Below are positions 1-64,000 of a stretch of 64,000 bases of DNA, piece by piece (position 1 is the first letter of the stretch; every line of letters begins with the position of its first letter). The notes under the pieces were generated by a model, which was not told the origin of the DNA, did not search any database, and worked only from the letters and a program-made list of their open reading frames with translations. Both the position numbers and the translations under genes were made by a program. This stretch comes from Pseudomonas folii (lineage in GTDB: Bacteria; Pseudomonadota; Gammaproteobacteria; Pseudomonadales; Pseudomonadaceae), in contig NZ_JACONW010000004.1 of NCBI RefSeq assembly GCF_014357575.1, forward strand, positions 1 through 64,000. Direction: 5' to 3'.

Positions 1-30
1 TATCGCGGGCAAGCACCGCTCCCACAGGAC
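1..30. repeat. Partial REP element (family D)
   Basis: The window opens inside a REP-type palindrome arm (cgggcaagcaccgctcccac). The same arm, paired with its inverse, occurs complete at 48289-48355. Only one arm lies in the window, so the element is truncated by the window edge and not by biology. Confidence 0.6.
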
Positions 31-115
31 TGGCGTCGAACCTGATAGCTGTGGGCTGCTGGACGACAGCCTCCTCTTCATCATGGCTATCGAGTGAGCA
101 GCTCAGACAAGCTCT

Positions 116-985
116 TCAACCCAGAACAATCAGCGCCCCACGCTGAGCCACACGCCATGTACTGGGCGTCACTCCCACCAGCCGCGTGAAAACCCGGGTC
201 AGGTGCGGCTGGTCTGAAAACCCGCACGCCTGGGCAATCTCGACCAGCGACCGTCCAGGCTGGGCCATCAACAACTCTTTGGCTTTCTCGACGCGCATCT
301 GCAGCAACCAGGTGTGCGGCGCAACGCCCGTGGCCTGTTTGAACGCGCGAGAGAAGTGACTGCGACTCAGCGAACACTCCCGAGCAATCCGCTCCACAGA
401 AAGATCGTTGCCCAGATTGCTGGCGATCATTTCCTTGGCCAGACGCTCCTGCATCGGCGTCAGCGTGGTAGTGAATTTTCCGGTCAGAGAGGCAACGCGC
501 CCGTATTGAGTGACCGAATGCGCGCACATCGCCAACAGGATGTGATCAATGAACAACTGATTGGCGGCTGCCGGATTGCGTAGCGCGGGCAGCATCGCCT
601 GCGCCAGGTGGTACAGCACCGGATCCTGAGCACCCTGTTCGTAGCGGAATCCACTGATGATCCGCCCGCCATTTTCACGCTGGTATTCGTCGAAGGTCTG
701 TCGCGGAATGTTGAAGCGCAGATTGTCATAAGAGGCGCGATGCTGGCAGCGCAACTCATCCCCCATGAACGGCAAGGAAACACTGCCCTGACGATAACCA
801 CCGGCATAACTCAGACGTCGGCCACGCCATAACCGATGCTCGGCAAAATCCTCGAGCTGGACGATGATCGAAAAGGCATCGAGGCAGGGAATATCAATGA
901 TCTTCTCAGGATCCGGGCGTGCATCCACCACCCGCGTGGCGGAGAACTTTTCGGTATACAAATGGGCGATTGCGGGGGCGCTCAA
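116..985 (-). CDS. AraC family transcriptional regulator
   Basis: A 289-residue DNA-binding regulator. The last ~95 residues form the two helix-turn-helix units of AraC/XylS proteins: the first around LSVERIARECSLSRSHF (about 196-212), the second around ACGFSDQPHLTRVF (253-266), followed by the usual VGVTPSTWR end. The N-terminal ~190 residues would be the effector or dimerisation domain and are not recognisable further. The start is a TTG, chosen because AAGGA lies 8 bases upstream and the next in-frame ATG would remove much of the sensing domain. There is no obvious target operon next door; the downstream neighbour lies outside the window. Family assignment is firm, the ligand unknown. Confidence 0.85.
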   Translation of the reverse strand: MSAPAIAHLYTEKFSATRVVDARPDPEKIIDIPCLDAFSIIVQLEDFAEHRLWRGRRLSYAGGYRQGSVSLPFMGDELRCQHRASYDNLRFNIPRQTFDEYQRENGGRIISGFRYEQGAQDPVLYHLAQAMLPALRNPAAANQLFIDHILLAMCAHSVTQYGRVASLTGKFTTTLTPMQERLAKEMIASNLGNDLSVERIARECSLSRSHFSRAFKQATGVAPHTWLLQMRVEKAKELLMAQPGRSLVEIAQACGFSDQPHLTRVFTRLVGVTPSTWRVAQRGALIVLG

Positions 986-1106
986 GTTGATTCCTTCAGC
1001 TCGGGGCGGGTAACAGGTTCAACCTACTCTATCGGCAAAACCAGACATCCGCGACCGGGCTCTTGTCGGACGATATATCGCTACTGAATAAATCTTTTCT
1101 CTGAAG

Positions 1107-1185
1107 GAGCTCACGAGCACCGTGAGGCAGCGATGGCGGCCTTTCTGATAAACCGCTATCGCGGCCTGGCGGTGCTCGTGCGCTC
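1107..1185. repeat. Diverged inverted repeat, REP-like
   Basis: Outer arms gagctcacgagcaccg and cggtgctcgtgcgctc are inverse complements with one mismatch; inner arms agcgatggcggcc and cgctatcgcggcc also pair. Size and position match a REP doublet whose sequence differs from the other families in the window. It lies just upstream of a typical REP at 1226-1299, in the gap between the AraC and LysR genes. Confidence 0.55.
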
Positions 1186-1225
1186 TCATCAAACAACGGC
1201 AAAATACTGGCTTGAAATACATTTT

Positions 1226-1299
1226 CTGTAGGAGCTGCCGAAGGCTGCGAAGCATTTCTCCTGACATACCGCCATCGCAGCCTTCGGCAGCTCCTACAG
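1226..1299. repeat. REP doublet, family A
   Basis: Perfect inverted arms ctgtaggagctgccgaaggc and its complement enclose a short loop with cgaagcatttctcctgac. Near-identical copies sit at 3885-3959 and 44409-44482. This is a typical intergenic Pseudomonas REP/BIME that could fold as a long hairpin in the transcript. Confidence 0.85.
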
Positions 1300-1408
1300 A
1301 TCCTGTGTTGTTGCGCGACAGCGCGACGACCTGACGATATGGCGACGGGGCAGTCGCTGGTCGTGAGTTGATAGCGGCAGCGCTGAACTCATGCCGGGCT
1401 TGATTCGT

Positions 1409-2314
1409 TCAGTCAGGCGATACCAGTGCCGGGCACTGAACCAGATGTTCTTTCAGGAACTCGATCAACGCTTGCACCGGACGCGAGCCCTGACGGTGTT
1501 GCGGGTAGACCGCCGACAACGCCAGTGATGGCGTGCGGAACTCGTTCAACACGCGGACCAGACGCCCGTCTTCCAGCGCCGCGCCGACAATGAACAGCGG
1601 CAGATAGGTGATCCCCAACCCGCCAATGGCAGCATCGCGCAACAGCTCGCCATTATTGGAGCGCATGCGTCCGCACAAGTTGACCGCCAAGGGCTTGCCA
1701 TTTCGCTCAAAGCGCCACTGCACCTGACGGCTATGGCCATAAGGCAAACAATCATGATGCTTGAGCTCTTCCGGCTCGGCAGGGGCGCCGTGTCGTTCAA
1801 GGTAGTCTGGACTGCAACAGAACACCCGCTCGATATTGGCAATGTGACGGGCGATCAGCGTCGAGTCTTCCAGTACACCGATGCGCAGCGCCAGGTCGTA
1901 CCCCTCCCCCAGCAAATCCACGGCGCGATCACTCAGGTCCACTTCTACTGACACCTCGGGATAGCGTTGCAGGAAAACCGGCAACAACGGCCCCAGATGT
2001 TCGACGGCGAACGACAACGGCGCAGTAATACGAATGGTGCCCCGCGGTTGAGTGTTCTGCCCGGCTATGCTCTGCTCGGCCTGTTCAAGATCCGCCACCA
2101 ACCGCAACGCCGATTCGTAATAGGCCTGGCCCAACGGTGTGACGTCCAGCCGGCGGGTTGAACGGTTGAGCAAGCGCACGCCGAGACGCTCTTCGAGTTG
2201 AATCAGGCGGCGACTGATGAATTGCTTGGAAAGCCCCAACTGTTCGGCGGCAGCAGTGAAACTCCCGGATTCCATCACTTGGGTAAATATGCGCATATCT
2301 TCGAAAGGGTTCAT
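1409..2314 (-). CDS. LysR family transcriptional regulator
   Basis: A 301-residue LysR-type regulator. The N-terminal winged helix-turn-helix runs from MNPFEDMRIFTQV through SFTAAAEQLGLSKQFISRRL (about 20-40), followed by the linker helix; residues ~90-295 resemble the periplasmic-binding-protein-like effector domain (for example RGTIRITAPLSFA near 93). The ATG is preceded by GGTGAG. It is transcribed away from the mechanosensitive channel gene, with 117 bp between the two starts. LysR proteins often control a divergent gene, so the channel is one possible target, but no clear T-N11-A dyad was found there. The effector is unknown. Confidence 0.87.
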   Translation of the reverse strand: MNPFEDMRIFTQVMESGSFTAAAEQLGLSKQFISRRLIQLEERLGVRLLNRSTRRLDVTPLGQAYYESALRLVADLEQAEQSIAGQNTQPRGTIRITAPLSFAVEHLGPLLPVFLQRYPEVSVEVDLSDRAVDLLGEGYDLALRIGVLEDSTLIARHIANIERVFCCSPDYLERHGAPAEPEELKHHDCLPYGHSRQVQWRFERNGKPLAVNLCGRMRSNNGELLRDAAIGGLGITYLPLFIVGAALEDGRLVRVLNEFRTPSLALSAVYPQHRQGSRPVQALIEFLKEHLVQCPALVSPD

Positions 2315-2431
2315 TGTCGCTCACCGGTTGACAGTCCAACGCTTTCTACCAGCTTTATCCGCCCAATGCATGCGCTTAATCTGCGGTGACTGTATTCCCA
2401 TCGCTGCACCGACTTCCTACAGGATCAGATC

Positions 2432-3862
2432 ATGCCCGCATTTATTCAAAGCTATCCGCTGATCTGCAGCCTGTTGCTGGTCCTGCTGGATCTGGTCAGT
2501 TGGAACCTGGTGCCGTACCCCTATCGATTGCAGAAAGTTGCGGTTCGGCTGGCGTTGTTTCTGGTTTATAGCGTGGTGATCATCAGCGCGGGCCTCAGCC
2601 CACTGGACAGCGCCCCCTGGGAAGAAGACAGCGCCCGGCATCTGGCGGCCACCGCACTGGAAATCGTCTGGTGGATTCTGGCGGCGAGGACCCTGACTGA
2701 AATCATTGGCACGCTGCTGATGCGCCGCATCGGTCACAGCGGTCGCTTGCTGCAGGAAGTGATCGGCGCCGTGATCTTTCTGATCGCTATCGTGGCTGCC
2801 GCCGGTTATGTGATGCAGCTTCCCGTCAAAGGCTTGCTGGCGACTTCCGGAGCAATGGCCATCGTGGTCGGCCTGGCGTTGCAGAGCACGTTGGCCGACG
2901 TGTTTTCAGGGATCATCCTCAACACCACCAAGCCCTATCAGGTCGACGACTCAATCAGCATTGACGGCGTAGAGGGCAAAGTCGTCGATATCGACTGGCG
3001 TGCTACTCACTTGCTGACCGGCACCGGCAGCACGGCGGTCATCCCCAACTCGGTGGCCGCCAAAGCCAAAATCGTCAATCTGAGTCGGCCCAAGGACATG
3101 TTCGGGGTATCGATCAACATCATGGTATCGCCCCACATTCGCCCGCGCCGCGTATTGGATGCACTGGACCGCGCGCTACAAGGCAGCAGCGCCCTGCTGC
3201 CATTCCCCAAGGCCCGTGCGGTGGTCAAGGAGGCCAGCCCAACCACCATCGAATATACCGTCACCGGTTTCATCAAGGATCTGGACAAGAAGAGCGAAGT
3301 CCGCAATCTGCTGTTCGACCTCGCTTATCGCCACCTTGAAGCAGCGGGCATTGCCTGGCAGTCCGATGTGGTGGCAGAACCGGTATCCCGCGCCCGAACC
3401 CTGCTGGACGAAGTGAAGGTATTCCGCGCACTGAATACCGAAGAGAAAAACCATCTGGCGCAGAGCATGTCCGCCAGGGAGTACGCCGCGGGCCAAGTGA
3501 TCATCGAAGCCAATGAAGTGACCGACAGCCTGTTGGTGATCGCCACCGGCGTTGTGTCGGCCGAAGTGTCCGACGGCAAGGCCTTCATCGAAGCTGGGCG
3601 CATGGGCCCAAGCGAAGTGATGGGCGAACAGAGCGTCCTTGACGATACGCCGTCCGAAGCACGCTTCACGGCTCTTACCTCATGCGTGGTGTACAGCATC
3701 GACAAGAGCATGGCCCGGGAAACCATGGAACGTGAAGGCCAGATCAAGAACGCCCTGAAAAAACTTCAGGCCGTGCGCCAACACAGCAGCCAGTCATTGC
3801 TGACCGAGAAACCGGCAGCCATCAAGAAAGGCAGTTTTCTGGGGTGGTTGCAGAAGCGGTGA
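2432..3862 (+). CDS. MscS-type channel with cyclic-nucleotide-binding domain
   Basis: A 476-residue inner-membrane protein. Residues ~9-130 hold three to four hydrophobic helices; the pore-lining and beta-domain signature of MscS follows (GLALQSTLADVFSGIILN, 147-164, then KPYQVDD). After the MscS cytoplasmic region (to ~325) comes a cNMP-binding/Crp-like beta-roll (about 340-430, with GEQSVLDDTPSEARFTA in the phosphate-binding cassette position). This is the architecture of bacterial cyclic-nucleotide-gated (bCNG) channels, which usually respond weakly to membrane tension and may be ligand-gated. The cassette's usual R-T/S pair is present only as E-A-R, so nucleotide binding is an inference. 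The start is supported by AGGA 9 bases upstream. It is monocistronic and followed by a REP. Confidence 0.85.
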   Translation: MPAFIQSYPLICSLLLVLLDLVSWNLVPYPYRLQKVAVRLALFLVYSVVIISAGLSPLDSAPWEEDSARHLAATALEIVWWILAARTLTEIIGTLLMRRIGHSGRLLQEVIGAVIFLIAIVAAAGYVMQLPVKGLLATSGAMAIVVGLALQSTLADVFSGIILNTTKPYQVDDSISIDGVEGKVVDIDWRATHLLTGTGSTAVIPNSVAAKAKIVNLSRPKDMFGVSINIMVSPHIRPRRVLDALDRALQGSSALLPFPKARAVVKEASPTTIEYTVTGFIKDLDKKSEVRNLLFDLAYRHLEAAGIAWQSDVVAEPVSRARTLLDEVKVFRALNTEEKNHLAQSMSAREYAAGQVIIEANEVTDSLLVIATGVVSAEVSDGKAFIEAGRMGPSEVMGEQSVLDDTPSEARFTALTSCVVYSIDKSMARETMEREGQIKNALKKLQAVRQHSSQSLLTEKPAAIKKGSFLGWLQKR

Positions 3863-3884
3863 AGTGTCCATTGCCCTGCGCAGT

Positions 3885-3959
3885 CTGTAGCAAGCTGCCG
3901 AAGGCTGCGAAGCAATTTTACTGACACATCGCTTTCGCAGCCTTCGGCAGCTCCTACAG
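3885..3959. repeat. REP doublet, family A
   Basis: Inverted arms of the gctgccgaaggctgcg type, closely matching those at 1226-1299 and 44409-44482; the left arm reads gtagcaagctgcc, one change from the consensus gtaggagctgcc. It lies between the convergent channel and amidohydrolase genes, so it may help end both transcripts. Confidence 0.85.
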
Positions 3960-3979
3960 AAACCGTATAAACCGGACTC

Positions 3980-5020
3980 TCAGGCCTTGCGCACAGCATC
4001 CTTCCAGACCTGCGCCCCATCAAAAAACGCGTGGGCATTGCTGACCAGTGTTTCCAGGTGGTAACCGCCTTCCTGCACGATCACGCATGGCAAGCCCAGG
4101 CTGCGAATCCGCTCACCGAGTTTCGCGAATCCTTCACGAGTCACGGCCACCTGACTCTGTGGGTCATGCTCGTAAATATCGAAGCCCAGGGACAACACCA
4201 GCACCTGCGCGTCAAAAGATTTGACGGCGTCCAGCGCCTGCTCAAGTTTGTCCATGAACACCGACTCAGGCGAACCATGTGGCATCGGGAAGTTCACGTT
4301 GCAACCCACTCCAGCGCCTGCGCCCTGCTCGTCTTCGAACCCGGCAACGCCAGGGTAGAAGTTCTCCGGATCGCCATGAATGGAGACATACAACACATCA
4401 TCGCGATCGTAAAAGATTTCCTGAATCCCCTGACCGTGGTGCATGTCAGTGTCCAGCACGGCGACCCGCTCGAAGCCATCGCGTAAAACCTGAGCAGCCA
4501 CTGCCGCGCTGTTGAGGTAGCAAAAACCACCGGCAGCTTCTTTGCGGGCGTGGTGTCCGGGTGGACGGCACAGCGCATACGCCGCTGGCTCCCCGTCGAG
4601 CACGGCTTTGGCCGCCGCAACCGCACTTTGAGCAGACCAGTAAGCGGAACGCCAGGTGCTTTCGCCCACCGGGCAACTGCCATCTGCCAGATAACGGGCA
4701 GCCTGAGCGAGAATGCCGCGCAGAGCATTGGGCTCGCGAACGAAGATATTCGACATCACTTCATCGCCCCAGTCCTCGGGCATCTTCTTCCACTCTGTGT
4801 GCGCGCTTTTCAAGAACGTCAGATAAGCATCGCTGTGGACCGCCAGCAAAGGATCGAGGCCGAAATCAGCCGGTTGCCGAATATCGAACGCCAGGCCCTG
4901 AACCGCTTGCAGCAAATTCTGGGCTCGTTGCGGGATTTCCTGTGGCGTGCGCATTTGCCCACGGGAGTAATAGCTCTTCGGGAAATGCAGAAGCTGTTCA
5001 GGATGAAAAAAACTGAGCAT
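3980..5020 (-). CDS. Histone deacetylase-like amidohydrolase (acetylpolyamine type)
   Basis: A 346-residue zinc-dependent deacetylase of the arginase/HDAC fold. Active-site elements are complete: RPPGHHA with the His pair at 156-157, AVLDTDMHHGQG giving zinc ligands Asp192 and His194, LSLGFDIYEHD giving Asp281, and EGGYH with the catalytic Tyr320. Bacterial members of this group mostly remove acetyl groups from acetylated polyamines or other small amides. The ATG at 5020 is preferred over an upstream one at 5116, because TGAGGAA precedes it and it removes the overlap with the transporter gene. It lies 31 bp downstream of an MHS transporter on the same strand, implying uptake followed by deacetylation of a substrate. 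The substrate itself is inferred, not shown. Confidence 0.87.
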   Translation of the reverse strand: MLSFFHPEQLLHFPKSYYSRGQMRTPQEIPQRAQNLLQAVQGLAFDIRQPADFGLDPLLAVHSDAYLTFLKSAHTEWKKMPEDWGDEVMSNIFVREPNALRGILAQAARYLADGSCPVGESTWRSAYWSAQSAVAAAKAVLDGEPAAYALCRPPGHHARKEAAGGFCYLNSAAVAAQVLRDGFERVAVLDTDMHHGQGIQEIFYDRDDVLYVSIHGDPENFYPGVAGFEDEQGAGAGVGCNVNFPMPHGSPESVFMDKLEQALDAVKSFDAQVLVLSLGFDIYEHDPQSQVAVTREGFAKLGERIRSLGLPCVIVQEGGYHLETLVSNAHAFFDGAQVWKDAVRKA

Positions 5021-5051
5021 GGGATGTTCCTCATTCAGTAGGTCGCGCCAA

Positions 5052-6377
5052 TCAGGCTTCGCGAGCAGTTTCCAGTTCGAATGCTGTGGCATGTCGCTTG
5101 GCGAGTGCCAATACACAGATCAGCGAGGTGCCCGCAATCAGGCTGTAGAACAGTGCCATCGGCCACCATTGGCCGGGATAGGAATGCGCCAGCCAGGTGC
5201 CGATCAACGGAGTAAGACCGCCTGCCAGGGCGCCGCACACCTGATACGCCAGGGAGATCGCTGTGTAGCGAACCCGGGTTTCAAACATGCCACTGACGTA
5301 ACCGGCGATCACCGCATAAAACGACGCCATGCAGACCACCGCCAGGGCGATTCCGAGAATGATCAACGGTGCCTGACCGCTGCTGACCAGAATGAACATC
5401 GGATACGGTGAGGCCATCGCCAGTATCGTCACGCCGCACAGGAAGCGCGTGGCACCGATTTTCTCCGCAACCCATGCGGCGATGGGCTGAATGCAGAACT
5501 GGATGATCGCCACCACAAACAAGCACTCCAGAATCAGCGACCTTGGCAGGCCCAGTTGCTGAGTGGTGTACGCAATCATGAAGGTGTTAGTGAAATACAC
5601 ACCGGCGATGCCCAATGTGTTTGCGCCGATGCACAGCAGCAAAGGCCGCCATGAAGTCTTGAGCACCTCGAATACCGGAGCCTGCGCCTTACGCCCGGAC
5701 TTTGCGACATCCAGTCGTGCCTGCTCTTTGTCATTGAGAAATTCAGGCGATTCATTGACGCCCAGGCGAATCGCCAAGCCTACGACCAGCAAGGCTGCGC
5801 TGGCCAGAAACGGCAGGCGCCAGCCCCAGCTCATCAGGTCTTCCTCTGGGAGACGCGTTACTGCGCTGAACGCCAGCAGCGAAAGGATCAAACCCGCCGG
5901 GCTGCCCAACTGCGCAAAGGAGGCAAAGAAATTACGTCGGCCTTTGGGCGCATGTTCACCCGCCATCAACACTGCGCCGCCCCACTCGCCTCCGACGGCA
6001 ATGCCTTGCACCACACGCAGCAGGATGAGCAACACCGGGGCCGCTGCGCCGATTTGCGCATAAGTCGGCAGCAAGCCGATACAGACCGTGACCACGCCCA
6101 TCATCACCAATGTGATGACCAGCGACTTCTTGCGGCCGATCCGGTCGCCGATATGACCAAACACGATGCCGCCCAGGGGCCGGGCGAAAAAGCCCACGGC
6201 AAAGGTACCGAAGGCCGCCATGGTGCTGAACAATTTATCTTCAGAGGGGAAAAAGAGCTGACCGAATACCAGCGCGGCGGCGGTGGCATAGATATAAAAG
6301 TCGTACCACTCGATCATCGTACCGATGAACGCGGCAGCAGCAGCCCGGCGTGGCTGCGCAGAAGCAGTGGGCTTCAT
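5052..6377 (-). CDS. MFS transporter, metabolite:H+ symporter (MHS) family
   Basis: A 441-residue inner-membrane carrier with 12 predicted helices. The MHS signature TMIEWYDFYIY (about 20-30) and the loop motif GHIGDRIGRKKSL (about 75-87) place it with ShiA/ProP/KgtP-like symporters of organic acids, osmolytes or amino-acid-like solutes. It is the first gene of a two-gene unit with the HDAC-like amidohydrolase and faces a LysR gene across 151 bp holding two dyads, so it is probably controlled by that regulator. The likely role is import of an acetylated or amide substrate for the amidohydrolase; this is an inference from gene order only. Confidence 0.87.
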   Translation of the reverse strand: MKPTASAQPRRAAAAAFIGTMIEWYDFYIYATAAALVFGQLFFPSEDKLFSTMAAFGTFAVGFFARPLGGIVFGHIGDRIGRKKSLVITLVMMGVVTVCIGLLPTYAQIGAAAPVLLILLRVVQGIAVGGEWGGAVLMAGEHAPKGRRNFFASFAQLGSPAGLILSLLAFSAVTRLPEEDLMSWGWRLPFLASAALLVVGLAIRLGVNESPEFLNDKEQARLDVAKSGRKAQAPVFEVLKTSWRPLLLCIGANTLGIAGVYFTNTFMIAYTTQQLGLPRSLILECLFVVAIIQFCIQPIAAWVAEKIGATRFLCGVTILAMASPYPMFILVSSGQAPLIILGIALAVVCMASFYAVIAGYVSGMFETRVRYTAISLAYQVCGALAGGLTPLIGTWLAHSYPGQWWPMALFYSLIAGTSLICVLALAKRHATAFELETAREA

Positions 6378-6451
6378 GAATCAACTCCATTGGTTAGTTT
6401 TTTTTGGCAGGAGGAAAAGGTGTTGCCGGGTCGCTCTGTTGGCAACTCTGG

Positions 6452-6482
6452 ACTGATTTTTTGCCCACGAGGCATAATCAGT
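6452..6482. promoter_or_regulatory. Dyad, candidate LysR binding site (distal)
   Basis: Inverted arms ACTGATT and AATCAGT, with inner TGCC/GGCA, in the 151-bp region between the divergent MHS transporter and LysR genes. Size and location fit a LysR-type recognition or activation site. The assignment is by symmetry and position only. Confidence 0.5.
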
Positions 6483-6504
6483 CAAATTTCTATTTATTAT
6501 TCGA

Positions 6505-6525
6505 ACTATAAGCCGCAATTATAGT
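6505..6525. promoter_or_regulatory. Dyad, candidate LysR binding site (proximal)
   Basis: A perfect 7-bp inverted repeat, ACTATAA and TTATAGT, with a 7-bp spacer, ending three bases before the LysR start. It contains a T-N11-A core expected of LysR operators. Its position would let the regulator repress its own gene while acting on the divergent transporter. Confidence 0.55.
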
Positions 6526-6528
6526 GAG

Positions 6529-7476
6529 GTGGACGTGACCGACTCTTCCCGCGATATTTCTCCGTTGCTCAATGACCGCCTTGACTGGAATCTGCTGCGT
6601 ACCTTCCGGGTCATCGGCCAGGAGCTCAGTATCAGTCGCGCCGCGGCCAGAATGCACTTGACCCAACCGGCGGTCAGTCAGGCCCTCAAACGTCTGGAAG
6701 AACAACTGGGTTGTCAGCTCATTGCCCGTCGCGGGCCACGTTTTGACCTCACAGAAGCCGGAGTGAAAATTTTCGCCCTGGCGGGTGAGATGTATGGCCA
6801 GGTCTCGCAAGTGAGCAACACCTTGCAGATGCCAGGGGACGAAGTGATCGGCAAAGTGCGCCTGTTGATGATCAGCCGGATTGTGTCGAACAACTTTGAT
6901 AATTTCCTGACGGAGTTCCACCGTCAGCATCCACGGGTTGACTTGGAAGTCGACGTGATGCGCAGCTCTGATATCGTCAGTGCCCTGCTGGAAAAAACCG
7001 CCACCCTGGGGCTGAGCCTTAATCGCCGGCCACAGCCACGGCTGGAACAACGGCTGTTTCAACGCCAGCGTTATGTATTTTTCTGCGGCCGGAATCATCC
7101 GCTGTATGGTCGCACCGACCTCAGCCAGAGCGATCTGCAGTCAGAAAACTTCGTCAGTTTCACCAGTGATCAAATCGGTGGGATGCTCTCACCCTTGACC
7201 ATCTTTCGTGACCAGCAGGGATTTAGCGGGCGGATTGTGGCGTCATCTTCAAGCCTCGAAGAAATCAGGCGACTGGTCATTGCGGGGATTGGTCTGGGAT
7301 GCCTGCCGGAGCATGTCGTGGTTGATGATGTGGAGCAGGGTCTGCTGTGGCGAGTGCCGCCTCTGGAGGGTGTTGCGGATGTCGATATTCACTTGCTGTG
7401 GAACCGCGAACAGCGCATGAGCCGTGCCGAAACAGTGTTTATCGAAGGACTGGCAGCGCGGCTGGACAATTCATGA
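6529..7476 (+). CDS. LysR family transcriptional regulator
   Basis: A 315-residue LysR protein. The DNA-binding part is at about 20-80 with LSISRAAARMHLTQPAVSQAL (helix-turn-helix; 35-55), then a typical effector-binding region to about 300. It starts with GTG at 6529 or a second in-frame GTG at 6535; the GAGGTG just before the second could serve as its ribosome site, so the start is uncertain by two codons. It is divergent from the MHS transporter/amidohydrolase pair, its most likely target. The gene ends inside a strong hairpin terminator. The effector is unknown. Confidence 0.87.
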   Translation: MDVTDSSRDISPLLNDRLDWNLLRTFRVIGQELSISRAAARMHLTQPAVSQALKRLEEQLGCQLIARRGPRFDLTEAGVKIFALAGEMYGQVSQVSNTLQMPGDEVIGKVRLLMISRIVSNNFDNFLTEFHRQHPRVDLEVDVMRSSDIVSALLEKTATLGLSLNRRPQPRLEQRLFQRQRYVFFCGRNHPLYGRTDLSQSDLQSENFVSFTSDQIGGMLSPLTIFRDQQGFSGRIVASSSSLEEIRRLVIAGIGLGCLPEHVVVDDVEQGLLWRVPPLEGVADVDIHLLWNREQRMSRAETVFIEGLAARLDNS

Positions 7477-7513
7477 AGCGTTTAATCTTCATGATCAATC
7501 CAGCCGCGCTTTA
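7455..7513 (+). terminator. Long hairpin terminator overlapping the LysR stop codon
   Basis: Outer arms AGCGCGGCTGGA and TCCAGCCGCGCT pair perfectly, with an inner stem TTCATGAAG/CTTCATGA and a short T-run after the stem. The TGA stop (7474-7476) lies within the structure, so the last codons of the gene form the left arm. Confidence 0.6.
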
Positions 7514-7541
7514 ATACAGAAGTGGAACAAGCAGTTCCTGA

Positions 7542-7871
7542 TCAGTTTTTATTTCGGCAATCATTCAACGCTTGATACTTGACGGTATTCAACGCGCCTT
7601 TGGAATCTTCGTAAGTCATCAACTGCGGGTTGACGCCGCACGTTTTGGAAGCTGAAGACATACGCACAACTTTCTCGACATCCAGTTTCATGCCGTACTC
7701 ATACTTCACGATGCCGGGTGGCGTCTGGTTTTTCTCGGCGGCATAATCCGCGACAAACGCCTGGTGCTCCTTGATAATCTTGCTGGCTACCGGATCATGA
7801 TCGCTGGAAGCGAAAGAAGTAGCAGGTACAAGTACGGCAAGTGCAAGCATCAACGATTTAGCGATTTTCAT
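7542..7871 (-). CDS. DUF2790 small exported protein
   Basis: A 109-residue protein with a clear Sec signal peptide (residues 1-21, MKIAKSLMLALAVLVPATSF then AS). The mature part has the DUF2790 pattern: a YEYGMKLDVEKVV segment, a CGV cysteine, the M-x-Y-x-D-S-x-G strand and a final C-R near the end, giving two cysteines likely to form a periplasmic disulphide. This family is almost confined to Pseudomonas, is often present in several copies, and some members respond to metal stress. The function is not known. It stands alone, transcribed towards the LysR gene. Confidence 0.85.
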   Translation of the reverse strand: MKIAKSLMLALAVLVPATSFASSDHDPVASKIIKEHQAFVADYAAEKNQTPPGIVKYEYGMKLDVEKVVRMSSASKTCGVNPQLMTYEDSKGALNTVKYQALNDCRNKN

Positions 7872-8124
7872 TTTCTCTGTCTCCGTTTAGTGGGTGATTG
7901 AAAGATAACAACCCATCGCTAACAATGACGTGGCGCGAAAATGACGATTTGGAAATCTTAAAAAAACGTTGAATTCCTGCCAACTCGGTTAATAACAATA
8001 TTGTAATTATTCACTCACCGTCCTGTTAGCTTCGATATTTATACTCGACGCTAACACTGAGGAGCACGACGCAGGTGGCTTCAAGACTCCGCAGTAACTG
8101 CCCTTAAACAGAATGGTAATTACG

Positions 8125-8331
8125 ATGAACCTGATCAAATCCATAGCCTTCACAGTCGCCGCCCTATCATCTGCTGCGGCAATGGCCCACGACGGAAGTG
8201 AGCGCGCCAGCCCGGCCGCTGAAAAAATCAAGATTGTCCAGGAACAGCGCTTCAACGATCAACTCAACGAGGCGTCGCGCCTCGTTAACACCGAGAAGAA
8301 GACGTCGGTTGACGAACCTGAAAAAGGTTAA
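8125..8331 (+). CDS. Small exported protein of unknown function
   Basis: A 68-residue protein with a signal peptide of about 22 residues (MNLIKSIAFTVAALSSAAAM, cleavage near AMA-HD) and a short charged mature part with ASPAAEKIKIVQEQRFN and no cysteine. An ATG at 8113 would add four residues; 8125 gives a more typical signal start, but neither has a good ribosome site. It resembles small Pseudomonas periplasmic proteins found near DUF2790 genes, though I cannot assign a family. The 240-bp gap to the divergent DUF2790 gene would hold promoters for both. It is followed by a two-hairpin 3' region and a strong terminator. Confidence 0.6.
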   Translation: MNLIKSIAFTVAALSSAAAMAHDGSERASPAAEKIKIVQEQRFNDQLNEASRLVNTEKKTSVDEPEKG

Positions 8332-8400
8332 GGATTAACTTCGGTTCCACTCTATTCACCTTTAGCAGCTGACAAGCTCCTTTGGTCAAGGTGAATCTTT

Positions 8401-8424
8401 AGCGCCCTTCGGGGCGCTTTTTTT
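8401..8424 (+). terminator. Rho-independent terminator
   Basis: AGCGCCC-TTCG-GGGCGCT stem with a UUCG-type tetraloop followed by seven Ts. It lies about 70 bp after the small exported gene, and just after another 9-bp stem (attcacctt/aaggtgaat). Confidence 0.88.
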
Positions 8425-8452
8425 GCTTGTTAATTAACTTGGCATCCCATAC

Positions 8453-8869
8453 TCAGTTAGCTTCGAACAAACCAAGATAGCGTAAGCCGTTATAAGTTTT
8501 TTCAGGCGAGATGCTGATGACTCCATCACCGTCGGTGTACCAGAAGACTGCGTTGGCTTCAATAATGCCTAACGCTGCGCAGGCATTTTTGGCCCTTTCC
8601 CAGTCACTCGAATCAATGGGAGCGTCTTTCAGGATTTCATCAACCGTGACCGGTGTGTCGCGCCGCGCAATGATGCCTATAAAATCTTCGTCATACCATT
8701 TGACGCCTACATCCTTGCAGAAACCGCAGACCCGGTAGTCAGGGTCGTCAAAGCCATCTTCCGTGGAATAATCCAGCTCAAAATATTGTTGATATTCCCT
8801 TTCGGCCGAAAAGTTAATGCCCACCCACACATGAACGTAGTCATATTTGTCCAAATCATACGTGATCAT
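8453..8869 (-). CDS. Imm22-like (DUF4284) protein
   Basis: A 138-residue cytosolic protein with the look of an Imm22/DUF4284 immunity protein: a VHVWVGINFS opening strand, a Y-x-x-Y-F-E-L-D-Y-S stretch, then CGFCKDVGVKWYDEDFIG, where the W-Y-D-E-D-F core matches the family pattern as I know it. Such proteins neutralise cognate nuclease-type toxins in contact-dependent or polymorphic toxin systems. No toxin gene is adjacent, so it would be an orphan. The ATG at 8869 follows a G-rich stretch usable as a ribosome site; an upstream start at 8929 would add 20 poorly conserved-looking residues. The family call is from memory of the pattern. Confidence 0.6.
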   Translation of the reverse strand: MITYDLDKYDYVHVWVGINFSAEREYQQYFELDYSTEDGFDDPDYRVCGFCKDVGVKWYDEDFIGIIARRDTPVTVDEILKDAPIDSSDWERAKNACAALGIIEANAVFWYTDGDGVISISPEKTYNGLRYLGLFEAN

Positions 8870-9026
8870 TGACGCCCCCCCATTGCAGACACCCGTCATG
8901 ATAAATGCCTGTCGCACTGAACGCATCAATACTCTTCACATTGGCACCCTGCATTTTTTGGGTGCAGAACGCGTCGCGAGTCGTTAGGGTACTTTGAATA
9001 AATCCAACCTGTTCAAGGATCCACTC

Positions 9027-10283
9027 ATGCCGTTGATGTTTTCGCGTTCTGCCCTCTCCTGCGCGCTGGCGCTAGCTGTCACGCTGGGGGCGAGTTCCCT
9101 CGCTCAGGCTGCCACACCCGACGCACGGGTTCAGTCGGCAGCCGAGCAATACAAGGAGCCTGCGCTCAAGTTGCTGGAGCAATTGGTAAACATCGATTCC
9201 GGGTCGGGTTACGAGCCAGGTTTGACCCAAGTGAGCGCGATCGTTATCGAGGCATTAAAAAAGCTCGGAGCGACCATTGAAACCGTCCCCAATACCGCGC
9301 CCGACAAGAGCAAACACGTGGTTGCAACGTTCAAAGGCACGGGTAAAGCAAAAATATTGCTGATGGCGCACATGGATACCGTGTTCAAGGAAGGTTCGGC
9401 CGCTGCCCGGCCTTTCCATATCAAGGACGGTCGCGCTTACGGGCCTGGGGTGATGGACGATAAAGGCGGGATTGTCGCTGGCATCTACGCGCTGCAGATT
9501 CTGAAAAACCTCAATTTTACCGACTACGCGCAGATCACTTTCTTGCTGGACGCCAGCGAAGAGACGGGTTCAGCTGCCGCGACCGAGCTGATCAAGGCAA
9601 CGGCCAAACAACATGACGTGACGTTGAACCTTGAGCCAGGCCGTCCAGCCGATGGCCTGGTCGTGTGGCGCAAAGGCAGTGCCACGGCAGAGGTAGAGGT
9701 CAAAGGCAAAGCCTCGCACGCAGGTGTTGCGCCAGAACTGGGGCGGAACGCGGCCATGGAAGCGGCCCACCAGATCCTGCAGTTGGGGCAACTGGGCGAT
9801 GCCGAGAAGAAGACCACCATCAACTTCACCACCATTAATGCCGGTGACCGGACTAATGTCATTCCCGATCATGCCATTGCCAAGGCCGATGTTCGTGCAG
9901 CGGTGCCCGAAGAGTTCGACCGCATCGAGAAAGACCTTGCGCGAGTCTCGGCAGATAAACTGATCCCGGATACCGAAGTCTCGACGCGCCTGGTTCGTGG
10001 ACTGCCACCCATGCCGCAGACTGCGGAAACCGACAGGCTCGTGAACATCGCTCAGGGTATCTATGGCGAACTGGGGCGCAAACTGACCATCGAAGGCAGC
10101 GGCGGAGCGGCCGATGCAAGCCTGGCGGCGAGTGTCGGTGTGCCCACGCTGGACGGCTTCGGCATCGTCGGCGGCAACATTCACACCCCCGAAGAGTACG
10201 CCGAAGTCGAAAGCGTCTCGCCCCGCATTTATCTGCTGACGCGCATGATCATGGAGCTTTCTGGCAACCCGTCCAAACCATAA
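9027..10283 (+). CDS. M20 family glutamate carboxypeptidase (CPG2-like), exported
   Basis: A 418-residue metallopeptidase that closely follows carboxypeptidase G2, which removes C-terminal glutamate from folates and related amides. There is a signal peptide to about residue 29 (ASSLAQA). The zinc site is intact: His116 in MAHMDTV, Asp144/145 in MDDKGG, catalytic Glu178 and Glu179 in EETGS, Glu203 in LEPGRP, and His386 in NIHTPEEYAE. A dimerisation lid domain lies between, with KASHAGVAPELG carrying the usual SHAG histidine. The ATG at 9027 is preferred over a TTG at 8994 because it gives a compact signal peptide. It would act in the periplasm and is monocistronic. Substrate specificity is inferred. 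Confidence 0.85.
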   Translation: MPLMFSRSALSCALALAVTLGASSLAQAATPDARVQSAAEQYKEPALKLLEQLVNIDSGSGYEPGLTQVSAIVIEALKKLGATIETVPNTAPDKSKHVVATFKGTGKAKILLMAHMDTVFKEGSAAARPFHIKDGRAYGPGVMDDKGGIVAGIYALQILKNLNFTDYAQITFLLDASEETGSAAATELIKATAKQHDVTLNLEPGRPADGLVVWRKGSATAEVEVKGKASHAGVAPELGRNAAMEAAHQILQLGQLGDAEKKTTINFTTINAGDRTNVIPDHAIAKADVRAAVPEEFDRIEKDLARVSADKLIPDTEVSTRLVRGLPPMPQTAETDRLVNIAQGIYGELGRKLTIEGSGGAADASLAASVGVPTLDGFGIVGGNIHTPEEYAEVESVSPRIYLLTRMIMELSGNPSKP

Positions 10284-10331
10284 CTGACGAGCTTTGGCGC
10301 TGGGGCCTTACGAACGGTAAGGTACCCCACG

Positions 10332-11198
10332 CTACCAGTCGCCCCGCCACTGCTCGACAAATTCAGTGTCTCTGGACAGACCGACTCTCTCCCCCAATTG
10401 GTACAAAGCCTCCATCAGGGACTCGCGCTCCACTGTTTCAATCTCATCTTCGAACTGGTTAATGTGCAGCACCGCTTTTTCGAACAGCGGCAGCGCGAGC
10501 TCAGCCGCATCCGCGCCCTGTAATTTCAGCACTTCAACATAAAGCGCAGAGACCACAGGATAAATTTTAGCCAGAAGCTCCTCATCCCCTTCCAACAACT
10601 GAAGTCCCGTTTTTACATCCGGCTCAGACATCGAAGCCTCAGCCTTTTCCTTGCGGGACAAGAGCAGCGCCTCCGGGGTTTTTAACGACGGGAAAATAAA
10701 TTGCTTGCTGTCATCCCAATTGATACCCGTGTCGTAAAAAAAACGCAGTCTTTCTTGCAGCTTGACCGGGTCGCCGTTAACGCCGCAGAAGTCATGACCT
10801 TCAATGATCTCAAGATCTTTCTCAGGACATAGATCAGACTTCAGCACCGTCGCCCCGACACTCGAGTAACGGTCGCTCAGTTCTATGAGGTCAGCGGTGT
10901 ATGTGCCCTCTGACACCCACCTGAAATCCAGCATTTTTTTCAGTATCGGGCGTTCGTTGATCTTCACTTCACCTGCGGTCAGGAATCGCATGAATAGTTT
11001 CTTGACCGACTTTTCGGCAATAAACAGGCAGAACACAATGGGGCTGTCATTTAAATCAACGCCCGCCCATTCATCGGCCGTTCTGAAGGTGTCAAAAAAC
11101 TCCATCAGGCCGTTTTCTCGCATCTGGGCAAGGGTATAGATGCCCTCAGCGACTTCGACAACGAGCACGGCATCATCAACCCACTTGATTGTTTTCAC
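10332..11198 (-). CDS. Uncharacterised protein with DUF5713-like C-terminus
   Basis: A 288-residue cytosolic protein without membrane segments. The first ~180 residues (IKWVDDAVLVVEVAEG and on) are not recognised. The last ~85 residues, ending INQFEDEIETVERES and then WRGDW, have the layout I associate with DUF5713. The GTG at 11198 is chosen because AGAGG stands 10 bases upstream and it leaves 25 bp after the previous gene's stop; the longer frame starting at 11276 would overlap that gene by 53 bp. It is last in a minus-strand run of uncharacterised genes. The function is unknown; an immunity-like role is possible given the surroundings. Confidence 0.6.
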   Translation of the reverse strand: MKTIKWVDDAVLVVEVAEGIYTLAQMRENGLMEFFDTFRTADEWAGVDLNDSPIVFCLFIAEKSVKKLFMRFLTAGEVKINERPILKKMLDFRWVSEGTYTADLIELSDRYSSVGATVLKSDLCPEKDLEIIEGHDFCGVNGDPVKLQERLRFFYDTGINWDDSKQFIFPSLKTPEALLLSRKEKAEASMSEPDVKTGLQLLEGDEELLAKIYPVVSALYVEVLKLQGADAAELALPLFEKAVLHINQFEDEIETVERESLMEALYQLGERVGLSRDTEFVEQWRGDW

Positions 11199-11223
11199 TG
11201 TCCAGACGCCTCTTTTAATAGGG

Positions 11224-12168
11224 TCAACCTTGCGGTTGAGCAACCAGTTTCGCTTCTTCCATGAACCCGTGTTCAATCAGGTAGCGCTTCCCACCGCTGA
11301 TGACATAGCTCTTGAAACCTTCCCGCGACAATTCAAAATCTGCAGTGGCGAGGTTACGAAAAAGCGTAGGACGCGCGCTCTTGTAAAGAAACAGGATGTC
11401 GTCTCCGACTTTACCTATCAGTGGCTTGGCATAGGTGGTGTTCTGGCATTCCATGATTTCCCCGGTGCAGTGCCCGCTTAGCCATTCAACCTTGGTGAGG
11501 TCGATGTATGGGAGCGACCATTCACCAATGAACAGATGCTGGTTGTCCCTGGCATACGAGTAGCGCTGTAACTTGTCTTTGGCATTGAGATTGACCGCTG
11601 AATAGTCACCGAAAGGAAAAATGACTTCAAAGCTCTTTGGATCGGCGCCTTTAATTCGGGTAGCACCGAGATATACCGTGGTGCTGTCCATTGAGTAGGC
11701 AGCGACTTGATTCGCCTGATCAGGCGTCAATCCAGCCTGACTGGAGCGTGCGACACGAAAGTGTGCGGCATCGGTACTGAGCAACCAGAATCTGCGTCGT
11801 TCGATAGTTTCGTGGATTTGCAGCCTGGCAGGCAGGTAACACACCGGATTGAGCCCCTGCGCTACTGATCCAACGCCTGTACCGCTACAAGGACTTTCGC
11901 GCTCGCGGGACACTCCACCCAAGTACACGCGGCCATCAACGATCTGGAAACGGTCTTTTCGCACGGCATCTTTTTCCTTGGAACAGTCGCGCTCCCGATC
12001 AGGTGGGCGAGGGTTCGCGAAGGTCTCGGCAAAGGTCGTATCAAACCAGCTTTCGGTACAGCTGAACGTCTCAAACGCCTGACTCTTCAGCGGCAGCCAC
12101 AACGTAAAACACAGCACCACTATTTGCGCCGTCGAACAGCGTTCCAGGGCACGACTTCTGTTTGGCAT
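11224..12168 (-). CDS. DKNYY-repeat exported protein
   Basis: A 314-residue protein with a signal peptide (IVVLCFTLWLPLKSQA, mature from about residue 32). The mature part carries DKNYY-type repeats: TVYLGATRIKGADPKSFEVI (about 178-197) followed by YSYARDNQHLFIG, the same 'Y-A-x-D-x-x-x-x-Y' rhythm seen in the family; earlier DGRVYLGG is a weaker copy. These repeats are common in proteins near toxin/immunity loci but have no known activity. The start at 12168 is favoured by GGAG ten bases upstream; longer starts at 12180 and 12189 exist. It lies 54 bp downstream of the hydrolase/phosphotransferase fusion on the same strand, so co-transcription is likely. Confidence 0.65.
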   Translation of the reverse strand: MPNRSRALERCSTAQIVVLCFTLWLPLKSQAFETFSCTESWFDTTFAETFANPRPPDRERDCSKEKDAVRKDRFQIVDGRVYLGGVSRERESPCSGTGVGSVAQGLNPVCYLPARLQIHETIERRRFWLLSTDAAHFRVARSSQAGLTPDQANQVAAYSMDSTTVYLGATRIKGADPKSFEVIFPFGDYSAVNLNAKDKLQRYSYARDNQHLFIGEWSLPYIDLTKVEWLSGHCTGEIMECQNTTYAKPLIGKVGDDILFLYKSARPTLFRNLATADFELSREGFKSYVISGGKRYLIEHGFMEEAKLVAQPQG

Positions 12169-12222
12169 TTCCTGCTCCATGCACAACAACCTGTTGACGC
12201 CGCCAAGGGTTGGCCCGCCTGT

Positions 12223-14658
12223 TCACTCGACCAGTGTTAACGCACCATCGACATACCGCACTTCGCGCCCGAGCCACGCAGGGTCGACATCGGGCATCAC
12301 CGCCGAGGGTTTCCGCAGCTCACGCAACAGGGTCGAACCATGGGACAGACGCCCTCCCATGCGTGCAATCACCGCACGGGCATTCTGATAATGCGCATGA
12401 CGCCCGGGGTCCAGAGTGTCTTCCAGCAAAATGTCCTCGCCCAGAACGCCCTGGACCTGCCCCGGATAAATCATGAACCCGGTGGCGTGTTCGGTTCCCT
12501 CACTGCCGTCCTGCCAAAAACTGCCAGCGCGGTTGCGAACATCCCCATGCGGCGCAAACCAGTACGCTCGGTCAGCCATTGGCATGGCGTGATGCAGGCG
12601 AAAAAACACCCGCATCAGGTTATCGCGATACCACTCCCGCACCTGCAAGTAATAGCCACGCAGACCGGGCAAACCTGCACAATGCGCCAGTTTTATAGCG
12701 TTCGACCACGCCGGGAATGCCTGCAACGGCAGGTCTGTCAGCGCCGGACGTGCAGTCGCCGGATCGGTTTCCCACGGCAACCGATGAGGACAATGTTCAA
12801 GGTCATGGTAGGCGGTCGGCGGGCGCCCCAAGAGGTCGCCGCCACTGCTGGCAAGTGCGGTGGCAATGCACAGGTTGCCCTGCACCACAAACACATAAAA
12901 GCGGGTAAACCAGTCGGCCAACTGCCTGCCATCAGCACCTTGGGCCTTAAGGGTGCCGAGTTCCCGGTCAAAACGCTGTAATTGCTTTTCCAGCGTCAGC
13001 AAATGCCCGCGCGCGATGCGTTGCATGCGCAGGAACAGTGGCAGCGAACGCAGCACTCGCATGGGCCGCCAGGGCAGATGCGGCGTTGCGCCACCGACTT
13101 CACCGGCGTAGCTGCTGGAGGCAACGCCCCAATCGGCCAGGCGAGCGAGAAACAGATCATTGTTGATATAGGAGGCACCGCCAAACAAGGCGGTAAACGG
13201 TTCGTTGTCCTGCAATACCCGAGGATCCCAGCGCGCCATGATTGCCGGAATACTGCCCGCAGCGCGGCGCTGAGCGTGCTCCACGAGGCGGCTGGGCTGC
13301 GGCGGCAGGATCTCGGCGATGTTGGCGGCGGTCAAGTGACGACGCCAGCCGTAATCACTGATCGGTCGATACTGCAGCAGCCACAGTTGGCGGCCATCCC
13401 ACGCCCACTCGACATCGCCCGGCACATAGTGAAAGACCCGCAATACACCTTGCAGAAAGTCCCAGAGTTTTTCTTGGGTCAAACCGTGAGCTGACTTGAA
13501 CGCGTGACTGCTCCAGGAATCACCCAGACGGGAAATGACTGCGCGCTCAGGGCTTGCCTGGCCATCAGCCAGAGACTCAAGGTGGCCTTCAACCCACTCC
13601 AGCTCGACGGCCAAGTGACGAACGAAAGCAATCCCGGAAAGCACCGGTGTAATGAACCGCTGAACAACCACTTCTTCGACGCCGGCTTCATGCAGTTCGG
13701 CGACACGCGCAGAGACGTTGGGCGCAGGTTCGCGCAGGAAAGTGGTACTCAGGCCCGCGTTCGCAGAGTCGGCCTGATCCTCGCCAAAGCTGGAGGAGCG
13801 AACCGCCCAGATGGCATCCGGCTGGCTGACAAGAAATGCAGACAGACCGCACTCGTCACCTTTTACCAGTGACAACGCTGGCGGTACCGGTTGCCCCGCG
13901 CAGGCAGCCAGACGCAAGCGCCCACCCTTGGTATGGGCGACAAATCCGCGCTGCTTCGATTCCAGCCATTGTACAAACGCGGCGGGCGCATCGATCCACG
14001 GATAATGTCCCCATCCTGGCTGCAAACTGATGGTCAGATCAGCGCGGGCCAGAATGGCCGACCAAGCCGCGGCCTGCTCAATGCCCAACACCCCATCCTG
14101 ATCGCCCCAGACCAGTTCGATCGGGTCTTGCACCCACTCCAGCAAAGGCAACGCGGTGTCGGCCCGCAACAGATCCCAATACGGCACGAACGAACGGCAG
14201 CGCGCATACCCTTTACCCATACGCTGATAGTGACTGGCGGGCCAGGTCTGCCGGGAGAACTTGCGGGCAAACAGTGCGGGCTTGTTGGCCAATAACCAAT
14301 GGATGGTCTTGCGAATCGGCAGTGGCGACATCAACGCCGGCAAACGACGCTGCCAGAGAAACGCCCCCACCGGCGCCAGCAATACGCTCCTGCAGAAATG
14401 CCCCGGGCGACGTTGCAGCGCATGCATCACCAGCAAGGCATTGACCCCCACCGCCACAATTGCGCTGCCGCTCACAGTCATCGTTAACAGTGCCTCGGCG
14501 TAGCTCGCCAGATCTTCGCAAGGCGGCTGAGGGTTGCTGCCGAAACCTGGCAACTCCAGGGCGATGACCTGATAGTGCTCGAAGTGAGGCAGCGCGTCGT
14601 CCCACCACTCGGCGCTACTGCCGTTGCCCGCCAGCAGATACAGAAGCGGCTTGCTCAT
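12223..14658 (-). CDS. Alpha/beta-hydrolase fused to PEP-synthase-like phosphotransferase
   Basis: An 811-residue three-part protein. Residues 1-235 have the alpha/beta-hydrolase fold: LLAGNGSSAEWW oxyanion strand, the nucleophile elbow as G71-V-N-A-L, acid in VWGDQDG (Asp186/188) and His218 in GWGHYPW. The elbow Ser is Asn73, so ordinary hydrolase activity is doubtful. Residues ~245-435 match the PPDK/PEP-synthase ATP-grasp domain (AVRSSSFGEDQAD at 285-297, VVVQRFITPVLSG, LLQYRPI at 427-433). The end (760-811) is the swivelling phosphohistidine domain, GGRLSHGSTLLRELRKPSAV with His773. The architecture recalls rifampin phosphotransferase, which phosphorylates a small molecule using ATP. The substrate is unknown. 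A small membrane protein is encoded 36 bp upstream. Confidence 0.8.
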   Translation of the reverse strand: MSKPLLYLLAGNGSSAEWWDDALPHFEHYQVIALELPGFGSNPQPPCEDLASYAEALLTMTVSGSAIVAVGVNALLVMHALQRRPGHFCRSVLLAPVGAFLWQRRLPALMSPLPIRKTIHWLLANKPALFARKFSRQTWPASHYQRMGKGYARCRSFVPYWDLLRADTALPLLEWVQDPIELVWGDQDGVLGIEQAAAWSAILARADLTISLQPGWGHYPWIDAPAAFVQWLESKQRGFVAHTKGGRLRLAACAGQPVPPALSLVKGDECGLSAFLVSQPDAIWAVRSSSFGEDQADSANAGLSTTFLREPAPNVSARVAELHEAGVEEVVVQRFITPVLSGIAFVRHLAVELEWVEGHLESLADGQASPERAVISRLGDSWSSHAFKSAHGLTQEKLWDFLQGVLRVFHYVPGDVEWAWDGRQLWLLQYRPISDYGWRRHLTAANIAEILPPQPSRLVEHAQRRAAGSIPAIMARWDPRVLQDNEPFTALFGGASYINNDLFLARLADWGVASSSYAGEVGGATPHLPWRPMRVLRSLPLFLRMQRIARGHLLTLEKQLQRFDRELGTLKAQGADGRQLADWFTRFYVFVVQGNLCIATALASSGGDLLGRPPTAYHDLEHCPHRLPWETDPATARPALTDLPLQAFPAWSNAIKLAHCAGLPGLRGYYLQVREWYRDNLMRVFFRLHHAMPMADRAYWFAPHGDVRNRAGSFWQDGSEGTEHATGFMIYPGQVQGVLGEDILLEDTLDPGRHAHYQNARAVIARMGGRLSHGSTLLRELRKPSAVMPDVDPAWLGREVRYVDGALTLVE

Positions 14659-14694
14659 GTGTGCGCCTCAAGCAAGGTAACCGGGCCCATTCGG

Positions 14695-15177
14695 TCAGAC
14701 ATTGCTGGGTCCCTGGGCGACGGCGCCACGTTGATAATTACGGTCATGGCGATACAGCCACACCAAAGGTGGTAGCAGCATGAGCAGTGCAAAGGTGTCG
14801 AGCCACAGGTGCGACCAGACCCCGACCTGAATGGAAAGCAGTATGTCCTGGGGCGCCCAGAGCACCAGACCGGCGATCAGCCAACCCCAGACCATCGGTG
14901 TTTTCTGACGATTGCCAATGTGCACCAGGGCCAGCATGTATAACGAATAGCTCTGCAGCGTCGCACCAAACAACGCGAGCCACCACGTCTGTTGGGCTCG
15001 GGCAGACGTCGGCGCCGCGCCGGTCCAGAAAACCTCTTCAAGGGAGCTCAGGTAGTTATCAAACAGGCCTGAAGGAGCGGCCCATGTGAGCACCACGCTC
15101 GCCAGCAAATGCCCCGACACCATGACATACAGCCACATCACCAACGAGCGTCGGCGAGTCAGAAATGAGTACGACAT
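14695..15177 (-). CDS. Four-helix membrane protein of unknown function
   Basis: A 160-residue protein with four hydrophobic stretches: about 11-34 (LVMWLYVMVSGHLLASVVL), 68-83 (WWLALFGATLQSYSLY), 95-115 (VWGWLIAGLVLWAPQDILL) and 123-141. A short charged tail ends in HDRNYQRG. No family was recognised. The start at 15177 has AGGA eight bases upstream; the frame extends to 15210 without a ribosome site. It lies 36 bp before the hydrolase/phosphotransferase fusion on the same strand, so the pair is probably an operon, and the protein may anchor or transport for that enzyme. That link is inferred from position only. Confidence 0.65.
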   Translation of the reverse strand: MSYSFLTRRRSLVMWLYVMVSGHLLASVVLTWAAPSGLFDNYLSSLEEVFWTGAAPTSARAQQTWWLALFGATLQSYSLYMLALVHIGNRQKTPMVWGWLIAGLVLWAPQDILLSIQVGVWSHLWLDTFALLMLLPPLVWLYRHDRNYQRGAVAQGPSNV

Positions 15178-15303
15178 TCTGCGTCCTGCAGCGTCCGTAA
15201 AAGACACCATTTAAAGGTTTACCAACGGGCTAAATACAATGGACATCGCCCGCAAGGGGCTGATCGAGAAACCTTGCGACGTAACCGCATCGCGGCTCAA
15301 GCA

Positions 15304-16152
15304 TCAGGTTTTAGCCAACGCCCTTTTAACAGCCTCGGCTTTGAGCGCTTTGGTTTTACCGTGCTCTGCCAGCAACTCCAGCATGTTTTTACTGGCCTTG
15401 GGATGGTTGAGCAGGTACTCGTGAAGGAGTTTGTTGCCAGCCCGAATGAGCTGCAAAACAACCGCTGGATCGTTGTAGTCTTCTTCGAAGCGCATCATCT
15501 GGCTTTCCAGCCGATAGTGCCCTTCAGCGGTTTGCTCCGAAGTGTCCTGAGCGAAAATCTGCACCCGTAATTCATCCTGCTCCAGCACGTGTACAAATAA
15601 GAACACGGTAGTAACAAAGGTCAGGGATTTACGATTGGTCGCGGTTTGCGGAAGGTACACCTGTGAACAGAAATGGAACATTTGCCCGTTACAGGTGGGG
15701 ATACTGGCCTCCGACGCATTCCATCTGGGTGGGCGACGTAGAAAGAGAATGTCTTTCTTTTTGATCATGTCAACGCAAACAGGCCGCGTGGCCTCCCCTT
15801 TGCGGCTGTACGTCACTTCTCCATTTTGTGAGAGCGGGTGGTAAATCAGCGTTCCACTGTTCAGTTGTTTCTCTATGACCAGGTAATGAACCCGGAACAA
15901 TTCACCATATTCAGGGTGGACACAGTCGCTGACCTTGCCGCCAAACAGATAGAGTTCCCTTTCAATCTGGCTGCCCAGAATCTCCAGGTCTGTCTGCTCG
16001 AGTCTGATCCGCTCGATAAATACAGCCTGGTTGCCTTGTATCTCTGGCCAGGGAATATCCAGCAACGGATCCTTGCCGTTCATGTCTACGCAGATCATGG
16101 CTGCTTCAGGTGAATTCTTCACGCTATCGACCTTTCCCAATGAGCAGAACAT
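15304..16152 (-). CDS. Uncharacterised cytosolic protein
   Basis: A 282-residue protein without signal or membrane segments and without a motif I recognise. It has an acidic/aromatic middle (FEEDYNDPAVVLQLIRAGN near 233-251) and a helical, lysine-rich end (KALKAEAVKRALAKT). Codon usage and GC look like its neighbours. The start is doubtful: AGGAG directly abuts the ATG at 16152, leaving no spacing, while an internal GTG ten codons later has AAAGG at a normal distance. It is one of a train of minus-strand genes with 50-90 bp gaps. The function is unknown. Confidence 0.6.
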   Translation of the reverse strand: MFCSLGKVDSVKNSPEAAMICVDMNGKDPLLDIPWPEIQGNQAVFIERIRLEQTDLEILGSQIERELYLFGGKVSDCVHPEYGELFRVHYLVIEKQLNSGTLIYHPLSQNGEVTYSRKGEATRPVCVDMIKKKDILFLRRPPRWNASEASIPTCNGQMFHFCSQVYLPQTATNRKSLTFVTTVFLFVHVLEQDELRVQIFAQDTSEQTAEGHYRLESQMMRFEEDYNDPAVVLQLIRAGNKLLHEYLLNHPKASKNMLELLAEHGKTKALKAEAVKRALAKT

Positions 16153-16206
16153 CTCCTGGTATTAACAGGCCTGAGCGCAGACGCGACGCGATCAGGCCAG
16201 ACACCG

Positions 16207-16638
16207 TTACTTCTGGTCGAGGTACTCAGTCAGGAACCACTGTGGACGGCCAGTCATGGACAACTCGTCGTTGTACCTGACGTGCAGCTCCTGGCTTTCA
16301 CCTGGCAAGTACAGTTCGCCAGAGTCCCGATCAAGTCGCAATACTTCGTAGGACTTGCCGTCCTTCTGGACGGAATAGCGTGTGTCCTTGTTGGTTTTTT
16401 CCACTTTCATTTTCTGAATGCGCAAATTCCACTCGTGATCAACACCCGCTACCTGCACCAACGCCTCATTGGCAGAGCGATCGCCGATGCGCAGGACCCA
16501 GACCTTCGCGCCCTTCTCGCCGCTGTAAGCGAACATTTTATCAGCGACTTCCGGGCGGGCTTCTTCAGCCATCGCAACGGATGAACCCAACAGGCAGACA
16601 CTGAAAAGTACTGCCCAAACACTCCTGATTACTGACAT
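16207..16638 (-). CDS. Small exported protein of unknown function
   Basis: A 143-residue protein with a signal peptide (residues 1-24, VWAVLFSVCLLGSSVAMA cut before EEARPE). The mature part is polar and beta-rich (KVWVLRIGDRS, VLRLDRDSGELYLPG) and has no cysteine, so it is likely a soluble periplasmic protein. No family was recognised. It is spaced 54 bp from the next gene in the minus-strand train and 53 bp from the preceding DUF6891-like gene, consistent with co-transcription. Confidence 0.65.
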   Translation of the reverse strand: MSVIRSVWAVLFSVCLLGSSVAMAEEARPEVADKMFAYSGEKGAKVWVLRIGDRSANEALVQVAGVDHEWNLRIQKMKVEKTNKDTRYSVQKDGKSYEVLRLDRDSGELYLPGESQELHVRYNDELSMTGRPQWFLTEYLDQK

Positions 16639-16691
16639 CGATTGTCTTCCTTAGCGAGAAAAAGTCCGGGGATAATACATAAATAAAAACA

Positions 16692-17288
16692 TTAATGAAG
16701 GGTGGGCAACGCATCCAGTCCACTGTCAGGGACTGGACTTCTGCGCTGCCACTTGAAGTTGTGAACTTCCACACATCGCTCGACGGTTTCATTCCAGACG
16801 ACTTCAAACCCAGCAGTTTTCAACACTGTGGCCAACCGTTGCCCCACCTTGAGAGCCGTTGCAGGATCATCATTGACCGCCCCAAAGGCGATGAACAGAA
16901 CATCGCTCTTAACAACGCACTCGACGTCTTGCCCATGGTAAAAGCAAAAGCCGTGGTAATGATCATCGGGGGCCTCGTGAAGCACTTCGGCCACTTCCGT
17001 GAACCCATCCGACGCTTCATAGCCTGCATTCTGGAGGGCACAGATACCGTCTTCATGGAGGTGATAGAACACTTCATCGAGTCGATCGCAGGCAGTCACC
17101 TCCGGCCAGTCACGCTCTGCGTCAAGCTTGCGTTGCAACTCCGGCAGGATCGACGCCTTGAGCGCGGCCACGTCACAGTGATCGTCAATGATGTCATCGA
17201 CCATCCCGTAGATTTCTTCGTACGTATAGAAGCCGGACCACACCCACATTCGGATGCTGTCCGCAACGTGTCCATTACTGTCTGCCAT
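16692..17288 (-). CDS. DUF6891-like protein
   Basis: A 198-residue acidic cytosolic protein. The layout fits DUF6891: an N-terminal helix with WVWSGFYTYEEIYGMVDDII, a DRLDEVFYHLHEDGICALQNAG segment in which a short protein is scanned for a Gly-Ile core, then FCFYHGQDVE followed by LFIAFGAVNDD and a final RRSP. I recognise the F-Y-H-x-Q-D and L-x-I-x-F-G elements. The start at 17288 has GAGGTG upstream and removes nine residues from the longest frame (17315). The family has no established activity; members often sit in accessory regions with immunity-like genes, as here. Confidence 0.6.
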   Translation of the reverse strand: MADSNGHVADSIRMWVWSGFYTYEEIYGMVDDIIDDHCDVAALKASILPELQRKLDAERDWPEVTACDRLDEVFYHLHEDGICALQNAGYEASDGFTEVAEVLHEAPDDHYHGFCFYHGQDVECVVKSDVLFIAFGAVNDDPATALKVGQRLATVLKTAGFEVVWNETVERCVEVHNFKWQRRSPVPDSGLDALPTLH

Positions 17289-17501
17289 TGACACCTCGCC
17301 AGCGTAAACAATCAATAAAGACCGGAGGTTATCCGGCGTGTATACCGGACGCTAATACCGTTGTCTCTGGCTATTGATGCACCCTTAAAAACTGCACATC
17401 TTTGCAAACGCCTGTCATGGACTCATGAACCGGGCTGTAGTTCTGGATGCGCATGTTTTTTTACCCAGGAAAAATCTCCAGCGGGTGCGAAATCAATTCG
17501 C

Positions 17502-18071
17502 TCATACCCGGTCGATCCTGAAATCCCATTGATCAAAATTCGCCTCATCACTCAACACCGGCAACGACTCAACGGCATTGATACCCAACTCATACACGTT
17601 GAGTGGGAAGCCTTCATGCAACTCGCTGAAACCAGTGATGCTCAATGCGTAGAGCCCCGGTGAAATATCCAGATAGTCGTTATTGCCCAAGCTGTCCGAT
17701 AGCCGGGCTTTGTAATTCAGAAAGAACTCAGGATCCCAATCCGTCAGGGCATGCAGATCGGCAACAATCAGCAGGCCGCTGATGACTCTCAGTGGAATAT
17801 CCGCATATCGAAACACCGCCTCATTGCCTTGTTCAAAGGGCAACTTTCGCTCATCGCGCAAACGAAACACATAGTCTTCTTCGGGCAGCGGATACAGGGG
17901 CACAACCGCCCCACTCTGGACCGCCAACCGTCCTGTTTCGCTTTGTTCGATGAACACCTCAAAGAGGCTGGAATCATCCGGACAATGCTCAGCAGTAAAA
18001 CGGCTCAACACGAGCGGGTCAAAAATGACCACGCCGGGGCTGAAAGTTTCAATGTTTGCCTCAGTTTTCAT
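17502..18071 (-). CDS. Uncharacterised protein
   Basis: A 189-residue acidic protein with no signal peptide, membrane helix or cysteine-rich motif. It looks beta-rich, with segments such as AVVPLYPLPEEDYVFRLRDE and DISPGLYALSITGFSE, a pattern of short strands that also occurs in ComJ-like and several immunity proteins, but the match is too weak to name. It is the most upstream gene of the minus-strand train (18.1 to 10.3 kb). A 430-bp gap with a REP separates it from the divergent hscC gene. Confidence 0.55.
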   Translation of the reverse strand: MKTEANIETFSPGVVIFDPLVLSRFTAEHCPDDSSLFEVFIEQSETGRLAVQSGAVVPLYPLPEEDYVFRLRDERKLPFEQGNEAVFRYADIPLRVISGLLIVADLHALTDWDPEFFLNYKARLSDSLGNNDYLDISPGLYALSITGFSELHEGFPLNVYELGINAVESLPVLSDEANFDQWDFRIDRV

Positions 18072-18218
18072 CCGTCACTTCCACAGGTTGATGCTGATAT
18101 TAAGTTCATGACCGATGTGTAGGGCCGAATTTATTCGGGACGCGGCATCACAGGCCATAAACAGACTGCGTATGTACCGGCCCTTCGCGAATGAATTCGC
18201 TCTTACAGGAGTCACTTA

Positions 18219-18319
18219 TGACGTGGGACCGGCTTCAGCCGGGAAGAGGCCGGGAAACACGCTGAATCTTTATCTACAGAAATACCGCCTTCCCGCCTAA
18301 AGCCGGTCCAACGTCGTCA
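18219..18319. repeat. REP doublet, family B
   Basis: Arms tgacgtgggaccggctt...gccggg and an inverse copy (cccgcctaaagccggtcc) flank a ~50-bp centre. Related copies lie at 42021-42126 and 47233-47329; this one has diverged by several bases. It sits in the 437-bp gap before hscC. The rest of that gap shows only a possible 16-codon frame at 18446-18496. Confidence 0.8.
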
Positions 18320-18508
18320 ATCAGATTGCGGACAAACATGGAATCTCCCACCGAATACTCAAGCGTGCCAGTATTGAACCATCATTTCAAAACGTGATCT
18401 CAAATGGCTACGTTCAGCCTGTGCCGTTCAAGGAAGAATGCCTTCATGACAGCCCTCAGTCTGATTAACAGTAATGCGCCGTCGAGCCAGGGATAAGGGA
18501 ACACATTG

Positions 18509-20203
18509 ATGATTGTCGGAATTGACCTGGGCACCACTAACAGCCTGGTTGCCGTCTGGCATAACGATGCCAGCGTACTAGTGCCCAATGTACTGGGCAG
18601 TCTCCTGACGCCCTCGGTCGTGGGGCTGGACGAGGAAGGCCGGATACTGGTTGGTCAGGCTGCACGCGAACGCCTGCATACTCATCCAGACCAGACTGCC
18701 GCGTTGTTCAAACGGCACATGGGCAGCGCCCATACCGTTCAGTTGGGAACACAGTCATTTCGTCCCGAAGAACTGTCGGCGCTGGTACTGCGCAGTCTCA
18801 AGGAAGATGTTGAGCGTGCTTACGGCGAACCGGTGACTGAAGCGGTCATCAGCGTCCCGGCCTACTTCAGTGATGCCCAGCGCAAGGCCACCCGCATCGC
18901 GGGTGAACTGGCAGGGCTGAAAGTCGACAAACTGATCAACGAACCGACCGCAGCCGCATTGGCCTATGGCTTGCCTCAGCGCGACAAAGAGACTTCGTTC
19001 CTGGTCTTCGACCTGGGCGGCGGCACCTTTGACGTGTCAATTCTTGAGCTCTTCGACGGCGTCGTGGAGGTCCGTGCCAGCGCTGGCGACAACTATCTGG
19101 GCGGTGAAGACTTCGACCAGTTGCTGGCCGAGCGTTTCATCCAGACCCAACGGGACCAGCTTGATTTTCCCGCCCCACAGTCGATCATCCAGCCGCTGCG
19201 CCGCGAAGCCGAGCGCGTGCGCCAGGCACTGGGGCAGGACAACGACAGCGAATTCGTTTTGCGGGTAGGTGGCAAAGAGTGGAAGCACGTCTTCACCCAG
19301 GACGATATGACCACGCTGTTCGCTCCCCTGCTGGAGCGCCTGCGCAACCCCATCGAACGCGCGTTGCGTGATGCCAAAATCCGCATCAACGAACTCGACG
19401 AAGTATTGCTGGTGGGCGGCACCACACGCATGCCACTGGTACGTAAACTCGCCGCCGGCCTGTTCGGTCGTTTTCCTTCGATTCATCTCAACCCTGACGA
19501 AGCCGTGGCCCACGGCGCAGCCATACAGGCTGCATTGAAATCACGCAGTGCTGCACTTGAGGAAGTGATACTTACAGACGTCTGCTCCTACACCATGGGC
19601 ATCGAGATTTCGCAAAGAGTCGGCAGGGAGCGTGAGGGCGGCCACTATTTACCGATTATTGAACGCAACAGTACGGTCCCGGTGAGCCGGGTTAAAACTG
19701 TGTCGACAGTTGATGATTTTCAGGACAGTGTGATGGTCTGCATTTACCAGGGCGAAAGTCGCCTGGTGCGCGACAACATTGCCTTGGGTGAACTGGATAT
19801 TCCCGTCCCACCACAAAAAGGCCCCGTGGATCTCGACGTACGCTTTACCTACGACAACAACGGCATTCTGGAATGTCAGGTCAGCATTCCCCTGACCGGC
19901 GAGCAGCATGTACTGGTCATCGAAAATAACCCGGGCGTATTGAGCAGCGAAGAAATTGCCGAGCGTCTGCAAGCGCTTGCCGAACTGAAAGTGCATCCCC
20001 GTGATCAGCAAATCAATACCCTGCTGGTGGCCCGTCTGGAGCGCATGTATCAGGAGAGCCTGGGCGATCTTCGTGAGGAGATTGACCGCTGTGCAAATCG
20101 GTTTCAGCAGGCATTGGCAACTCAGGACGAACACATCATTCGTCAGGCCCGTAGTGACCTGAGCGAGCGCATCGCGCGGCTGGAAAGAGGCGGCGGATAC
20201 TGA
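18509..20203 (+). CDS. hscC: HscC-type Hsp70 chaperone
   Basis: A 564-residue Hsp70. The ATPase signatures are intact: GIDLGTTNSLVAVW at the N-terminus, VFDLGGGTFDVSILE (about 165-180), INEPTAAALAYG, and VLLVGGTTRMPLV (about 305). A short substrate-binding region follows (SIPLTGEQHVL), without the long lid and C-terminal tail of DnaK. Length and sequence track Escherichia coli HscC closely (LTPSVV, PDQTAALFKRHMGS, SAGDNYLGGEDF). HscC works with specialised J-proteins and not with DnaK clients in general. The ATG at 18509 has AAGGGA upstream; a TTG precedes it. The J-domain gene starts four bases after the stop, a clear operon. Confidence 0.92.
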   Translation: MIVGIDLGTTNSLVAVWHNDASVLVPNVLGSLLTPSVVGLDEEGRILVGQAARERLHTHPDQTAALFKRHMGSAHTVQLGTQSFRPEELSALVLRSLKEDVERAYGEPVTEAVISVPAYFSDAQRKATRIAGELAGLKVDKLINEPTAAALAYGLPQRDKETSFLVFDLGGGTFDVSILELFDGVVEVRASAGDNYLGGEDFDQLLAERFIQTQRDQLDFPAPQSIIQPLRREAERVRQALGQDNDSEFVLRVGGKEWKHVFTQDDMTTLFAPLLERLRNPIERALRDAKIRINELDEVLLVGGTTRMPLVRKLAAGLFGRFPSIHLNPDEAVAHGAAIQAALKSRSAALEEVILTDVCSYTMGIEISQRVGREREGGHYLPIIERNSTVPVSRVKTVSTVDDFQDSVMVCIYQGESRLVRDNIALGELDIPVPPQKGPVDLDVRFTYDNNGILECQVSIPLTGEQHVLVIENNPGVLSSEEIAERLQALAELKVHPRDQQINTLLVARLERMYQESLGDLREEIDRCANRFQQALATQDEHIIRQARSDLSERIARLERGGGY

Positions 20204-20206
20204 GCC

Positions 20207-21802
20207 ATGGTGTCGACTTTCGATTGCTGGGAAATACTGGGCCTGCCTGCCGGATCCGATGAGCGCAGCATCAAGCGCCAGTACGCCAGACAGCTAAAGA
20301 CCACGCGCCCGGACGAAGATCCGGTGGCCTTCCAGCGGCTGCGTGAAGCGTATGAGCAAGCCTTGCAGATCATGCGTGATGGCGGCCTGGACGAGAGCGA
20401 GCAAGCTGCTGCTGACTTCATGGCTGAACCCTTTGTTGTCAGAAGCCACCCGCATGAGCCTCTCAACCCGACACCTTCACCCTACCAGCAAGCCGTCGAG
20501 CTGTTCTCCGGATTTGATGACGCAGACGTTGAGCAGTATTGGGATAAAGCCTCGGCCAAAGGCTGTGGGCCTGAGTTCGAGCGCCTGCTGTTCCAGCGCT
20601 GTGCAGACGACCCTGAAGCGCACACTGCGCTATTGAAGTGGGGTCTGGAAAAGCGTCAATGGCTGACGCCGTGGCAGCAGATCATAGGTGGTGAGTTTCA
20701 GCAACAACGGCTTGCCTTTGCCCTCACCGCAGCGCTTTATCAGCGCCTTGATCAGCACATGGCTGCAGGCGAAGACGCGTATTTTTTCGACTGCCTGGAG
20801 CAGCACAGTCGTCAAGGCTGGCTCAGTGATTTCGAACGCCGTCAGGCACTGCAGGTGCATGTCCTGAATCTGTTTCTAAATACTGAAATCTGGACACCTG
20901 CATTGTTCCGGCGCGTCTGTGAGTTGTTCGGCTGGGACAATGAAACGGCAGTGGTGCCCATTGCGGATGGGCAATGGCAATACCTGCGTCGGCGCTGCGA
21001 GCAACAAGCCTGGCTCAACGAACTGCGCGCCCTCATGCAACTGCGCGAACAACAACCCAGTGCGCGGGCCAATGCCGCCACTCTGTTCCTGCTCTGCACC
21101 GACCCGGCCCGGCAAGCGCAACTGGCTGCTGATTTTGTCGAGGCAGACTGGCACGCCTGCGAACAACTGTCTGAGATCTTTGCCAGTCAGTACCCTGACC
21201 TGCTGGGAATATTCCCTAACCACAACCCCAGGTTCTGGAAGGCACTTGTGGCACACCAGGCGCCGCCCTACGGGCTGAAACGCAGCGCCTGCGTCATCAC
21301 CCTCGCCCTGATACTGAACAGCATGGATCAACCCGACTTCATGTTCACGGTCACGATAATCCTGCTGCCACTCTATATTGCGGGCGGCGTGTTGGCGGCT
21401 TACGTCGGTAAATGGTTACTGAGCCACTGGGCGTCGCTGACGCAATACCTGTATGACGTGGACCTACAGGTCAGCCTGTGGTGTGTACGACACAAGCTGA
21501 TCAAGGATCGTCGATACCTGGTGATCCGTAACAGCGGCGGTTATCTAGCACTCGGATTTCTAATATGGAAGTTGCTCGGGATACTCGGCCTCGCGGCTTA
21601 TGTGCTGACCGGAGTCATCGGCCTGCTGCGGTTTGCCGGTACCGCGCCGACAGACCGTCAGTACCGCTGGCGAAAGCCATTGCAGGCGATCTATCGGATT
21701 GCCGGACTCAGCCGATTGCAATGGCTGTTTGGCGTGTCGATGCTGTGTGTCATTGGCTATGTACAACTGCACATGCCCGGCACCCTGCTGACTAAAGGTT
21801 GA
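20207..21802 (+). CDS. Membrane J-domain protein, HscC partner (DjlB/DjlC-like)
   Basis: A 531-residue co-chaperone. Residues 5-60 form a J domain (CWEILGLPAGSDERSIKRQY), but the canonical HPD is RPD (34-36, TTRPDEDP). The long middle region resembles that of E. coli DjlB/DjlC. The C-terminus has hydrophobic helices at about 365-410, 450-480 and 508-525, so the protein should be anchored in the inner membrane by its C-terminal part. Immediate coupling to hscC indicates it is the dedicated partner. The HPD His normally helps trigger ATP hydrolysis by Hsp70; whether Arg supports this in the HscC pair is not shown by the sequence. Confidence 0.85.
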   Translation: MVSTFDCWEILGLPAGSDERSIKRQYARQLKTTRPDEDPVAFQRLREAYEQALQIMRDGGLDESEQAAADFMAEPFVVRSHPHEPLNPTPSPYQQAVELFSGFDDADVEQYWDKASAKGCGPEFERLLFQRCADDPEAHTALLKWGLEKRQWLTPWQQIIGGEFQQQRLAFALTAALYQRLDQHMAAGEDAYFFDCLEQHSRQGWLSDFERRQALQVHVLNLFLNTEIWTPALFRRVCELFGWDNETAVVPIADGQWQYLRRRCEQQAWLNELRALMQLREQQPSARANAATLFLLCTDPARQAQLAADFVEADWHACEQLSEIFASQYPDLLGIFPNHNPRFWKALVAHQAPPYGLKRSACVITLALILNSMDQPDFMFTVTIILLPLYIAGGVLAAYVGKWLLSHWASLTQYLYDVDLQVSLWCVRHKLIKDRRYLVIRNSGGYLALGFLIWKLLGILGLAAYVLTGVIGLLRFAGTAPTDRQYRWRKPLQAIYRIAGLSRLQWLFGVSMLCVIGYVQLHMPGTLLTKG

Positions 21803-21923
21803 TGGCTGAAAACTGGATAAACTTTAGCGCTGGCTGCGCTCAGGGTCACCGAGAGAACTCGTTGCGGACATAAGCATCCAGTGATTGAAGAGCCCCCGAC
21901 CTGCGCTATGACTGGAGCAACAC

Positions 21924-22373
21924 ATGAAATACGACGATGCCTCCTGGCACTACCTGGGCACCTTCCCCAAGCATCTGCCAAAAGCTGCTGGCGCCACTCA
22001 TATCGGCATGTTTCTCGCCTGGATGCTGATGAATGACCTGGCCAGTGAAGAACTGGAAGAAGACGCCGAGAGCGGGCTCGCCCGACTCAAGGATCGCACC
22101 CTCACCGGGGCACAGTTTCTAATGACCGTACTGGATGAAAAACTGACCGACCAGGAGTTCTCTGAAACCGGCAATGCATTTGCCGTTGCCTACTACGAAG
22201 GTTTGAACAACGACAGCCGTTACGTCGACGACTACCTGCTGACCTTTGGCGTCAGCATTAAAACCCTCTACAGCGTTGAGGACAGCTGGGCCCATTACGA
22301 CCAACTGTCTGCCGCGATGGATGCACGTTTTGCGGCCTGGAATGCAGCCGGGCGGCCCGAACATATTATTTGA
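21924..22373 (+). CDS. DUF7832 protein, immunity-like
   Basis: A 149-residue cytosolic protein. The opening KYDDASWHYLGTFPKHLPK and AGATHIGMFLAWMLMNDLA are the hallmark of DUF7832, and the later YYEG...YVDDYL and SLY-V-D-W-x-x-Y-D elements are present as YVDDYLLTFG and LYSVEDSWAHYDQ. Such proteins are frequent in multi-gene immunity arrays and in Rhs/T6SS surroundings, with no biochemical function established. It starts 121 bp after the J-protein gene and is first of a group of eight same-strand small genes. Confidence 0.7.
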   Translation: MKYDDASWHYLGTFPKHLPKAAGATHIGMFLAWMLMNDLASEELEEDAESGLARLKDRTLTGAQFLMTVLDEKLTDQEFSETGNAFAVAYYEGLNNDSRYVDDYLLTFGVSIKTLYSVEDSWAHYDQLSAAMDARFAAWNAAGRPEHII

Positions 22374-22434
22374 ACGAGCCTGGCGAGGAGCATGACGTTT
22401 ATTCGACATCAACCTACTGTCAGTGGGAAATAGC

Positions 22435-23016
22435 ATGGATGAGTCGTTGCAGGCATTTGAACGTTTTGTGGTGCAATTCAATGCGTGGCCTGATTCCCTC
22501 GGGCATCTCACCTTTAACGCCGCCCCGGCTAGTCTTCCGGCCATCGCCGAGAGCCCGCAAGCGGGCCTCATGCGCAAGTATTTCGAGCGCATAGACCTCT
22601 CGGCTGAACCCATGATAGGCGCAGATTTCGGTCTGGAACTTTATGGTCCACTGAGGCTGGAAAAAGCACAGCAAGGTTGGAATGTCACAGACAATGACGA
22701 CCCTGCGTGGGGCTGGAAAGAAGGCTTCACTGTCTTCGCGGATCGCAACGGCGATGTGCTGGTTTATGACCGCCACGATGCCTGTTCTGCCATTTACGGA
22801 TCGATTCAGAAAAGATCGTTCAAGGTCGCTTCAGATATCGTTTCATTGCTCAACGCCTTACAAGCCGGGATCACGGTGCAATTGCAGGAATTCAACGATG
22901 ACACCCTCGACGACGACCTGAGTCCCAAACCTGCCTTTCTGGATAGAGTCAGAGACGTAGTGAGTCATGTTGAGGGCGCCGACGTGGATGGCTTTATGAA
23001 GTTCTTTTTTGAATGA
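22435..23016 (+). CDS. SUKH-like (SMI1/KNR4-type) protein
   Basis: A 193-residue protein with the features of a SUKH-fold immunity-like protein: LMRKYFERIDLSAEPMIGAD, LEKAQQGWN, then GFTVFADRNGDVLVYD where the D-x-x-G-D-x-L-x-x-D strand corresponds to the conserved core, and YGSIQKRSFKVASD. No signal peptide. The ATG at 22435 has GGGAAA eight bases upstream. Members of this superfamily bind and neutralise toxins of polymorphic systems, or act as general regulators in yeast (SMI1/KNR4). No adjacent toxin is visible. Confidence 0.6.
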   Translation: MDESLQAFERFVVQFNAWPDSLGHLTFNAAPASLPAIAESPQAGLMRKYFERIDLSAEPMIGADFGLELYGPLRLEKAQQGWNVTDNDDPAWGWKEGFTVFADRNGDVLVYDRHDACSAIYGSIQKRSFKVASDIVSLLNALQAGITVQLQEFNDDTLDDDLSPKPAFLDRVRDVVSHVEGADVDGFMKFFFE

Positions 23017-23085
23017 ACACGTGGGGCTGATCTTATATTCAGTGGCCGCCCCAGTCTTTTAATCCAACTCAATGAGTGGACGCCA

Positions 23086-23460
23086 ATGAGCCTGCTCTAC
23101 ACCGACAAAAATCCGCCTGCGAGTGCTGAAGACATCGCTATGGCCATGCAACAGTGCGGTATAAAACCGGAGGCATGGATAACCGGATTCTGGGCGCAGC
23201 GCGACGGCGCGATGATCGAAGACCTTGTGCAGATTTATTCCACGGACATGATCGCTGAACGCCAACAGACCTACGAAATAGCGGAGTATTTTCCTGATCA
23301 CCTGCTGATTGGTGACGACTCCGGCGGTCGCTTTGTATTACTGGAGCGCTCCGCAGAGCCCCGGTTTTACCTGCAGGACTCGGGAGATCCTTTCATCGAT
23401 GACGCAGCGGTTTTTTCATCCCTTGAGGCATTGATCAAAGCTGTCGTTGAAGAGGACTGA
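23086..23460 (+). CDS. SUKH-like (SMI1/KNR4-type) small protein
   Basis: A 124-residue protein. The central YSTDMIAERQQTYEIAEYFP followed by HLLIGDDSGGRFVLLE matches the SUKH pattern 'Y-x-x-x-x-I-x-E-x-N...Y-x-P-x-x-x-x-I-G-D-x-x-G'. Length is short for the family, whose members usually have 130-180 residues. The gene lies 69 bp after the previous one and overlaps nothing; the next start is ten bases after its stop. It is likely an immunity-type protein without known partner. Confidence 0.6.
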   Translation: MSLLYTDKNPPASAEDIAMAMQQCGIKPEAWITGFWAQRDGAMIEDLVQIYSTDMIAERQQTYEIAEYFPDHLLIGDDSGGRFVLLERSAEPRFYLQDSGDPFIDDAAVFSSLEALIKAVVEED

Positions 23461-23470
23461 GCGTAACCGA

Positions 23471-24016
23471 ATGGAAGACATGCAACCCGTACACGACCTA
23501 ACCCACAAGCTTGGCTATCAGGCGCTGTCCGCGCAACAGCAAAGACTGGTGATCGCCAGCTATACGCTCAGAAGTCTGCGTCTGGTCGAGATGTTTGATC
23601 GTCTTTATAACCAATGTCTGGCAGATCTTTTCTGCCGGGGCCTATCGGCGTACGTCGCCGGGCGAGCCAGCGAGTGCAGCGACCTGCACGCAGAGATCGA
23701 GGCCCACATACCTGACACCGATGACTTCGGTGAGCAGGAAGCGAGCTATGCACAAAACGCGTTTATCGCCCTGTTTTATCTGATAGAAGCGGCGGTCACC
23801 GACGACGCGGCTCTATTGCAGCGCAGTATCAACATGACCCTGGAAAACGTTGACTTGCTGTATTACGAACGCGACCCTGACTACCTACAAATGGAACTGA
23901 CGGCCGCAGAGCAGCATGTTTTCGATAACTTGCTGGAGCAGGCCGCAGCAACTCCTTCGACAGCGCCAGCCAACCTTGAATTAATCGAAGCAATGACTTC
24001 ACCCCATAGGCTGTGA
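23471..24016 (+). CDS. DUF416-like protein
   Basis: A 181-residue helical protein. Its middle, AHIPDTDDFGEQEASYAQNA then IALFYLIEAAVTDDAALLQR and SINMTLENVDLL, lines up well with E. coli YjaG (DUF416), which has IPSADDF...YPAIDACVALSELV and a later SKTSITTV element. DUF416 proteins are common in immunity arrays, though YjaG's own function is unclear. The start at 23471 lies ten bases after the preceding stop; the longer frame from 23447 would overlap that gene. Confidence 0.6.
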   Translation: MEDMQPVHDLTHKLGYQALSAQQQRLVIASYTLRSLRLVEMFDRLYNQCLADLFCRGLSAYVAGRASECSDLHAEIEAHIPDTDDFGEQEASYAQNAFIALFYLIEAAVTDDAALLQRSINMTLENVDLLYYERDPDYLQMELTAAEQHVFDNLLEQAAATPSTAPANLELIEAMTSPHRL

Positions 24017-24079
24017 TTGTTTTTCAGCCTGACGGAGTGGTTTGATACAACGGATTGAACAGCCTGACGTGAGGGCCTC

Positions 24080-24409
24080 ATGAAAACTTACAGCATTCGC
24101 GAAGTACTGCAGAATATCGCAGACATGCCTGACAGCTGGTTCTACTTGCCAGCGACTCAATGGACGCTGGATACCCGCGGCGCGTTCTCATTGGACAGCC
24201 GGGATTTCGCTCCGGATTCCACCGATTACCTGCCCCCGCAGGTGGCCAGTGAAGGTTGGGTAGCGACACTGGAAAAGGCCATGATCGAGGACGTCATCTT
24301 CAACGCCGACCAGCAATTGACTCACGCATCGCTGGAGAACTACTTCCAGGCCTTTGAGTTCTTTTACCAAAACGACGCGTTCATGGAATTTCAGCCAGAC
24401 CCGCGCTGA
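24080..24409 (+). CDS. DUF7716-like protein
   Basis: A 109-residue protein with the pattern I associate with DUF7716: REVLQNIADMPDSWFYLPA opening, TQWTLDTRGAFSLDS strand pair, then MIEDVIFNADQQLTHASLEN and YFQAFEFFYQNDAFMEF at the end (N-D-A-F core). A GAGG lies upstream of the ATG. It belongs to the immunity-like array; the minus-strand gene at 26291-26905 has a similar N-terminal half. The function is unknown. Confidence 0.6.
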   Translation: MKTYSIREVLQNIADMPDSWFYLPATQWTLDTRGAFSLDSRDFAPDSTDYLPPQVASEGWVATLEKAMIEDVIFNADQQLTHASLENYFQAFEFFYQNDAFMEFQPDPR

Positions 24410-24449
24410 TGAACGATGATCGTTAGCCATAACCCGCCACGAGAAAACC

Positions 24450-24968
24450 ATGTCGACTTTGAATATCGAGCAGTTTCAACGAGATGTCCTGAAGGCGTCC
24501 ATGAGCGCCATCGAACAGTTTCGAGCGGACTTCCCGAACGCACAGGTCTGCGGATTCGCGCTTTATTCCGACGGCGATGCGCGAACACTGGTACCCGCCT
24601 TTAACACTCAAGACCATTTGGAACGTGTCATAGCTGAAAACTCCGATGATTGGCAATACTTCAAGTGGTATCCCGCCGAATGGAGCCACGAAGCCTACGC
24701 CGACGATTACTTCCAGGATTTATGCAAAATGCTCTGGGATCTGGCCGACGCGACCACCGAGGACAATTTCGTGGCACATCGCAAACATATATTCGAGCAA
24801 TGTGTCATCGCCCTGAAAAAGCTGACGACGACGTTCGACGATGCCATTTATGTGTTTGCGGTTTCTGACTTTGAATGCCCGGAAGACGAGATTGCCTGGA
24901 TGAACGCTCTCAACACTCCAGAGCAAGCCGATGAGTTCAGGACATGGATGGAGTCACCCTCCAGCTGA
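24450..24968 (+). CDS. DUF4303 protein
   Basis: A 172-residue protein that fits DUF4303: VCGFALYSDGDARTLVPAFN (the A-L-Y-S-D element with following 'x-A-N-T-like' segment), a tryptophan-rich YFKWYPAEWSHEAYADDYF, then DAIYVFAVSDFE. No transmembrane or signal segment. DUF4303 is repeatedly seen in polymorphic-toxin immunity arrays and has no known activity. It lies 40 bp after the DUF7716-like gene and 46 bp before the first of two SUKH paralogues. Confidence 0.75.
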   Translation: MSTLNIEQFQRDVLKASMSAIEQFRADFPNAQVCGFALYSDGDARTLVPAFNTQDHLERVIAENSDDWQYFKWYPAEWSHEAYADDYFQDLCKMLWDLADATTEDNFVAHRKHIFEQCVIALKKLTTTFDDAIYVFAVSDFECPEDEIAWMNALNTPEQADEFRTWMESPSS

Positions 24969-25014
24969 AAACGCGAATACCGAAATATTCAATAGCTATA
25001 CAAGGACTTCAATC

Positions 25015-25605
25015 ATGAGCATCGTCGATACCTACCTCGCCGGTTTGCACAAAGCCTTACCAGCCGAACAACTCAATGAGCTGAAACATGCACACGGCGC
25101 TTCAGCGGCTGACCTGCAGCGGCTCACCGATCGTTATCCGTTGTGCCCGGCAAGCCTTCTTCAATTGCTCGGCCAGATCGACGGCACGCATTACCGGGAT
25201 TATCCGGACGGCAGAGTCATGGTCCTGATACTGGGCTCCGATGTATTCGAGTACCCCTACTACCTCAGTTCGGTCGATCAGATCCTTGAAGAAATTGAGA
25301 CTTACACCCGAAGCATTGAGCAAATTTATGCAGGCTATCTTGACGAACCCGACCTCGTCGGCCCCGGGATCGACATAACGCTGAGCATGCATGAACGGCT
25401 GTGTTTCTCGCACTGCATGAACAATGGCGGCAGTTCCAGACTGTATATCGACTTCAATCCAGCCCCCGGCGGCAATGTGGGTCAGGTCGTACGCTACCTT
25501 CACGACCCCGACAGCTACAAGGTGATTGCGCCGAGCTTCGATCACTACCTGCAACAGTTGATTGATGACAACTACGCCTTCGTTTTCGAGGCTGAAGACT
25601 ACTGA
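25015..25605 (+). CDS. SMI1/KNR4 (SUKH) family protein, copy 1
   Basis: A 196-residue protein. The N-terminus (MSIVDTYLAGLHKALPAEQL) and the loop RLTDRYPLCPASLLQLLGQI fit the SMI1/KNR4 start (helix, then short L-P-S-like turn before the first strand). The core strand pairs are VMVLILGSDVFEYPYYL and RLYIDFNPAPGGNVGQVVRY, with the final SFDHYLQQLIDDNY matching the family's end. A near-duplicate follows at 25696. The start at 25015 is chosen because it aligns exactly with the paralogue's start. Immunity or scaffold role is inferred from the family. Confidence 0.78.
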   Translation: MSIVDTYLAGLHKALPAEQLNELKHAHGASAADLQRLTDRYPLCPASLLQLLGQIDGTHYRDYPDGRVMVLILGSDVFEYPYYLSSVDQILEEIETYTRSIEQIYAGYLDEPDLVGPGIDITLSMHERLCFSHCMNNGGSSRLYIDFNPAPGGNVGQVVRYLHDPDSYKVIAPSFDHYLQQLIDDNYAFVFEAEDY

Positions 25606-25695
25606 TGTCTTTGTGAATCCAGGGTTTTCCTGCCCTCCCCCTGAACGACAAATGTGGCAACCTGAATTCAGTTTTTCTTTTCAAGGCACTCCATC

Positions 25696-26283
25696 ATGAG
25701 CCTCGTCGACACTTATCTCGCCGGTCTGCGCCAGGCCTTACCTGCCGAAGATCTCGATCAACTGAAAGATGCACACGGCGCTTCTGCGGCAGACCTGCAG
25801 CGGCTCACCGAGCGCTATCCATTGTGCCCGGCAAGCCTGTTACAACTGCTTGGCCATTTCGACGGCACGCATTGGGAATATCCGGACGCCGAGTTCGTAG
25901 TGCTGATACTGGGCTCCGACCTGGCCCGTTTTCCTTACTACCTGAATTCGGTAGAAGACATACTTGCCGAAGCTAACGGCCCTTGTACCGAAAGCATCGC
26001 AGAAATTTATGAAGGCTGGCCGGATGAGGAAGGCGAGCTGGCCGGAGAAGGCATTGACCGCACGGTGGGCATGAACGAGCGGCTTTGCTTTTCCAACTGT
26101 CTCAACAATGGGGGCACTTCGAGACTGTATATCGACTTCAATCCGGCCCCGGGCGGCACAGTGGGTCAGGTCATGCGCTTTCTGCATGACCCGGATAACT
26201 ATGAAGTGATTGCGCCAAGCTTCGATCACTATCTGCAACTACTGATTGATTACGACTACCAGTTCATTCGCCGGGAAACCTGA
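25696..26283 (+). CDS. SMI1/KNR4 (SUKH) family protein, copy 2
   Basis: A 195-residue paralogue of the gene at 25015, sharing the same plan throughout (KDAHGASAADLQRLTERYPL, RLYIDFNPAPGG, SFDHYLQLLIDYDY). The most variable part between the copies is the middle (residues ~85-125), as expected if the two recognise different partners. GGCACTCC precedes the ATG without a strong ribosome site. It ends seven bases before the stop of the convergent gene at 26291-26905. Confidence 0.78.
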   Translation: MSLVDTYLAGLRQALPAEDLDQLKDAHGASAADLQRLTERYPLCPASLLQLLGHFDGTHWEYPDAEFVVLILGSDLARFPYYLNSVEDILAEANGPCTESIAEIYEGWPDEEGELAGEGIDRTVGMNERLCFSNCLNNGGTSRLYIDFNPAPGGTVGQVMRFLHDPDNYEVIAPSFDHYLQLLIDYDYQFIRRET

Positions 26284-26290
26284 CGCCAGC

Positions 26291-26905
26291 TTACTGCCAG
26301 GGAAATGAGCGGTGGGTCACTCGCTGCAACGGAATCGCGACCGCGGAAAAACGCGCTTCGATCTGCAGGCACTGATCGCCGGTGATACGCTCTCCCAGGC
26401 ACAAGGGCAACGCCCGACATCCCGCTAGCGCGCTGGCAATGTTGATTTCAAGAACGGCGCTGACCTCCCGCGCCGCGACACTCAAATGCTCAGGCGCACA
26501 TTCAGCCAGAAAAAGATCGTACTCGGCATACAAGTCCCGCGCCAAACCGGGTTCTGCTGCCTTTGGGTCGTCACCACCGGGCACCTCCAGAAAGGCATCT
26601 TGCTCAGAGTAATGCGCAAGGGCGATGGCGTAGTCCTCCAGGCTGGAGTGCGGCTGCTGTCGCTTCTGTACAGACAACACGTCTGCAAATGTAGCCGCTT
26701 CCAGGCACGACGACAGATCGTACTGGGCGCCAGGCTCAAACGCGCGACAATCGTCCTCAAGGCGCGTGAGCAGGTAGAAGCGACTGTCCAACAGTGCGGT
26801 GTCGCCCTGAACGTAGACCCAGGCGTATCGGTTCCATACATCCCGATCATCAGAGCATGCAGCGATAGCCTCTACTGTCTCGCGAAACGAATTAAGCTTT
26901 AACAT
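26291..26905 (-). CDS. DUF7716-like protein with C-terminal extension
   Basis: A 204-residue protein. The first ~110 residues resemble the DUF7716-like gene at 24080-24409: an SFRETVEAIAACSDD opening, WVYVQGDTALLDSRFYLL strands and an end with SLEDYAIALAHYSEQDAFLE. The remaining ~95 residues (EYDLFLAECAPEHLSVAARE, EINIASALAGCRA) are not recognised. The start at 26905 has AGGAG 10 bases upstream. It faces the immunity-like array and shares a 3' end with SUKH copy 2. The role is unknown, immunity-like by context. Confidence 0.55.
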   Translation of the reverse strand: MLKLNSFRETVEAIAACSDDRDVWNRYAWVYVQGDTALLDSRFYLLTRLEDDCRAFEPGAQYDLSSCLEAATFADVLSVQKRQQPHSSLEDYAIALAHYSEQDAFLEVPGGDDPKAAEPGLARDLYAEYDLFLAECAPEHLSVAAREVSAVLEINIASALAGCRALPLCLGERITGDQCLQIEARFSAVAIPLQRVTHRSFPWQ

Positions 26906-26982
26906 TCTGCAACGTCTCCTGGCACGCAATGAGCGGTGACTATACCAAGGCTTCGTCTTTGCTACAGAGGTAGCCAGACGCT

Positions 26983-27017
26983 ATAAAAAAGCCCGCAACA
27001 GTCACCTGCCGCGGGCT
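26983..27017 (-). terminator. Rho-independent terminator of the czc operon
   Basis: Read on the minus strand, AGCCCGC and GCGGGCT form a perfect stem around a 14-base loop, followed by TTTTTT. It lies 20 bases after the czcA stop codon. Confidence 0.85.
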
Positions 27018-27036
27018 CTCACTTCCAACGCCTGGA

Positions 27037-30000
27037 CTAGGTCGGTTCTTCTTCCCGACGATGCGCCCATTGGTACAGCGCAGGCAGTACCAGCAGGGTC
27101 AGCGCGGTGGACGACAATATCCCACCGATCACCACGGTTGCCAGCGGACGCTGAACTTCTGCTCCGGTGCCGGTCGCCAGTGCCATCGGAATAAAGCCCA
27201 GCGACGCCACCAACGCGGTCATCAACACCGGGCGCAAGCGGGTCAGAGCCCCTTCGTTGATCGCATCGCCCAGCGAACGCCCTTCCTCGCGCAGATTCCG
27301 AATGAACGAGATCATCACCAGGCCGTTCAGCACTGCCACACCCGACAACGCGATGAAACCAACTCCCGCCGAGATGGACAGTGGAATGTCCCTCAACCAG
27401 AGCGCCATGACGCCGCCGGTCAACGCAAACGGAATACCGGTGAAAACCAGCAAACCGTCTTTCAGGTTGTTGAACATCATGAACAACAACGCCAGCACCA
27501 TCAGCAGCGCCACCGGAACCACGATCTGCAAACGCTTGGCAGCGGACTGCAACTGCTCAAACTGGCCGCCCCAATTGGTCCAGTATCCCGCCGGAATTTG
27601 CACGTCGCGTTCGATGGTCTCGCCCGCCTCTTGAACAAACGAGCCGAGGTCGCGACCGCGTACGTTAGCGCTGACAATGACCAGACGCTTGCCGTTTTCC
27701 CGACTGATCTGATTCGGCCCCAGCACCAGATCCAGACTCGCCACCTGAGACAGCGAAATGAAGCTGATCTGCTGATTAACGCTGCTTGCCATAGCAGGCA
27801 CAGGGATCAGCAGGCTCGACAGTCCGGCCACATCCGTTCGCAGCGTTTCAGACAATCGCACCACCATGTCAAAGCGACGATCACCCTCATAAAGAGTACC
27901 CGCCTGGCGCCCGCCTACCGCGATGGCAATGGCATCCTGAACGTCGCCCACATTGAGGCCATAACGTGCGGCCTTGTCACGATCAATATTGATCGTCAGC
28001 ACAGGCAGCCCCGTAGTCTGCTCGACCTTGACCTCGGACGAGCCCGGCACCTTCTGCAAGGTCGCAGCGATTTTCGCGGCAGTCTGGTTCAGCACTGCCA
28101 TGTCATCGCCGAACACCTTCACCGCAACGTCGCTGCGCACCCCCGAAACCAACTCGTTGAAGCGCAACTGAATCGGCTGCGACAACTCGTAGTTACTGCC
28201 TGGCACCGTCGCAGCGGCCTGCTGCAAGTCAGCAATCAATGCCTCGCGAGACTTGCCAGGATCTGGCCATTCACTTTGCGGCTTGAGCATCACGTAACTG
28301 TCGGAGATGTTCGGCGGCATGGGGTCCGCAGCGATTTCTGCCGTACCTGTCCGGGCGAACACCCGCTCGACTTCCGGCATTTTCTCGACAATGGCTTTTT
28401 CAAGACGCTGCTGCATGTCCACCGACTGGGTCAGGCTGGTGCCTGGAACGCGCAGCGCCTGCAACGCGAAGTCGCCCTCACTCAAGCTTGGGATGAACTC
28501 ACTGCCCATGCGACTCGCAGTAAATCCGGACAACACAATCAGCACCACAGCGACAGAGAATGCTATCGACCGGTGGCTCAGTACCCACTTCAAAACCGGT
28601 GCGTAGCGCAGGCGCGCAGTGCGCATCACCACGCCCTCTTCTTCCTTGACCTTGCCGGTTACAAACATGGCAATGGCCGCCGGTACGAACGTCACCGACA
28701 GGATCATGGCGCCCAACAGCGCAATCACCACCGTGAAAGCCATCGGATGGAACATTTTGCCTTCAACACCCGTCAAGGCGAAGATCGGCAAGTAAACAAC
28801 CATGATGATCAACTGGCCGAAAATCAGCGGACGACGCGCCTCCCTGGCCGCTGCAAACACCTCATGAAAGCGCTCGGATCGGGTCAACATCCGCCCGTAT
28901 TTCTGCTGGGCGTGAGCCAGTCGGCGGATAGCGTTTTCGACGATCACGACTGCGCCGTCGACGATGATGCCGAAGTCCAGCGCGCCGAGACTCATCAGGT
29001 TGGCACTGACTTTATTGGTGAACATTCCGGTGAAGGTGAACAGCATGGCCAGCGGAATTACCATGGCGGTGATCAACGCAGCACGGATATTACCGAGGAA
29101 CAGGAACAGAATCGCGATGACCAGGATGGCTCCTTCGATCAGGTTCTTCTTCACGGTCGCGATGGCTTTTTCAACCAGATTGGTCCGGTCATACACCGTG
29201 ATCGCCTCAACACCTTCGGGCAATGAGCGATTGATATCAGCCAGTTTGGCGGCGACGGCCTGGGAAACCGTGCGGCTGTTTTCGCCGATCAGCATGAACA
29301 CCGTACCGAGCACCACTTCACGGCCGTTTTCAGTGGCAGCGCCAGACCGTAACTCCTGACCGATGTCCACGTCGGCCACGCTGCTGACCCGGATCGGCGT
29401 GCCCTGGACGTTAGCGATGACGATATTGGCAATGTCCTGCACCGTGCCCAGTTGACCCGGCGCGCGAATCAGCAATTGTTCGCCGCCGCGCTCGATGTAG
29501 CCCGCGCCGATATTGGCGTTGTTGCGTTCGAGGGCGGCCACCAGGTCGTTCAAGGTCAGCTTGTACGCGGCCAGTTTTTTCGGATCAGGCGCGATCTGAT
29601 ACTGCTTGGCAAAACCACCGATGGTGTTGATCTCGGCGACGCCTGGCACATTGCGCAATTGCGGCTTGATGATCCAGTCCTGAATCACCCGAAGATCGGT
29701 CGGGGTGTAAGGCATGCCGTCTTCCTTCAGCGCGCCCTCCTTCGCCTCTACCGTCCACAGAAAAATTTCGCCAAGCCCGGTGGAAATCGGCCCCATGACC
29801 GCATCGACGCCCTCAGGCAACTGATCCTTGGCAATTTGCAGACGCTCGCCCACCAACTGGCGGGCAAAGAACAGGTCCGTGCCGTCTTCGAAAATCACCG
29901 TGACCTGCGACAGGCCCGAGCGCGACAGGGAACGAGTCTGTTGCAGCCCTGGCAGGCCTGCCATGCTGGTTTCAATGGAAAAGGTCACGCGCTGTTCAGT

Positions 30001-30180
30001 CTCCAGCGGCGAAAAACCGGGCGCTGAGGTGTTGATCTGCACCTGCACGTTAGTGATGTCAGGCACAGCATCAATGGGCAGTTTCTGGTAGCTGGCAATG
30101 CCGAGCCCTGCCATGAGCAACACGGCAAGCATCACGACGATGCGCTGCTCGATTGCGAATTGGATCAACCGTTCAAACAT
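27037..30180 (-). CDS. czcA: Heavy-metal efflux RND permease CzcA
   Basis: A 1047-residue inner-membrane proton antiporter of the HME-RND group. It opens MFERLIQFAIEQRIVVML with the first helix, then the two large periplasmic loops, and carries DFGIIVDGAVVIVEN in helix 4 (about 400), the signature that sorts HME transporters; DFG-x3-DGA is typical of the divalent (Co/Zn/Cd) HME1 class and not of monovalent CusA. Full length for the family. It is last in czcCBA, 24 bp after czcB, and would pass metal from periplasm or inner membrane to the CzcC channel. The exact metals are inferred. Confidence 0.92.
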   Translation of the reverse strand: MFERLIQFAIEQRIVVMLAVLLMAGLGIASYQKLPIDAVPDITNVQVQINTSAPGFSPLETEQRVTFSIETSMAGLPGLQQTRSLSRSGLSQVTVIFEDGTDLFFARQLVGERLQIAKDQLPEGVDAVMGPISTGLGEIFLWTVEAKEGALKEDGMPYTPTDLRVIQDWIIKPQLRNVPGVAEINTIGGFAKQYQIAPDPKKLAAYKLTLNDLVAALERNNANIGAGYIERGGEQLLIRAPGQLGTVQDIANIVIANVQGTPIRVSSVADVDIGQELRSGAATENGREVVLGTVFMLIGENSRTVSQAVAAKLADINRSLPEGVEAITVYDRTNLVEKAIATVKKNLIEGAILVIAILFLFLGNIRAALITAMVIPLAMLFTFTGMFTNKVSANLMSLGALDFGIIVDGAVVIVENAIRRLAHAQQKYGRMLTRSERFHEVFAAAREARRPLIFGQLIIMVVYLPIFALTGVEGKMFHPMAFTVVIALLGAMILSVTFVPAAIAMFVTGKVKEEEGVVMRTARLRYAPVLKWVLSHRSIAFSVAVVLIVLSGFTASRMGSEFIPSLSEGDFALQALRVPGTSLTQSVDMQQRLEKAIVEKMPEVERVFARTGTAEIAADPMPPNISDSYVMLKPQSEWPDPGKSREALIADLQQAAATVPGSNYELSQPIQLRFNELVSGVRSDVAVKVFGDDMAVLNQTAAKIAATLQKVPGSSEVKVEQTTGLPVLTINIDRDKAARYGLNVGDVQDAIAIAVGGRQAGTLYEGDRRFDMVVRLSETLRTDVAGLSSLLIPVPAMASSVNQQISFISLSQVASLDLVLGPNQISRENGKRLVIVSANVRGRDLGSFVQEAGETIERDVQIPAGYWTNWGGQFEQLQSAAKRLQIVVPVALLMVLALLFMMFNNLKDGLLVFTGIPFALTGGVMALWLRDIPLSISAGVGFIALSGVAVLNGLVMISFIRNLREEGRSLGDAINEGALTRLRPVLMTALVASLGFIPMALATGTGAEVQRPLATVVIGGILSSTALTLLVLPALYQWAHRREEEPT

Positions 30181-30204
30181 GACGTTGTACTCGTGCGAAG
30201 CAGA

Positions 30205-31539
30205 TCAATGGGAGTGCTCAGCGGAGCCTTTACCCAGCTCGGACTTGAGGATAAAACTGCCAGCGGCGGCCACTTGAGTGCCCGCCGTCAGGCCTTGAAC
30301 GATTTCCACATAACCGCCATCGCGCCTGCCGACTTTCACCGGGCGCAGCTCAAAACCTTCGGTATTTCGCACGAACACCGAAGTCTGGTCTTCAACGGAC
30401 TGAATGGCAGATTCAGGCAGGCTGACCGCCGCATTGGCTTTTTCCGCGGTCACATCAACAGAAACAAACAGCCCCGGACGCCACGCGCCCTCGGGGTTGG
30501 CCAGCACCACACGCACCGCAGCCGCGCGGGTTTGCTCGCCCAACAGATTGCCGACGTAGCTGATGCGGCCCTCGACCTGGGCATTCAGGTCTGGTGCGCT
30601 GACGGTGACCGCGCGACCTACCACGACTTTGTTCAAGTCCTTGGGCGCCACGCCAAAGGTCGCCCAGACCCGCGACAAGTCGGAGAGCGTGAATGCCGAG
30701 GTGGTGTCATTGACCACCTCGCCTATGGCCAGGTGCTTTTCGACGACCACCGAATCAAAGGGAGCGATCAGCTCATAACGATTGCCTGCGGAGGATTTCA
30801 GACTGGCACCGATAGCACTCAGCTTCTGCCGACCGTTGGCGTAGCTGATGTCTGCTTCCTGATACGCCTGACGCGCCAACAGATAATCCTGCTCGGCGGA
30901 AATCTTGTCTTCCCAGAGTTTTTTCTCGCGTTGCATCGTCAACCGGGCGAGCTCAAGACGGCGCTGTGCCGCATTCAACTCGCTGCGCTGATCGGAGATT
31001 TGTTGACTGGCGATCACGGCCAGCACCTGGCCTTTTTTCACCGACTGGCCGAGGTCGACCTTAACCTCTTCCACCACCCCGCCGACCCGCGGTACAACGT
31101 GGGTGGTGCGATCTTCGTCAAAGCGAATTTCGCCGGGGAACGTGACAGAAGTGCTCATCGACCGAGGTGCAGCGACGGCTAGCTCGATGCCAGCTGACTT
31201 GATCTGTTCAGCGTTGAGTTCGAGCTTGCCTTCTTCTTCGTGGGAGTCTTCGGCCCCTTCAGCACCGTGACCCTTTTCGCCATGCTCTTCATCACCATGG
31301 CTTTCTTCGCCGTGCGCTTCGTCAGCGTGGCCTTTCTCATCCACCTTGCCATCGCTGTGGCTGTCATTTTCCGCGTGCCCCTTCTCGTCTGCATGCCCTT
31401 CCTCTTCGGAGTGTTCATGCTTCGCGTCCCTGGCCGCTTCCGCCGCAACGGGAAGCCCCTGATTGCCCAGCGTCAGGCTGCCCAGACCAATGATTGCAAC
31501 CACCGCCAGGGCAATGGTCATACTTCGTTTGTTATCCAT
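30205..31539 (-). CDS. czcB: RND periplasmic adaptor CzcB
   Basis: A 444-residue membrane-fusion protein. After an N-terminal anchor/signal (TIALAVVAIIGLGSLTLG), residues ~35-105 are strongly His/Asp/Glu-rich (repeats such as EEGHADEKGHAEND), likely metal binding. The lipoyl-like and barrel parts follow (VPRVGGVVEEVKVDLGQSVK, about 150), a helical hairpin with QRRLELARLTM, then the beta-barrel end. A ribosome site GGGAG precedes the ATG. It bridges CzcA and CzcC across the periplasm and may hand metal on to CzcA. Neighbours are czcC 66 bp upstream and czcA 24 bp downstream. Confidence 0.92.
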   Translation of the reverse strand: MDNKRSMTIALAVVAIIGLGSLTLGNQGLPVAAEAARDAKHEHSEEEGHADEKGHAENDSHSDGKVDEKGHADEAHGEESHGDEEHGEKGHGAEGAEDSHEEEGKLELNAEQIKSAGIELAVAAPRSMSTSVTFPGEIRFDEDRTTHVVPRVGGVVEEVKVDLGQSVKKGQVLAVIASQQISDQRSELNAAQRRLELARLTMQREKKLWEDKISAEQDYLLARQAYQEADISYANGRQKLSAIGASLKSSAGNRYELIAPFDSVVVEKHLAIGEVVNDTTSAFTLSDLSRVWATFGVAPKDLNKVVVGRAVTVSAPDLNAQVEGRISYVGNLLGEQTRAAAVRVVLANPEGAWRPGLFVSVDVTAEKANAAVSLPESAIQSVEDQTSVFVRNTEGFELRPVKVGRRDGGYVEIVQGLTAGTQVAAAGSFILKSELGKGSAEHSH

Positions 31540-31605
31540 GGATGCTCCCGGCGATCACGTACGGATGTACACAGCGATGCGCCCGATAAATGCGAAAAGT
31601 GAGGG

Positions 31606-32844
31606 TTAAGGATTGGCAGTAAACGCGGTGATGTCGCCGTAGATGCGCTCGACAGTCACTCTGGCGTCCGTGGCAATGGCCAGCGATTCGAGGTACTGGC
31701 TGCGCGCCGCAATCAGCGTGCGCTGTGCGTCGAGAACTTCGAGAAAGCCGAATTTGCCCATCTCGAAGCCACGGGTCGCAGCATCCACCGCGCTTTTCGC
31801 CGAGGGCAAAATCACCTGATTGAAGGACTCGACTTCTTTACTGGCGGTGGCCCACTGATCCAGCGCTGCCTGGGTCTGGGTGCGCAATCTGAGTTCTACC
31901 GCGTTGCGTAAATCACGGGCCTGGTCTGCACGGCGTGACGCGGCCAGGACATTGCCCTGATTACGGTTGAACAGCGGCAGCGGTGCCGATAAGCCGACCA
32001 CATTGACTCGCTCACGGTCTTCGCGGCTGTACTGGCTACCAATGCTGACAGTGAGGTCGGGGATGCGCTGCGCCCGCTCCGAGCCCAACGCCGCATCACG
32101 CTGCTCAATCTGGGCGTGGGCCAGACGCAGCTCCGCAGATTGATTGATAGCCGTGAGCATCCTCGCCGCCGACGGCGACTTGCCCGGCGACAGCTCGGCG
32201 TACTCCAGACGATCAAACGAAGAAACGGACGAGCCTGTCGTGCGCGCCAGATCCCGGTAGCTATTGGCTTTCAGAGTTTCGGCGCGGCGCACCAGCAGGT
32301 CGGTTTCGGCCAGTTGTACCTGCGCGCGGGTCACCTCGACGGGCGAAGACTTGCCCGCACGCACACGCCCGTCGGCTACTTCCAGGCCGCGTTGGGCCAG
32401 GGTGTGGGATTGCCGCGCCAGTTCCAGACCGGTTTGCGCACGCACTGCGGTGTAGAAAGCCTGGACGACTTCGGCACGCAGCTCGTTGCCCCGTCGCTCC
32501 AGTTCGATCTGTGCAGCATCCTGGGATCGGCTGGCCGCTTCAACGCGGGCACCGCGCTTGCCGCCCAGTTCCAGCGCCTGACTGAGCATGACCGTGGTGG
32601 TGCTGGTGTTGCGACGAGTGTCCTCGACCTCCCAGGACAACTCCGGGTTGGGCATCAGACCGGCCTGCTGCTTGTCACCCTCGGCGATGCCAATTTCCCA
32701 ACGTGCGGCGGCGAGGTCCGGGTTTTCCGCAAAGGCTGCCTCGATGGCCTGAGGCAGGCTCAAGCTTTGAGCAGTCGCAATACCGGGCGCGGTGAATGAC
32801 AGTAACAGGGCGTAAAGCAAACCGGTTTTCACGGTGGGCTTCAT
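31606..32844 (-). CDS. czcC: TolC-family outer-membrane channel CzcC
   Basis: A 412-residue outer-membrane protein of the OEP/TolC superfamily with a signal peptide (LLYALLLSFTAPGIATA, about 8-24). Two related helical halves are visible: one beginning LSLPQAIEAAFAENPDLAAA, the other with LRLAHAQIEQRDAALGSERA and PDLTVSIGSQYS. The start at 32844 gives a normal signal peptide; the frame runs upstream to 32988 but that extension would be unlike the family. First gene of czcCBA; the 530-bp upstream region, shared with the divergent czcRS genes, holds a CusR/CopR-like box. Confidence 0.88.
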   Translation of the reverse strand: MKPTVKTGLLYALLLSFTAPGIATAQSLSLPQAIEAAFAENPDLAAARWEIGIAEGDKQQAGLMPNPELSWEVEDTRRNTSTTTVMLSQALELGGKRGARVEAASRSQDAAQIELERRGNELRAEVVQAFYTAVRAQTGLELARQSHTLAQRGLEVADGRVRAGKSSPVEVTRAQVQLAETDLLVRRAETLKANSYRDLARTTGSSVSSFDRLEYAELSPGKSPSAARMLTAINQSAELRLAHAQIEQRDAALGSERAQRIPDLTVSIGSQYSREDRERVNVVGLSAPLPLFNRNQGNVLAASRRADQARDLRNAVELRLRTQTQAALDQWATASKEVESFNQVILPSAKSAVDAATRGFEMGKFGFLEVLDAQRTLIAARSQYLESLAIATDARVTVERIYGDITAFTANP

Positions 32845-33013
32845 GTCTGTTACCAAGGAAAAAACTTTATGCCTGAGCGGGTTTGCACTGCTCCCGTCGC
32901 GCCTTTGCATATGACTAACCACCCCATCAAATAACCAGAACAGACTCCGGCTGCGTTCAGCGGAGTTGGATGCGGGGACTTTATGCAAAGGGAGTTAGCA
33001 GAAGGATTACTGA

Positions 33014-33035
33014 AAAATTACAATCCTGTCATTTA
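33014..33035. promoter_or_regulatory. CusR/CopR-like binding box
   Basis: The 22-bp segment reads, on the minus strand, TAAATGACAGG then ATTGTAATTTT. It matches 17 of the 20 defined positions of the E. coli CusR palindrome (AAAATGACAA-N2-TTGTCATTTT). It lies 170 bp upstream of czcC and 341 bp upstream of czcR, in the divergent intergenic region, so the neighbouring response regulator is the likely binder. The rest of the region (32845-33375) shows no gene. Confidence 0.6.
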
Positions 33036-33375
33036 AGGAAAGTTGCAGTCGCTCGCTATTACACTGCGCGACGCAATGAAATGACCGCCCCCGAAGACAT
33101 AAACAGCAATAACTTAAAACTTGCTTTTTAAAACGTTGACAGGGCTAACACTTTAAAGCTTATTCCATTGAGAGCAGGCAAAAAAATCTCTGTATTCAGC
33201 CACCTGCGGGGTTGACCCTGAAGTGGCTACAGACTCCAGAATCCGCCCACATTCGACAGATCGCGCAAAACTGCGGACTGCCAGGACACTATTGCAGTGG
33301 TGCAGTTTGAAAGCAGGCTGTTTTAAACAACAAAGCCCGCGACATTTATCCACCCTATTAATACAGGACACTGAT

Positions 33376-34050
33376 ATGCGAATCCTTGTTGTAGAGGACG
33401 AGCCGAAAACTGCCGAGTACATGCATCAGGGTTTAACCGAGAGTGGCTATGTTGTGGACCTGGCCGTCACCGGACTTGATGGGCTTTATCTGGCTCAGCA
33501 TCAAACCTACGATCTGGTCATTCTGGATGTTAACCTGCCCGAAATGGACGGTTGGGAAGTGTTGACCCGGCTGAGAAAAAACAGCAATACCCGGGTCATG
33601 ATGGTCACAGCCCGTGGTCGTCTCGAAGAGAAGGTTCGGGGCCTGGAGATGGGGGCTGATGATTATCTGGTGAAGCCGTTCGAGTTTCCCGAGCTGCTGG
33701 CCAGAGTTCGGACCCTGATGCGTCGCAGCGAACAGGCCGGTTTGCCCGAAGTGCTGCGGGTCGGCGACCTTGAGCTGGACCAGGGACGACACCGGGCATT
33801 TCGTGGCACTCAGCGCATTGACCTGACGACCAAAGAGTTCGCCCTGCTCCACCTGTTGATGCGTCACAGCGGTGAAGTCATGTCTCGCACGCAGATCATA
33901 TCGCTGGTGTGGGACATGAACTTTGACTGCGACACCAACGTTGTCGAAGTCTCGATCCGCCGTCTGCGGGCGAAAATCGACGAGCCTTTCGAACAGAAGC
34001 TGATCCACACCCTGCGCGGCGTCGGCTATGTTCTGGAAGTGCGTGAATGA
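33376..34050 (+). CDS. czcR: Heavy-metal response regulator CzcR
   Basis: A 224-residue OmpR-type regulator. The receiver domain starts [15 protein letters not shown] with phosphate acceptor Asp51 ([14 protein letters not shown]) and the switch Lys in [13 protein letters not shown] (~101). The C-terminal winged helix has [20 protein letters not shown] and [16 protein letters not shown]. It resembles the CzcR/CopR/CusR family. ATG at 33376 has AGGA about nine bases upstream; the upstream frame is non-coding. The stop overlaps the start of the sensor gene (ATGA), so the two are translationally coupled. Confidence 0.9.
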
Positions 34051-35438
34051 AACCCACGCGTCTTTCCACACGGCTGGGCCTTGCCGTAACCGCCATGAGT
34101 GCCGTGCTGGTATTGGTAATGGCAGCGTTCGCCTACGCGTCCATTTCCCATCAGCTGGATTTCCGAGCGAGGAACGGTCTGCAGGAAAAGCTGGAGCAAA
34201 TCGAGCACAGTCTGTCAGAGAGCTTCAATTCCGTTGCTGACGTGGTGCTTGCGCCTCACCACCTGCGTGACCAGATTGTCGGGCACGATGACTTGACCCT
34301 GACCATCCTCGACTCGAGCGTCCCGAGAAAACGCCTGCTGAGCCTGGGCCAGGATGAGCAGATGGTGCCTCCTGTGCCCTTGGGCGAGGACAGCCGGGGG
34401 GATTTCCAACGAGTGGAATCCTCGACCGGTCACGAGATATTGATTGCCAGCAAACACGTGCGCCTCAAAGGCGGCCAGAAGGTTCTGGTGCTGCTCGCGC
34501 TCGACAGAGAAAGCGATGCGTTGTTACTCGGCGCCTATGTGAAATCCACACTCATTGCCTCGCCGCTTATCCTGCTGCTCGTTGGCGGTTGCGCATGGTG
34601 GATCGTGCATCGCGGGTTAAGACCCTTGCGCGCATTTCGCAAAGTCGCGCACAAGGTATCGGCCCGGGATTTGTCCCATCGGATGCAAGCTGCCGGACTC
34701 CCTGACGAACTCCGTGACCTGGCCCACGCGGTCAACGTGATGCTCAACCGACTGGCCGAGGATATTCAGCAACTGGCGCAATTTTCGGATGACCTGGCCC
34801 ATGAACTGCGCTCACCCATGAACAACCTGATGGGCAAGGCGCAAGTCACCTTGTCCCGAGAGCGACCACCCGAGGAATACAAACAGGCGCTGGAGTCATG
34901 CACCGAAGAACTTGAGCGTCTGTCATTGATGGTCTCCCAGATGCTGTTCCTGGCCAGCGTGACCCAACCCTCGGCGCTATTGACGTTTACTGCCGTGGAT
35001 CTTGAGGAAGAAGCCAACAAGGTCGCCGAGCTTTTTGATCAGTCAGCGGAAGAAAAAAACATGACGCTGGTGGTTCAAGGCAGTGCCCAGACCTTCGGAG
35101 AAAGACTGATGATCCAGCGAGCGATCTCCAATCTGATCTCCAACGCCATCCGTCACGGCAATCCCGGCAGCACAGTGACCATCACCCTCGCCAGCCATGC
35201 CAATGAAGTCTCTCTGGCCGTCAGCAACCTGGGCGAAGGCATCGAAGCCGAGCACCTGCCGCGCCTGTTCGACCGCTTTTACCGCGTACACGCCAGCCGC
35301 TCCCGACAACAGGGCGGCACCGGTCTGGGGCTCGCGATTGTTCGCTCCATCATGACTGTTCATCAAGGGCGCGTGACGGTGGAGAGTGAGCTGGAACGGG
35401 TCACGACTTTCAGGCTGGTTTTTCCGCGAGCGAAGTGA
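34047..35438 (+). CDS. czcS: Heavy-metal sensor histidine kinase CzcS
   Basis: A 463-residue membrane kinase. Two helices (about 10-34 and 165-187) bracket a ~130-residue periplasmic sensor region, followed by a HAMP domain ([20 protein letters not shown]), a phosphoacceptor helix with His252 in [15 protein letters not shown], and the ATPase with N-box [27 protein letters not shown] and the G-box [13 protein letters not shown]. It matches CusS/CopS/CzcS-type heavy-metal sensors. Coupled to czcR by a four-base overlap. The periplasmic metal ligands are not obvious from the sequence alone. Confidence 0.9.
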
Positions 35439-35465
35439 GTGATTCACCGAACTGAGCCGGGCCTG

Positions 35466-36287
35466 CTAGCGCAGGCCGAAGCCCATTTGCTGTAGCGCAC
35501 TGACCAACTCTTCACGCCCATGCAGGCTGGAAATACTGCGCAAGCGATTCACAACTTGCTCAGACCAGCCCGCAGCCTTCATACCCTCCTGCTGATAAAA
35601 GGCGCCGAGGCGCTGATCATATTGTTCTATAGAGGACAGTTCCGACTCCGCGCTGTAGCGCTCATGGTGCAAGACCGCCGCCTGGGGCAAGCGCGGCTTT
35701 ACCTGCGCTGGACGCTCAGCATCGGGATAACCCACGCACATCCCGAATACCGGGTATACCTGAGGCGGCAGCTCTAATTCCTTCGCGACACTTTTGATGT
35801 CATTACGTATCGCGCCGATGTAGACGCTACCGAGCCCCATCGACTCCAGAGCCACCACAGCATTCTGGGCGGCCAGCGACGCGTCGATAGTGCCCAACAA
35901 CAGACTCTCGATATAAGGCAAGGCTTCGAGCTCGACGCCCGCGCGCGCTGCTACTCGGGATACTCTGGAGAGGTCGGCGAGCCAGACCAGAAACAGCGGG
36001 GCCTGGCGAATGTAGGCCTGATTACCAGCAAGCTCCGCAAGGCGCGCTTTGCGAGATGGATCCTGGACAGCGATCACGCTCCAGACTTGCAGATTTGATG
36101 AAGTTGCCGCCGATTGCGCGGCAGCGATCAACGCTTCAAGCGTCCCTTCTGGCAGCGGCTTGTCGTTGAAGGCGCGGACGCTGCGATGGTTTACCAGTTG
36201 GTCGAGAATCGGGTTCCAGTTCTCGGGAATCGTTGAGTCTGTATCGCCGTAGCGTAGGGCCAGACCGTGCTGGGTTGCTTGTGTCAT
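35466..36287 (-). CDS. Nitroreductase family NADPH-dependent oxidoreductase
   Basis: A 273-residue flavoprotein of the nitroreductase/NfsA-FRP type. The FMN-binding start is HRSVRAFNDKPLPEGTLEA (about 29-47), with AAAQSAATSSNLQVWSVIAV and later AVVALESMGLGSVYIG and YPVFGMCVGYP in the expected places. It is likely cytosolic and uses NADPH to reduce flavins, quinones or nitro compounds. The ATG at 36287 has GGAG nine bases upstream; the frame to 36362 is not needed. It converges with czcS, 27 bp between stops. No partner gene is evident. Confidence 0.85.
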   Translation of the reverse strand: MTQATQHGLALRYGDTDSTIPENWNPILDQLVNHRSVRAFNDKPLPEGTLEALIAAAQSAATSSNLQVWSVIAVQDPSRKARLAELAGNQAYIRQAPLFLVWLADLSRVSRVAARAGVELEALPYIESLLLGTIDASLAAQNAVVALESMGLGSVYIGAIRNDIKSVAKELELPPQVYPVFGMCVGYPDAERPAQVKPRLPQAAVLHHERYSAESELSSIEQYDQRLGAFYQQEGMKAAGWSEQVVNRLRSISSLHGREELVSALQQMGFGLR

Positions 36288-36753
36288 GAAATCTCCAATC
36301 AGGCCGTAACCGGGAAGAGCCTTTGATGAACTCGTATTTTTAGTCCGAAGACAAATTAGCATGCGACGAAAATTGCGGTTAGACGATATCAGCGGATGGC
36401 GATGGCGAGTGGTTGCTACAGCGTGAGCCTGGTTAGGAAATTACATTCCACTTGACGACCCATTTGCATCCGACCTTACCAAGCGTTTGTATCGAGCCTG
36501 ACCAGCACACGGCGTCTCCATGACCGGTAGCAGTCGGCCCCGATAGCGGTCTTTGCAGGCAAGATTAGGCGGCTAAGATGATCAGGTCTGGTGCCAGCGT
36601 TTGCTTCTCAGTTCAGTGCGCCATGCCGTTTAGCACTGTCTTGAGGATCTCTGATGCCGCCGACGTGAGCGAACGTGATCAATGAGTTATGATTCTGCCG
36701 CTCAACGGTGGATTTGCTTATGACTTTTCCTGACCTAGGCTTTAGGTACCTCC
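36288..36753. other. Gap without a supported gene
   Basis: 466 bp between the nitroreductase start and a small plus-strand gene. Open frames are short and only shadow one another. No REP, terminator or clear promoter was recognised. Its AT content is slightly higher than its surroundings, and together with the decayed gene at 37211-37434 it suggests an eroded accessory spot. Confidence 0.4.
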
Positions 36754-37041
36754 ATGGAACTGCACCTAACATTGGTGTTGGAAATAGAAAAATTCGAGAG
36801 CTGGGAACAGCCTTGGCGTTTTTATGAGGTCTTGTCAGCATCCACCTCTCTCGATGCTGATGCACGTGAGATGTTGCACATCGTATGGATTGCAGCAATC
36901 GAGTACCCAAGCTGGCGGATGAGCAACGAACTTGAAGCTAGTTGCTTACTCGCAGACGCTCGCCTCAAGTCAGATTTCCCTTGGCTTTCCGAGCAGGCGC
37001 GGCGGCAGTTCGTGAACGCTGTCGCTTATCTATGGCGTTAG
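36754..37041 (+). CDS. Small protein of unknown function
   Basis: A 95-residue protein with a helix-rich, tryptophan-containing sequence: ESWEQPWRFYEVLSASTSL, HIVWIAAIEYPSWRMSNELE, and an end SEQARRQFVNAVAYLWR. The conserved-looking W-R-F-Y and A-Y-L-W-R positions suggest a real, compact cytosolic domain, but I cannot name the family. AGGT is eight bases before the ATG. It stands isolated in a poorly coding region, oriented towards the decayed gene downstream. Confidence 0.5.
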   Translation: MELHLTLVLEIEKFESWEQPWRFYEVLSASTSLDADAREMLHIVWIAAIEYPSWRMSNELEASCLLADARLKSDFPWLSEQARRQFVNAVAYLWR

Positions 37042-37210
37042 CGCTGGACTTGGCATCTTTGTTGACTAAGCAAGCAGATCGTAGGCGCAATCAGTAACCA
37101 CTCTTAACCATTAGCTGCCTTCGGTTAAGGCAGCTTAAGACCCAAAGCAGACATTTCGCTTGAGGGCTACGGGAGAGCTAATCCCGGGCGGTCTGCTTCA
37201 GCGCTCACAT

Positions 37211-37434
37211 TCATTGGTTTGTCTTTAAGCATCGCATATGCCCAAGCAGGGCAATGGCCGGCTCAATGCTGTCGTCTGAAGGTACCAGCAGGGCTTGAGG
37301 ATTTTCGGGATTGATCACTCTCAGTTCGATAAATCATGGCAACCGCTGCTGCCACGGACGGCCTGATAGATGATCCGGCTAGCGTTACGTCGCCCGCGAA
37401 CCATTTGCCCCATGGGTATTTCGTAAGCGCTCAT
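37211..37434 (-). pseudogene. Decayed gene downstream of the propeller-like gene
   Basis: Immediately after the stop of the 37438-39264 gene (TGA-TTC-ATG, with GGGGGAGA upstream as ribosome site) a frame opens MSAYEIPMGQMVRGRRNASR but soon ends. In another frame the DNA reads PDHLSGRPWQQRLP, a TGA, then FIELRVINPENPQALLVPSD and DSIEPAIALLG, ending KTNQ at 37211. The second part has the composition of a real protein. One frameshift after about residue 17 plus one nonsense change (likely CGA to TGA) would explain the pattern. The family was not recognised. It would have been co-translated with the upstream gene. Confidence 0.5.
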
Positions 37435-37437
37435 GAA

Positions 37438-39264
37438 TCATCTCCCCCCAACCGAAAACCGACGTCCTGAATACGTTCCCTGAAAAAAATCTATCCCCTT
37501 GCCCGTATAGCGCATTACGTTTTGGTTCAAACCCTGATATTCACCAGAGCCTTTGCTATAGGCAAAACCCGCGCCGATGACCACGACCCGAGCGTCGCCA
37601 GCCCCTTCCACCATCGAAGGATAATATCCAGATACGAGCACCAGCCCCAACTGGCTGCCGGGTTGCAGGAGCAAGCGCCAACGCACAGGCTCGTAAGAAG
37701 ACAGAACCAGCACAGTCGGTTGGCGACTCGGCTTGACCTCGACCTGCACCGTCCCCGGCGCGTGCGTCCCGCCCCCATGCACGCCTTCGGCCGCCTCGTA
37801 CACACCGACCCCTTCGACTTGAGCTGTGGCTGCTAGTGCCTTGAGCGGGGCGAACTCGACCCGTTGAACGATGCTCTGGATCTGCTGGGCCTGGGCCACT
37901 TGCGCAGTTTGACGTTCCGCCAGTTGCGCACGCCACAAGGCCAGGGGCTGTGGCAAGCCGGTAGCCAGATCGTGATGAAATGTGATGCGGTTACCCTCGA
38001 CCAGCGCCATGACATCGAACGCCGGCACATAATCCAAACGTGAAGCTTTGTAACGCGGATCGCTCAGCGGAGCGATTGTCTGGCTGGCCACCTCGTAGAT
38101 ATAGCGCCGGGCATCAGTGGCGCGTAGCCCCGGCGCAGTACCTTCGAGCAGGATCTGCCCCACTTGCGGCGTAGTGGTGACCCGCGTCAAACGCAAAGGT
38201 GCGGTATCAATCCGAGTCAACGCTAATTGCGATACGTCCAGTAATACCAACCCTTCGTCGATACCGTAGTAACGCGTGCCGTCGCGACTGGGATTATTGT
38301 TTTCCAACCCCGCGAACCTGCCGTAGCCGTCAACATCGAGCTGAGCGACGACCCTCACCTGGACTGGCCCCGATTGGCGCAGGACCTGGATCTCCACGTT
38401 ATGCTGCCCGCCGAGCAGCAGGTAATGGTCAGGTTTACCGGGCATTGGCAACGCCCGGTTCCAGCTGCGCGGCATGCCAAGATCAACGATCTGGCCACTG
38501 TCGAAATCGATAAGCTGTGCACCGCCACTGCTGATCTGGCCGAAAACCGCTGTATGGTCATCCAGCCAGAAAAACGCATGGCCCATGGCGTCTGGGATAC
38601 GTACCACTTCAGTGCCACTCGCGGCGTCTACGATCGACAGCAACCGCCCTGCGTCGCGCGCGTAAAGGCGGCCATTGGCGGATAACTCGCTGAGGGTGCC
38701 TTGGGTGGTCTGCCAAGGATCACGGTGTAGCACCTCGCCGCTGTGCAGGTCGACCACTGCGAGATCATTGCCGCTACCCAGCAATGCGATGGCGGCTTGG
38801 CGCGCATACTTGATCTCGCGAATACCGCTTTTTACCTGCACCAACCCGACAGGCTCACCCACGGCTTCACGCAACGGCGGCTTCGCCAGTAGCTGACCCG
38901 CTTCGATAATGCCGAGCCACTGCGTGATGCTCTGCTCTTGGTCATCCAGACACTGACTGTGGCCCACCGACGCGTTGATCGCTTCACGGCTCTGGTACCA
39001 CTTAGCCTGGAAACCCTGCGTGCAACTCAGCGCGCGAATTTTCAGGCGCGAGTTCAGTTCCAGACCAAAACCGGTTTTGGCCTTGGGTGTGGCGCTGTCG
39101 ATAATCCGCTGGATCTGTAGCTGGCGGGTGGGCCCCAGCGGCAACGCGGCGACCAGCTTGTCCTCGGAAGTCAGCGGCAAATAACGCTCAAGCCAACTTT
39201 CCACGGGTCGGTACCCAGCCACTATCGCGACGGCTGCCAACAGCGGCAGGATAAAACGGTTCAT
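37438..39264 (-). CDS. Large propeller-like exported or anchored protein of unknown function
   Basis: A 608-residue protein. The N-terminal hydrophobic stretch (RFILPLLAAVAIVAGY, 3-18) is a signal peptide or anchor. The middle ~350 residues repeat short strands with the rhythm of a WD40/YVTN-like propeller (AIALLGSGNDLAVVDLHSGE, LYARDAGRLLSIVDAASG, AQLIDFDSGQIVDLG). The last ~130 residues form a distinct domain with PTVLVLSSYEPVRW and GKGIDFFQGTYSGRRFSVGG, and a potentially exposed KGSGEYQGL. The ATG at 39264 has AAAGGA upstream; two further upstream starts exist. No family name can be given with confidence. Followed directly by a decayed gene. Confidence 0.6.
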   Translation of the reverse strand: MNRFILPLLAAVAIVAGYRPVESWLERYLPLTSEDKLVAALPLGPTRQLQIQRIIDSATPKAKTGFGLELNSRLKIRALSCTQGFQAKWYQSREAINASVGHSQCLDDQEQSITQWLGIIEAGQLLAKPPLREAVGEPVGLVQVKSGIREIKYARQAAIALLGSGNDLAVVDLHSGEVLHRDPWQTTQGTLSELSANGRLYARDAGRLLSIVDAASGTEVVRIPDAMGHAFFWLDDHTAVFGQISSGGAQLIDFDSGQIVDLGMPRSWNRALPMPGKPDHYLLLGGQHNVEIQVLRQSGPVQVRVVAQLDVDGYGRFAGLENNNPSRDGTRYYGIDEGLVLLDVSQLALTRIDTAPLRLTRVTTTPQVGQILLEGTAPGLRATDARRYIYEVASQTIAPLSDPRYKASRLDYVPAFDVMALVEGNRITFHHDLATGLPQPLALWRAQLAERQTAQVAQAQQIQSIVQRVEFAPLKALAATAQVEGVGVYEAAEGVHGGGTHAPGTVQVEVKPSRQPTVLVLSSYEPVRWRLLLQPGSQLGLVLVSGYYPSMVEGAGDARVVVIGAGFAYSKGSGEYQGLNQNVMRYTGKGIDFFQGTYSGRRFSVGGR

Positions 39265-40025
39265 GCTCATTCCTTTGATAGGGGCGTCGTTGGTTGTATC
39301 GGCTATACGAGGGAGTGACTTAAATTGCATTTACGCAGTAGTACCGGCCATTGCGCTTTCCATGGCATTAGACTGCGCTCAAGATCGATCTCTGCCACTA
39401 AAGAAGACGTTGTCTGCTTGTCAAATCCAACCAAATGATTGGTCAAATCCATGCGTTTACGCACAAGCCCTCAGAACGAGACTATGCCCACGCCCCCCTC
39501 CCTGCAAACACGCGCACACGGGTTACCACAACGGGTGCCCCCACTCTCCCAAAGCACGCAGGCAACCAGTGGCAAGGAAATCAAGAAGAGAACTTGCAAG
39601 CCCGGCGAACAAGGCTGTTATGCCGGGCACTGTGATCGACGTCACGCAGGGGCTGGGGTATCGCCGACTACCATCTAGCGCGCCATTAACCGACCTGAGT
39701 TGATCAGCGACGCGGCTCGCGCCCACGTGCCCGAGTTCTTCGGAAAAGATGGGCTAAGTCCCGAATCTGCTGGTTGGCAGTCTGGCTACCAGCGAGCAAA
39801 CTGGTCGCCATCCTTCTTCCGACCACGTCCCATTCTATTTTTGCTACTGCTGATCGTTTGACTAAAGAACCTCTGACCATCAACGGAGGCCTGCTGTAGT
39901 TCCAATGGAAAACCTCGCAGCCAGAGACGTATCCAGTTGCATCACGTTGCCGCATGCCTCCACTTTGCCGAATATCTGATACGGTGATTTGCAAAGTTTT
40001 GACAGCCTATTCACCGGAGCGCCCC
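39265..40025. other. Gap without a supported gene
   Basis: 761 bp between the propeller-like gene and the AraC regulator, on both strands without a convincing gene. The frame at 39439-39678 contains a short Cys-containing run (CKPGEQGCYAGHC) but otherwise has low-complexity Pro/Thr-rich sequence and no ribosome site. No REP or dyad stands out. The AraC promoter is presumably in the last ~100 bp. Confidence 0.4.
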
Positions 40026-40955
40026 ATGGCGATTGTCTTTCCCACTGCACACATTGATGCCAAGGAGCGTTTCGATTATTGGCAAGATGTCGTCTGCTCG
40101 ACTTACACACCCACCACGAACCGCCAGTTAACAGATGAGCTGTTCGATGGCTCACTGGACGTCGCGACCAAGGGCAGTGTGTTATTCAGCCGAATCAGAT
40201 CGTTGCCGGTGGAGTACAAACGCCCCCGAGACGACCGGGGCAACGGCACGTTTTTCCTGACTCTTACTTTGTGCTCCGAGGCTTACATCAGCCAGTCCGG
40301 CCGAACGTCGCTTCAACGTCCTGGAGACATCGTCCTATACGACAGCGCTCAACCCTTCACCTGCACCCTTCCCGCTGGCGACGATCAGATAGTACTGGCG
40401 GTACCTCGCTCGCTGTTGCTGTCCCATATTCCTCATTACGAAGGTTTTTTAAGCCGAACACTGGAGAGCCAGTCGCCGCTGGGCGGGCTCGCAAAATCAA
40501 TGCTGCTGGAGATGTGGAAGGCCGAGACGCCTGATGCTGCCATCGGCGACCGGCTCAATGGGGCGCTGCTGGATGTGTTGTCCAGCGCGTTCGAAACAGC
40601 TTATGGCTCCCTGACGCCTAAACAGGTATCACACCGGCACAAGCAGCTTGCCGCAGTAAAACAGCACATTCTGGCAAATCTTGGTCAGACCGGGATGAGC
40701 GTGGAAAGCATCTGCTCCGCCGTGCACATGTCGCCAAGAACATTGAACAGACTCTTTGCCACGGAAGGCACCACGGTCATTCGCTGGCTGTGGCAGCAGC
40801 GACTTTCCGCCTGCCATGATGCCCTGCTGAAAAAGTCGTTCACGCACGTCAGCGACGCCGCATTGAGCTTTGGCTTCAGTAACCTCTCGCACTTCAGCCG
40901 GGCGTTCAAACAAGCCTACGGCATCTCCCCTCAGCAACTGCTGCATCGAGCCTGA
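40026..40955 (+). CDS. AraC family regulator with AraC-binding-like domain
   Basis: A 309-residue regulator. Residues 1-190 fit the AraC-binding-like domain (PF14525-type): opening DAKERFDYWQDVVCSTYTP, and LQRPGDIVLYDSAQPFTCTL in the jelly-roll strand. The DNA-binding part (about 205-305) has SVESICSAVHMSPRTLNRLF and ALSFGFSNLSHFSRAFKQAY. GGAG lies eight bases upstream of the ATG at 40026. It is followed 145 bp later by an arginase-family gene in the same direction, a plausible target. The effector is unknown. Confidence 0.87.
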   Translation: MAIVFPTAHIDAKERFDYWQDVVCSTYTPTTNRQLTDELFDGSLDVATKGSVLFSRIRSLPVEYKRPRDDRGNGTFFLTLTLCSEAYISQSGRTSLQRPGDIVLYDSAQPFTCTLPAGDDQIVLAVPRSLLLSHIPHYEGFLSRTLESQSPLGGLAKSMLLEMWKAETPDAAIGDRLNGALLDVLSSAFETAYGSLTPKQVSHRHKQLAAVKQHILANLGQTGMSVESICSAVHMSPRTLNRLFATEGTTVIRWLWQQRLSACHDALLKKSFTHVSDAALSFGFSNLSHFSRAFKQAYGISPQQLLHRA

Positions 40956-41100
40956 TCACACTTGGCATTCTGAGCACAGCACCTGGCGCGTACGACAAAG
41001 CGGCCTGCTCTTTTCACGCGCACTATCAACAGTGCGCGACTTAGCTCGCGCCAACTGTGACCAATCAATGATTCAACTTAGCCAACCTAATGGTGAACAC

Positions 41101-41988
41101 ATGGCTAACGCCTCAGATAAAACCCTACGTCTGTTATTCCCGCAGTGGCAAGGTGGCAACAACGCCCCGTATTTCTTCGGCGCTCAATTGCTGTCATGGC
41201 TCGCTCCCGAGGCGAACGGCCCCGTGGAGGAAGTGCATGTCCCTGAGCCCGATGGCAAAACGCTGCAAAACGAAAACGGTATCGTTGCTCATCAGGCCTT
41301 GCTTGAGCAATTGAGCCATGCGCAGCAACTGATCGAGAAACATCAACCGGACCGCATGGTTGTGCTCGGCGGCGACTGCCTGGTCGACCTTGCCCCCTTT
41401 GCTTATCTCAATGAACGCTACGACGGCGAGCTGGCAGTGCTTTGGGTCGACGCCCACCCTGACGTGCTGACCCCTAAGGAATTCGAGCACGCGCACGCCA
41501 TGGTGCTGGGTAACCTGCTGGGCGAGGGGGACCCGGACTTTGCCCGGGCAGTGAAGCGCCCGCTGAAACCGGCGAATGTCATGTATGCCGGTCTGCAGCA
41601 AACCATGGAAGTCGAAACCGCCACCATCAAGCGCCTCGGCCTTCGCAGCGCGAGTCCTGCTGACCTGGCGAACACCAGCGAACCGGTGCTGACATGGCTC
41701 AAGGAGACAGGGGTCAGGCACTTGGCTATCCACCTTGATCTGGATGTGCTGGATCCGAGCCTGTTTCGTTCACTGCTATTCGCCCAACCCAACGTCCCGG
41801 ATGACACCTTTGAAGGGATCGCTCAAGGCAAGATGACCATGGATCAAGTTGTGCGCCTGCTGCGCGATGTGGCAAACGTCGTGGATGTGGTCGGGATCGG
41901 TGTCGCTGAGCATCTGCCTTGGGACGCGCTTGCGCTGAAAAATATGTTGGCTGGCCTGCCATTGCTGGGTGACGTTTGCTCGCGGTGA
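41101..41988 (+). CDS. Arginase/agmatinase family hydrolase
   Basis: A 295-residue ureohydrolase-fold enzyme. The metal-binding pattern is present but altered: VLGGDCLVD puts Cys93 where the family usually has His, while VDAHPDV (Asp117, His119, Asp121) and HLDLDVLDP (Asp214, Asp216) are canonical. Members split guanidino or formimino groups from amines (arginine, agmatine, guanidinobutyrate and similar). The Cys form is recurrent in a Pseudomonas subgroup, so a functional variant is more likely than decay. Starts at ATG 41101. The AraC gene 145 bp upstream may regulate it. The substrate is not known. Confidence 0.8.
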   Translation: MANASDKTLRLLFPQWQGGNNAPYFFGAQLLSWLAPEANGPVEEVHVPEPDGKTLQNENGIVAHQALLEQLSHAQQLIEKHQPDRMVVLGGDCLVDLAPFAYLNERYDGELAVLWVDAHPDVLTPKEFEHAHAMVLGNLLGEGDPDFARAVKRPLKPANVMYAGLQQTMEVETATIKRLGLRSASPADLANTSEPVLTWLKETGVRHLAIHLDLDVLDPSLFRSLLFAQPNVPDDTFEGIAQGKMTMDQVVRLLRDVANVVDVVGIGVAEHLPWDALALKNMLAGLPLLGDVCSR

Positions 41989-42020
41989 GGCTGGATGCAA
42001 TCTGCCTGATATGAATCACT

Positions 42021-42126
42021 GATGACGTGGGACCGGCTTTAGCCGGGAAGGCGGTATTTCTGGCGATGACGATTCATCGCCTGCCCCGCCCTCTTCCCGG
42101 CTAAAGCCAGTCCCACGTCGTCAATC
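42021..42126. repeat. REP doublet, family B
   Basis: Arms gatgacgtgggaccggcttt and the inverse, ending ctaaagccagtcccacgtcg, with the centre ggcggtatttctggcgatga. Nearly identical to 47233-47329 and related to 18219-18319. It lies between the arginase-family and GFA genes. Confidence 0.88.
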
Positions 42127-42276
42127 AGCTTGCGGACAGACATAGAATCTCCCACAAGTCCGGCGGTATACCGGCCTCTTTGTAAATGAGTTCGCGGAAA
42201 CTGTGTCTGCTGGCCAACATGTGCACCATCCACTCTAAACGGCTACCCTGTTGAATTACCTCAGGAGGAACAGCCC

Positions 42277-42696
42277 GTGATCAAGAAAGTCGGCCCCACT
42301 GAAATAAAACCCAAACATCGTGCATCGTGCCACTGCGGCGCGGTGGTACTGGAGCTGGATTTACCCAATGGCATTGTCGATCCTCGGCGCTGCGATTGTT
42401 CGATGTGTCGCCGCAAAGGTGCCATCGTTGCGTCGGTCGCGCTGGACGGTGTCAAAGTCATTCAGGGCCAGACCCAGCTCAAGCTCTATCAATTCAATAC
42501 CCGCACAGCGAAGCATTATTTCTGCGGTAACTGCGGGATTTACACCCATCACCAGCGGCGCTCCTCACCGGACCAGTACGGCTTTAATCTGGGCTGCCTG
42601 GAAGGCGTGAACCCCTATGATCTGGGGCAGATCAAGACCAGCGACGGCGTCAATCATCCTGCCGACCGCGAGCCACCGACCAACGCACCCGGCTGA
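42277..42696 (+). CDS. GFA family (CENP-V-like) zinc protein
   Basis: A 139-residue zinc-binding protein of the glutathione-dependent formaldehyde-activating (GFA) family. Cys18 and Cys20 (SCHCGAV), the C-D-C-S-M-C set (Cys39, 41 and 44), and CGNCG (Cys83, Cys86) give the structural and catalytic zinc sites. GFA domains are often linked to detoxification of S-hydroxymethylglutathione, but most homologues are uncharacterised. GTG start at 42277 with an excellent AGGAGG upstream. Monocistronic, 18 kb away from any known formaldehyde gene. Confidence 0.88.
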   Translation: MIKKVGPTEIKPKHRASCHCGAVVLELDLPNGIVDPRRCDCSMCRRKGAIVASVALDGVKVIQGQTQLKLYQFNTRTAKHYFCGNCGIYTHHQRRSSPDQYGFNLGCLEGVNPYDLGQIKTSDGVNHPADREPPTNAPG

Positions 42697-42959
42697 ATGC
42701 AATATCAGCCTTCCGGCCTCGCTGCATTGGGTCGAAGGCTGATGCAATAAATAAACACAGTTACCGGTCGCATCAGGTTGTCAGCAGTAACCAACCCCTT
42801 GCTGTCTCGGGAACATAAACGCTTCATTGCACATTTGTAATCTTTCAACCATCTCGTCGTTATCTTCAACTCGTCAAGATTGTGCCCACTGGCAACGCTC
42901 GAATTTATAAAAAAGCCAGGTCGACACATAAGAAATCTGCCGATTTGAACGGAGCGACT

Positions 42960-44285
42960 ATGACTCACCTCAACAAAATGACTGTGGCCGTTTTATCGAC
43001 CCTTGCGAGTGTCACGCCGCTTGCTGCTTTTGCAGAAGAGCAAAAGGAAGGGTTCATCGAAGGCAGTACGTTGACCGTACTCAATCGAAGTTTTTACATG
43101 AACCGCGACCATCGCAAAGGCGAGTCGAGCCCTACCGGCAATGGCTATTCCGAAGCGTGGGCACAAGGCGTTATCGGCAAATTCGAATCGGGTTTCACCC
43201 AGGGTACGTTTGGCGTCGGTGTCGACGCCTTTGCCATGCTGGGCATCAAGCTTGATACAGGCGATGGCCGTAACGGCGGACGCAGCTCCTTCGATGTGCT
43301 TCCGGTCGACGGTGATGGCGAGGCCGAAGACGAATACAGCAAGGTCGGCGGCGCACTGAAAGCCCGAGCATTCGATATTGTTGTAAAGGTCGGAGATGTC
43401 TTCCCGTCAACCCCGGTGGTTTCTTTTGGCGACTCGCGACTCCTGCCTGAAAGCTTTCGCGGCGTGACAGCGACCAACACAAGTATCAGCGGTTTAACCC
43501 TTCAGGGTGGCCGACTTCACTCAATGAGCCAGCCGGCCTCCAGCGGCATGCGCGACAACTTCGCCACGTTCTATGCAGGTTCGGTCAACGCTCCGTGGGT
43601 CGCCTATTTCGGGGGCGATTACAATGCCACCGACCGCTTGAGTCTGGGGCTGTACACCAGCAGGCTGAAAGACGCCTGGGATCAGACGTATGCATCGACC
43701 TCTTACACGCTGCCGCTCTCGGATGACCTCGCACTGACCGGTAGCCTGAACTACTACAACGCCACGGACGAAGGCAAAAAGCTCCTCGGGGAATTCGACA
43801 ATGACATCTGGAGCGCAAAAATCGGCCTCCAGTTTGGCGCTCATACCCTGGCCCTCTCGCACCAGCGAAATGAAGGCGACAACGACTTCGATTACCTCAG
43901 ACAGTCCGACTCGATCTACCTGGCGAACTCTATCCAGTACAGCGACTTCAACTCACCGAAAGAGCGCTCGTGGATGGTCACTTACAACCTGGACATGACA
44001 ACTTTCGGGATACCCGGCCTGTCATTCATGACGCGCTACGGTAAAGGCACCGATGCCGACTACTCCAATGCCAACAGCACTTACATGCGCCGGGATTCGG
44101 ATGGCAATCCACTCACCGATCAGAAACGCTGGGAGCGGGATATCGAAGCGAAATACATCGTGCAGACCGGCAACCTGAAGGACCTGTCACTGCGCGTGCG
44201 ACAAGCCACCACCCGTGCGACTGCATTCGAGTCAGACCTTGATGAGGTCAGGGTGATTGTCGAGTATCCGCTTAGCGTTCTGTGA
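42960..44285 (+). CDS. OprD family outer-membrane porin
   Basis: A 441-residue outer-membrane beta-barrel with a signal peptide (AVLSTLASVTPLAAFA, mature from about 25, EEQKEGF). Features of the OprD family are FIEGSTLTVLNRSFYMNRD, AWAQGVIGKFESGFTQGTFG, VGDVFPSTPV and SFRGVTATNTSISGL, the last part of the basic ladder/eyelet region. The family transports amino acids or aromatic acids by subtype; the subtype was not decided here. GGAG lies seven bases before the ATG. Ends at a strong terminator. No regulator is directly adjacent. Confidence 0.9.
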   Translation: MTHLNKMTVAVLSTLASVTPLAAFAEEQKEGFIEGSTLTVLNRSFYMNRDHRKGESSPTGNGYSEAWAQGVIGKFESGFTQGTFGVGVDAFAMLGIKLDTGDGRNGGRSSFDVLPVDGDGEAEDEYSKVGGALKARAFDIVVKVGDVFPSTPVVSFGDSRLLPESFRGVTATNTSISGLTLQGGRLHSMSQPASSGMRDNFATFYAGSVNAPWVAYFGGDYNATDRLSLGLYTSRLKDAWDQTYASTSYTLPLSDDLALTGSLNYYNATDEGKKLLGEFDNDIWSAKIGLQFGAHTLALSHQRNEGDNDFDYLRQSDSIYLANSIQYSDFNSPKERSWMVTYNLDMTTFGIPGLSFMTRYGKGTDADYSNANSTYMRRDSDGNPLTDQKRWERDIEAKYIVQTGNLKDLSLRVRQATTRATAFESDLDEVRVIVEYPLSVL

Positions 44286-44348
44286 AGAGCGGCATGAGGT
44301 TTTAGCAACACCGCCCTGGAAGCTCCCGCTCTGCAACCAAGGTGTTTC

Positions 44349-44374
44349 AGGCGCTCTCGCGAGCGCCTTTTTTT
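44349..44374 (+). terminator. Rho-independent terminator
   Basis: AGGCGCTC and GAGCGCCT pair perfectly over a four-base loop, followed by seven Ts; 64 bases after the OprD porin stop. Confidence 0.9.
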
Positions 44375-44408
44375 GGTCATTACTTTTTGTCTCAAGTAAA
44401 CATTGGAC

Positions 44409-44482
44409 CTGTAGGAGCTGCCGAAGGCTGCGATCACGGTGTATCAGGAGAAATGCTTCGCAGCCTTCGGCAGCTCCTACAG
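44409..44482. repeat. REP doublet, family A
   Basis: Same arms as 1226-1299 (ctgtaggagctgccgaaggc and inverse), with the centre cggtgtatcaggagaaatg, a slight variant. It lies in the gap between the OprD porin and the MFS carrier. Confidence 0.88.
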
Positions 44483-44524
44483 AAAATGCATTTCAATTCA
44501 TTAATTTGCATTTTGTCTGGTAAG

Positions 44525-44606
44525 TGTGAGCTTGCTCGCGATTCGATTTGTCCGTCGATAAATTACCGTCAGGCATGACGCCATCGCGAGCAAGCTCACT
44601 CCTACA
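44525..44606. repeat. REP doublet, family C
   Basis: Arms gtgagcttgctcgcgat and the inverse atcgcgagcaagctcac pair fully, around a 49-base centre. A half-diverged relative lies at 47149-47224. Confidence 0.85.
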
Positions 44607-44734
44607 GGGTCCCTGTTTGCCACGAACAGCACGGCACGAGCCGCTTCAATACCCATCCATTGATCCGGCGCAGCTTTCGGATCACGAAAAGCGTCTAGGC
44701 TGAGGTCCATTGCCCCTCCACCAAGGCCATCCTC

Positions 44735-46009
44735 ATGCCTCCTGCGTCAGCCGCACATTTGTCCGTCCGCTCCGAACCGCTGCACATGGGGTTCGTGATC
44801 GCCTGGCTGTTCTGCGCCCTCTTCTACTTTGTGCAATACGCCCTGCGTTCCGCGCCGGGGGTGATGATGCCGGAGTTGACCGAAGCGTTTGGCCGCGACG
44901 TGGTGGCCGTCAGTGCGCTGGTCGGTCTGTATTACTACACCTACTCGATTTTCTCGATCATTGCGGGCGCGGCACTGGACAGGCTGGGTGCCAAGTACGT
45001 GATCCCGGCGGGCATCCTGATGGTTGCAGTGGGCGCGGCGTTGTTCGGGCTGGGGGAGTTGCAAGTCGCGCAAATCGGCCGCTTGCTGCAAGGCGCTGGA
45101 TCGGCCAGTGCTTTCATAGGCGCCGTATATCTGGCAACCCATGGCTTCCCGCCCCGGTATCTGGCCACTGCCGTCGGTTTCACTCAATGCTTCGGCATGA
45201 TGGGCGGTTTCGCCGGGCAATTCGCCGTGGGCCCGATTGTTCACGGGACTATCCCGTGGCAGCAATTCTGGTTCATCGCTGCCGGTTGCCTGTTCGTGAT
45301 CGCCATACTGGTGCTGTGCATGACTCCCAAAGGCCACGACCCAAGGCCTGCGGGCAGCAGCAACTCACTGGGTTCGGTGCTGACGCCCTACAAGCAGGTC
45401 CTGAGTAATCCGCAGTCCTGGCTATGCGGTTTCACGGCGGGCCTGTTGTTTCTGCCGACGACGATTGGCGACATGATCTGGGGCGTGCCGTTTCTACGTG
45501 ACGGTCTCGCGGTCAGCTACGGCGAAGCAGTCAACCGCAGCAGCATGATCCCCCTGGGCTGGGTCATTGGTTGCCCGTTGCTTGGCTATATTTCCGACCG
45601 CATTGGCAGACGCAAGCCGGTATTGATCGGTGGCGCATCGCTGATGCTGATCGCCAGCGCGGCGATCCTGTATTTGCCTGCCGGAATTGCCCCGCCTTAT
45701 CTGTTCGGGCTGCTGTTGGGTATTGGTTCCGGTGCAGCGATGATCCCCTATTCGATCATCAAGGAAGTCAACGCCGACAACGTTAAAGGCAGTGCCACCG
45801 GTGCCATCAACTTCCTGGTCTTTACCTTCAGCGCCCTGCTCACGCCGGTTTTTGGTTACCTGCTTGCCCGTATGGCCATGGGCGGCGTCTTGACCCTGCC
45901 CATATTTCAGGCTGCCGGGGCGTGGTTGCTGGGGGGCATCGTGCTCGCTATCGTGCTCGCGCTGTTGATTCTGGAAACGGGGCCGAAAGGTCGGCAAGTA
46001 GTTGGCTAG
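44735..46009 (+). CDS. MFS transporter
   Basis: A 424-residue inner-membrane carrier with about 12 helices (first IAWLFCALFYFVQYALRSAP, starting near 22). It has the MFS cytoplasmic loop LDRLGAKYVI and, between helices 8 and 9, SDRIGRRKPVLIG. The pattern (PLGWVIGCPLLGYISDRIGR) suggests a hexuronate- or sialic-acid-like MFS clade, but substrate assignment would be a guess. The next gene, 153 bp on, is a D-2-hydroxyacid dehydrogenase in the same direction, so the pair may handle a 2-hydroxy or keto acid. A possible start two helices later (44786) lacks a ribosome site. Confidence 0.85.
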   Translation: MPPASAAHLSVRSEPLHMGFVIAWLFCALFYFVQYALRSAPGVMMPELTEAFGRDVVAVSALVGLYYYTYSIFSIIAGAALDRLGAKYVIPAGILMVAVGAALFGLGELQVAQIGRLLQGAGSASAFIGAVYLATHGFPPRYLATAVGFTQCFGMMGGFAGQFAVGPIVHGTIPWQQFWFIAAGCLFVIAILVLCMTPKGHDPRPAGSSNSLGSVLTPYKQVLSNPQSWLCGFTAGLLFLPTTIGDMIWGVPFLRDGLAVSYGEAVNRSSMIPLGWVIGCPLLGYISDRIGRRKPVLIGGASLMLIASAAILYLPAGIAPPYLFGLLLGIGSGAAMIPYSIIKEVNADNVKGSATGAINFLVFTFSALLTPVFGYLLARMAMGGVLTLPIFQAAGAWLLGGIVLAIVLALLILETGPKGRQVVG

Positions 46010-46162
46010 AAGGTTGTCTGAACCCATCGCCAGGCTTCGGATCGAACATTCAGACTTGAATGACGGCACCATGCGTATATGATCAGAGCGAAGTTGTACG
46101 ATGACATATGACGCTAAGCATGCCTTCATGTTTCTCAAAAATAAAATGACGAGCGATCCACT

Positions 46163-47116
46163 ATGACTCAAAGCAAAGCCGAAGTACTGGTCTGGGGCCA
46201 GATGCACGCCTCTCTCACTGAAGCGCTGGACCGGGACTTTACCGTGCACAACCGCTGGGAGATCGCGGACCTGGAGGCTTGGCTCTCCACCCACGGTGAA
46301 AAGATTCGCGCCATCGTCACCAGCGCCGTGTATGGCACTGACAATCAGGTGCTGGATCGTCTGCCCAATCTTGAAGTGGTCACCAGCTTCGGCGTGGGTT
46401 ACGACGCGATCGACACCGACTACCTGGCAGGCCGCGGCATCAAATTCAGTAACACCCCGGATGTATTGAACAAGGCTGTCGCGGAAACTGCACTCGCGCT
46501 GATGCTCTGTGTGAGCCGCAAGATCAGCGAAGCCGAGCGTTTTGTACGGGCAGGTAAATGGCCAGACGGCAAATTCCCGCTGGGTCGTGATCTGGCGGGC
46601 AAGACCTGCGGCATCGTAGGCTTGGGAAAAATCGGCAAAACCATCGCCACTCGCGCAGCAGCGTTCGACATGAACATTGCCTATTTCCGTCGCGGCCAGG
46701 CTTATCCGGATGTGTCCTACACCCATTACGCCGACCTCCACGAACTGGCCAAAGTCAGCGATTATCTGGTGGTGATCGTGCCGGGTGGTGCCGATACCGA
46801 AAAGCTGATCAGCGCTTCGGTGCTCAAGGCGCTGGGTTCGGATTCTTTCCTGATCAACGTTGCACGCGGTACGGTCGTGGACGAAAAGGCTCTGATTGCC
46901 TCGCTACAGGCGGGTGAAATCGCCGGTGCCGGGCTGGATGTGTTCGAGGATGAGCCCAACGTACCGAACGAGTTGCTGGCCCTGGACCAGGTCGTCCTGA
47001 CCCCGCACATTGGCAGCGGCACCTATGAGACCCGCAAAGCCATGGCCGATCTGGTGTTCGCCAATCTGAGTCGTTACATCGAAGAGGGTGAGCTGGTTAC
47101 GCCGGTGACGGTTTAA
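46163..47116 (+). CDS. D-isomer specific 2-hydroxyacid dehydrogenase
   Basis: A 317-residue NAD(P)-dependent dehydrogenase. The nucleotide fold starts CGIVGLGKIGKTIA (149-162, GxGxxG at 153-158). After the second strand comes YFRRGQ, arginines that favour NADPH. Catalytic residues are Arg235 in NVARGTVVDE, Glu264 in DVFEDEP, and His282 in PHIGSGT. Similar to glyoxylate/hydroxypyruvate reductases. The upstream neighbour is an MFS carrier. The GTTGTAC-N-ATGACA-like stretch at about 46091-46106 could be an operator but is not a proper dyad. Substrate inferred only. Confidence 0.87.
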   Translation: MTQSKAEVLVWGQMHASLTEALDRDFTVHNRWEIADLEAWLSTHGEKIRAIVTSAVYGTDNQVLDRLPNLEVVTSFGVGYDAIDTDYLAGRGIKFSNTPDVLNKAVAETALALMLCVSRKISEAERFVRAGKWPDGKFPLGRDLAGKTCGIVGLGKIGKTIATRAAAFDMNIAYFRRGQAYPDVSYTHYADLHELAKVSDYLVVIVPGGADTEKLISASVLKALGSDSFLINVARGTVVDEKALIASLQAGEIAGAGLDVFEDEPNVPNELLALDQVVLTPHIGSGTYETRKAMADLVFANLSRYIEEGELVTPVTV

Positions 47117-47148
47117 CTATTTCCCGCCCAAACTGGAACGCGTTTTTT

Positions 47149-47224
47149 GTGGGAGCCGAGCTTGCTCGCGATGAACGATGACGCGGTCTGTCTGAAAGAA
47201 CCAGTCGCCGGCATCGTCCCACAG
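47149..47224. repeat. REP half/diverged element, family C
   Basis: Left arm tgtgggagccgagcttgctcgcgat followed by a centre and a weak right arm ending tcgtcccacagga. Only the outer bases of the right arm pair, so this looks like a decaying doublet. It is directly followed by a family B element. Confidence 0.6.
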
Positions 47225-47232
47225 GACTCACT

Positions 47233-47329
47233 GATGACGTGGGACCGGCTTTAGCCGGGAAGGCGGTATTTCTGCCGATGAAGGTTCATCGTCTGTCCCG
47301 GCCTCTTCCCGGCTAAAGCCAGTCCCACG
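47233..47329. repeat. REP doublet, family B
   Basis: Arms gatgacgtgggaccggcttt and ...aaagccagtcccacg with the centre ggcggtatttctgccgatga; 1-4 changes from 42021-42126. It sits between the hydroxyacid dehydrogenase and HDOD genes. Confidence 0.88.
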
Positions 47330-47449
47330 AAGCAGATCAGAGACACCGGATTTGCTGACTGTTTCACGCATTTAACGATCGTTAGCCGTGCAGGCTCGCC
47401 AATATCACCTATCGTTCTGTTTCAGGACGGAAAAATAGGTGAGTCTTCC

Positions 47450-48274
47450 ATGAGTATTGAAACGCTGTTCGCCAACCTGCATAGCCTCCCCAGCATCCCG
47501 AAAGTTGCTCAGGATTTGATCCTGCAATTCGACAGCCCTTCTTCCAGCCTGGAAAGCATTGCTCGCAATATTGAAAAGGATCCGGTGATTTCGGCGAAGA
47601 TCCTCCGTCTGGCCAACTCGGCCCGGTTTCGCGGCTCCCGGGAGTCATCCAGCATTGAAGACGCGGCGATGCGTCTGGGTTTCAACACGCTGCGCACCCT
47701 AGTGCTGGCTTCGGCGGTGACGGGCGCGTTCAAGGCCGGGCCGAGCTTTGACCTTAAAGGCTTCTGGTTGAAGAGTTTTCAGGTAGCCGGGATCTGCCGG
47801 ATGCTGGCAAAACAGAGCGGCGTGGATCCGGAGATCGCGTTTACCTGCGGTGTGATGCATGACATCGGCGAGTTGTTGATCCAGACAGGCGCGCCGGAAG
47901 TCGCCGAGCGTATCAATGCAGCGAGCAAGACGGGGACACCGGGGCGCGCGGCCAATGAAACGGTGCAGTTGGGTTTTGGTTATCCCGAAGTGGGTGAAGA
48001 GCTGGCACGTCGCTGGCATTTGCCCGAGGTGATTCAACAAGCCATCGCGTATCAGGCCAAACCGCTACAAGCCCCAGGCAATGCGCCCCTGCCGCGTATC
48101 GTGGCCCAGGCGATGCTGGTTTCCGATGCGCTCGAAGCCCACGGCGGCGCTACACCAGAGGCGCAACAGGCGGTGGTCGGGCCGCTGACTGAAGGGGTCA
48201 ATCTGGATGCATTGTTTGCCGGATTGCCCGCCGTGCTGGAGGCGGACAAAGCGTTTGCAGAATTGCTGAGTTAG
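47450..48274 (+). CDS. HDOD domain protein
   Basis: A 274-residue cytosolic protein built mainly of a single HDOD domain (about 8-205): LPSIPKVAQDLILQFDSPSS, NIEKDPVISAKILRLANSARF, EDAAMRLGFNTLRTLVLASA, and the HD-like VMHDIGELL. HDOD proteins are related to HD-domain phosphohydrolases but usually lack the full metal site; they appear in signalling and stress circuits. AGGTGAG precedes the ATG. Monocistronic, separated from the convergent chemoreceptor gene by a REP. The role in this organism is unknown. Confidence 0.88.
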   Translation: MSIETLFANLHSLPSIPKVAQDLILQFDSPSSSLESIARNIEKDPVISAKILRLANSARFRGSRESSSIEDAAMRLGFNTLRTLVLASAVTGAFKAGPSFDLKGFWLKSFQVAGICRMLAKQSGVDPEIAFTCGVMHDIGELLIQTGAPEVAERINAASKTGTPGRAANETVQLGFGYPEVGEELARRWHLPEVIQQAIAYQAKPLQAPGNAPLPRIVAQAMLVSDALEAHGGATPEAQQAVVGPLTEGVNLDALFAGLPAVLEADKAFAELLS

Positions 48275-48288
48275 ACCAAGTGGCCCTT

Positions 48289-48355
48289 ATCACCGGCAAG
48301 CACCGCTCCCACATGGGATTGCATTTCAAATGTGGGAGCGGTGCTTGCCCGCGAT
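48289..48355. repeat. REP doublet, family D
   Basis: atcaccggcaagcaccgctc followed, after a short centre, by the inverse gagcggtgcttgcccgcgat. Same family as the half-element at the left window edge. It sits between convergent genes (HDOD and chemoreceptor) where it may act on both 3' ends. Confidence 0.88.
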
Positions 48356-48389
48356 AACGGCGACACGGTTTCAAGCCTTACTCTTCACA

Positions 48390-50282
48390 TCAAATCCTGA
48401 AAGTCCCCACCAGATGCTGCAACCGTGCAGCCTGTTCTTCCAGATACGAGCAGGCATCCAGCGTCAGCTTCAGGTTGTCGACGCCTTCCTGGTTGAGCGT
48501 GTTGATCTGCGTAATATCGACGTTGATCGACTCAACCACCGCTGTCTGCTCTTCGGTCGCAGCGGCTACAGACTGGTTCATGTCGTTGATCTCATCGATA
48601 CGGCGAGTGACGCTGCTTAACCGCTCGCCCGCCTGATTGGCGACGGTCACGCTGCTTTCACTCTGACGCTGGCTCTCGGTCATGGTGACCACCGCTTCCC
48701 GAGCGCCGATCTGCAGTTCCTCGATCATCTTCTTCACTTGCTGCGCCGAATCCTGAGTGCGGTGTGCCAGGCTGCGCACCTCGTCGGCCACCACGGCAAA
48801 GCCCCTGCCCGCTTCGCCAGCACGCGCGGCCTCAATCGCTGCGTTCAGTGCAAGTAGATTGGTTTGCTGGGAAATACTGGTGATCACTTCCAGAATCTGA
48901 CCGATATTTACCGTCTTGCCGTTCAGGTTCTCGATGTTCGCGCAGGACTCGCTGATCTTTGCCGAAAGCTCGTTCATCGCGCTGATTGTCTGCTGTACAA
49001 CTTGCTGACCATCACTCGCCAATTGGCTGGCATCGGCAGATTGCTGAGAAGTGCGTGCCGCGTTCTGAGCAATTTCATGGGCAGCCGCACCCAGCTCGTT
49101 GATCGCCGCCGCGACACTTTCGGTGCGATTGGCCTGCTGGTCGGAGTTGGTCATGGAGGAGTTGGAAGCCTTCACCACGCGCATTGCCACATCTCCCAAC
49201 TGGCCGGCCGTGGAAGCCACCTCGCGTATGGAGCCGTGAATACGCTCAACGAATCGGTTGAATGACTGCGCCAATTCGCCGAACTCGTCCTGTGAAGTGA
49301 TAGCCAGACGCTTGGTCAGGTCGCCATCCCCATCAGCGATGTCACGCATGGCGCGCCCCATCTGATGCAGCGGTTGCATCAGCACGCTGATCAACATGCC
49401 CAGCAGGAGAATGATGATCACCACGGAAATGACCATCGCAGTAATCGCTGACGTACGGAATTCGCCGAGCATGGCGTAGGCCGCATCCTGATCCAGTACC
49501 AGCGCCACATACCAGTTAGCTGAAGAAACGCCTTCTACCTTGGTCAGCGACATGATTTCCGCTTTACCGGCGGACGCGATTTCAGTCACGCCTGCAGTAA
49601 TCTTCGGTGTATCGGTCGGATAGGCTTCGCTGATGTTCTTCAGAATAAGTTTGCTGTCCGGGTGAATCAGAATCTTGCCGTCACCGCTGACGATGAATGC
49701 ATAACCATGCCCGCCGAAGTTCAGCGAGTTGATGGTCTTGGTAATACTCTCGAGTGAAATATCAGCACCAGCAACGCCGATGAACTGGTTCTGGTACTTG
49801 ACCGGCGCCGCCAGTGTCACGACCAACTTGCCCGAAGAAGCGGCAATGTACGGTTCGGTCACAACAGTGCCCGGGGCGTTTTGCGCCGCCTTGTACCAGC
49901 CACGCGCGCGGGGATCGTAATCTGCCGCCCGGTTACCCGCAGGCACCGAAAACATCACGCCGTCAGTACCACCGAAATAACTGAGCTGGAAATTATCAGT
50001 GTAAGCCGGGATACCGATGGAGCGCTGCAGATCCGGAATCGCCTTGCCATCCGCCGAGACCCGCTGCGCCATGGATTGCAGCAACTGCGTGCGGCTTTCC
50101 AGCCAGGTCTGAATGTTCTGGGTCGTCAACCCACCCAGTTGTTGAAGCTCGGCAAAAACGTTGGACTTCAAAGTCTGGCGTTGTCGGTAATCGTTAACAA
50201 CAATAAAACAGGTAAATGCGACCACCACGACCAATGCGGCGGCGAGCAGAATCTTTCTGCTGAAACCCAGACTTTTCATCAT
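48390..50282 (-). CDS. Methyl-accepting chemotaxis protein, dCache sensor
   Basis: A 630-residue chemoreceptor. Signal helix at about 8-27 ([19 protein letters not shown]), then a ~240-residue periplasmic dCache domain with [38 protein letters not shown] and [11 protein letters not shown], a second helix (about 275-300, [17 protein letters not shown]), a HAMP domain ([14 protein letters not shown]), and the signalling domain with the tip [20 protein letters not shown]. dCache domains mostly bind amino acids, polyamines or organic acids; the Y-x4-R-x-W-Y element is seen but the PYxD Asp is Ala, so the ligand is uncertain. The ATG at 50282 is supported by GGAAG; 50297 has no ribosome site. Confidence 0.88.
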
Positions 50283-50443
50283 TGCGGATACTTCCATTAC
50301 AAAAGAGTTACAACGGGACGGCCTGAGATCAAGTTAGCAAAGGCCGTGCCGCGTTTTACGTACTCTTCGAGTAAAAAGAAAGTATCTCGATAAATATATT
50401 ATTGGATCCACCTCAGTAGAGGTGCGACATAGTGTGCACAGGT

Positions 50444-51430
50444 CTAAGTAATACTCGACATGAGATGACACCTGACTGACCCCTGCCCCTCTTTCGCGGG
50501 GGCCAGCAACTGTGGCCTGTCGCAACCTGTTGTCGCCTGCGGGCAGCGGTCCCGGAAGAAACAGCCGGAGGGCAGTTTACGGTTGCCCGGTAACTCTGTA
50601 GGCGCCGAAATATATGCGTTATCCAGCGGAGCTCCCAGGCGCGGAACCGCGTCCAGAAGCAGACGAGTGTAAGGATGTTGAGGCCGCTCAAGCACTTCGG
50701 CTGCGCTGCCTAATTCGACGATTTGGCCCAGGTACATCACGGCCACCCGGTCGGCCATATGGCGTACCACTGAGACGTTGTGCGAAATCAGGATGTAGGT
50801 CAAATCACGACTGCGTTGCAACGCTGCCAGCAGGTTAAGAATTTGTGCTTGTACCGAAATATCCAGCGCAGAAGTGGGTTCATCGAGAACAATGATGTCC
50901 GGATTGGATGACAATGCACGAGCAATGGCAATTCGTTGACGCTGACCGCCAGAAAACTGGTGCGGGAAACGGTCCAGGTACTCCGTACGAATACCCACTT
51001 GGGAGGCAACTTTTGCAGCAATGTCACGCATGTCCCGTCGCGGCGCTGAACGCTGGACGAACAGTGGCTCCGTAATGATCTTCCATATCGGTAACCGAGG
51101 ATCCAGCGAGGACTGCGGATCCTGAAAAACAATCTGCACGTTACTGCCCAACTCGTGGGCATTGTTATAAATCCAGTCCATGCGACCCATTGTGGGTTTG
51201 ATCAGCCCCATCAACAGCTGCGCCAGGGTGCTTTTGCCGCACCCGGACTCCCCCACCACACCCAGTGTCTCCCCGGCATGAACCTGAAGATCGATACCGT
51301 TCAATGCATGGGCTACGCCCTTTGCCCGACCTAGCCAGTCGCTGCCCACTGGGAAATGTACGCGGACATCTTCAAGGGAAAGAATCGGCGAGTTGTCTTC
51401 AGGCAGGCGTTTACGTGCAGTACTGATCAT
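50444..51430 (-). CDS. ddpF: Dipeptide ABC transporter ATPase (DdpF-like)
   Basis: A 328-residue ATP-binding subunit. Walker A GESGCGKSTL (about 62-71), signature SGGQRQRIAIARAL, Walker B IIVLDEPTSALD and the C-terminal oligopeptide extension with P-x-G-C-F-F-R-D-R-C-P (here LPSGCFFRDRCPQA), which in this family can hold an iron-sulphur-like cysteine set. Last gene of the operon; its ATG overlaps the ddpD stop by four bases (51427-51430). It energises import of dipeptide through DdpB/DdpC. Named by operon order (X-A-B-C-D-F), as in E. coli. Confidence 0.82.
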   Translation of the reverse strand: MISTARKRLPEDNSPILSLEDVRVHFPVGSDWLGRAKGVAHALNGIDLQVHAGETLGVVGESGCGKSTLAQLLMGLIKPTMGRMDWIYNNAHELGSNVQIVFQDPQSSLDPRLPIWKIITEPLFVQRSAPRRDMRDIAAKVASQVGIRTEYLDRFPHQFSGGQRQRIAIARALSSNPDIIVLDEPTSALDISVQAQILNLLAALQRSRDLTYILISHNVSVVRHMADRVAVMYLGQIVELGSAAEVLERPQHPYTRLLLDAVPRLGAPLDNAYISAPTELPGNRKLPSGCFFRDRCPQATTGCDRPQLLAPAKEGQGSVRCHLMSSIT

Positions 51431-52446
51431 GAAACTTGCTCCTGTTCGCTCAACCAGCAGGCACTTTTACGTAGCTCGCGGCCATTGATGGGCTGAAGCG
51501 GTGGCCGCTCGATGCACTTGGCCATCGCGGACGGACAACGGTCCCGGAACGTACACCCTTCGGGCAGCGCAGAAAGATTTGGCACCTGGCCCGGTATCGT
51601 CATCAAATCCTCCCCTGGCTGCACCTGCTCAGGCAAGCCGCTGAGCAGACCGCGGGTGTAAGGGTGACGCGGATCAGCCATGACCGCAGCGGTATTCCCC
51701 TGCTCCACCACAGCGCCGGTGTACATCACGTAAACCCGGTCACAAAACTGAGAAACCAGCGCCATATCGTGGGTGATCAGCAAAATTGCCGTCCCGCGCT
51801 CACGGGCCTTTTCTCTCAGCAAAAGCAAAACCTGACGCTGCACGGTAACGTCCAATGCCGTGGTGGGCTCGTCGGCAATCAGCAGCTGAGGGTCGCAAGA
51901 AAACGCCAGAGCGATCATCACACGCTGACGCATCCCGCCGGAAAGCTCGAACGGGTAGCTCTCCAGCACCTGCTCAGGGTCGGCGATGTGCATGTCACGC
52001 AACAGTTCGACAGCTCTGGCCCGCGCCTGGGATTTGCTCACGTGCTGGTGATGGATGATCACATCCGTCATTTGTCGGCCGATACGCCGGGTCGGGTTCA
52101 GGGCCGTCATGGGTTCCTGAAAAATCATCGCCGCGTCACGACCGCGTACCTTCAACAGGTCTTTCTCTTTGGCCGCCAGCATGTCACGACCCAATATGTG
52201 CAGACTGCCGCCGCTGACACGGTAACTGCGCTCCGGCAGCAAACGCATACTGAGCATGGCAGTGACCGACTTGCCTGAACCGGACTCACCGATCACGCCG
52301 ACGATCTCCCCCGGATCCACCTGCAGCGTGATGCCGTTGAGTGCCTTCACCGTGCCGCGATAGGCCGGGAATTCAATGCTCAGGTTATCGATCGTCAATA
52401 CCGGTGCAGCCGCAAGCTTCGGGCTTGCAATAGATAGAGTCGACAT
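51427..52446 (-). CDS. ddpD: Dipeptide ABC transporter ATPase (DdpD-like)
   Basis: A 339-residue ATP-binding subunit. Walker A GESGSGKSVTAM, signature ELSGGMRQRVMIALAF, Walker B LLIADEPTTALD, and the Cys-rich end PEGCTFRDRCPSAMAKC. The start at 52446 is preferred over the longest frame (52560) because GGGGAA lies eight bases upstream and it begins right after the permease stop (TGATCATG). Works with DdpF as a heterodimeric ATPase. Position between ddpC and ddpF matches the E. coli ddp order. Confidence 0.82.
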   Translation of the reverse strand: MSTLSIASPKLAAAPVLTIDNLSIEFPAYRGTVKALNGITLQVDPGEIVGVIGESGSGKSVTAMLSMRLLPERSYRVSGGSLHILGRDMLAAKEKDLLKVRGRDAAMIFQEPMTALNPTRRIGRQMTDVIIHHQHVSKSQARARAVELLRDMHIADPEQVLESYPFELSGGMRQRVMIALAFSCDPQLLIADEPTTALDVTVQRQVLLLLREKARERGTAILLITHDMALVSQFCDRVYVMYTGAVVEQGNTAAVMADPRHPYTRGLLSGLPEQVQPGEDLMTIPGQVPNLSALPEGCTFRDRCPSAMAKCIERPPLQPINGRELRKSACWLSEQEQVS

Positions 52447-52448
52447 GA

Positions 52449-53348
52449 TCATTTCCCCTGTTGACGCGGATCGAGCAAGTCGCGCACGCCGTCGCCCAGC
52501 AAATTGAAGCCCGTAGCGGTGATAAGGATCGCCAGCCCCGGGAAAGTCGAGTACCACCACTGATCAAGAATGTATTTGCGACCGGTCGCGACCATTGCGC
52601 CCCACTCGGCCGTGGGCTGTTGTGCGCCAAGACCGATAAAGCCCAGCGCGGAAGCCATGAGGATGGCTGCGCCGATATCAAGACTCAGTTGCACCAGCAA
52701 GGGCGGCGTGGCATTGCGCGCCACGTGCCAGAGCACAATGTGCCAACGCCCGGCGCCGAAGGTCTGTGCCGCTTTAACGTAGCCCATCTGCCTGATACTC
52801 AGTGCCTGGCCGCGGGCTAACCGCACATAAAATGGAATACGTACCAGCGTAATCGCCAGCATCGCGTTGAAAAGGCTTGGGCCGAGTGCAGCGGTCAGGG
52901 CCATGATCAGCACCAGTGAAGGCACCGAAAGCATGATGTCCATCAGCCTCATGATCAGGCTGTCAAAACGACCGCCGATAACGCCGGACATACAGCCCAG
53001 CAGGCCGCCGATCAGGCAAGAGGAAAACGCCACGAACAGTCCGACGCCAACCGATTGCTGGCTGCCATGCAACACCCGGCTGAACAGATCGCGCCCCACT
53101 TCATCGGTGCCGAACCAGTACTGGGCAGACGGCGCAGCCAGCCGATGGGCGAGATTGACCGCATTGGGATCATGGGGAGCCAGCCATGGCGCAAAAATCA
53201 TGCACAGGAGCACGATGCAGGTGATCGCCAGGCCAGCAATGGTCAGCGGGCTGCGCCCGATCTGGTAGCGTAAAAAGCTCAGCCGGTCCCGCCAGCCTGC
53301 AGTCTGCGCAACGGGTGCGACACTCAAGGGAGTGAGTGGTGTCGTCAT
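52449..53348 (-). CDS. ddpC: Dipeptide ABC transporter permease (DdpC-like)
   Basis: A 299-residue inner-membrane permease with six helices. The N-terminal segment (LTIAGLAITCIVLLCMIFAP) precedes the OppC-type N domain element GTDEVGRDLFSRVLHGSQQS, and the EAA-like loop KAAQTFGAGRWHIVLWHV. Paired with the DdpB-like permease one base upstream (stop/start TGACATG). Forms the translocation path for the dipeptide. Family assignment strong, substrate inferred from the operon. Confidence 0.85.
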   Translation of the reverse strand: MTTPLTPLSVAPVAQTAGWRDRLSFLRYQIGRSPLTIAGLAITCIVLLCMIFAPWLAPHDPNAVNLAHRLAAPSAQYWFGTDEVGRDLFSRVLHGSQQSVGVGLFVAFSSCLIGGLLGCMSGVIGGRFDSLIMRLMDIMLSVPSLVLIMALTAALGPSLFNAMLAITLVRIPFYVRLARGQALSIRQMGYVKAAQTFGAGRWHIVLWHVARNATPPLLVQLSLDIGAAILMASALGFIGLGAQQPTAEWGAMVATGRKYILDQWWYSTFPGLAILITATGFNLLGDGVRDLLDPRQQGK

Positions 53349-53349
53349 G

Positions 53350-54366
53350 TCAGTTGACCTCGCTGATGCGCGGATCGATCAAGCGGTAAAGCAGATCGAT
53401 AACCATGTTGAGCAACACATAAATGAAGGAGACAACGATTGCGAAGCCCATCACCGCTGGAAAATCCAGAGCTTCGATGGACTTGACCACGTAAGCCCCC
53501 ATCCCCGGCCAGGCGAATACTGTTTCAGTCAGCACCGCGCCATATAGCAAGTCACCAAGCGTCAGGCCAAGTACGGTCACCGAAGGGATAAGTGCATTAG
53601 GCAGTGCATGACGCAGGATCACCGACCACTTCGATAAACCATACGCCCGCGCCGTGCGGATGTAGTCCTCGCCCAACTGGTCAAGCATCGCCGAACGAAT
53701 CTGCCGGGCGACTACCCCCAGGTTGACGAAACCCAACGTCACGGCGGGCAGGATCAGATGCTGCAGCGCATTGCTGAAGAGCGCCCAGTCGCCCATCAGT
53801 AATGAGTCAATCAGGTAAAAACCGGTGACTGTCACCGGCGGGTCCAATCCGTCATCCAGGCGACCGCTGCCAGGCAACCAGTTCAAGTGACCATAGAAAA
53901 ACACGATCAGGCCCAGACCCAGCCAGAACGCCGGAGTGGATATACCGGTGACCGCCAGCGTGCGGGCGATCTGATCGATCAGGCGGTTGTGGTAAACCGC
54001 AGACAGTACGCCCAGCGGCACGCCGACCAGGATCGACAGCAGCAAGGCAGCCATTGCCAACTCCAGGGTGGCAGGAAAAAACGCCTGCAAATCCTCCAGC
54101 ACTGGCCGACTGGTACGAATTGAGGTACCCAGATCGCCGCGAAGCAGGTCGAGCATGTAGCGGCCATATTGCTGGTACAGCGGCAAGTCCAGCCCCAACT
54201 GATGACGGATATTGGCCACGATCGCGTCGGTGGCTCGATCCCCGGCAATAAGCCGCGCGGGATCACCGGGAATGAGGTGGGAAATCGAAAAGGTGATCAC
54301 GGAGACGCCAATCACAACCAGTAGCAGGCCGAAAAGTCGTTTTCGCAAGATATTCAAGAAGGCCAT
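53350..54366 (-). CDS. ddpB: Dipeptide ABC transporter permease (DdpB-like)
   Basis: A 338-residue DppB/OppB-type permease: first helix LFGLLLVVIGVSVITFSISH, the HLIPGDPARLIAGDRA element that is characteristic of the N-terminal region, and the loop RTARAYGLSKWSVILRHALP (EAA motif). GAGGTG precedes the ATG. It is separated from the substrate-binding protein gene by 128 bp with a hairpin, which could lower the level of the membrane parts relative to the binding protein. Confidence 0.85.
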   Translation of the reverse strand: MAFLNILRKRLFGLLLVVIGVSVITFSISHLIPGDPARLIAGDRATDAIVANIRHQLGLDLPLYQQYGRYMLDLLRGDLGTSIRTSRPVLEDLQAFFPATLELAMAALLLSILVGVPLGVLSAVYHNRLIDQIARTLAVTGISTPAFWLGLGLIVFFYGHLNWLPGSGRLDDGLDPPVTVTGFYLIDSLLMGDWALFSNALQHLILPAVTLGFVNLGVVARQIRSAMLDQLGEDYIRTARAYGLSKWSVILRHALPNALIPSVTVLGLTLGDLLYGAVLTETVFAWPGMGAYVVKSIEALDFPAVMGFAIVVSFIYVLLNMVIDLLYRLIDPRISEVN

Positions 54367-54430
54367 CAGGCACCTCAGTCATGCGTTTAGCGGCAGCTCA
54401 AATGGCTGCCTTGGGCACGGCGTCGCAGCA

Positions 54431-54454
54431 CTCCCTTTAAGGATCAAAAGGGAG
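54431..54454 (-). promoter_or_regulatory. Intercistronic hairpin between ddpA and ddpB
   Basis: CTCCCTTT and AAAGGGAG are perfect inverse arms around an 8-base loop. Located after the ddpA stop and before ddpB. Without a T-run it is more likely to stabilise the ddpA message than to terminate, as is common after binding-protein genes of ABC operons. Confidence 0.5.
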
Positions 54455-54494
54455 CGCCGAACGTTAACGGTAGAAATGTTGAGTCCGTGACGTA

Positions 54495-56063
54495 TTACTT
54501 GGTGATCGTACCGACGTTGAACACCTGCTCCAGCATCGGGTTGAACACGTAGCCTTTGACCGTATCGCGCATCGGCAAGGTGTAAGCCTTTTGGTAGAGG
54601 TAGGCGTAGACGCTGTCATCAAGGACAATTTTCTGAGCCTGCTGATACAACTCGGTGCGTTTGGCTGCGTCGTTGGTGGCCGCAGATTCACGAATCAGCT
54701 TGTCCACTGCAGGGTTCTCATAAAATGAGCGGTTGCCGGGCAGACCTTGCAATTTGGAGTCAAACCAGAAATTCATGAACATGTAGGGGTCGGCGAAATC
54801 CGGGCTCCACGAACCGATAGCGACATCGAAATCACCTTTGCCCAAACGCTCACGCATCGTGGCGTTAGCCAGCTTCTCCAGTTTCAGATTAACGCCCAGC
54901 GGCGCCAGGCCAGCTTGCAGGGTGAGGCCGATAGGCTCCCAGTTCGGGTCCTTGTCTGAATACATGAAATTCAGCGAACTGATTTTGGACGGCGCCTTGG
55001 CGAGGTCTGCCTTGGCCTTGGCCAGGTCCTGCCTGGGCACTGGCAATTTTTCATCGTAAGCCCACATGCCCTGTGGAATCGGCCCGTTCATGGGCTTGGC
55101 TTTGCCTTTCAGGAGACCGTTGATAATGCCGTCGTAATCCAGAGCGTCAACGATGGCACGGCGTGCATCGGGATTGTCCATCGGCGCTTTCTTGGTGTTC
55201 AGATACAGCAACGTCACGCGCAAGGACGGGTAATCACCGATCACGACGCCAGGCTTCTTGCTCAGGGCATCGAGTTGGTCCTCCGGCATATCTTCAATAA
55301 TGTCGAGATCGCCACGCTCCAGTTGCAGACGCCGCACCGACGCCTCACCAATGATTTTCACCACAACCTTGTTAAGGGTTGGCTTGGGTCCGGCGTAGTA
55401 GCTGTTCTGCTCCATGGTCAATGATTGGCCTTTCTGCCAGCCGACCAGTTTGAATGCACCGGAACCTGCGGTATGGGTCGACAGGTAAGCCTCAGCACCT
55501 TCGCTTTTCTTCGCCACTTCAGGGTTCACAATTGCAGCGCCGTTATGGGCCAGTGTCGAGAGAAAAGGCGCATAGGGGGTCTTGAGCGTAAACCGCACGG
55601 TCGACGGATCGACCACCGACACCACCATGTCATCGGGGAACGCACCCGACGGGCCTTGCTTGAGCTTCATGACCCGGTCAAAGGAGAACTTGACGGCTTC
55701 TGCACTGACTTCGCTTCCGTCATCGAACTTGTTGCCGGGTTTGAGTTTGAATTCCCAGACCAGACTGTCCGCCGAAGTGGTCCAGCCGGAGGCCAGTTCG
55801 CCCTCGACCTCGGTGCTGCCCTTGCCGTTTTCAACCTTATAGGTCACAAGCCGCTGATAGGCCGGATAAGTCACCGCCCAGTCGTTGTTATCGATGGTGA
55901 CCGCAGGATCCAGGGTTTGCGGGTCGGCGGGTTTGCCGATCATCAAAACGTCCTTGGGAGCAGCAGCGCTTGCAGACTGCCAGGCCCCCAGCCCCATGGC
56001 CGTACAGAGCAATGCCATGGCAAGGGAGCGCGGATTGAGGCGCGGAGTGAAAATCAGATTCAT
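54495..56063 (-). CDS. ddpA: Peptide ABC transporter substrate-binding protein (DdpA-like)
   Basis: A 522-residue periplasmic binding protein (SBP_bac_5). Signal peptide about 1-34 (LAMALLCTAMGLGAWQSASA). The family landmarks are DVLMIGKPADPQTLDPAVTI at the mature N-terminus, VWEFKLKPGNKFDDGSEVSA, SFDRVMKLK, and PDARRAIVDALDYDGIINGL. AAGGAACC upstream of the ATG. Downstream of the DdpX-like dipeptidase gene by 200 bp and just before the permeases. Named by operon order; it could also accept other dipeptides. Confidence 0.85.
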   Translation of the reverse strand: MNLIFTPRLNPRSLAMALLCTAMGLGAWQSASAAAPKDVLMIGKPADPQTLDPAVTIDNNDWAVTYPAYQRLVTYKVENGKGSTEVEGELASGWTTSADSLVWEFKLKPGNKFDDGSEVSAEAVKFSFDRVMKLKQGPSGAFPDDMVVSVVDPSTVRFTLKTPYAPFLSTLAHNGAAIVNPEVAKKSEGAEAYLSTHTAGSGAFKLVGWQKGQSLTMEQNSYYAGPKPTLNKVVVKIIGEASVRRLQLERGDLDIIEDMPEDQLDALSKKPGVVIGDYPSLRVTLLYLNTKKAPMDNPDARRAIVDALDYDGIINGLLKGKAKPMNGPIPQGMWAYDEKLPVPRQDLAKAKADLAKAPSKISSLNFMYSDKDPNWEPIGLTLQAGLAPLGVNLKLEKLANATMRERLGKGDFDVAIGSWSPDFADPYMFMNFWFDSKLQGLPGNRSFYENPAVDKLIRESAATNDAAKRTELYQQAQKIVLDDSVYAYLYQKAYTLPMRDTVKGYVFNPMLEQVFNVGTITK

Positions 56064-56263
56064 GCCGGTTCCTTGATCATTCGATATGTGGAAGTTCGTC
56101 AGGTTTTTTATTGAAGCTATACCGGGCAGTTAAAACTCGGACTCACGTCCGAAACGGGCAATCACTGCAGTGCAGGTCTTGCCGAATTCACGCCGGGAAT
56201 CATCAACGCCCCGGTCATTTGTTTTTGAATACTGTTGTCATGCAGCGCTGTTGAGCGCGTATC

Positions 56264-56824
56264 TCAATGGCCGACAGGCTGGAGCGTCTTATCGTCGATC
56301 AGCGGATAATCCTCAGCGTCGGGCAACTCGTAATGCCACCATTCGCTGTCGATCCAGGTAAAACCGGAAGCAAGCATGATCCCCAAAAGCATCAGGCGAT
56401 TACGCTGCACCTGCGGTGGCAGATCACTGAAGAACTGATGGGAAGGCTCACGCATGTCGTCAAACCCGGTGCCCATGTCCAACGGCTGGCCGTCGGCATC
56501 AATCAGCGTAAGGTCGACCGCAACGCCACGACTGTGGTGTGACCCCAGCCCCGGATCGCGGACGTACTCAGGATTAGGCAGCGCCTCCCATAACAGAAAC
56601 TGCGCATACGGCGGACGGTAGGCATCAAATATCCTCAAGCGATAACCGGCCTGCCGGGCCAACCGGCTTGCCATGCGCAGGCAACGCTCAGCGTCCACAT
56701 GCAGCAAACAACGCGGGTCCTGATAAATCACCTTGCCAGCGAGGTTGTCGGCACCGGCATAAATCAGGTCGATCTGGACCTCTAGCGCGTGGGCATCGAC
56801 TTCGACAAGTGGGCCGTTATTCAC
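56264..56824 (-). CDS. ddpX: D-alanyl-D-alanine dipeptidase (DdpX/VanX-like)
   Basis: A 186-residue zinc dipeptidase of the VanX family. The S-x-H-x-x-G-x-A-x-D motif is at 95-104 (SHHSRGVAVD, zinc ligands His97 and Asp104), the catalytic base and last ligand at 161-164 (EWWH), and the supporting Arg at 70 (AYRP). It cleaves D-Ala-D-Ala, allowing the dipeptide freed from peptidoglycan to be reused as carbon, nitrogen or wall precursor. GTG start with GGAG nine bases upstream. No signal peptide, so cytosolic. It lies 49 bp after the RpiR-type regulator gene and precedes the transporter genes, same strand. Confidence 0.88.
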   Translation of the reverse strand: MNNGPLVEVDAHALEVQIDLIYAGADNLAGKVIYQDPRCLLHVDAERCLRMASRLARQAGYRLRIFDAYRPPYAQFLLWEALPNPEYVRDPGLGSHHSRGVAVDLTLIDADGQPLDMGTGFDDMREPSHQFFSDLPPQVQRNRLMLLGIMLASGFTWIDSEWWHYELPDAEDYPLIDDKTLQPVGH

Positions 56825-56873
56825 TCAAACACTCCATTAACAAAAACAGCGAAGAACATGATGAATGGGCCAT

Positions 56874-57734
56874 TCATTCGAACTGACCGAAAAGCTCTTG
56901 CAACTGACGGTTCTTCGCCAGGCGCTGGTCAAGCCGCTCACCGTATTTCTCGGCCACAGCGGACACCATCAGGTTGAACAGGCAGGCCAGAGGTGCGGGT
57001 GAGTCCCAGAACTGCCCGACGTCGGACTTCAACTGCAACAGGTCCATGGAGTAATCCCGCGCCCAGGGACAATGGAAATCGGTGATCAACGCCAAGGGCA
57101 AATCCTGGCCACTGGCGACCTCGCAAAATTTGCGGGTCATGCTGGAGTAAGTGCGGAAGTCCGCAATGAGTGCGTAGGGATTTTTGAAACCTGAGTTCAG
57201 CGACTCGGCATACGTACCCGATAAGCCGTCCACGTAGTACACCTGCGGACGGATGTATTCCAGATGGCTGAAGAAGGCATTGAGAATGCCACGGGTGGTC
57301 TGAATGCCGATGATGAACACGGCGTCAGCACTGTAGATACGTTCAACAATGGTTGCGAACGTATCACTGCGGGCCAGGCCGTAGACATGCTGGATGGCTT
57401 CCAGCTCACGAGTCAGCGAACGGTCCAGAGCATCACCGAGAATGCTTTCCTCGCGAAATGCCCCGAGCCGGTCTGTCAGCAACCAACTCCCCGTGGAGTC
57501 GCCACGAAGACTCTGCTTCACGTCATCAATGTTGCGATAGCCCAGCGAACGGAAGAACCGGCCGACTGAAATGCCGGTTGTGCCGGTCTGCTGCGCGATG
57601 CTGTCCGCGGTCTCGAACGGCAGCTGCTGAGGATTGGCCAGCAGGTAGCCCCCGATGCGCTTGCCCGTAGGCGTCAGCTCGGTAAAGCGCTGTTCGAGTA
57701 TCTCGAGAAAAGTGTGTTTTTCCGTGGCATTCAT
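56874..57734 (-). CDS. MurR/RpiR family transcriptional regulator
   Basis: A 286-residue regulator: N-terminal helix-turn-helix of the RpiR type (about 30-60: ETADSIAQQTGTTGISVGRF), and C-terminal SIS sugar-isomerase-like domain (about 115-260: IYSADAVFIIGIQTTRGILN). SIS domains normally sense phosphosugars such as MurNAc-6-phosphate; here control of the adjoining ddp genes is likely, which would link cell-wall recycling signals to dipeptide use. Start at 57734 has only a weak ribosome site; the longer frame (57833) is unlikely. Probably the first gene of the ddp operon. Confidence 0.85.
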   Translation of the reverse strand: MNATEKHTFLEILEQRFTELTPTGKRIGGYLLANPQQLPFETADSIAQQTGTTGISVGRFFRSLGYRNIDDVKQSLRGDSTGSWLLTDRLGAFREESILGDALDRSLTRELEAIQHVYGLARSDTFATIVERIYSADAVFIIGIQTTRGILNAFFSHLEYIRPQVYYVDGLSGTYAESLNSGFKNPYALIADFRTYSSMTRKFCEVASGQDLPLALITDFHCPWARDYSMDLLQLKSDVGQFWDSPAPLACLFNLMVSAVAEKYGERLDQRLAKNRQLQELFGQFE

Positions 57735-57796
57735 GCTGATTGCGGCATCCCTGAAGCGCCTGTAAAATGTTAGAAATAACTCAAAAAACCAAATCT

Positions 57797-57812
57797 TGTT
57801 ATCAACATAACA
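57797..57812. promoter_or_regulatory. Dyad upstream of the RpiR/ddp genes
   Basis: TGTTAT-CAAC-ATAACA, a 6-bp perfect inverted repeat 62 bp upstream of the regulator's start, in an AT-rich stretch. It is a candidate operator for autoregulation by the RpiR protein. Based on symmetry and position only. Confidence 0.4.
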
Positions 57813-57949
57813 TTCACTTTCCAGCCAGCACAATGCTTTTTTTGCAGGATATTTCAGCGGCTTTTATTGCGACTCAGAAAGGTGCAGGGGAAATGAAAAA
57901 TGCGCTTTCAACGGGCAAAAATTTCAGCGGAACGCCGCCGAAAAGCCAG

Positions 57950-57978
57950 AAAGACCGCGTTTCGCACGCGGCGTCTTT
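57950..57978 (-). terminator. Terminator-like hairpin after poxB
   Basis: AAAGACCGCGT and ACGCG-GC-GTCTTT form an 11-bp stem with a two-base bulge, 36 bases past the poxB stop. The following T-rich stretch is modest, so termination is likely but not certain. It could also work for transcripts in the other direction. Confidence 0.5.
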
Positions 57979-58014
57979 ACGGCCTTTCGGCAGCGCATCA
58001 GGGCAGGAAGCAGA

Positions 58015-59733
58015 TCAACGCAAATTCGTTTTCACCAACTCAAACACCTCATCCCCACGCCCGCTCAACACGGCGCGCATCATGTACAGGCTAAAGCCTT
58101 TGGCCTGGGCCAGTTTGATTTTTGGCGGGATGCCCAGTTCCTGTTTGGCGGTGACGACATCCAGCAATACCGGCCCCGGATGATCGAACGCCTTGCGCAA
58201 GGCAGCAGGCAACTCTTCAGCACTCTCCACGCGAATACCCAGAATGCCAGCGCCCAAAGCAATACCGGCGAAATTGGTCTCGTAAAGATCAGTACCATGA
58301 GGAACGTAGCCGCTGGCTTTCATTTCCATGTCCACAAAGCCCAGCGAGCTGTTGTTGAACACCACCATTTTGATCGGCAGGTCCAGCTGACGCACGCTGA
58401 GCAGATCGCCCATCAGCATCGACAATCCGCCATCACCGCACAGGGAAATCACCTGACGATCCGGATGCGCCGCTTTTGCCCCCAGCGCTTGCGGCATCGC
58501 GTTAGCCATGGAGCCATGGTTGAACGAGCCCAGCAAACTGCGCTTGCCGTTCATGTGCAGGTAGCGCGCCGCCCAAAGCGTTGGCGTGCCGACGTCGACG
58601 CTGAAGATGGCATCGGCATCCGCCTGCTCGTCAATCAAACGGGTCAGGTACTGCGGATGAATAGGGTTGCCGGGCGCCGACGGCGTGGCCAGATCATCCA
58701 GCCCTTCCCGTGACTTGGCGTAATGCTTGAGCGCCTTGTCGAGGAAACGGCGGTCTTCCTGACGATTCAGTTTGGGCAGCAGCGCGGCAAGGGTTTCTTT
58801 CACGCCGCCGGTCAATCCCAGGGCAATCGGCGTGCGTCGGCCCAAGGCGGTGGGGTCGATGTCGATCTGGACGATTTTGGCGTCCGTCGGGTAGAAATTC
58901 CGGTACGGAAAACTACTGCCCAGAATCACCAGCGTGTCGCAGGACAGCATGGCGTGATAACCCGAGCTGAAACCGATCAGCCCGGTCATGCCGACATCGA
59001 ACGGGTTGTCATATTCGACGTATTGCTTGCCGCGCAGAGCATGCACCACGGGCGCGCCAAGGCGGTCGGCCAGGGCGACCATCTCGTCATGGGCCCCGGC
59101 GCAACCGGCACCGCACAACAAGGTGACCGCTTTGGATTCATTGAGGATCTCGGCCAGTTGCTGGATATCCGGCTCGCTCGGCGTGACCGCCGGAGGCGCG
59201 GTCGCCACCCACTTGGCCAGCGCGTCAGGGGCATCGCTCAGGGCGACGTCGCCTGGCAACACAATCACCGCAACGCCACGCTGACCAATCGCGGCACGCA
59301 TGGCGCGCTCCAGCACACGGGGAAATTGTTCTGGGGTGCTGACCAGTTCGACGAAGTGGCTGCACTCCTTGAAGAGTTCCTGGGGATGGGTTTCCTGAAA
59401 ATAGCCCAGGCCGACTTCCGACGACGGGATATGTGCGGCAATCGCCAGCACCGGGACCTGATTGCGATGGCAGTCATAGAGTCCGTTGATCAAGTGCAGA
59501 TTACCCGGCCCGCAACTGCCCGCGCACACCGCCAGCTTGCCCGTGCTCGCCGCTTCAGCACCGGCGGCGAAGGCTGCGACTTCTTCGTGGCGGGTGTGCA
59601 TCCAGCGGATGGAGTCGATTCTTTCCAGGCTATCGGTCAGGCCATTGAGGCTGTCGCCGCTCACCCCCCAGATACGGTTGACGCCAGCACTGGCGAGGGT
59701 TTGAGCGAGGTGATCGGCAATGGTTTTGGACAT
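58015..59733 (-). CDS. poxB: Pyruvate dehydrogenase (quinone), PoxB
   Basis: A 572-residue thiamine-diphosphate enzyme. N-terminal domain starts [20 protein letters not shown], with Glu of the TPP site in [17 protein letters not shown]. The C-terminal TPP motif is [15 protein letters not shown] followed by VVFNNSS (about 430-460). The FAD-binding middle domain and the membrane-binding tail ([12 protein letters not shown]) match PoxB. It oxidises pyruvate to acetate and CO2 and passes electrons to ubiquinone, typically in stationary phase. The ATG at 59733 has AAGGA upstream. Only 115 bp separate it from the REP array, so its promoter must lie within that stretch. Confidence 0.9.
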
Positions 59734-59848
59734 GCTGGTTTCCTTGTCGAGACAGATGGAAAACGTAGCCAGTGTCTTGGTACGCATCAGTCATCGACAG
59801 GCTGTGGGGCGCACAGTTCAGCTTGTGGTGCACTATCCCGAACTCAAC

Positions 59849-60703
59849 GGTAGGAGCGAACTTGTTCGCGAGACGGTCGACCTGAGTCAACGCATCAAGC
59901 CTTCTCGCCAACAAGTTGCCTCCTACCTGACGGCGTGCGCTACCCGGTAGGAGCGAACTTGTTCGCGAGGCGGTCGACCTGAATCACCGCATCAAGCCTT
60001 CTCGCCAACAAGTTGCCTCCTACCTGACAACGTGCGCTACACGGTAGGAGCGAACTTGTTCGCGAGACGGTCGACCTGAGTCACCGCATCAAGCCCTCTC
60101 GCCAACACGTTGCCTCCTACCCGACAGTGTGCGCTACCCGGTAGGAGCGAACTTGTTCGCGAGACGGTCTGACCTGAGTCAACGCATCAAGCCCTCTCGC
60201 CAACAAGTTGCCTCCTACCTGACGGCGTGCGCTACACGGTAGGAGCGAACTTGTTCGCGAGGCGGCAGGACTGAATCACCGCATCAAGCCTTCTCGCCAA
60301 CAAGTTGCCCCCACCCGACAGCGTGCGCTACCCGGTAGGAGCGAACTTGTTCGCGAGGCGGCAGGACTGAATCACCGCATCAAGCCCTCTCGCCAACAAG
60401 TTGCCTTCTACCTGACGGGGTGCGCTACCCGGTAGGAGCGAACTTGTTCGCGAGACGGCAGGACTGAATCACCGCATCAAGCCCTCTCGCCAACACGTTG
60501 CCCCCTACCTGACGGCGTACGCTACACGGTAGGAGCGAACTTGTTCGCGAGACGGCAGGACTGATTCACCGCATCAAGCCCTCTCGCCAACAAGTTGCCC
60601 CCTACCTGACGGCGTGCGCTACTCGGTAGGAGCGAACTTGTTCGCGAGGCGGCAGGACTGATTCACCGCATCAAGCCTTCTCGCCAACACGTTGCCTCCT
60701 ACC
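59849..60703. repeat. Tandem array of nine ~97-bp REP doublets
   Basis: Nine units start at 59849, 59946, 60043, 60140, 60238, 60334, 60431, 60528 and 60625 (period 96-98). Each unit has an arm ggtaggagcgaacttgttcg(cgag), a ~33-base centre, and the inverse arm ctcgccaacaagttgcctcc(tacc), then a ~17-base linker (tgacggcgtgcgctacc). Units 1-4 share one centre (ggtcgacctgagtc), units 5-9 another (ggcaggactga), so two subtypes expanded. The array lies between poxB and mrdA upstream regions; a single related doublet is at 62689-62756. Confidence 0.92.
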
Positions 60704-60743
60704 TAAAGCAGTCAGCAGAAGAGACAGTGCCTAAGCTGAAAAC

Positions 60744-62633
60744 CTACACATGTGGTTCACCCGGTTTGGCCGGTGCCGCATATTGCGGTTTAAGCTTGCC
60801 ATCCTTGTCCAGCAGCCAGGCGTCGAGGATTTCCCTGACGACGGGGCCGGCGACCCGACCGCCCGCCTCGCCGTTCTCGATCATGACTGCCACCACGATC
60901 TTCGGATGATCGGCCGGTGCAAAACCGACGAACAAGGCGTTGTCCCGATTGCGTTCGAGGGTCTTGGCGCGGTCATAGCGCTCGCCCTGCTTGATCGCCA
61001 CCACCTGCGCGGTACCACTTTTACCGGCGATGCGGTACTGCGCGCCCTGCGCCGCTGCACGGGCGATGCCGCGGGGATCGTGCATGACCATCTGCATGCC
61101 GATGTTGACCTGATTCCACTCGCCGGGATCATGCAGCACGATGTTCGGCATCGGGTGTTCGTCCACCGGAGCGCTACCGCCGACTTCCATGGCCAGGTGT
61201 GGGCGCACCCAAACGCCCTTGTTGGCGATCAACGACGTAGCTTGCGCCAGTTGCAACGGCGTGACCTGCATGTAGCCCTGACCGATGCCGAGAATCACGG
61301 TTTCACCGGGGAACCACGCCTGACGTCGGGTGGCACGTTTCCATTGCCGCGACGGCATCAGCCCCGCTGACTCCTCGAACATGTCCAGCGAGACCTTTTG
61401 GCCCAGACCAAACATGGTCATGTAGTCGTACATGCGGTCGATGCCCAGCTTGTGCGCCAGGGTGTAGAAGTAGGTGTCATTGGAACGCATGATCGCCGCG
61501 TCCATGTCCACCCAGCCATCGCCGCTGTGGTTCCAGTTGCGGTACTTGTGATCAAAATCCGGCAACTGGAAATAACCGGGGTCGAAGACTTTGGTCGAGG
61601 CGTTCACGACGCCGCTGTCGAGACCGGCAATCGCCACCTCCGGCTTGATGGTCGAGCCCGGTGCATAGAGGCCACGCAGGACCCGGTTGAACAACGGGCG
61701 ATCGATGGAATCTCGCAACGCCGCGTATTCCTTGAAGCTGATCCCGGTGACAAACAGGTTTGGATCGAAGCTTGGTTTGCTGACCATCGCCAGCACCTGA
61801 CCGGTGGCCGGCTCCAGCGCGACCACCGAACCACGGCGATCTCCAAGCGCAGCTTCCGCCGCTTCCTGAAGGTGAATATCCAGGCTCAACGTGATGTTCT
61901 TGCCCGGTACGGGGTCGGTGTGTTTGAGCACCCGCAACACTCGTCCCTGCGCATTGGTCTCGACTTCTTCATAGCCGACCTTGCCGTGCAATTCGGACTC
62001 ATAGAACCGTTCGATGCCGGTCTTGCCGATGGACTGAGTGCCGCGGTATTCAACTGAATCCAGTTGTTTGGCTTCTTTCTCGTTGATCCGCCCGACGTAC
62101 CCTATGGAGTGGGCAAAGTGCGCGCCCAACGGGTAATGCCGCACGAACTGAGGCTCGACGTCGATGCCCGGCAACAGGTACTGATTCACCGCCAGCACGG
62201 CGATCTGCTCTTCGGTCAGCTCGTACAACAAGGTCACGGGCTCGAACGGGTGACGCACTTGCTTGAGGTCTTTATCGAAGAGGATGCGCTCCTCCTCGGG
62301 CAGTTTGAGCAGCACCATCACTTCATCAATGACTTTGTGCCAATCCCCTGCCCGCTCACGAGTCAGCGTCATGTTGTAGCTGGGCCGGTTATCCGCCAGT
62401 ACCACGCCGTTGCGGTCGTAGATCAAACCGCGCTCGGGGGCGATGGGCAGAACGTGTACACGGTTGTTTTCAGAGATGGTCGAGTGATAGGCGAACTCGG
62501 TGACTTGCAGGAAATACATCCGCGCCACGAGACACGCGCTCAAGATGGCCACGAGCAATGCGCAGGCGATCAACCGCTTGTTGACCAGCCGGGCATCTTT
62601 TTCGTGATCCTTCAAAGGAATTGGATCGGGCAT
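60744..62633 (-). CDS. mrdA: Penicillin-binding protein 2 (MrdA)
   Basis: A 629-residue class B transpeptidase. One N-terminal helix (ACALLVAILSACLVARMYFL, 23-42), the dimerisation domain with PIAPERGLIYDRNGVVLADN, and transpeptidase motifs Ser327-x-x-Lys330 (APGSTIKP), SND at 384-386 and KSG at 538-540. PBP2 crosslinks peptidoglycan for cell elongation with RodA. It stands alone here, without rodA, rlpA, dacA or mltB next to it, so it is probably a second PBP2 copy and not the elongasome gene; this cannot be checked inside the window. Divergent from the gluconate-dehydrogenase-like genes. Confidence 0.9.
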   Translation of the reverse strand: MPDPIPLKDHEKDARLVNKRLIACALLVAILSACLVARMYFLQVTEFAYHSTISENNRVHVLPIAPERGLIYDRNGVVLADNRPSYNMTLTRERAGDWHKVIDEVMVLLKLPEEERILFDKDLKQVRHPFEPVTLLYELTEEQIAVLAVNQYLLPGIDVEPQFVRHYPLGAHFAHSIGYVGRINEKEAKQLDSVEYRGTQSIGKTGIERFYESELHGKVGYEEVETNAQGRVLRVLKHTDPVPGKNITLSLDIHLQEAAEAALGDRRGSVVALEPATGQVLAMVSKPSFDPNLFVTGISFKEYAALRDSIDRPLFNRVLRGLYAPGSTIKPEVAIAGLDSGVVNASTKVFDPGYFQLPDFDHKYRNWNHSGDGWVDMDAAIMRSNDTYFYTLAHKLGIDRMYDYMTMFGLGQKVSLDMFEESAGLMPSRQWKRATRRQAWFPGETVILGIGQGYMQVTPLQLAQATSLIANKGVWVRPHLAMEVGGSAPVDEHPMPNIVLHDPGEWNQVNIGMQMVMHDPRGIARAAAQGAQYRIAGKSGTAQVVAIKQGERYDRAKTLERNRDNALFVGFAPADHPKIVVAVMIENGEAGGRVAGPVVREILDAWLLDKDGKLKPQYAAPAKPGEPHV

Positions 62634-62688
62634 TTCTACAGCTTCTCTTTAAATGGCAAAAATTCGCGATGTGCATTGCCTGACACGA

Positions 62689-62756
62689 CGCTTCGCCACA
62701 AGTTGGCTCCTACAGGGTGTTGCGCACGATCTGTAGGAGCCAACTTGTTGGCGAGG
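62689..62756. repeat. REP doublet, family E single copy
   Basis: cgcttcgccacaagttggct and the inverse ...agccaacttgttggcgag with a short centre (cctacagggtgttgcgcac). Related to the array at 59849-60703. It lies upstream of mrdA. The rest of the 548-bp gap 62634-63181 shows no gene. Confidence 0.8.
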
Positions 62757-63181
62757 CACCTGATAGCCGCACACTGGCCGCGCAGAAAAATGTATGAGGA
62801 GATATTTCCGTGCACGACAGGGTGCGCACGATACCAAGAAGTGCCTGTTCACGGAGGATTTGTCTTGTCTGATTGGCATGAACGGTCGAGAAACAGCCGA
62901 AGATTATTACCCTGAGCGCAACAGTCCATTGTGAAATGAGTGCGGCGCAACGTTTGGCAACATATCTATCATGGCGGACGTGCGGAAAAGATGATCGCGG
63001 AATCTGGCTGCTGCCTGCTTAGCATGCGCTTCGGGCTTACCGATTTGCCAGAGACCTAATGTCACACCCTCACGTGAGTTTTCAGTGTCCCTCAGTCGGA
63101 CAGACACCGTGTATTGACCGCGACACGCCAACTGCCGATGGGACCCGCTCCTGTCGTATGCGTTCGCAGGAGCCTCAAAAA

Positions 63182-63931
63182 ATGCCTGACCTGCCACCAA
63201 AAGGCCTGACCCGCCGCCAACTGCTGGTGTCCTCTGCCACCACCCTGGCCGCCGGGGCCGCCGCCAGCGCCAAGGCCGCCACCCTCACTGGCGTGCCGCA
63301 ATGGGTGCCTTTCGATCACAACGGCCCGATGCATTACGAAACGCCGGGCTGGCAGTTCTTCACAGCTGAAGAAGCCCATGAAGTCGAAGCCATCGTCGAG
63401 CGCCTGATCCCTGCGGATGACCTCAGCGTCAGCGGTAAAGACGCCGGATGCGCCGTCTTCATCGACCGCCAGCTGGCGGGTGAGTACGGCACTTTTGATC
63501 GCCTGTACATGCAGGGCCCGTTCGAAAACGGTACGCCGATGCAGGGTGATCAATCGCCACTGGTGCCCCGTGAGCGTTATCGCCTCGGCATTGCTGCCCT
63601 GACCCGGTACTGCCAGAAGCAGTTTCAGAAAACCTTCAGCGCCCTGGGCGACGAAGAGCGGGACAAGGTTCTTACCAGCCTGGAAAAAGGTGCAGTGGAG
63701 CTCGAAGGCATCGACGCGAAGCTGTTCTTCCAGCAAGTGCTGGGCAACACCATGGAAGGCTTCTTTGCCGACCCCGTCTACGGCGGCAACCGCGACATGG
63801 TGTCGTGGAAAATGATCGGCTTTCCCGGCGCCCGTTATGACTACCGCGATTACGTCGGACGGCATAACCAGAAGCTCGACCTCACACCGATATCGATCAT
63901 CGGCAGCTCTGCCTGGCAAAAGAAGGGTTAA
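63182..63931 (+). CDS. Gluconate 2-dehydrogenase subunit 3 family protein
   Basis: A 249-residue protein with a twin-arginine signal (LTRRQLLVSSATTLAAGAAA, about 9-28), followed by the subunit-3 domain: EAHEVEAIVERLIPADD, GCAVFIDRQLAGEYG, and later FFADPVYGGNRDMVSWKMIG, all characteristic of the small subunit of the membrane-bound gluconate dehydrogenase (GADH) complex. The subunit is exported folded with its partner and has no catalytic site. The ATG at 63182 has CAGGAG upstream; the frame open to 63059 is non-coding. Its stop is five bases before the flavoprotein subunit gene. Confidence 0.88.
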   Translation: MPDLPPKGLTRRQLLVSSATTLAAGAAASAKAATLTGVPQWVPFDHNGPMHYETPGWQFFTAEEAHEVEAIVERLIPADDLSVSGKDAGCAVFIDRQLAGEYGTFDRLYMQGPFENGTPMQGDQSPLVPRERYRLGIAALTRYCQKQFQKTFSALGDEERDKVLTSLEKGAVELEGIDAKLFFQQVLGNTMEGFFADPVYGGNRDMVSWKMIGFPGARYDYRDYVGRHNQKLDLTPISIIGSSAWQKKG

Positions 63932-63936
63932 TCGAC

Positions 63937-64000
63937 ATGGCTAGAAAACTACCTTCCACCGATGTGGTGGTTGTCGGACTCGGCTGGGCCGGATCTATCA
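63937..64000 (+). CDS. GMC-type dehydrogenase large subunit, partial
   Basis: Only the first ~21 codons are in the window: MARKLPSTDVVVVGLGWAGS, with the FAD-binding GxGxxG (VGLGWAG). This start and its position directly after the subunit-3 gene are typical of the flavoprotein subunit of gluconate or a related 2-dehydrogenase. A cytochrome c subunit gene would be expected next, outside the window. Confidence 0.8.
   Translation, partial: MARKLPSTDVVVVGLGWAGSI

What the first reader, a model, noticed from the sequence alone, without database searches (positions are those of the whole stretch)
12223..14658. Alpha/beta-hydrolase with Asn at the nucleophile elbow fused to a PEP-synthase-like phosphotransferase
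Seen: a hydrolase-fold domain whose elbow reads G-V-N-A-L (Asn73 for Ser) but which keeps Asp186/188 and His218, then an ATP-grasp domain with AVRSSSFGED and LLQYRPI and a phosphohistidine domain with His773. Known: rifampin phosphotransferase and PEP synthase use ATP-grasp plus swivelling His domains to move phosphate to a small acceptor. Inference: the hydrolase-like part may serve as the acceptor-binding module, giving an undescribed small-molecule phosphotransferase or a phosphorylated metabolite pathway.
Basis: partly seen in the sequence, partly recalled or inferred. Interest (0 to 1): 0.78.

Follow-up and report, generated by a model that had tools for sequence, protein, structure and literature searches.

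The report
Hydrolase-capped swivel-histidine small-molecule kinase
A Pseudomonas gene encodes a large enzyme that looks able to move phosphate from ATP, via a swinging histidine arm, onto an unknown small molecule, and it carries at its front a hydrolase-shaped domain that has lost its cutting residue yet is kept by evolution.

Summary
An 811-aa ORF lies on the MINUS strand at 12223-14658. It joins an alpha/beta-hydrolase fold (1-237), a PPDK_N-type ATP-grasp (238-436), a helical central region (437-725) and a C-terminal PEP-utilizers/swivel domain (726-811). The 110 best-matching loci that I kept all carry the fusion (97 distinct sequences): mostly Pseudomonas, with Burkholderia, Chitinimonas and Rhodoferax. 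At residue 73, 84 of 97 have Asn, 12 Ser, 1 Gly, with at least 5 switches on a quick tree. Leu75 is invariant, so Ser hydrolysis looks dispensable, yet the domain is under strong purifying selection. Counterparts of rifampin phosphotransferase (RPH) Lys22, Arg117, Thr136, Arg666-Glu667 and His825 are invariant here (K244, R287, T306, R674-E675, H773). The central domain's homology to RPH rests on the RE pair and is not proven. In most loci the gene follows a small membrane protein, often also an SDR; the window lacks the SDR. New variant of a known kind.

The parts
12223..14658 (-). CDS, 811 aa, alpha/beta-hydrolase-like + ATP-grasp + central helical + swivel phosphohistidine fusion
   Evidence: ORF and translation; Pfam; orthologues
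13948..14658 (-). alpha/beta-hydrolase-like domain, residues 1-237
   Evidence: Pfam Abhydrolase_1; VIA-align 2 Z about 22, 2.8 A over 231 residues vs P. fluorescens esterase 1va4/3hea
14440..14442 (-). Asn73 codon at the nucleophile-elbow position (G71-V-N-A-L75)
   Evidence: 84 Asn, 12 Ser, 1 Gly of 97; L75 97 of 97
13351..13947 (-). short PPDK_N-type ATP-grasp domain, residues 238-436, with K244, R287, T306, E417, Q429, R431
   Evidence: Pfam PPDK_N; hhalign 244-434 prob 98.9; conservation; alignments
12484..13350 (-). central, mostly helical region, residues 437-725, proposed acceptor site
   Evidence: AF2 helices; RE co-alignment with RPH-like proteins; no significant hhalign match
12634..12639 (-). 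R674-E675 codons, counterpart of RPH Arg666-Glu667
   Evidence: 97 of 97 invariant; co-aligned; window test 13 of 5000 shuffles
12226..12483 (-). swivel phosphohistidine domain, residues 726-811
   Evidence: Pfam PEP-utilizers 741-787
12340..12342 (-). His773 codon, predicted phospho-carrier
   Evidence: 96 of 96 sequences that reach it, one of 97 is cut by its contig end; aligned with RPH catalytic His
14695..15210 (-). upstream 171-aa membrane-type protein ('c4'), likely same operon (36-bp gap)
   Evidence: homologue within 2.5 kb upstream in 70 of 80 named loci; no Pfam match for the window copy or the two orthologues scanned

Best explanation
It is a single-chain, RPH-type small-molecule dikinase with a catalytically degenerate alpha/beta-hydrolase domain fused in front. 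Proposed cycle: (1) ATP binds in the ATP-grasp (K244, R287, T306, E417, Q429, R431); (2) His773 on the C-terminal swivel domain takes the beta-phosphate, giving AMP and Pi; (3) the swivel domain moves to the central helical domain, where R674-E675 hold the phosphohistidine and phosphate passes to a hydroxyl-type group on an unknown small, probably hydrophobic, acceptor; (4) the hydrolase-like domain, kept but mostly without the Ser nucleophile, helps bind, deliver or gate that acceptor, or holds the enzyme at its partners. Shown here: domain order, conservation of the named residues, selection on all four parts, and gene partners (a membrane-type protein, often an SDR). Inferred: that it phosphorylates at all, that AMP is the product, that the central domain binds the acceptor, and the role of the hydrolase fold.
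For: All 110 loci kept carry the fusion. K244, R287, T306, E417, R431 and R674-E675 are 97 of 97, Q429 at least 90%, His773 96 of 96. MAFFT of 12 of the 37 A2 rows with 10 relatives puts these on the RPH counterparts; T306 is Ser in the four Roseobacter proteins, R674 is Lys in five relatives, E675 is Asp in one. The roles are those reported for RPH-Lm (PMC4844700 passages). hhalign of the ATP-grasp against an alignment of five relatives led by a Rubrobacter protein: prob 98.9, E 3e-17, first pair K244 on Lys32 of its GxK motif (position read). The His domain is C-terminal as in RPH. The RE window is the best match in the central region, 3.0 vs -9.4 for the next start, reached by 13 of 5000 shuffles (6 query rows, 7 relatives, windows picked by me around the motif). 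Median omega 0.10-0.11 in all four parts, 16 pairs chosen by me.
Against: The central domain has no significant profile match to any of the relatives tried: RPH pair, Rubrobacter, Ruegeria, L130, Deinococcus, M. avium, PpsA-like. The RE window loses significance when the R and E columns are left out (1314 of 5000 shuffles). When five relatives that I had first left out are added, two PEP-synthase-like proteins have no residue at RE (expected), the Deinococcus protein has RE, but the M. avium protein shows R-G and the PpsA-like protein V-E there. RPH Lys670 is Arg678 here. The swivel match is modest: prob 71-82 against the five-relative alignment, 78-84 against L130, 6.5-11 against the RPH pair. 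In the AF2 model the His773 loop (767-788) and 291-306 are below pLDDT 50 and pTM is 0.52, so domain contacts are unknown. NCBIfam's RPH model does not list the protein at E up to 1. No biochemical or phenotypic data and no substrate; the SDR is absent from the window, and both partners from the 8 Burkholderia loci.
Confidence: 0.6

Rival explanations
1. The hydrolase-like domain itself is the acceptor-binding module and the central helical region is only a linker.
For: The domain is fused in all 110 loci kept, is under purifying selection (median omega 0.113) and lacks Ser in 85 of 97 sequences, which fits a binding role.
Against: The central region is as conserved as the rest (median identity 0.853) and holds an invariant RE pair that aligns with the RPH acceptor-site pair; a mere linker would not need this.
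Confidence: 0.15
2. It is an ATP-driven ligase like PigC/RedH: the phosphohistidine activates a carbonyl for condensation and no phosphorylated product is released.
For: Weak matches to the PigC and RedH models (E 0.006); a PEP/pyruvate-binding protein beside pigD, taken here as PigC, co-aligns at the ATP-grasp, RE and His positions. That these ligases act through phosphohistidine is recalled.
Against: Scores are far below the PigC and RedH cut-offs (14.6 vs 1300 and 1350). I noticed no pigment or pyrrole genes among the neighbours that I read (parts of 8 loci, one), but I did not annotate the other loci.
Confidence: 0.12
3. A bifunctional hydrolase-kinase: the front domain still cleaves an ester or thioester and the back part phosphorylates the product.
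For: Asp188 and His218 are 97 of 97; 12 of 97 members have Ser at position 73; fold matches esterases with Z about 22.
Against: 85 of 97 lack the Ser; Leu75 replaces the second small residue of the elbow in all 97, also in the Ser members; N, S and G interchange at least 5 times on a quick tree, as expected of a site without catalytic duty.
Confidence: 0.07
4. A phosphohistidine regulator, or a degraded PEP synthase relative, without a small-molecule acceptor.
For: The gene is patchy (33 of 149 sampled genomes of the genus, 3 of them split) and the swivel domain is short.
Against: The catalytic positions are conserved across genera; median omega about 0.1 in all parts.
Confidence: 0.06

Closest known systems
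Rifampin phosphotransferase (RPH; PMC4844700)
   Same: ATP-grasp, then central domain, then C-terminal swivel His; counterparts of Lys22, Arg117, Thr136, Glu297, Arg666-Glu667 and His825 conserved
   Different: Extra N-terminal alpha/beta-hydrolase-like domain; short ATP-grasp N-lobe; smaller central and swivel domains (Glu to His 98 residues here, 158 in RPH-Lm); Arg678 where RPH has Lys670; central domain not alignable by profile
Two-component phenolic dikinases HpeHI, CreHI, PpsAB (PMC12167813, passages)
   Same: Same three functional parts and presumed ATP to AMP chemistry
   Different: Split over two proteins, no hydrolase domain, and only a weak profile match of a PpsA-like protein (prob 14-23, swivel part only), without a clean RE match
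Prodigiosin ligases PigC / RedH
   Same: Same ATP-grasp and C-terminal His, and an RE pair at the same aligned place in the one protein compared
   Different: That protein has no extra front domain (its catalytic Lys is near its N-terminus); NCBIfam scores far below cut-off
Rv2047c-type proteins (SDR plus PEP-utilising domain, operon with pks12; PMC7058343, passages)
   Same: An SDR combined with a phosphohistidine-type protein; here the SDR is a separate gene upstream in 50 of 80 loci
   Different: Described with an epimerase and a PEP-utilising domain only; its identity with NCBIfam PRK05865 is recalled, and no sequence comparison with P0001 was made
Roseobacter plasmid fusion TM1040_RS03520
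   Same: Close relative of the ATP-grasp, also with the short N-lobe (hhalign prob 97.7)
   Different: Rhodanese and YidC-like (60KD_IMP) domains in front instead of a hydrolase fold; KE instead of RE

Membership tests
RPH-type small-molecule dikinases (broad sense) | Catalytic Lys, Arg and Thr of the ATP-grasp | tested here: met
   K244, R287, T306 97 of 97 and co-aligned
RPH-type small-molecule dikinases (broad sense) | C-terminal swivel domain with catalytic His | tested here: met
   PEP-utilizers over cut-off; H773 96 of 96
RPH-type small-molecule dikinases (broad sense) | Central acceptor domain homologous to the RIF-binding domain, with the Arg-Glu pair | tested here: inconclusive
   RE pair co-aligned, 13 of 5000 shuffles, but 1314 of 5000 without R and E; mixed in five added relatives; no significant hhalign match
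RPH-type small-molecule dikinases (broad sense) | ATP to AMP plus Pi plus phosphorylated acceptor | not testable with these tools
   needs assay
Rifamycin-inactivating phosphotransferase (strict) | NCBIfam NF041857 cut-off 999 bits | tested here: not met
   not listed at E up to 1 (cut-off seen)
PEP synthase | TIGR01418 cut-off 739.75 bits; His domain in the middle | tested here: not met
   21.1 bits; His domain last
Serine alpha/beta-hydrolases | Alpha/beta-hydrolase fold | tested here: met
   Pfam over cut-off; fold match Z about 22
Serine alpha/beta-hydrolases | Ser nucleophile at the elbow, G-x-S-x-G | tested here: not met
   GVNAL in the window; Asn 84, Ser 12, Gly 1 of 97; Leu75 97 of 97
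Prodigiosin ligase PigC / RedH | NCBIfam NF052631 / NF052632 cut-offs | tested here: not met
   14.6 vs 1300 and 14.6 vs 1350 bits

The most novel reading that the evidence does not exclude
A new class of dikinase in which a dead alpha/beta-hydrolase domain has become the receptor or gate for the acceptor. It would work with a membrane-linked SDR and a small membrane protein to reduce and then phosphorylate a lipid-like alcohol, a Gram-negative parallel to the SDR plus phosphohistidine protein beside the mycobacterial phosphomycoketide synthase.
Probability: 0.12. Interest if true: 0.72.

Novelty: new variant of a known kind. Interest (0 to 1): 0.48.

Why it matters
RPH-like dikinases were described as drug-inactivating enzymes and as starters of phenol breakdown; distant branches are expected to have other substrates (PMC4844700 and PMC12167813, passages). 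This branch keeps the catalytic residues and adds a front domain that has lost its own chemistry but not its selection. It has a recurring neighbourhood in common, genetically tractable pseudomonads, so substrate and role can be tested. Public annotation of a Burkholderia copy says only 'PEP-utilizing enzyme', and the listings of my paper searches showed no description of the fusion (open-access library only).

Tried and rejected
PEP synthase and strict RPH membership: rejected by curated cut-offs. Defence-system protein: no PADLOC match at E up to 1. RNA element nearby: none at gathering scores in 10000-18500. Consensus promoter or terminator in 11900-15800: no promoter-like site, terminator-like sites at chance level, 5 vs 4.6 expected. 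Link to a known pathway through neighbours: no downstream cluster is shared by most of the 80 loci, though some recur in part of them (for example c6 in 21 loci). The membrane N-terminus of c2 was sought in 274 class genomes and found in 6, none of which has a full-length fusion protein; I opened five of those six regions and saw, mostly by eye, regulator, DCC1-like and DUF4166-like genes near some of them, so c2 can live apart from the fusion. This did not reveal a substrate.

Distant relatives: no full-length homologue except the window's own among 274 class genomes and 398 phylum genomes; 3 of 248 family genomes, all in the genus. These searches scored at most 2-4 candidates per genome, so misses are possible.

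Structure: the full AF2 model (37 sequences) reached pLDDT 72.1, pTM 0.52. The Foldseek and VIA-align lists shown were filled by the hydrolase domain, so the other domains were not tested by fold.

Rows dropped: one search used 10 relatives. Of what I had fetched I left out five that one search then added (L184, L185, Deinococcus, M. avium, PpsA-like). I never aligned the split Variovorax (L164) and Thermomicrobium (L182) genes, and the ATP-grasp halves from L131 and Deinococcus were only looked at. Adding the five made the RE support less clean, and I lowered the main odds from 0.62 to 0.60.

Paper searches that led nowhere.

Full report
What is there. Window 12223-14658, minus strand, holds one open frame of 811 aa (P0001). 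Pfam gives Abhydrolase_1 at 4-56, PPDK_N at 281-309 and PEP-utilizers at 741-787, each over its curated cut-off. In alignment A2 all 37 members match PPDK_N and PEP-utilizers and 33 of 37 match Abhydrolase_1 at E up to 0.01. I divide it into hydrolase-like 1-237, ATP-grasp 238-436, central 437-725 and swivel 726-811. The borders are mine, set from the AF2 secondary structure and the alignments.

Who has it. In 149 genomes of the window's genus, 33 carry it: 30 in one frame, 3 (G007, G010, G034) split over two frames. A scan of genome contigs confirmed 136 loci and kept the best 80: 69 of these are labelled Pseudomonas, 8 Burkholderia, and one each Chitinimonas, Rhodoferax and 'gamma proteobacterium L18'. 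These 80 plus the 30 best are the 110 loci, all full-length by its criterion (more than 750 residues matched); weaker matches were not looked at. The window's own is the only full-length match among 274 class genomes and 398 phylum genomes. At family level 3 of 248 genomes have it, all in the same genus. Three Burkholderia plasmid records hold it too; the one opened is annotated 'PEP-utilizing enzyme'.

The hydrolase domain. Its model matches esterases, BioH and D14-type receptors with Z 21-22 and 2.8-3.1 A over about 230 residues. Asp188 and His218 are invariant in 97 of 97 distinct sequences. Residue 73 is Asn in 84, Ser in 12, Gly in 1, and the residue two further on (Leu75), which is small in working hydrolases (recalled), is Leu in 97 of 97. 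On a quick tree the letter at 73 changes at least 5 times, and the Chitinimonas, Rhodoferax and Burkholderia branches have Asn, so Asn is probably old (the root is only a midpoint). Median dN/dS is 0.113 in this domain against 0.103, 0.107 and 0.096 in the other three, for 16 pairs that I chose among the 97 (15 where dS was saturated; single pairs reach 0.29). So the domain is kept, but probably not for Ser catalysis.

The phosphotransfer machinery. RPH-Lm uses Lys22, Arg117 and Thr136 around ATP, His825 as carrier, and Arg666-Glu667 for transfer to rifampin. Lys22, Arg117, Thr136, Arg666 and Glu667 were tested by mutation there, while Glu297 was dispensable (PMC4844700, passages read). I aligned 12 family members with 10 relatives: RPH-like proteins from S. 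microflavus and L. innocua, a Rubrobacter protein, L130, four Roseobacter proteins, the PEP/pyruvate-binding protein beside pigD in Pseudoalteromonas (taken as PigC) and a M. branderi protein. K244, R287, E417, Q429, R431 and H773 fall on the same letter in 10 of 10. T306 is T in 6 and S in the four Roseobacter proteins. R674-E675 is R-E in 4, K-E in 5 (Roseobacter and L130) and R-D in M. branderi (letters counted). R678, where RPH has Lys670, is K in 7, R in 2 and A in 1. The L. innocua protein runs one residue short of the paper's numbering in these stretches after Lys22. K244 and not R247 is the likely catalytic Lys: hhalign pairs K244 with the GxK Lys of the Rubrobacter-led alignment, prob 98.9.

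Five further relatives, first left out, were added. Two full-length PEP-synthase-like proteins (L184, L185) share the ATP-grasp letters (T306 is S in L184) and the His, and have no residue at RE, as expected if they lack that domain. Of three swivel-side proteins, Deinococcus has R-E, M. avium R-G and the PpsA-like one V-E at that place.

How firm is the central domain? hhalign finds no significant match there. In a window test with 6 query rows and 7 relatives, whose windows I picked around the motif, the RE stretch (665-688) scores best of all windows, 3.0 against -9.4 for the next, and 13 of 5000 shuffles reach it. Without the R and E columns it is still the best window, but 1314 of 5000 shuffles reach that score. 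So the claim rests on an invariant RE pair at the right place on a predicted helix (667-691), not on proven homology.

Neighbours. In 80 named loci, by tblastn at 1e-6 within 2.5 kb upstream, the small membrane-type protein (c4, window 14695-15210) is present in 70 and an Epimerase/DUF1731 SDR (c2) in 50 (Pfam of one c2). In 26 of these 50 the SDR has its own membrane-type N-terminus; in 22 a c4-like part and the SDR lie in one open frame (22 of 22 checked); in Chitinimonas (L107) the SDR is separated from the fusion gene by DUF4166 and Polyketide_cyc2 genes and no c4 was found; one (L082) is partial. The 8 loci with neither are the 8 Burkholderia ones. The window has c4 but no c2. The nearest SDR elsewhere in its genome is 40% identical. 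Between c4 and the fusion gene the window keeps the letters ATGTCTGAC, close to the c2 start of L045 (ATGTCTGAT), and some relatives without c2 start their fusion gene with such letters, so it may be a remnant of a lost c2. In six other class genomes the c2 N-terminus occurs without the fusion gene.

Reading. An RPH-like small-molecule dikinase with a dead hydrolase cap is the best account (0.60; 0.62). HpeHI and relatives show that such enzymes also start catabolic routes (PMC12167813, passages); VadK shows that PPDK relatives take on new roles (PMC12636432 and PMC13400623, listing and start of abstract only). Rv2047c joins an SDR and a PEP-utilising domain and lies in an operon with pks12 (PMC7058343, passages); this is a lead for an SDR-kinase pathway, not a test of one. 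No paper describing this fusion turned up in the listings; the library is open-access only.

Noticed in passing
L159:4321-8172 and L130:133-3341: A Ruegeria plasmid protein fuses rhodanese, a YidC-like 60KD_IMP domain, PPDK_N and PEP-utilizers; L130 has a dikinase-like gene directly next to a gene whose protein looks YidC-like by eye.
   Followed up: partly
L173, L174, L175, L176, L177 (unnamed class genomes): Recurring but incomplete sets of regulator, DCC1-like protein, membrane SDR (c2) and DUF4166-like protein, without the fusion gene; function unknown. Pfam was run only on the L173 regulator and the L175 and L176 SDRs; the other names are by eye.
   Followed up: partly
window 14659-14705: Possible remnant of a lost SDR gene's start (ATGTCTGAC) overlapping the end of c4, before the fusion gene.
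   Followed up: partly
G007, G010, G034: Three of the 33 genus genomes carry the gene split over two open frames, perhaps decaying or sequencing errors.
   Followed up: no
window 11224-12189: Gene just downstream encodes a DKNYY-family protein (Pfam PF13644); near neighbours 10332-11276, 15304-16152 and 16207-16638 have no Pfam family over cut-off.
   Followed up: no
L163:1-4657: M. avium plasmid with separate pyruvate phosphate dikinase and PEP-utilizing genes around an acyl-CoA dehydrogenase, possibly another split dikinase.
   Followed up: no
L055, L064, L067, L104, L105: Long antisense open frames (cluster c18) lie over the SDR/fusion stretch in several loci; probably shadows of high GC, they displaced real genes in my first synteny table, which one search replaced.
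   Followed up: partly
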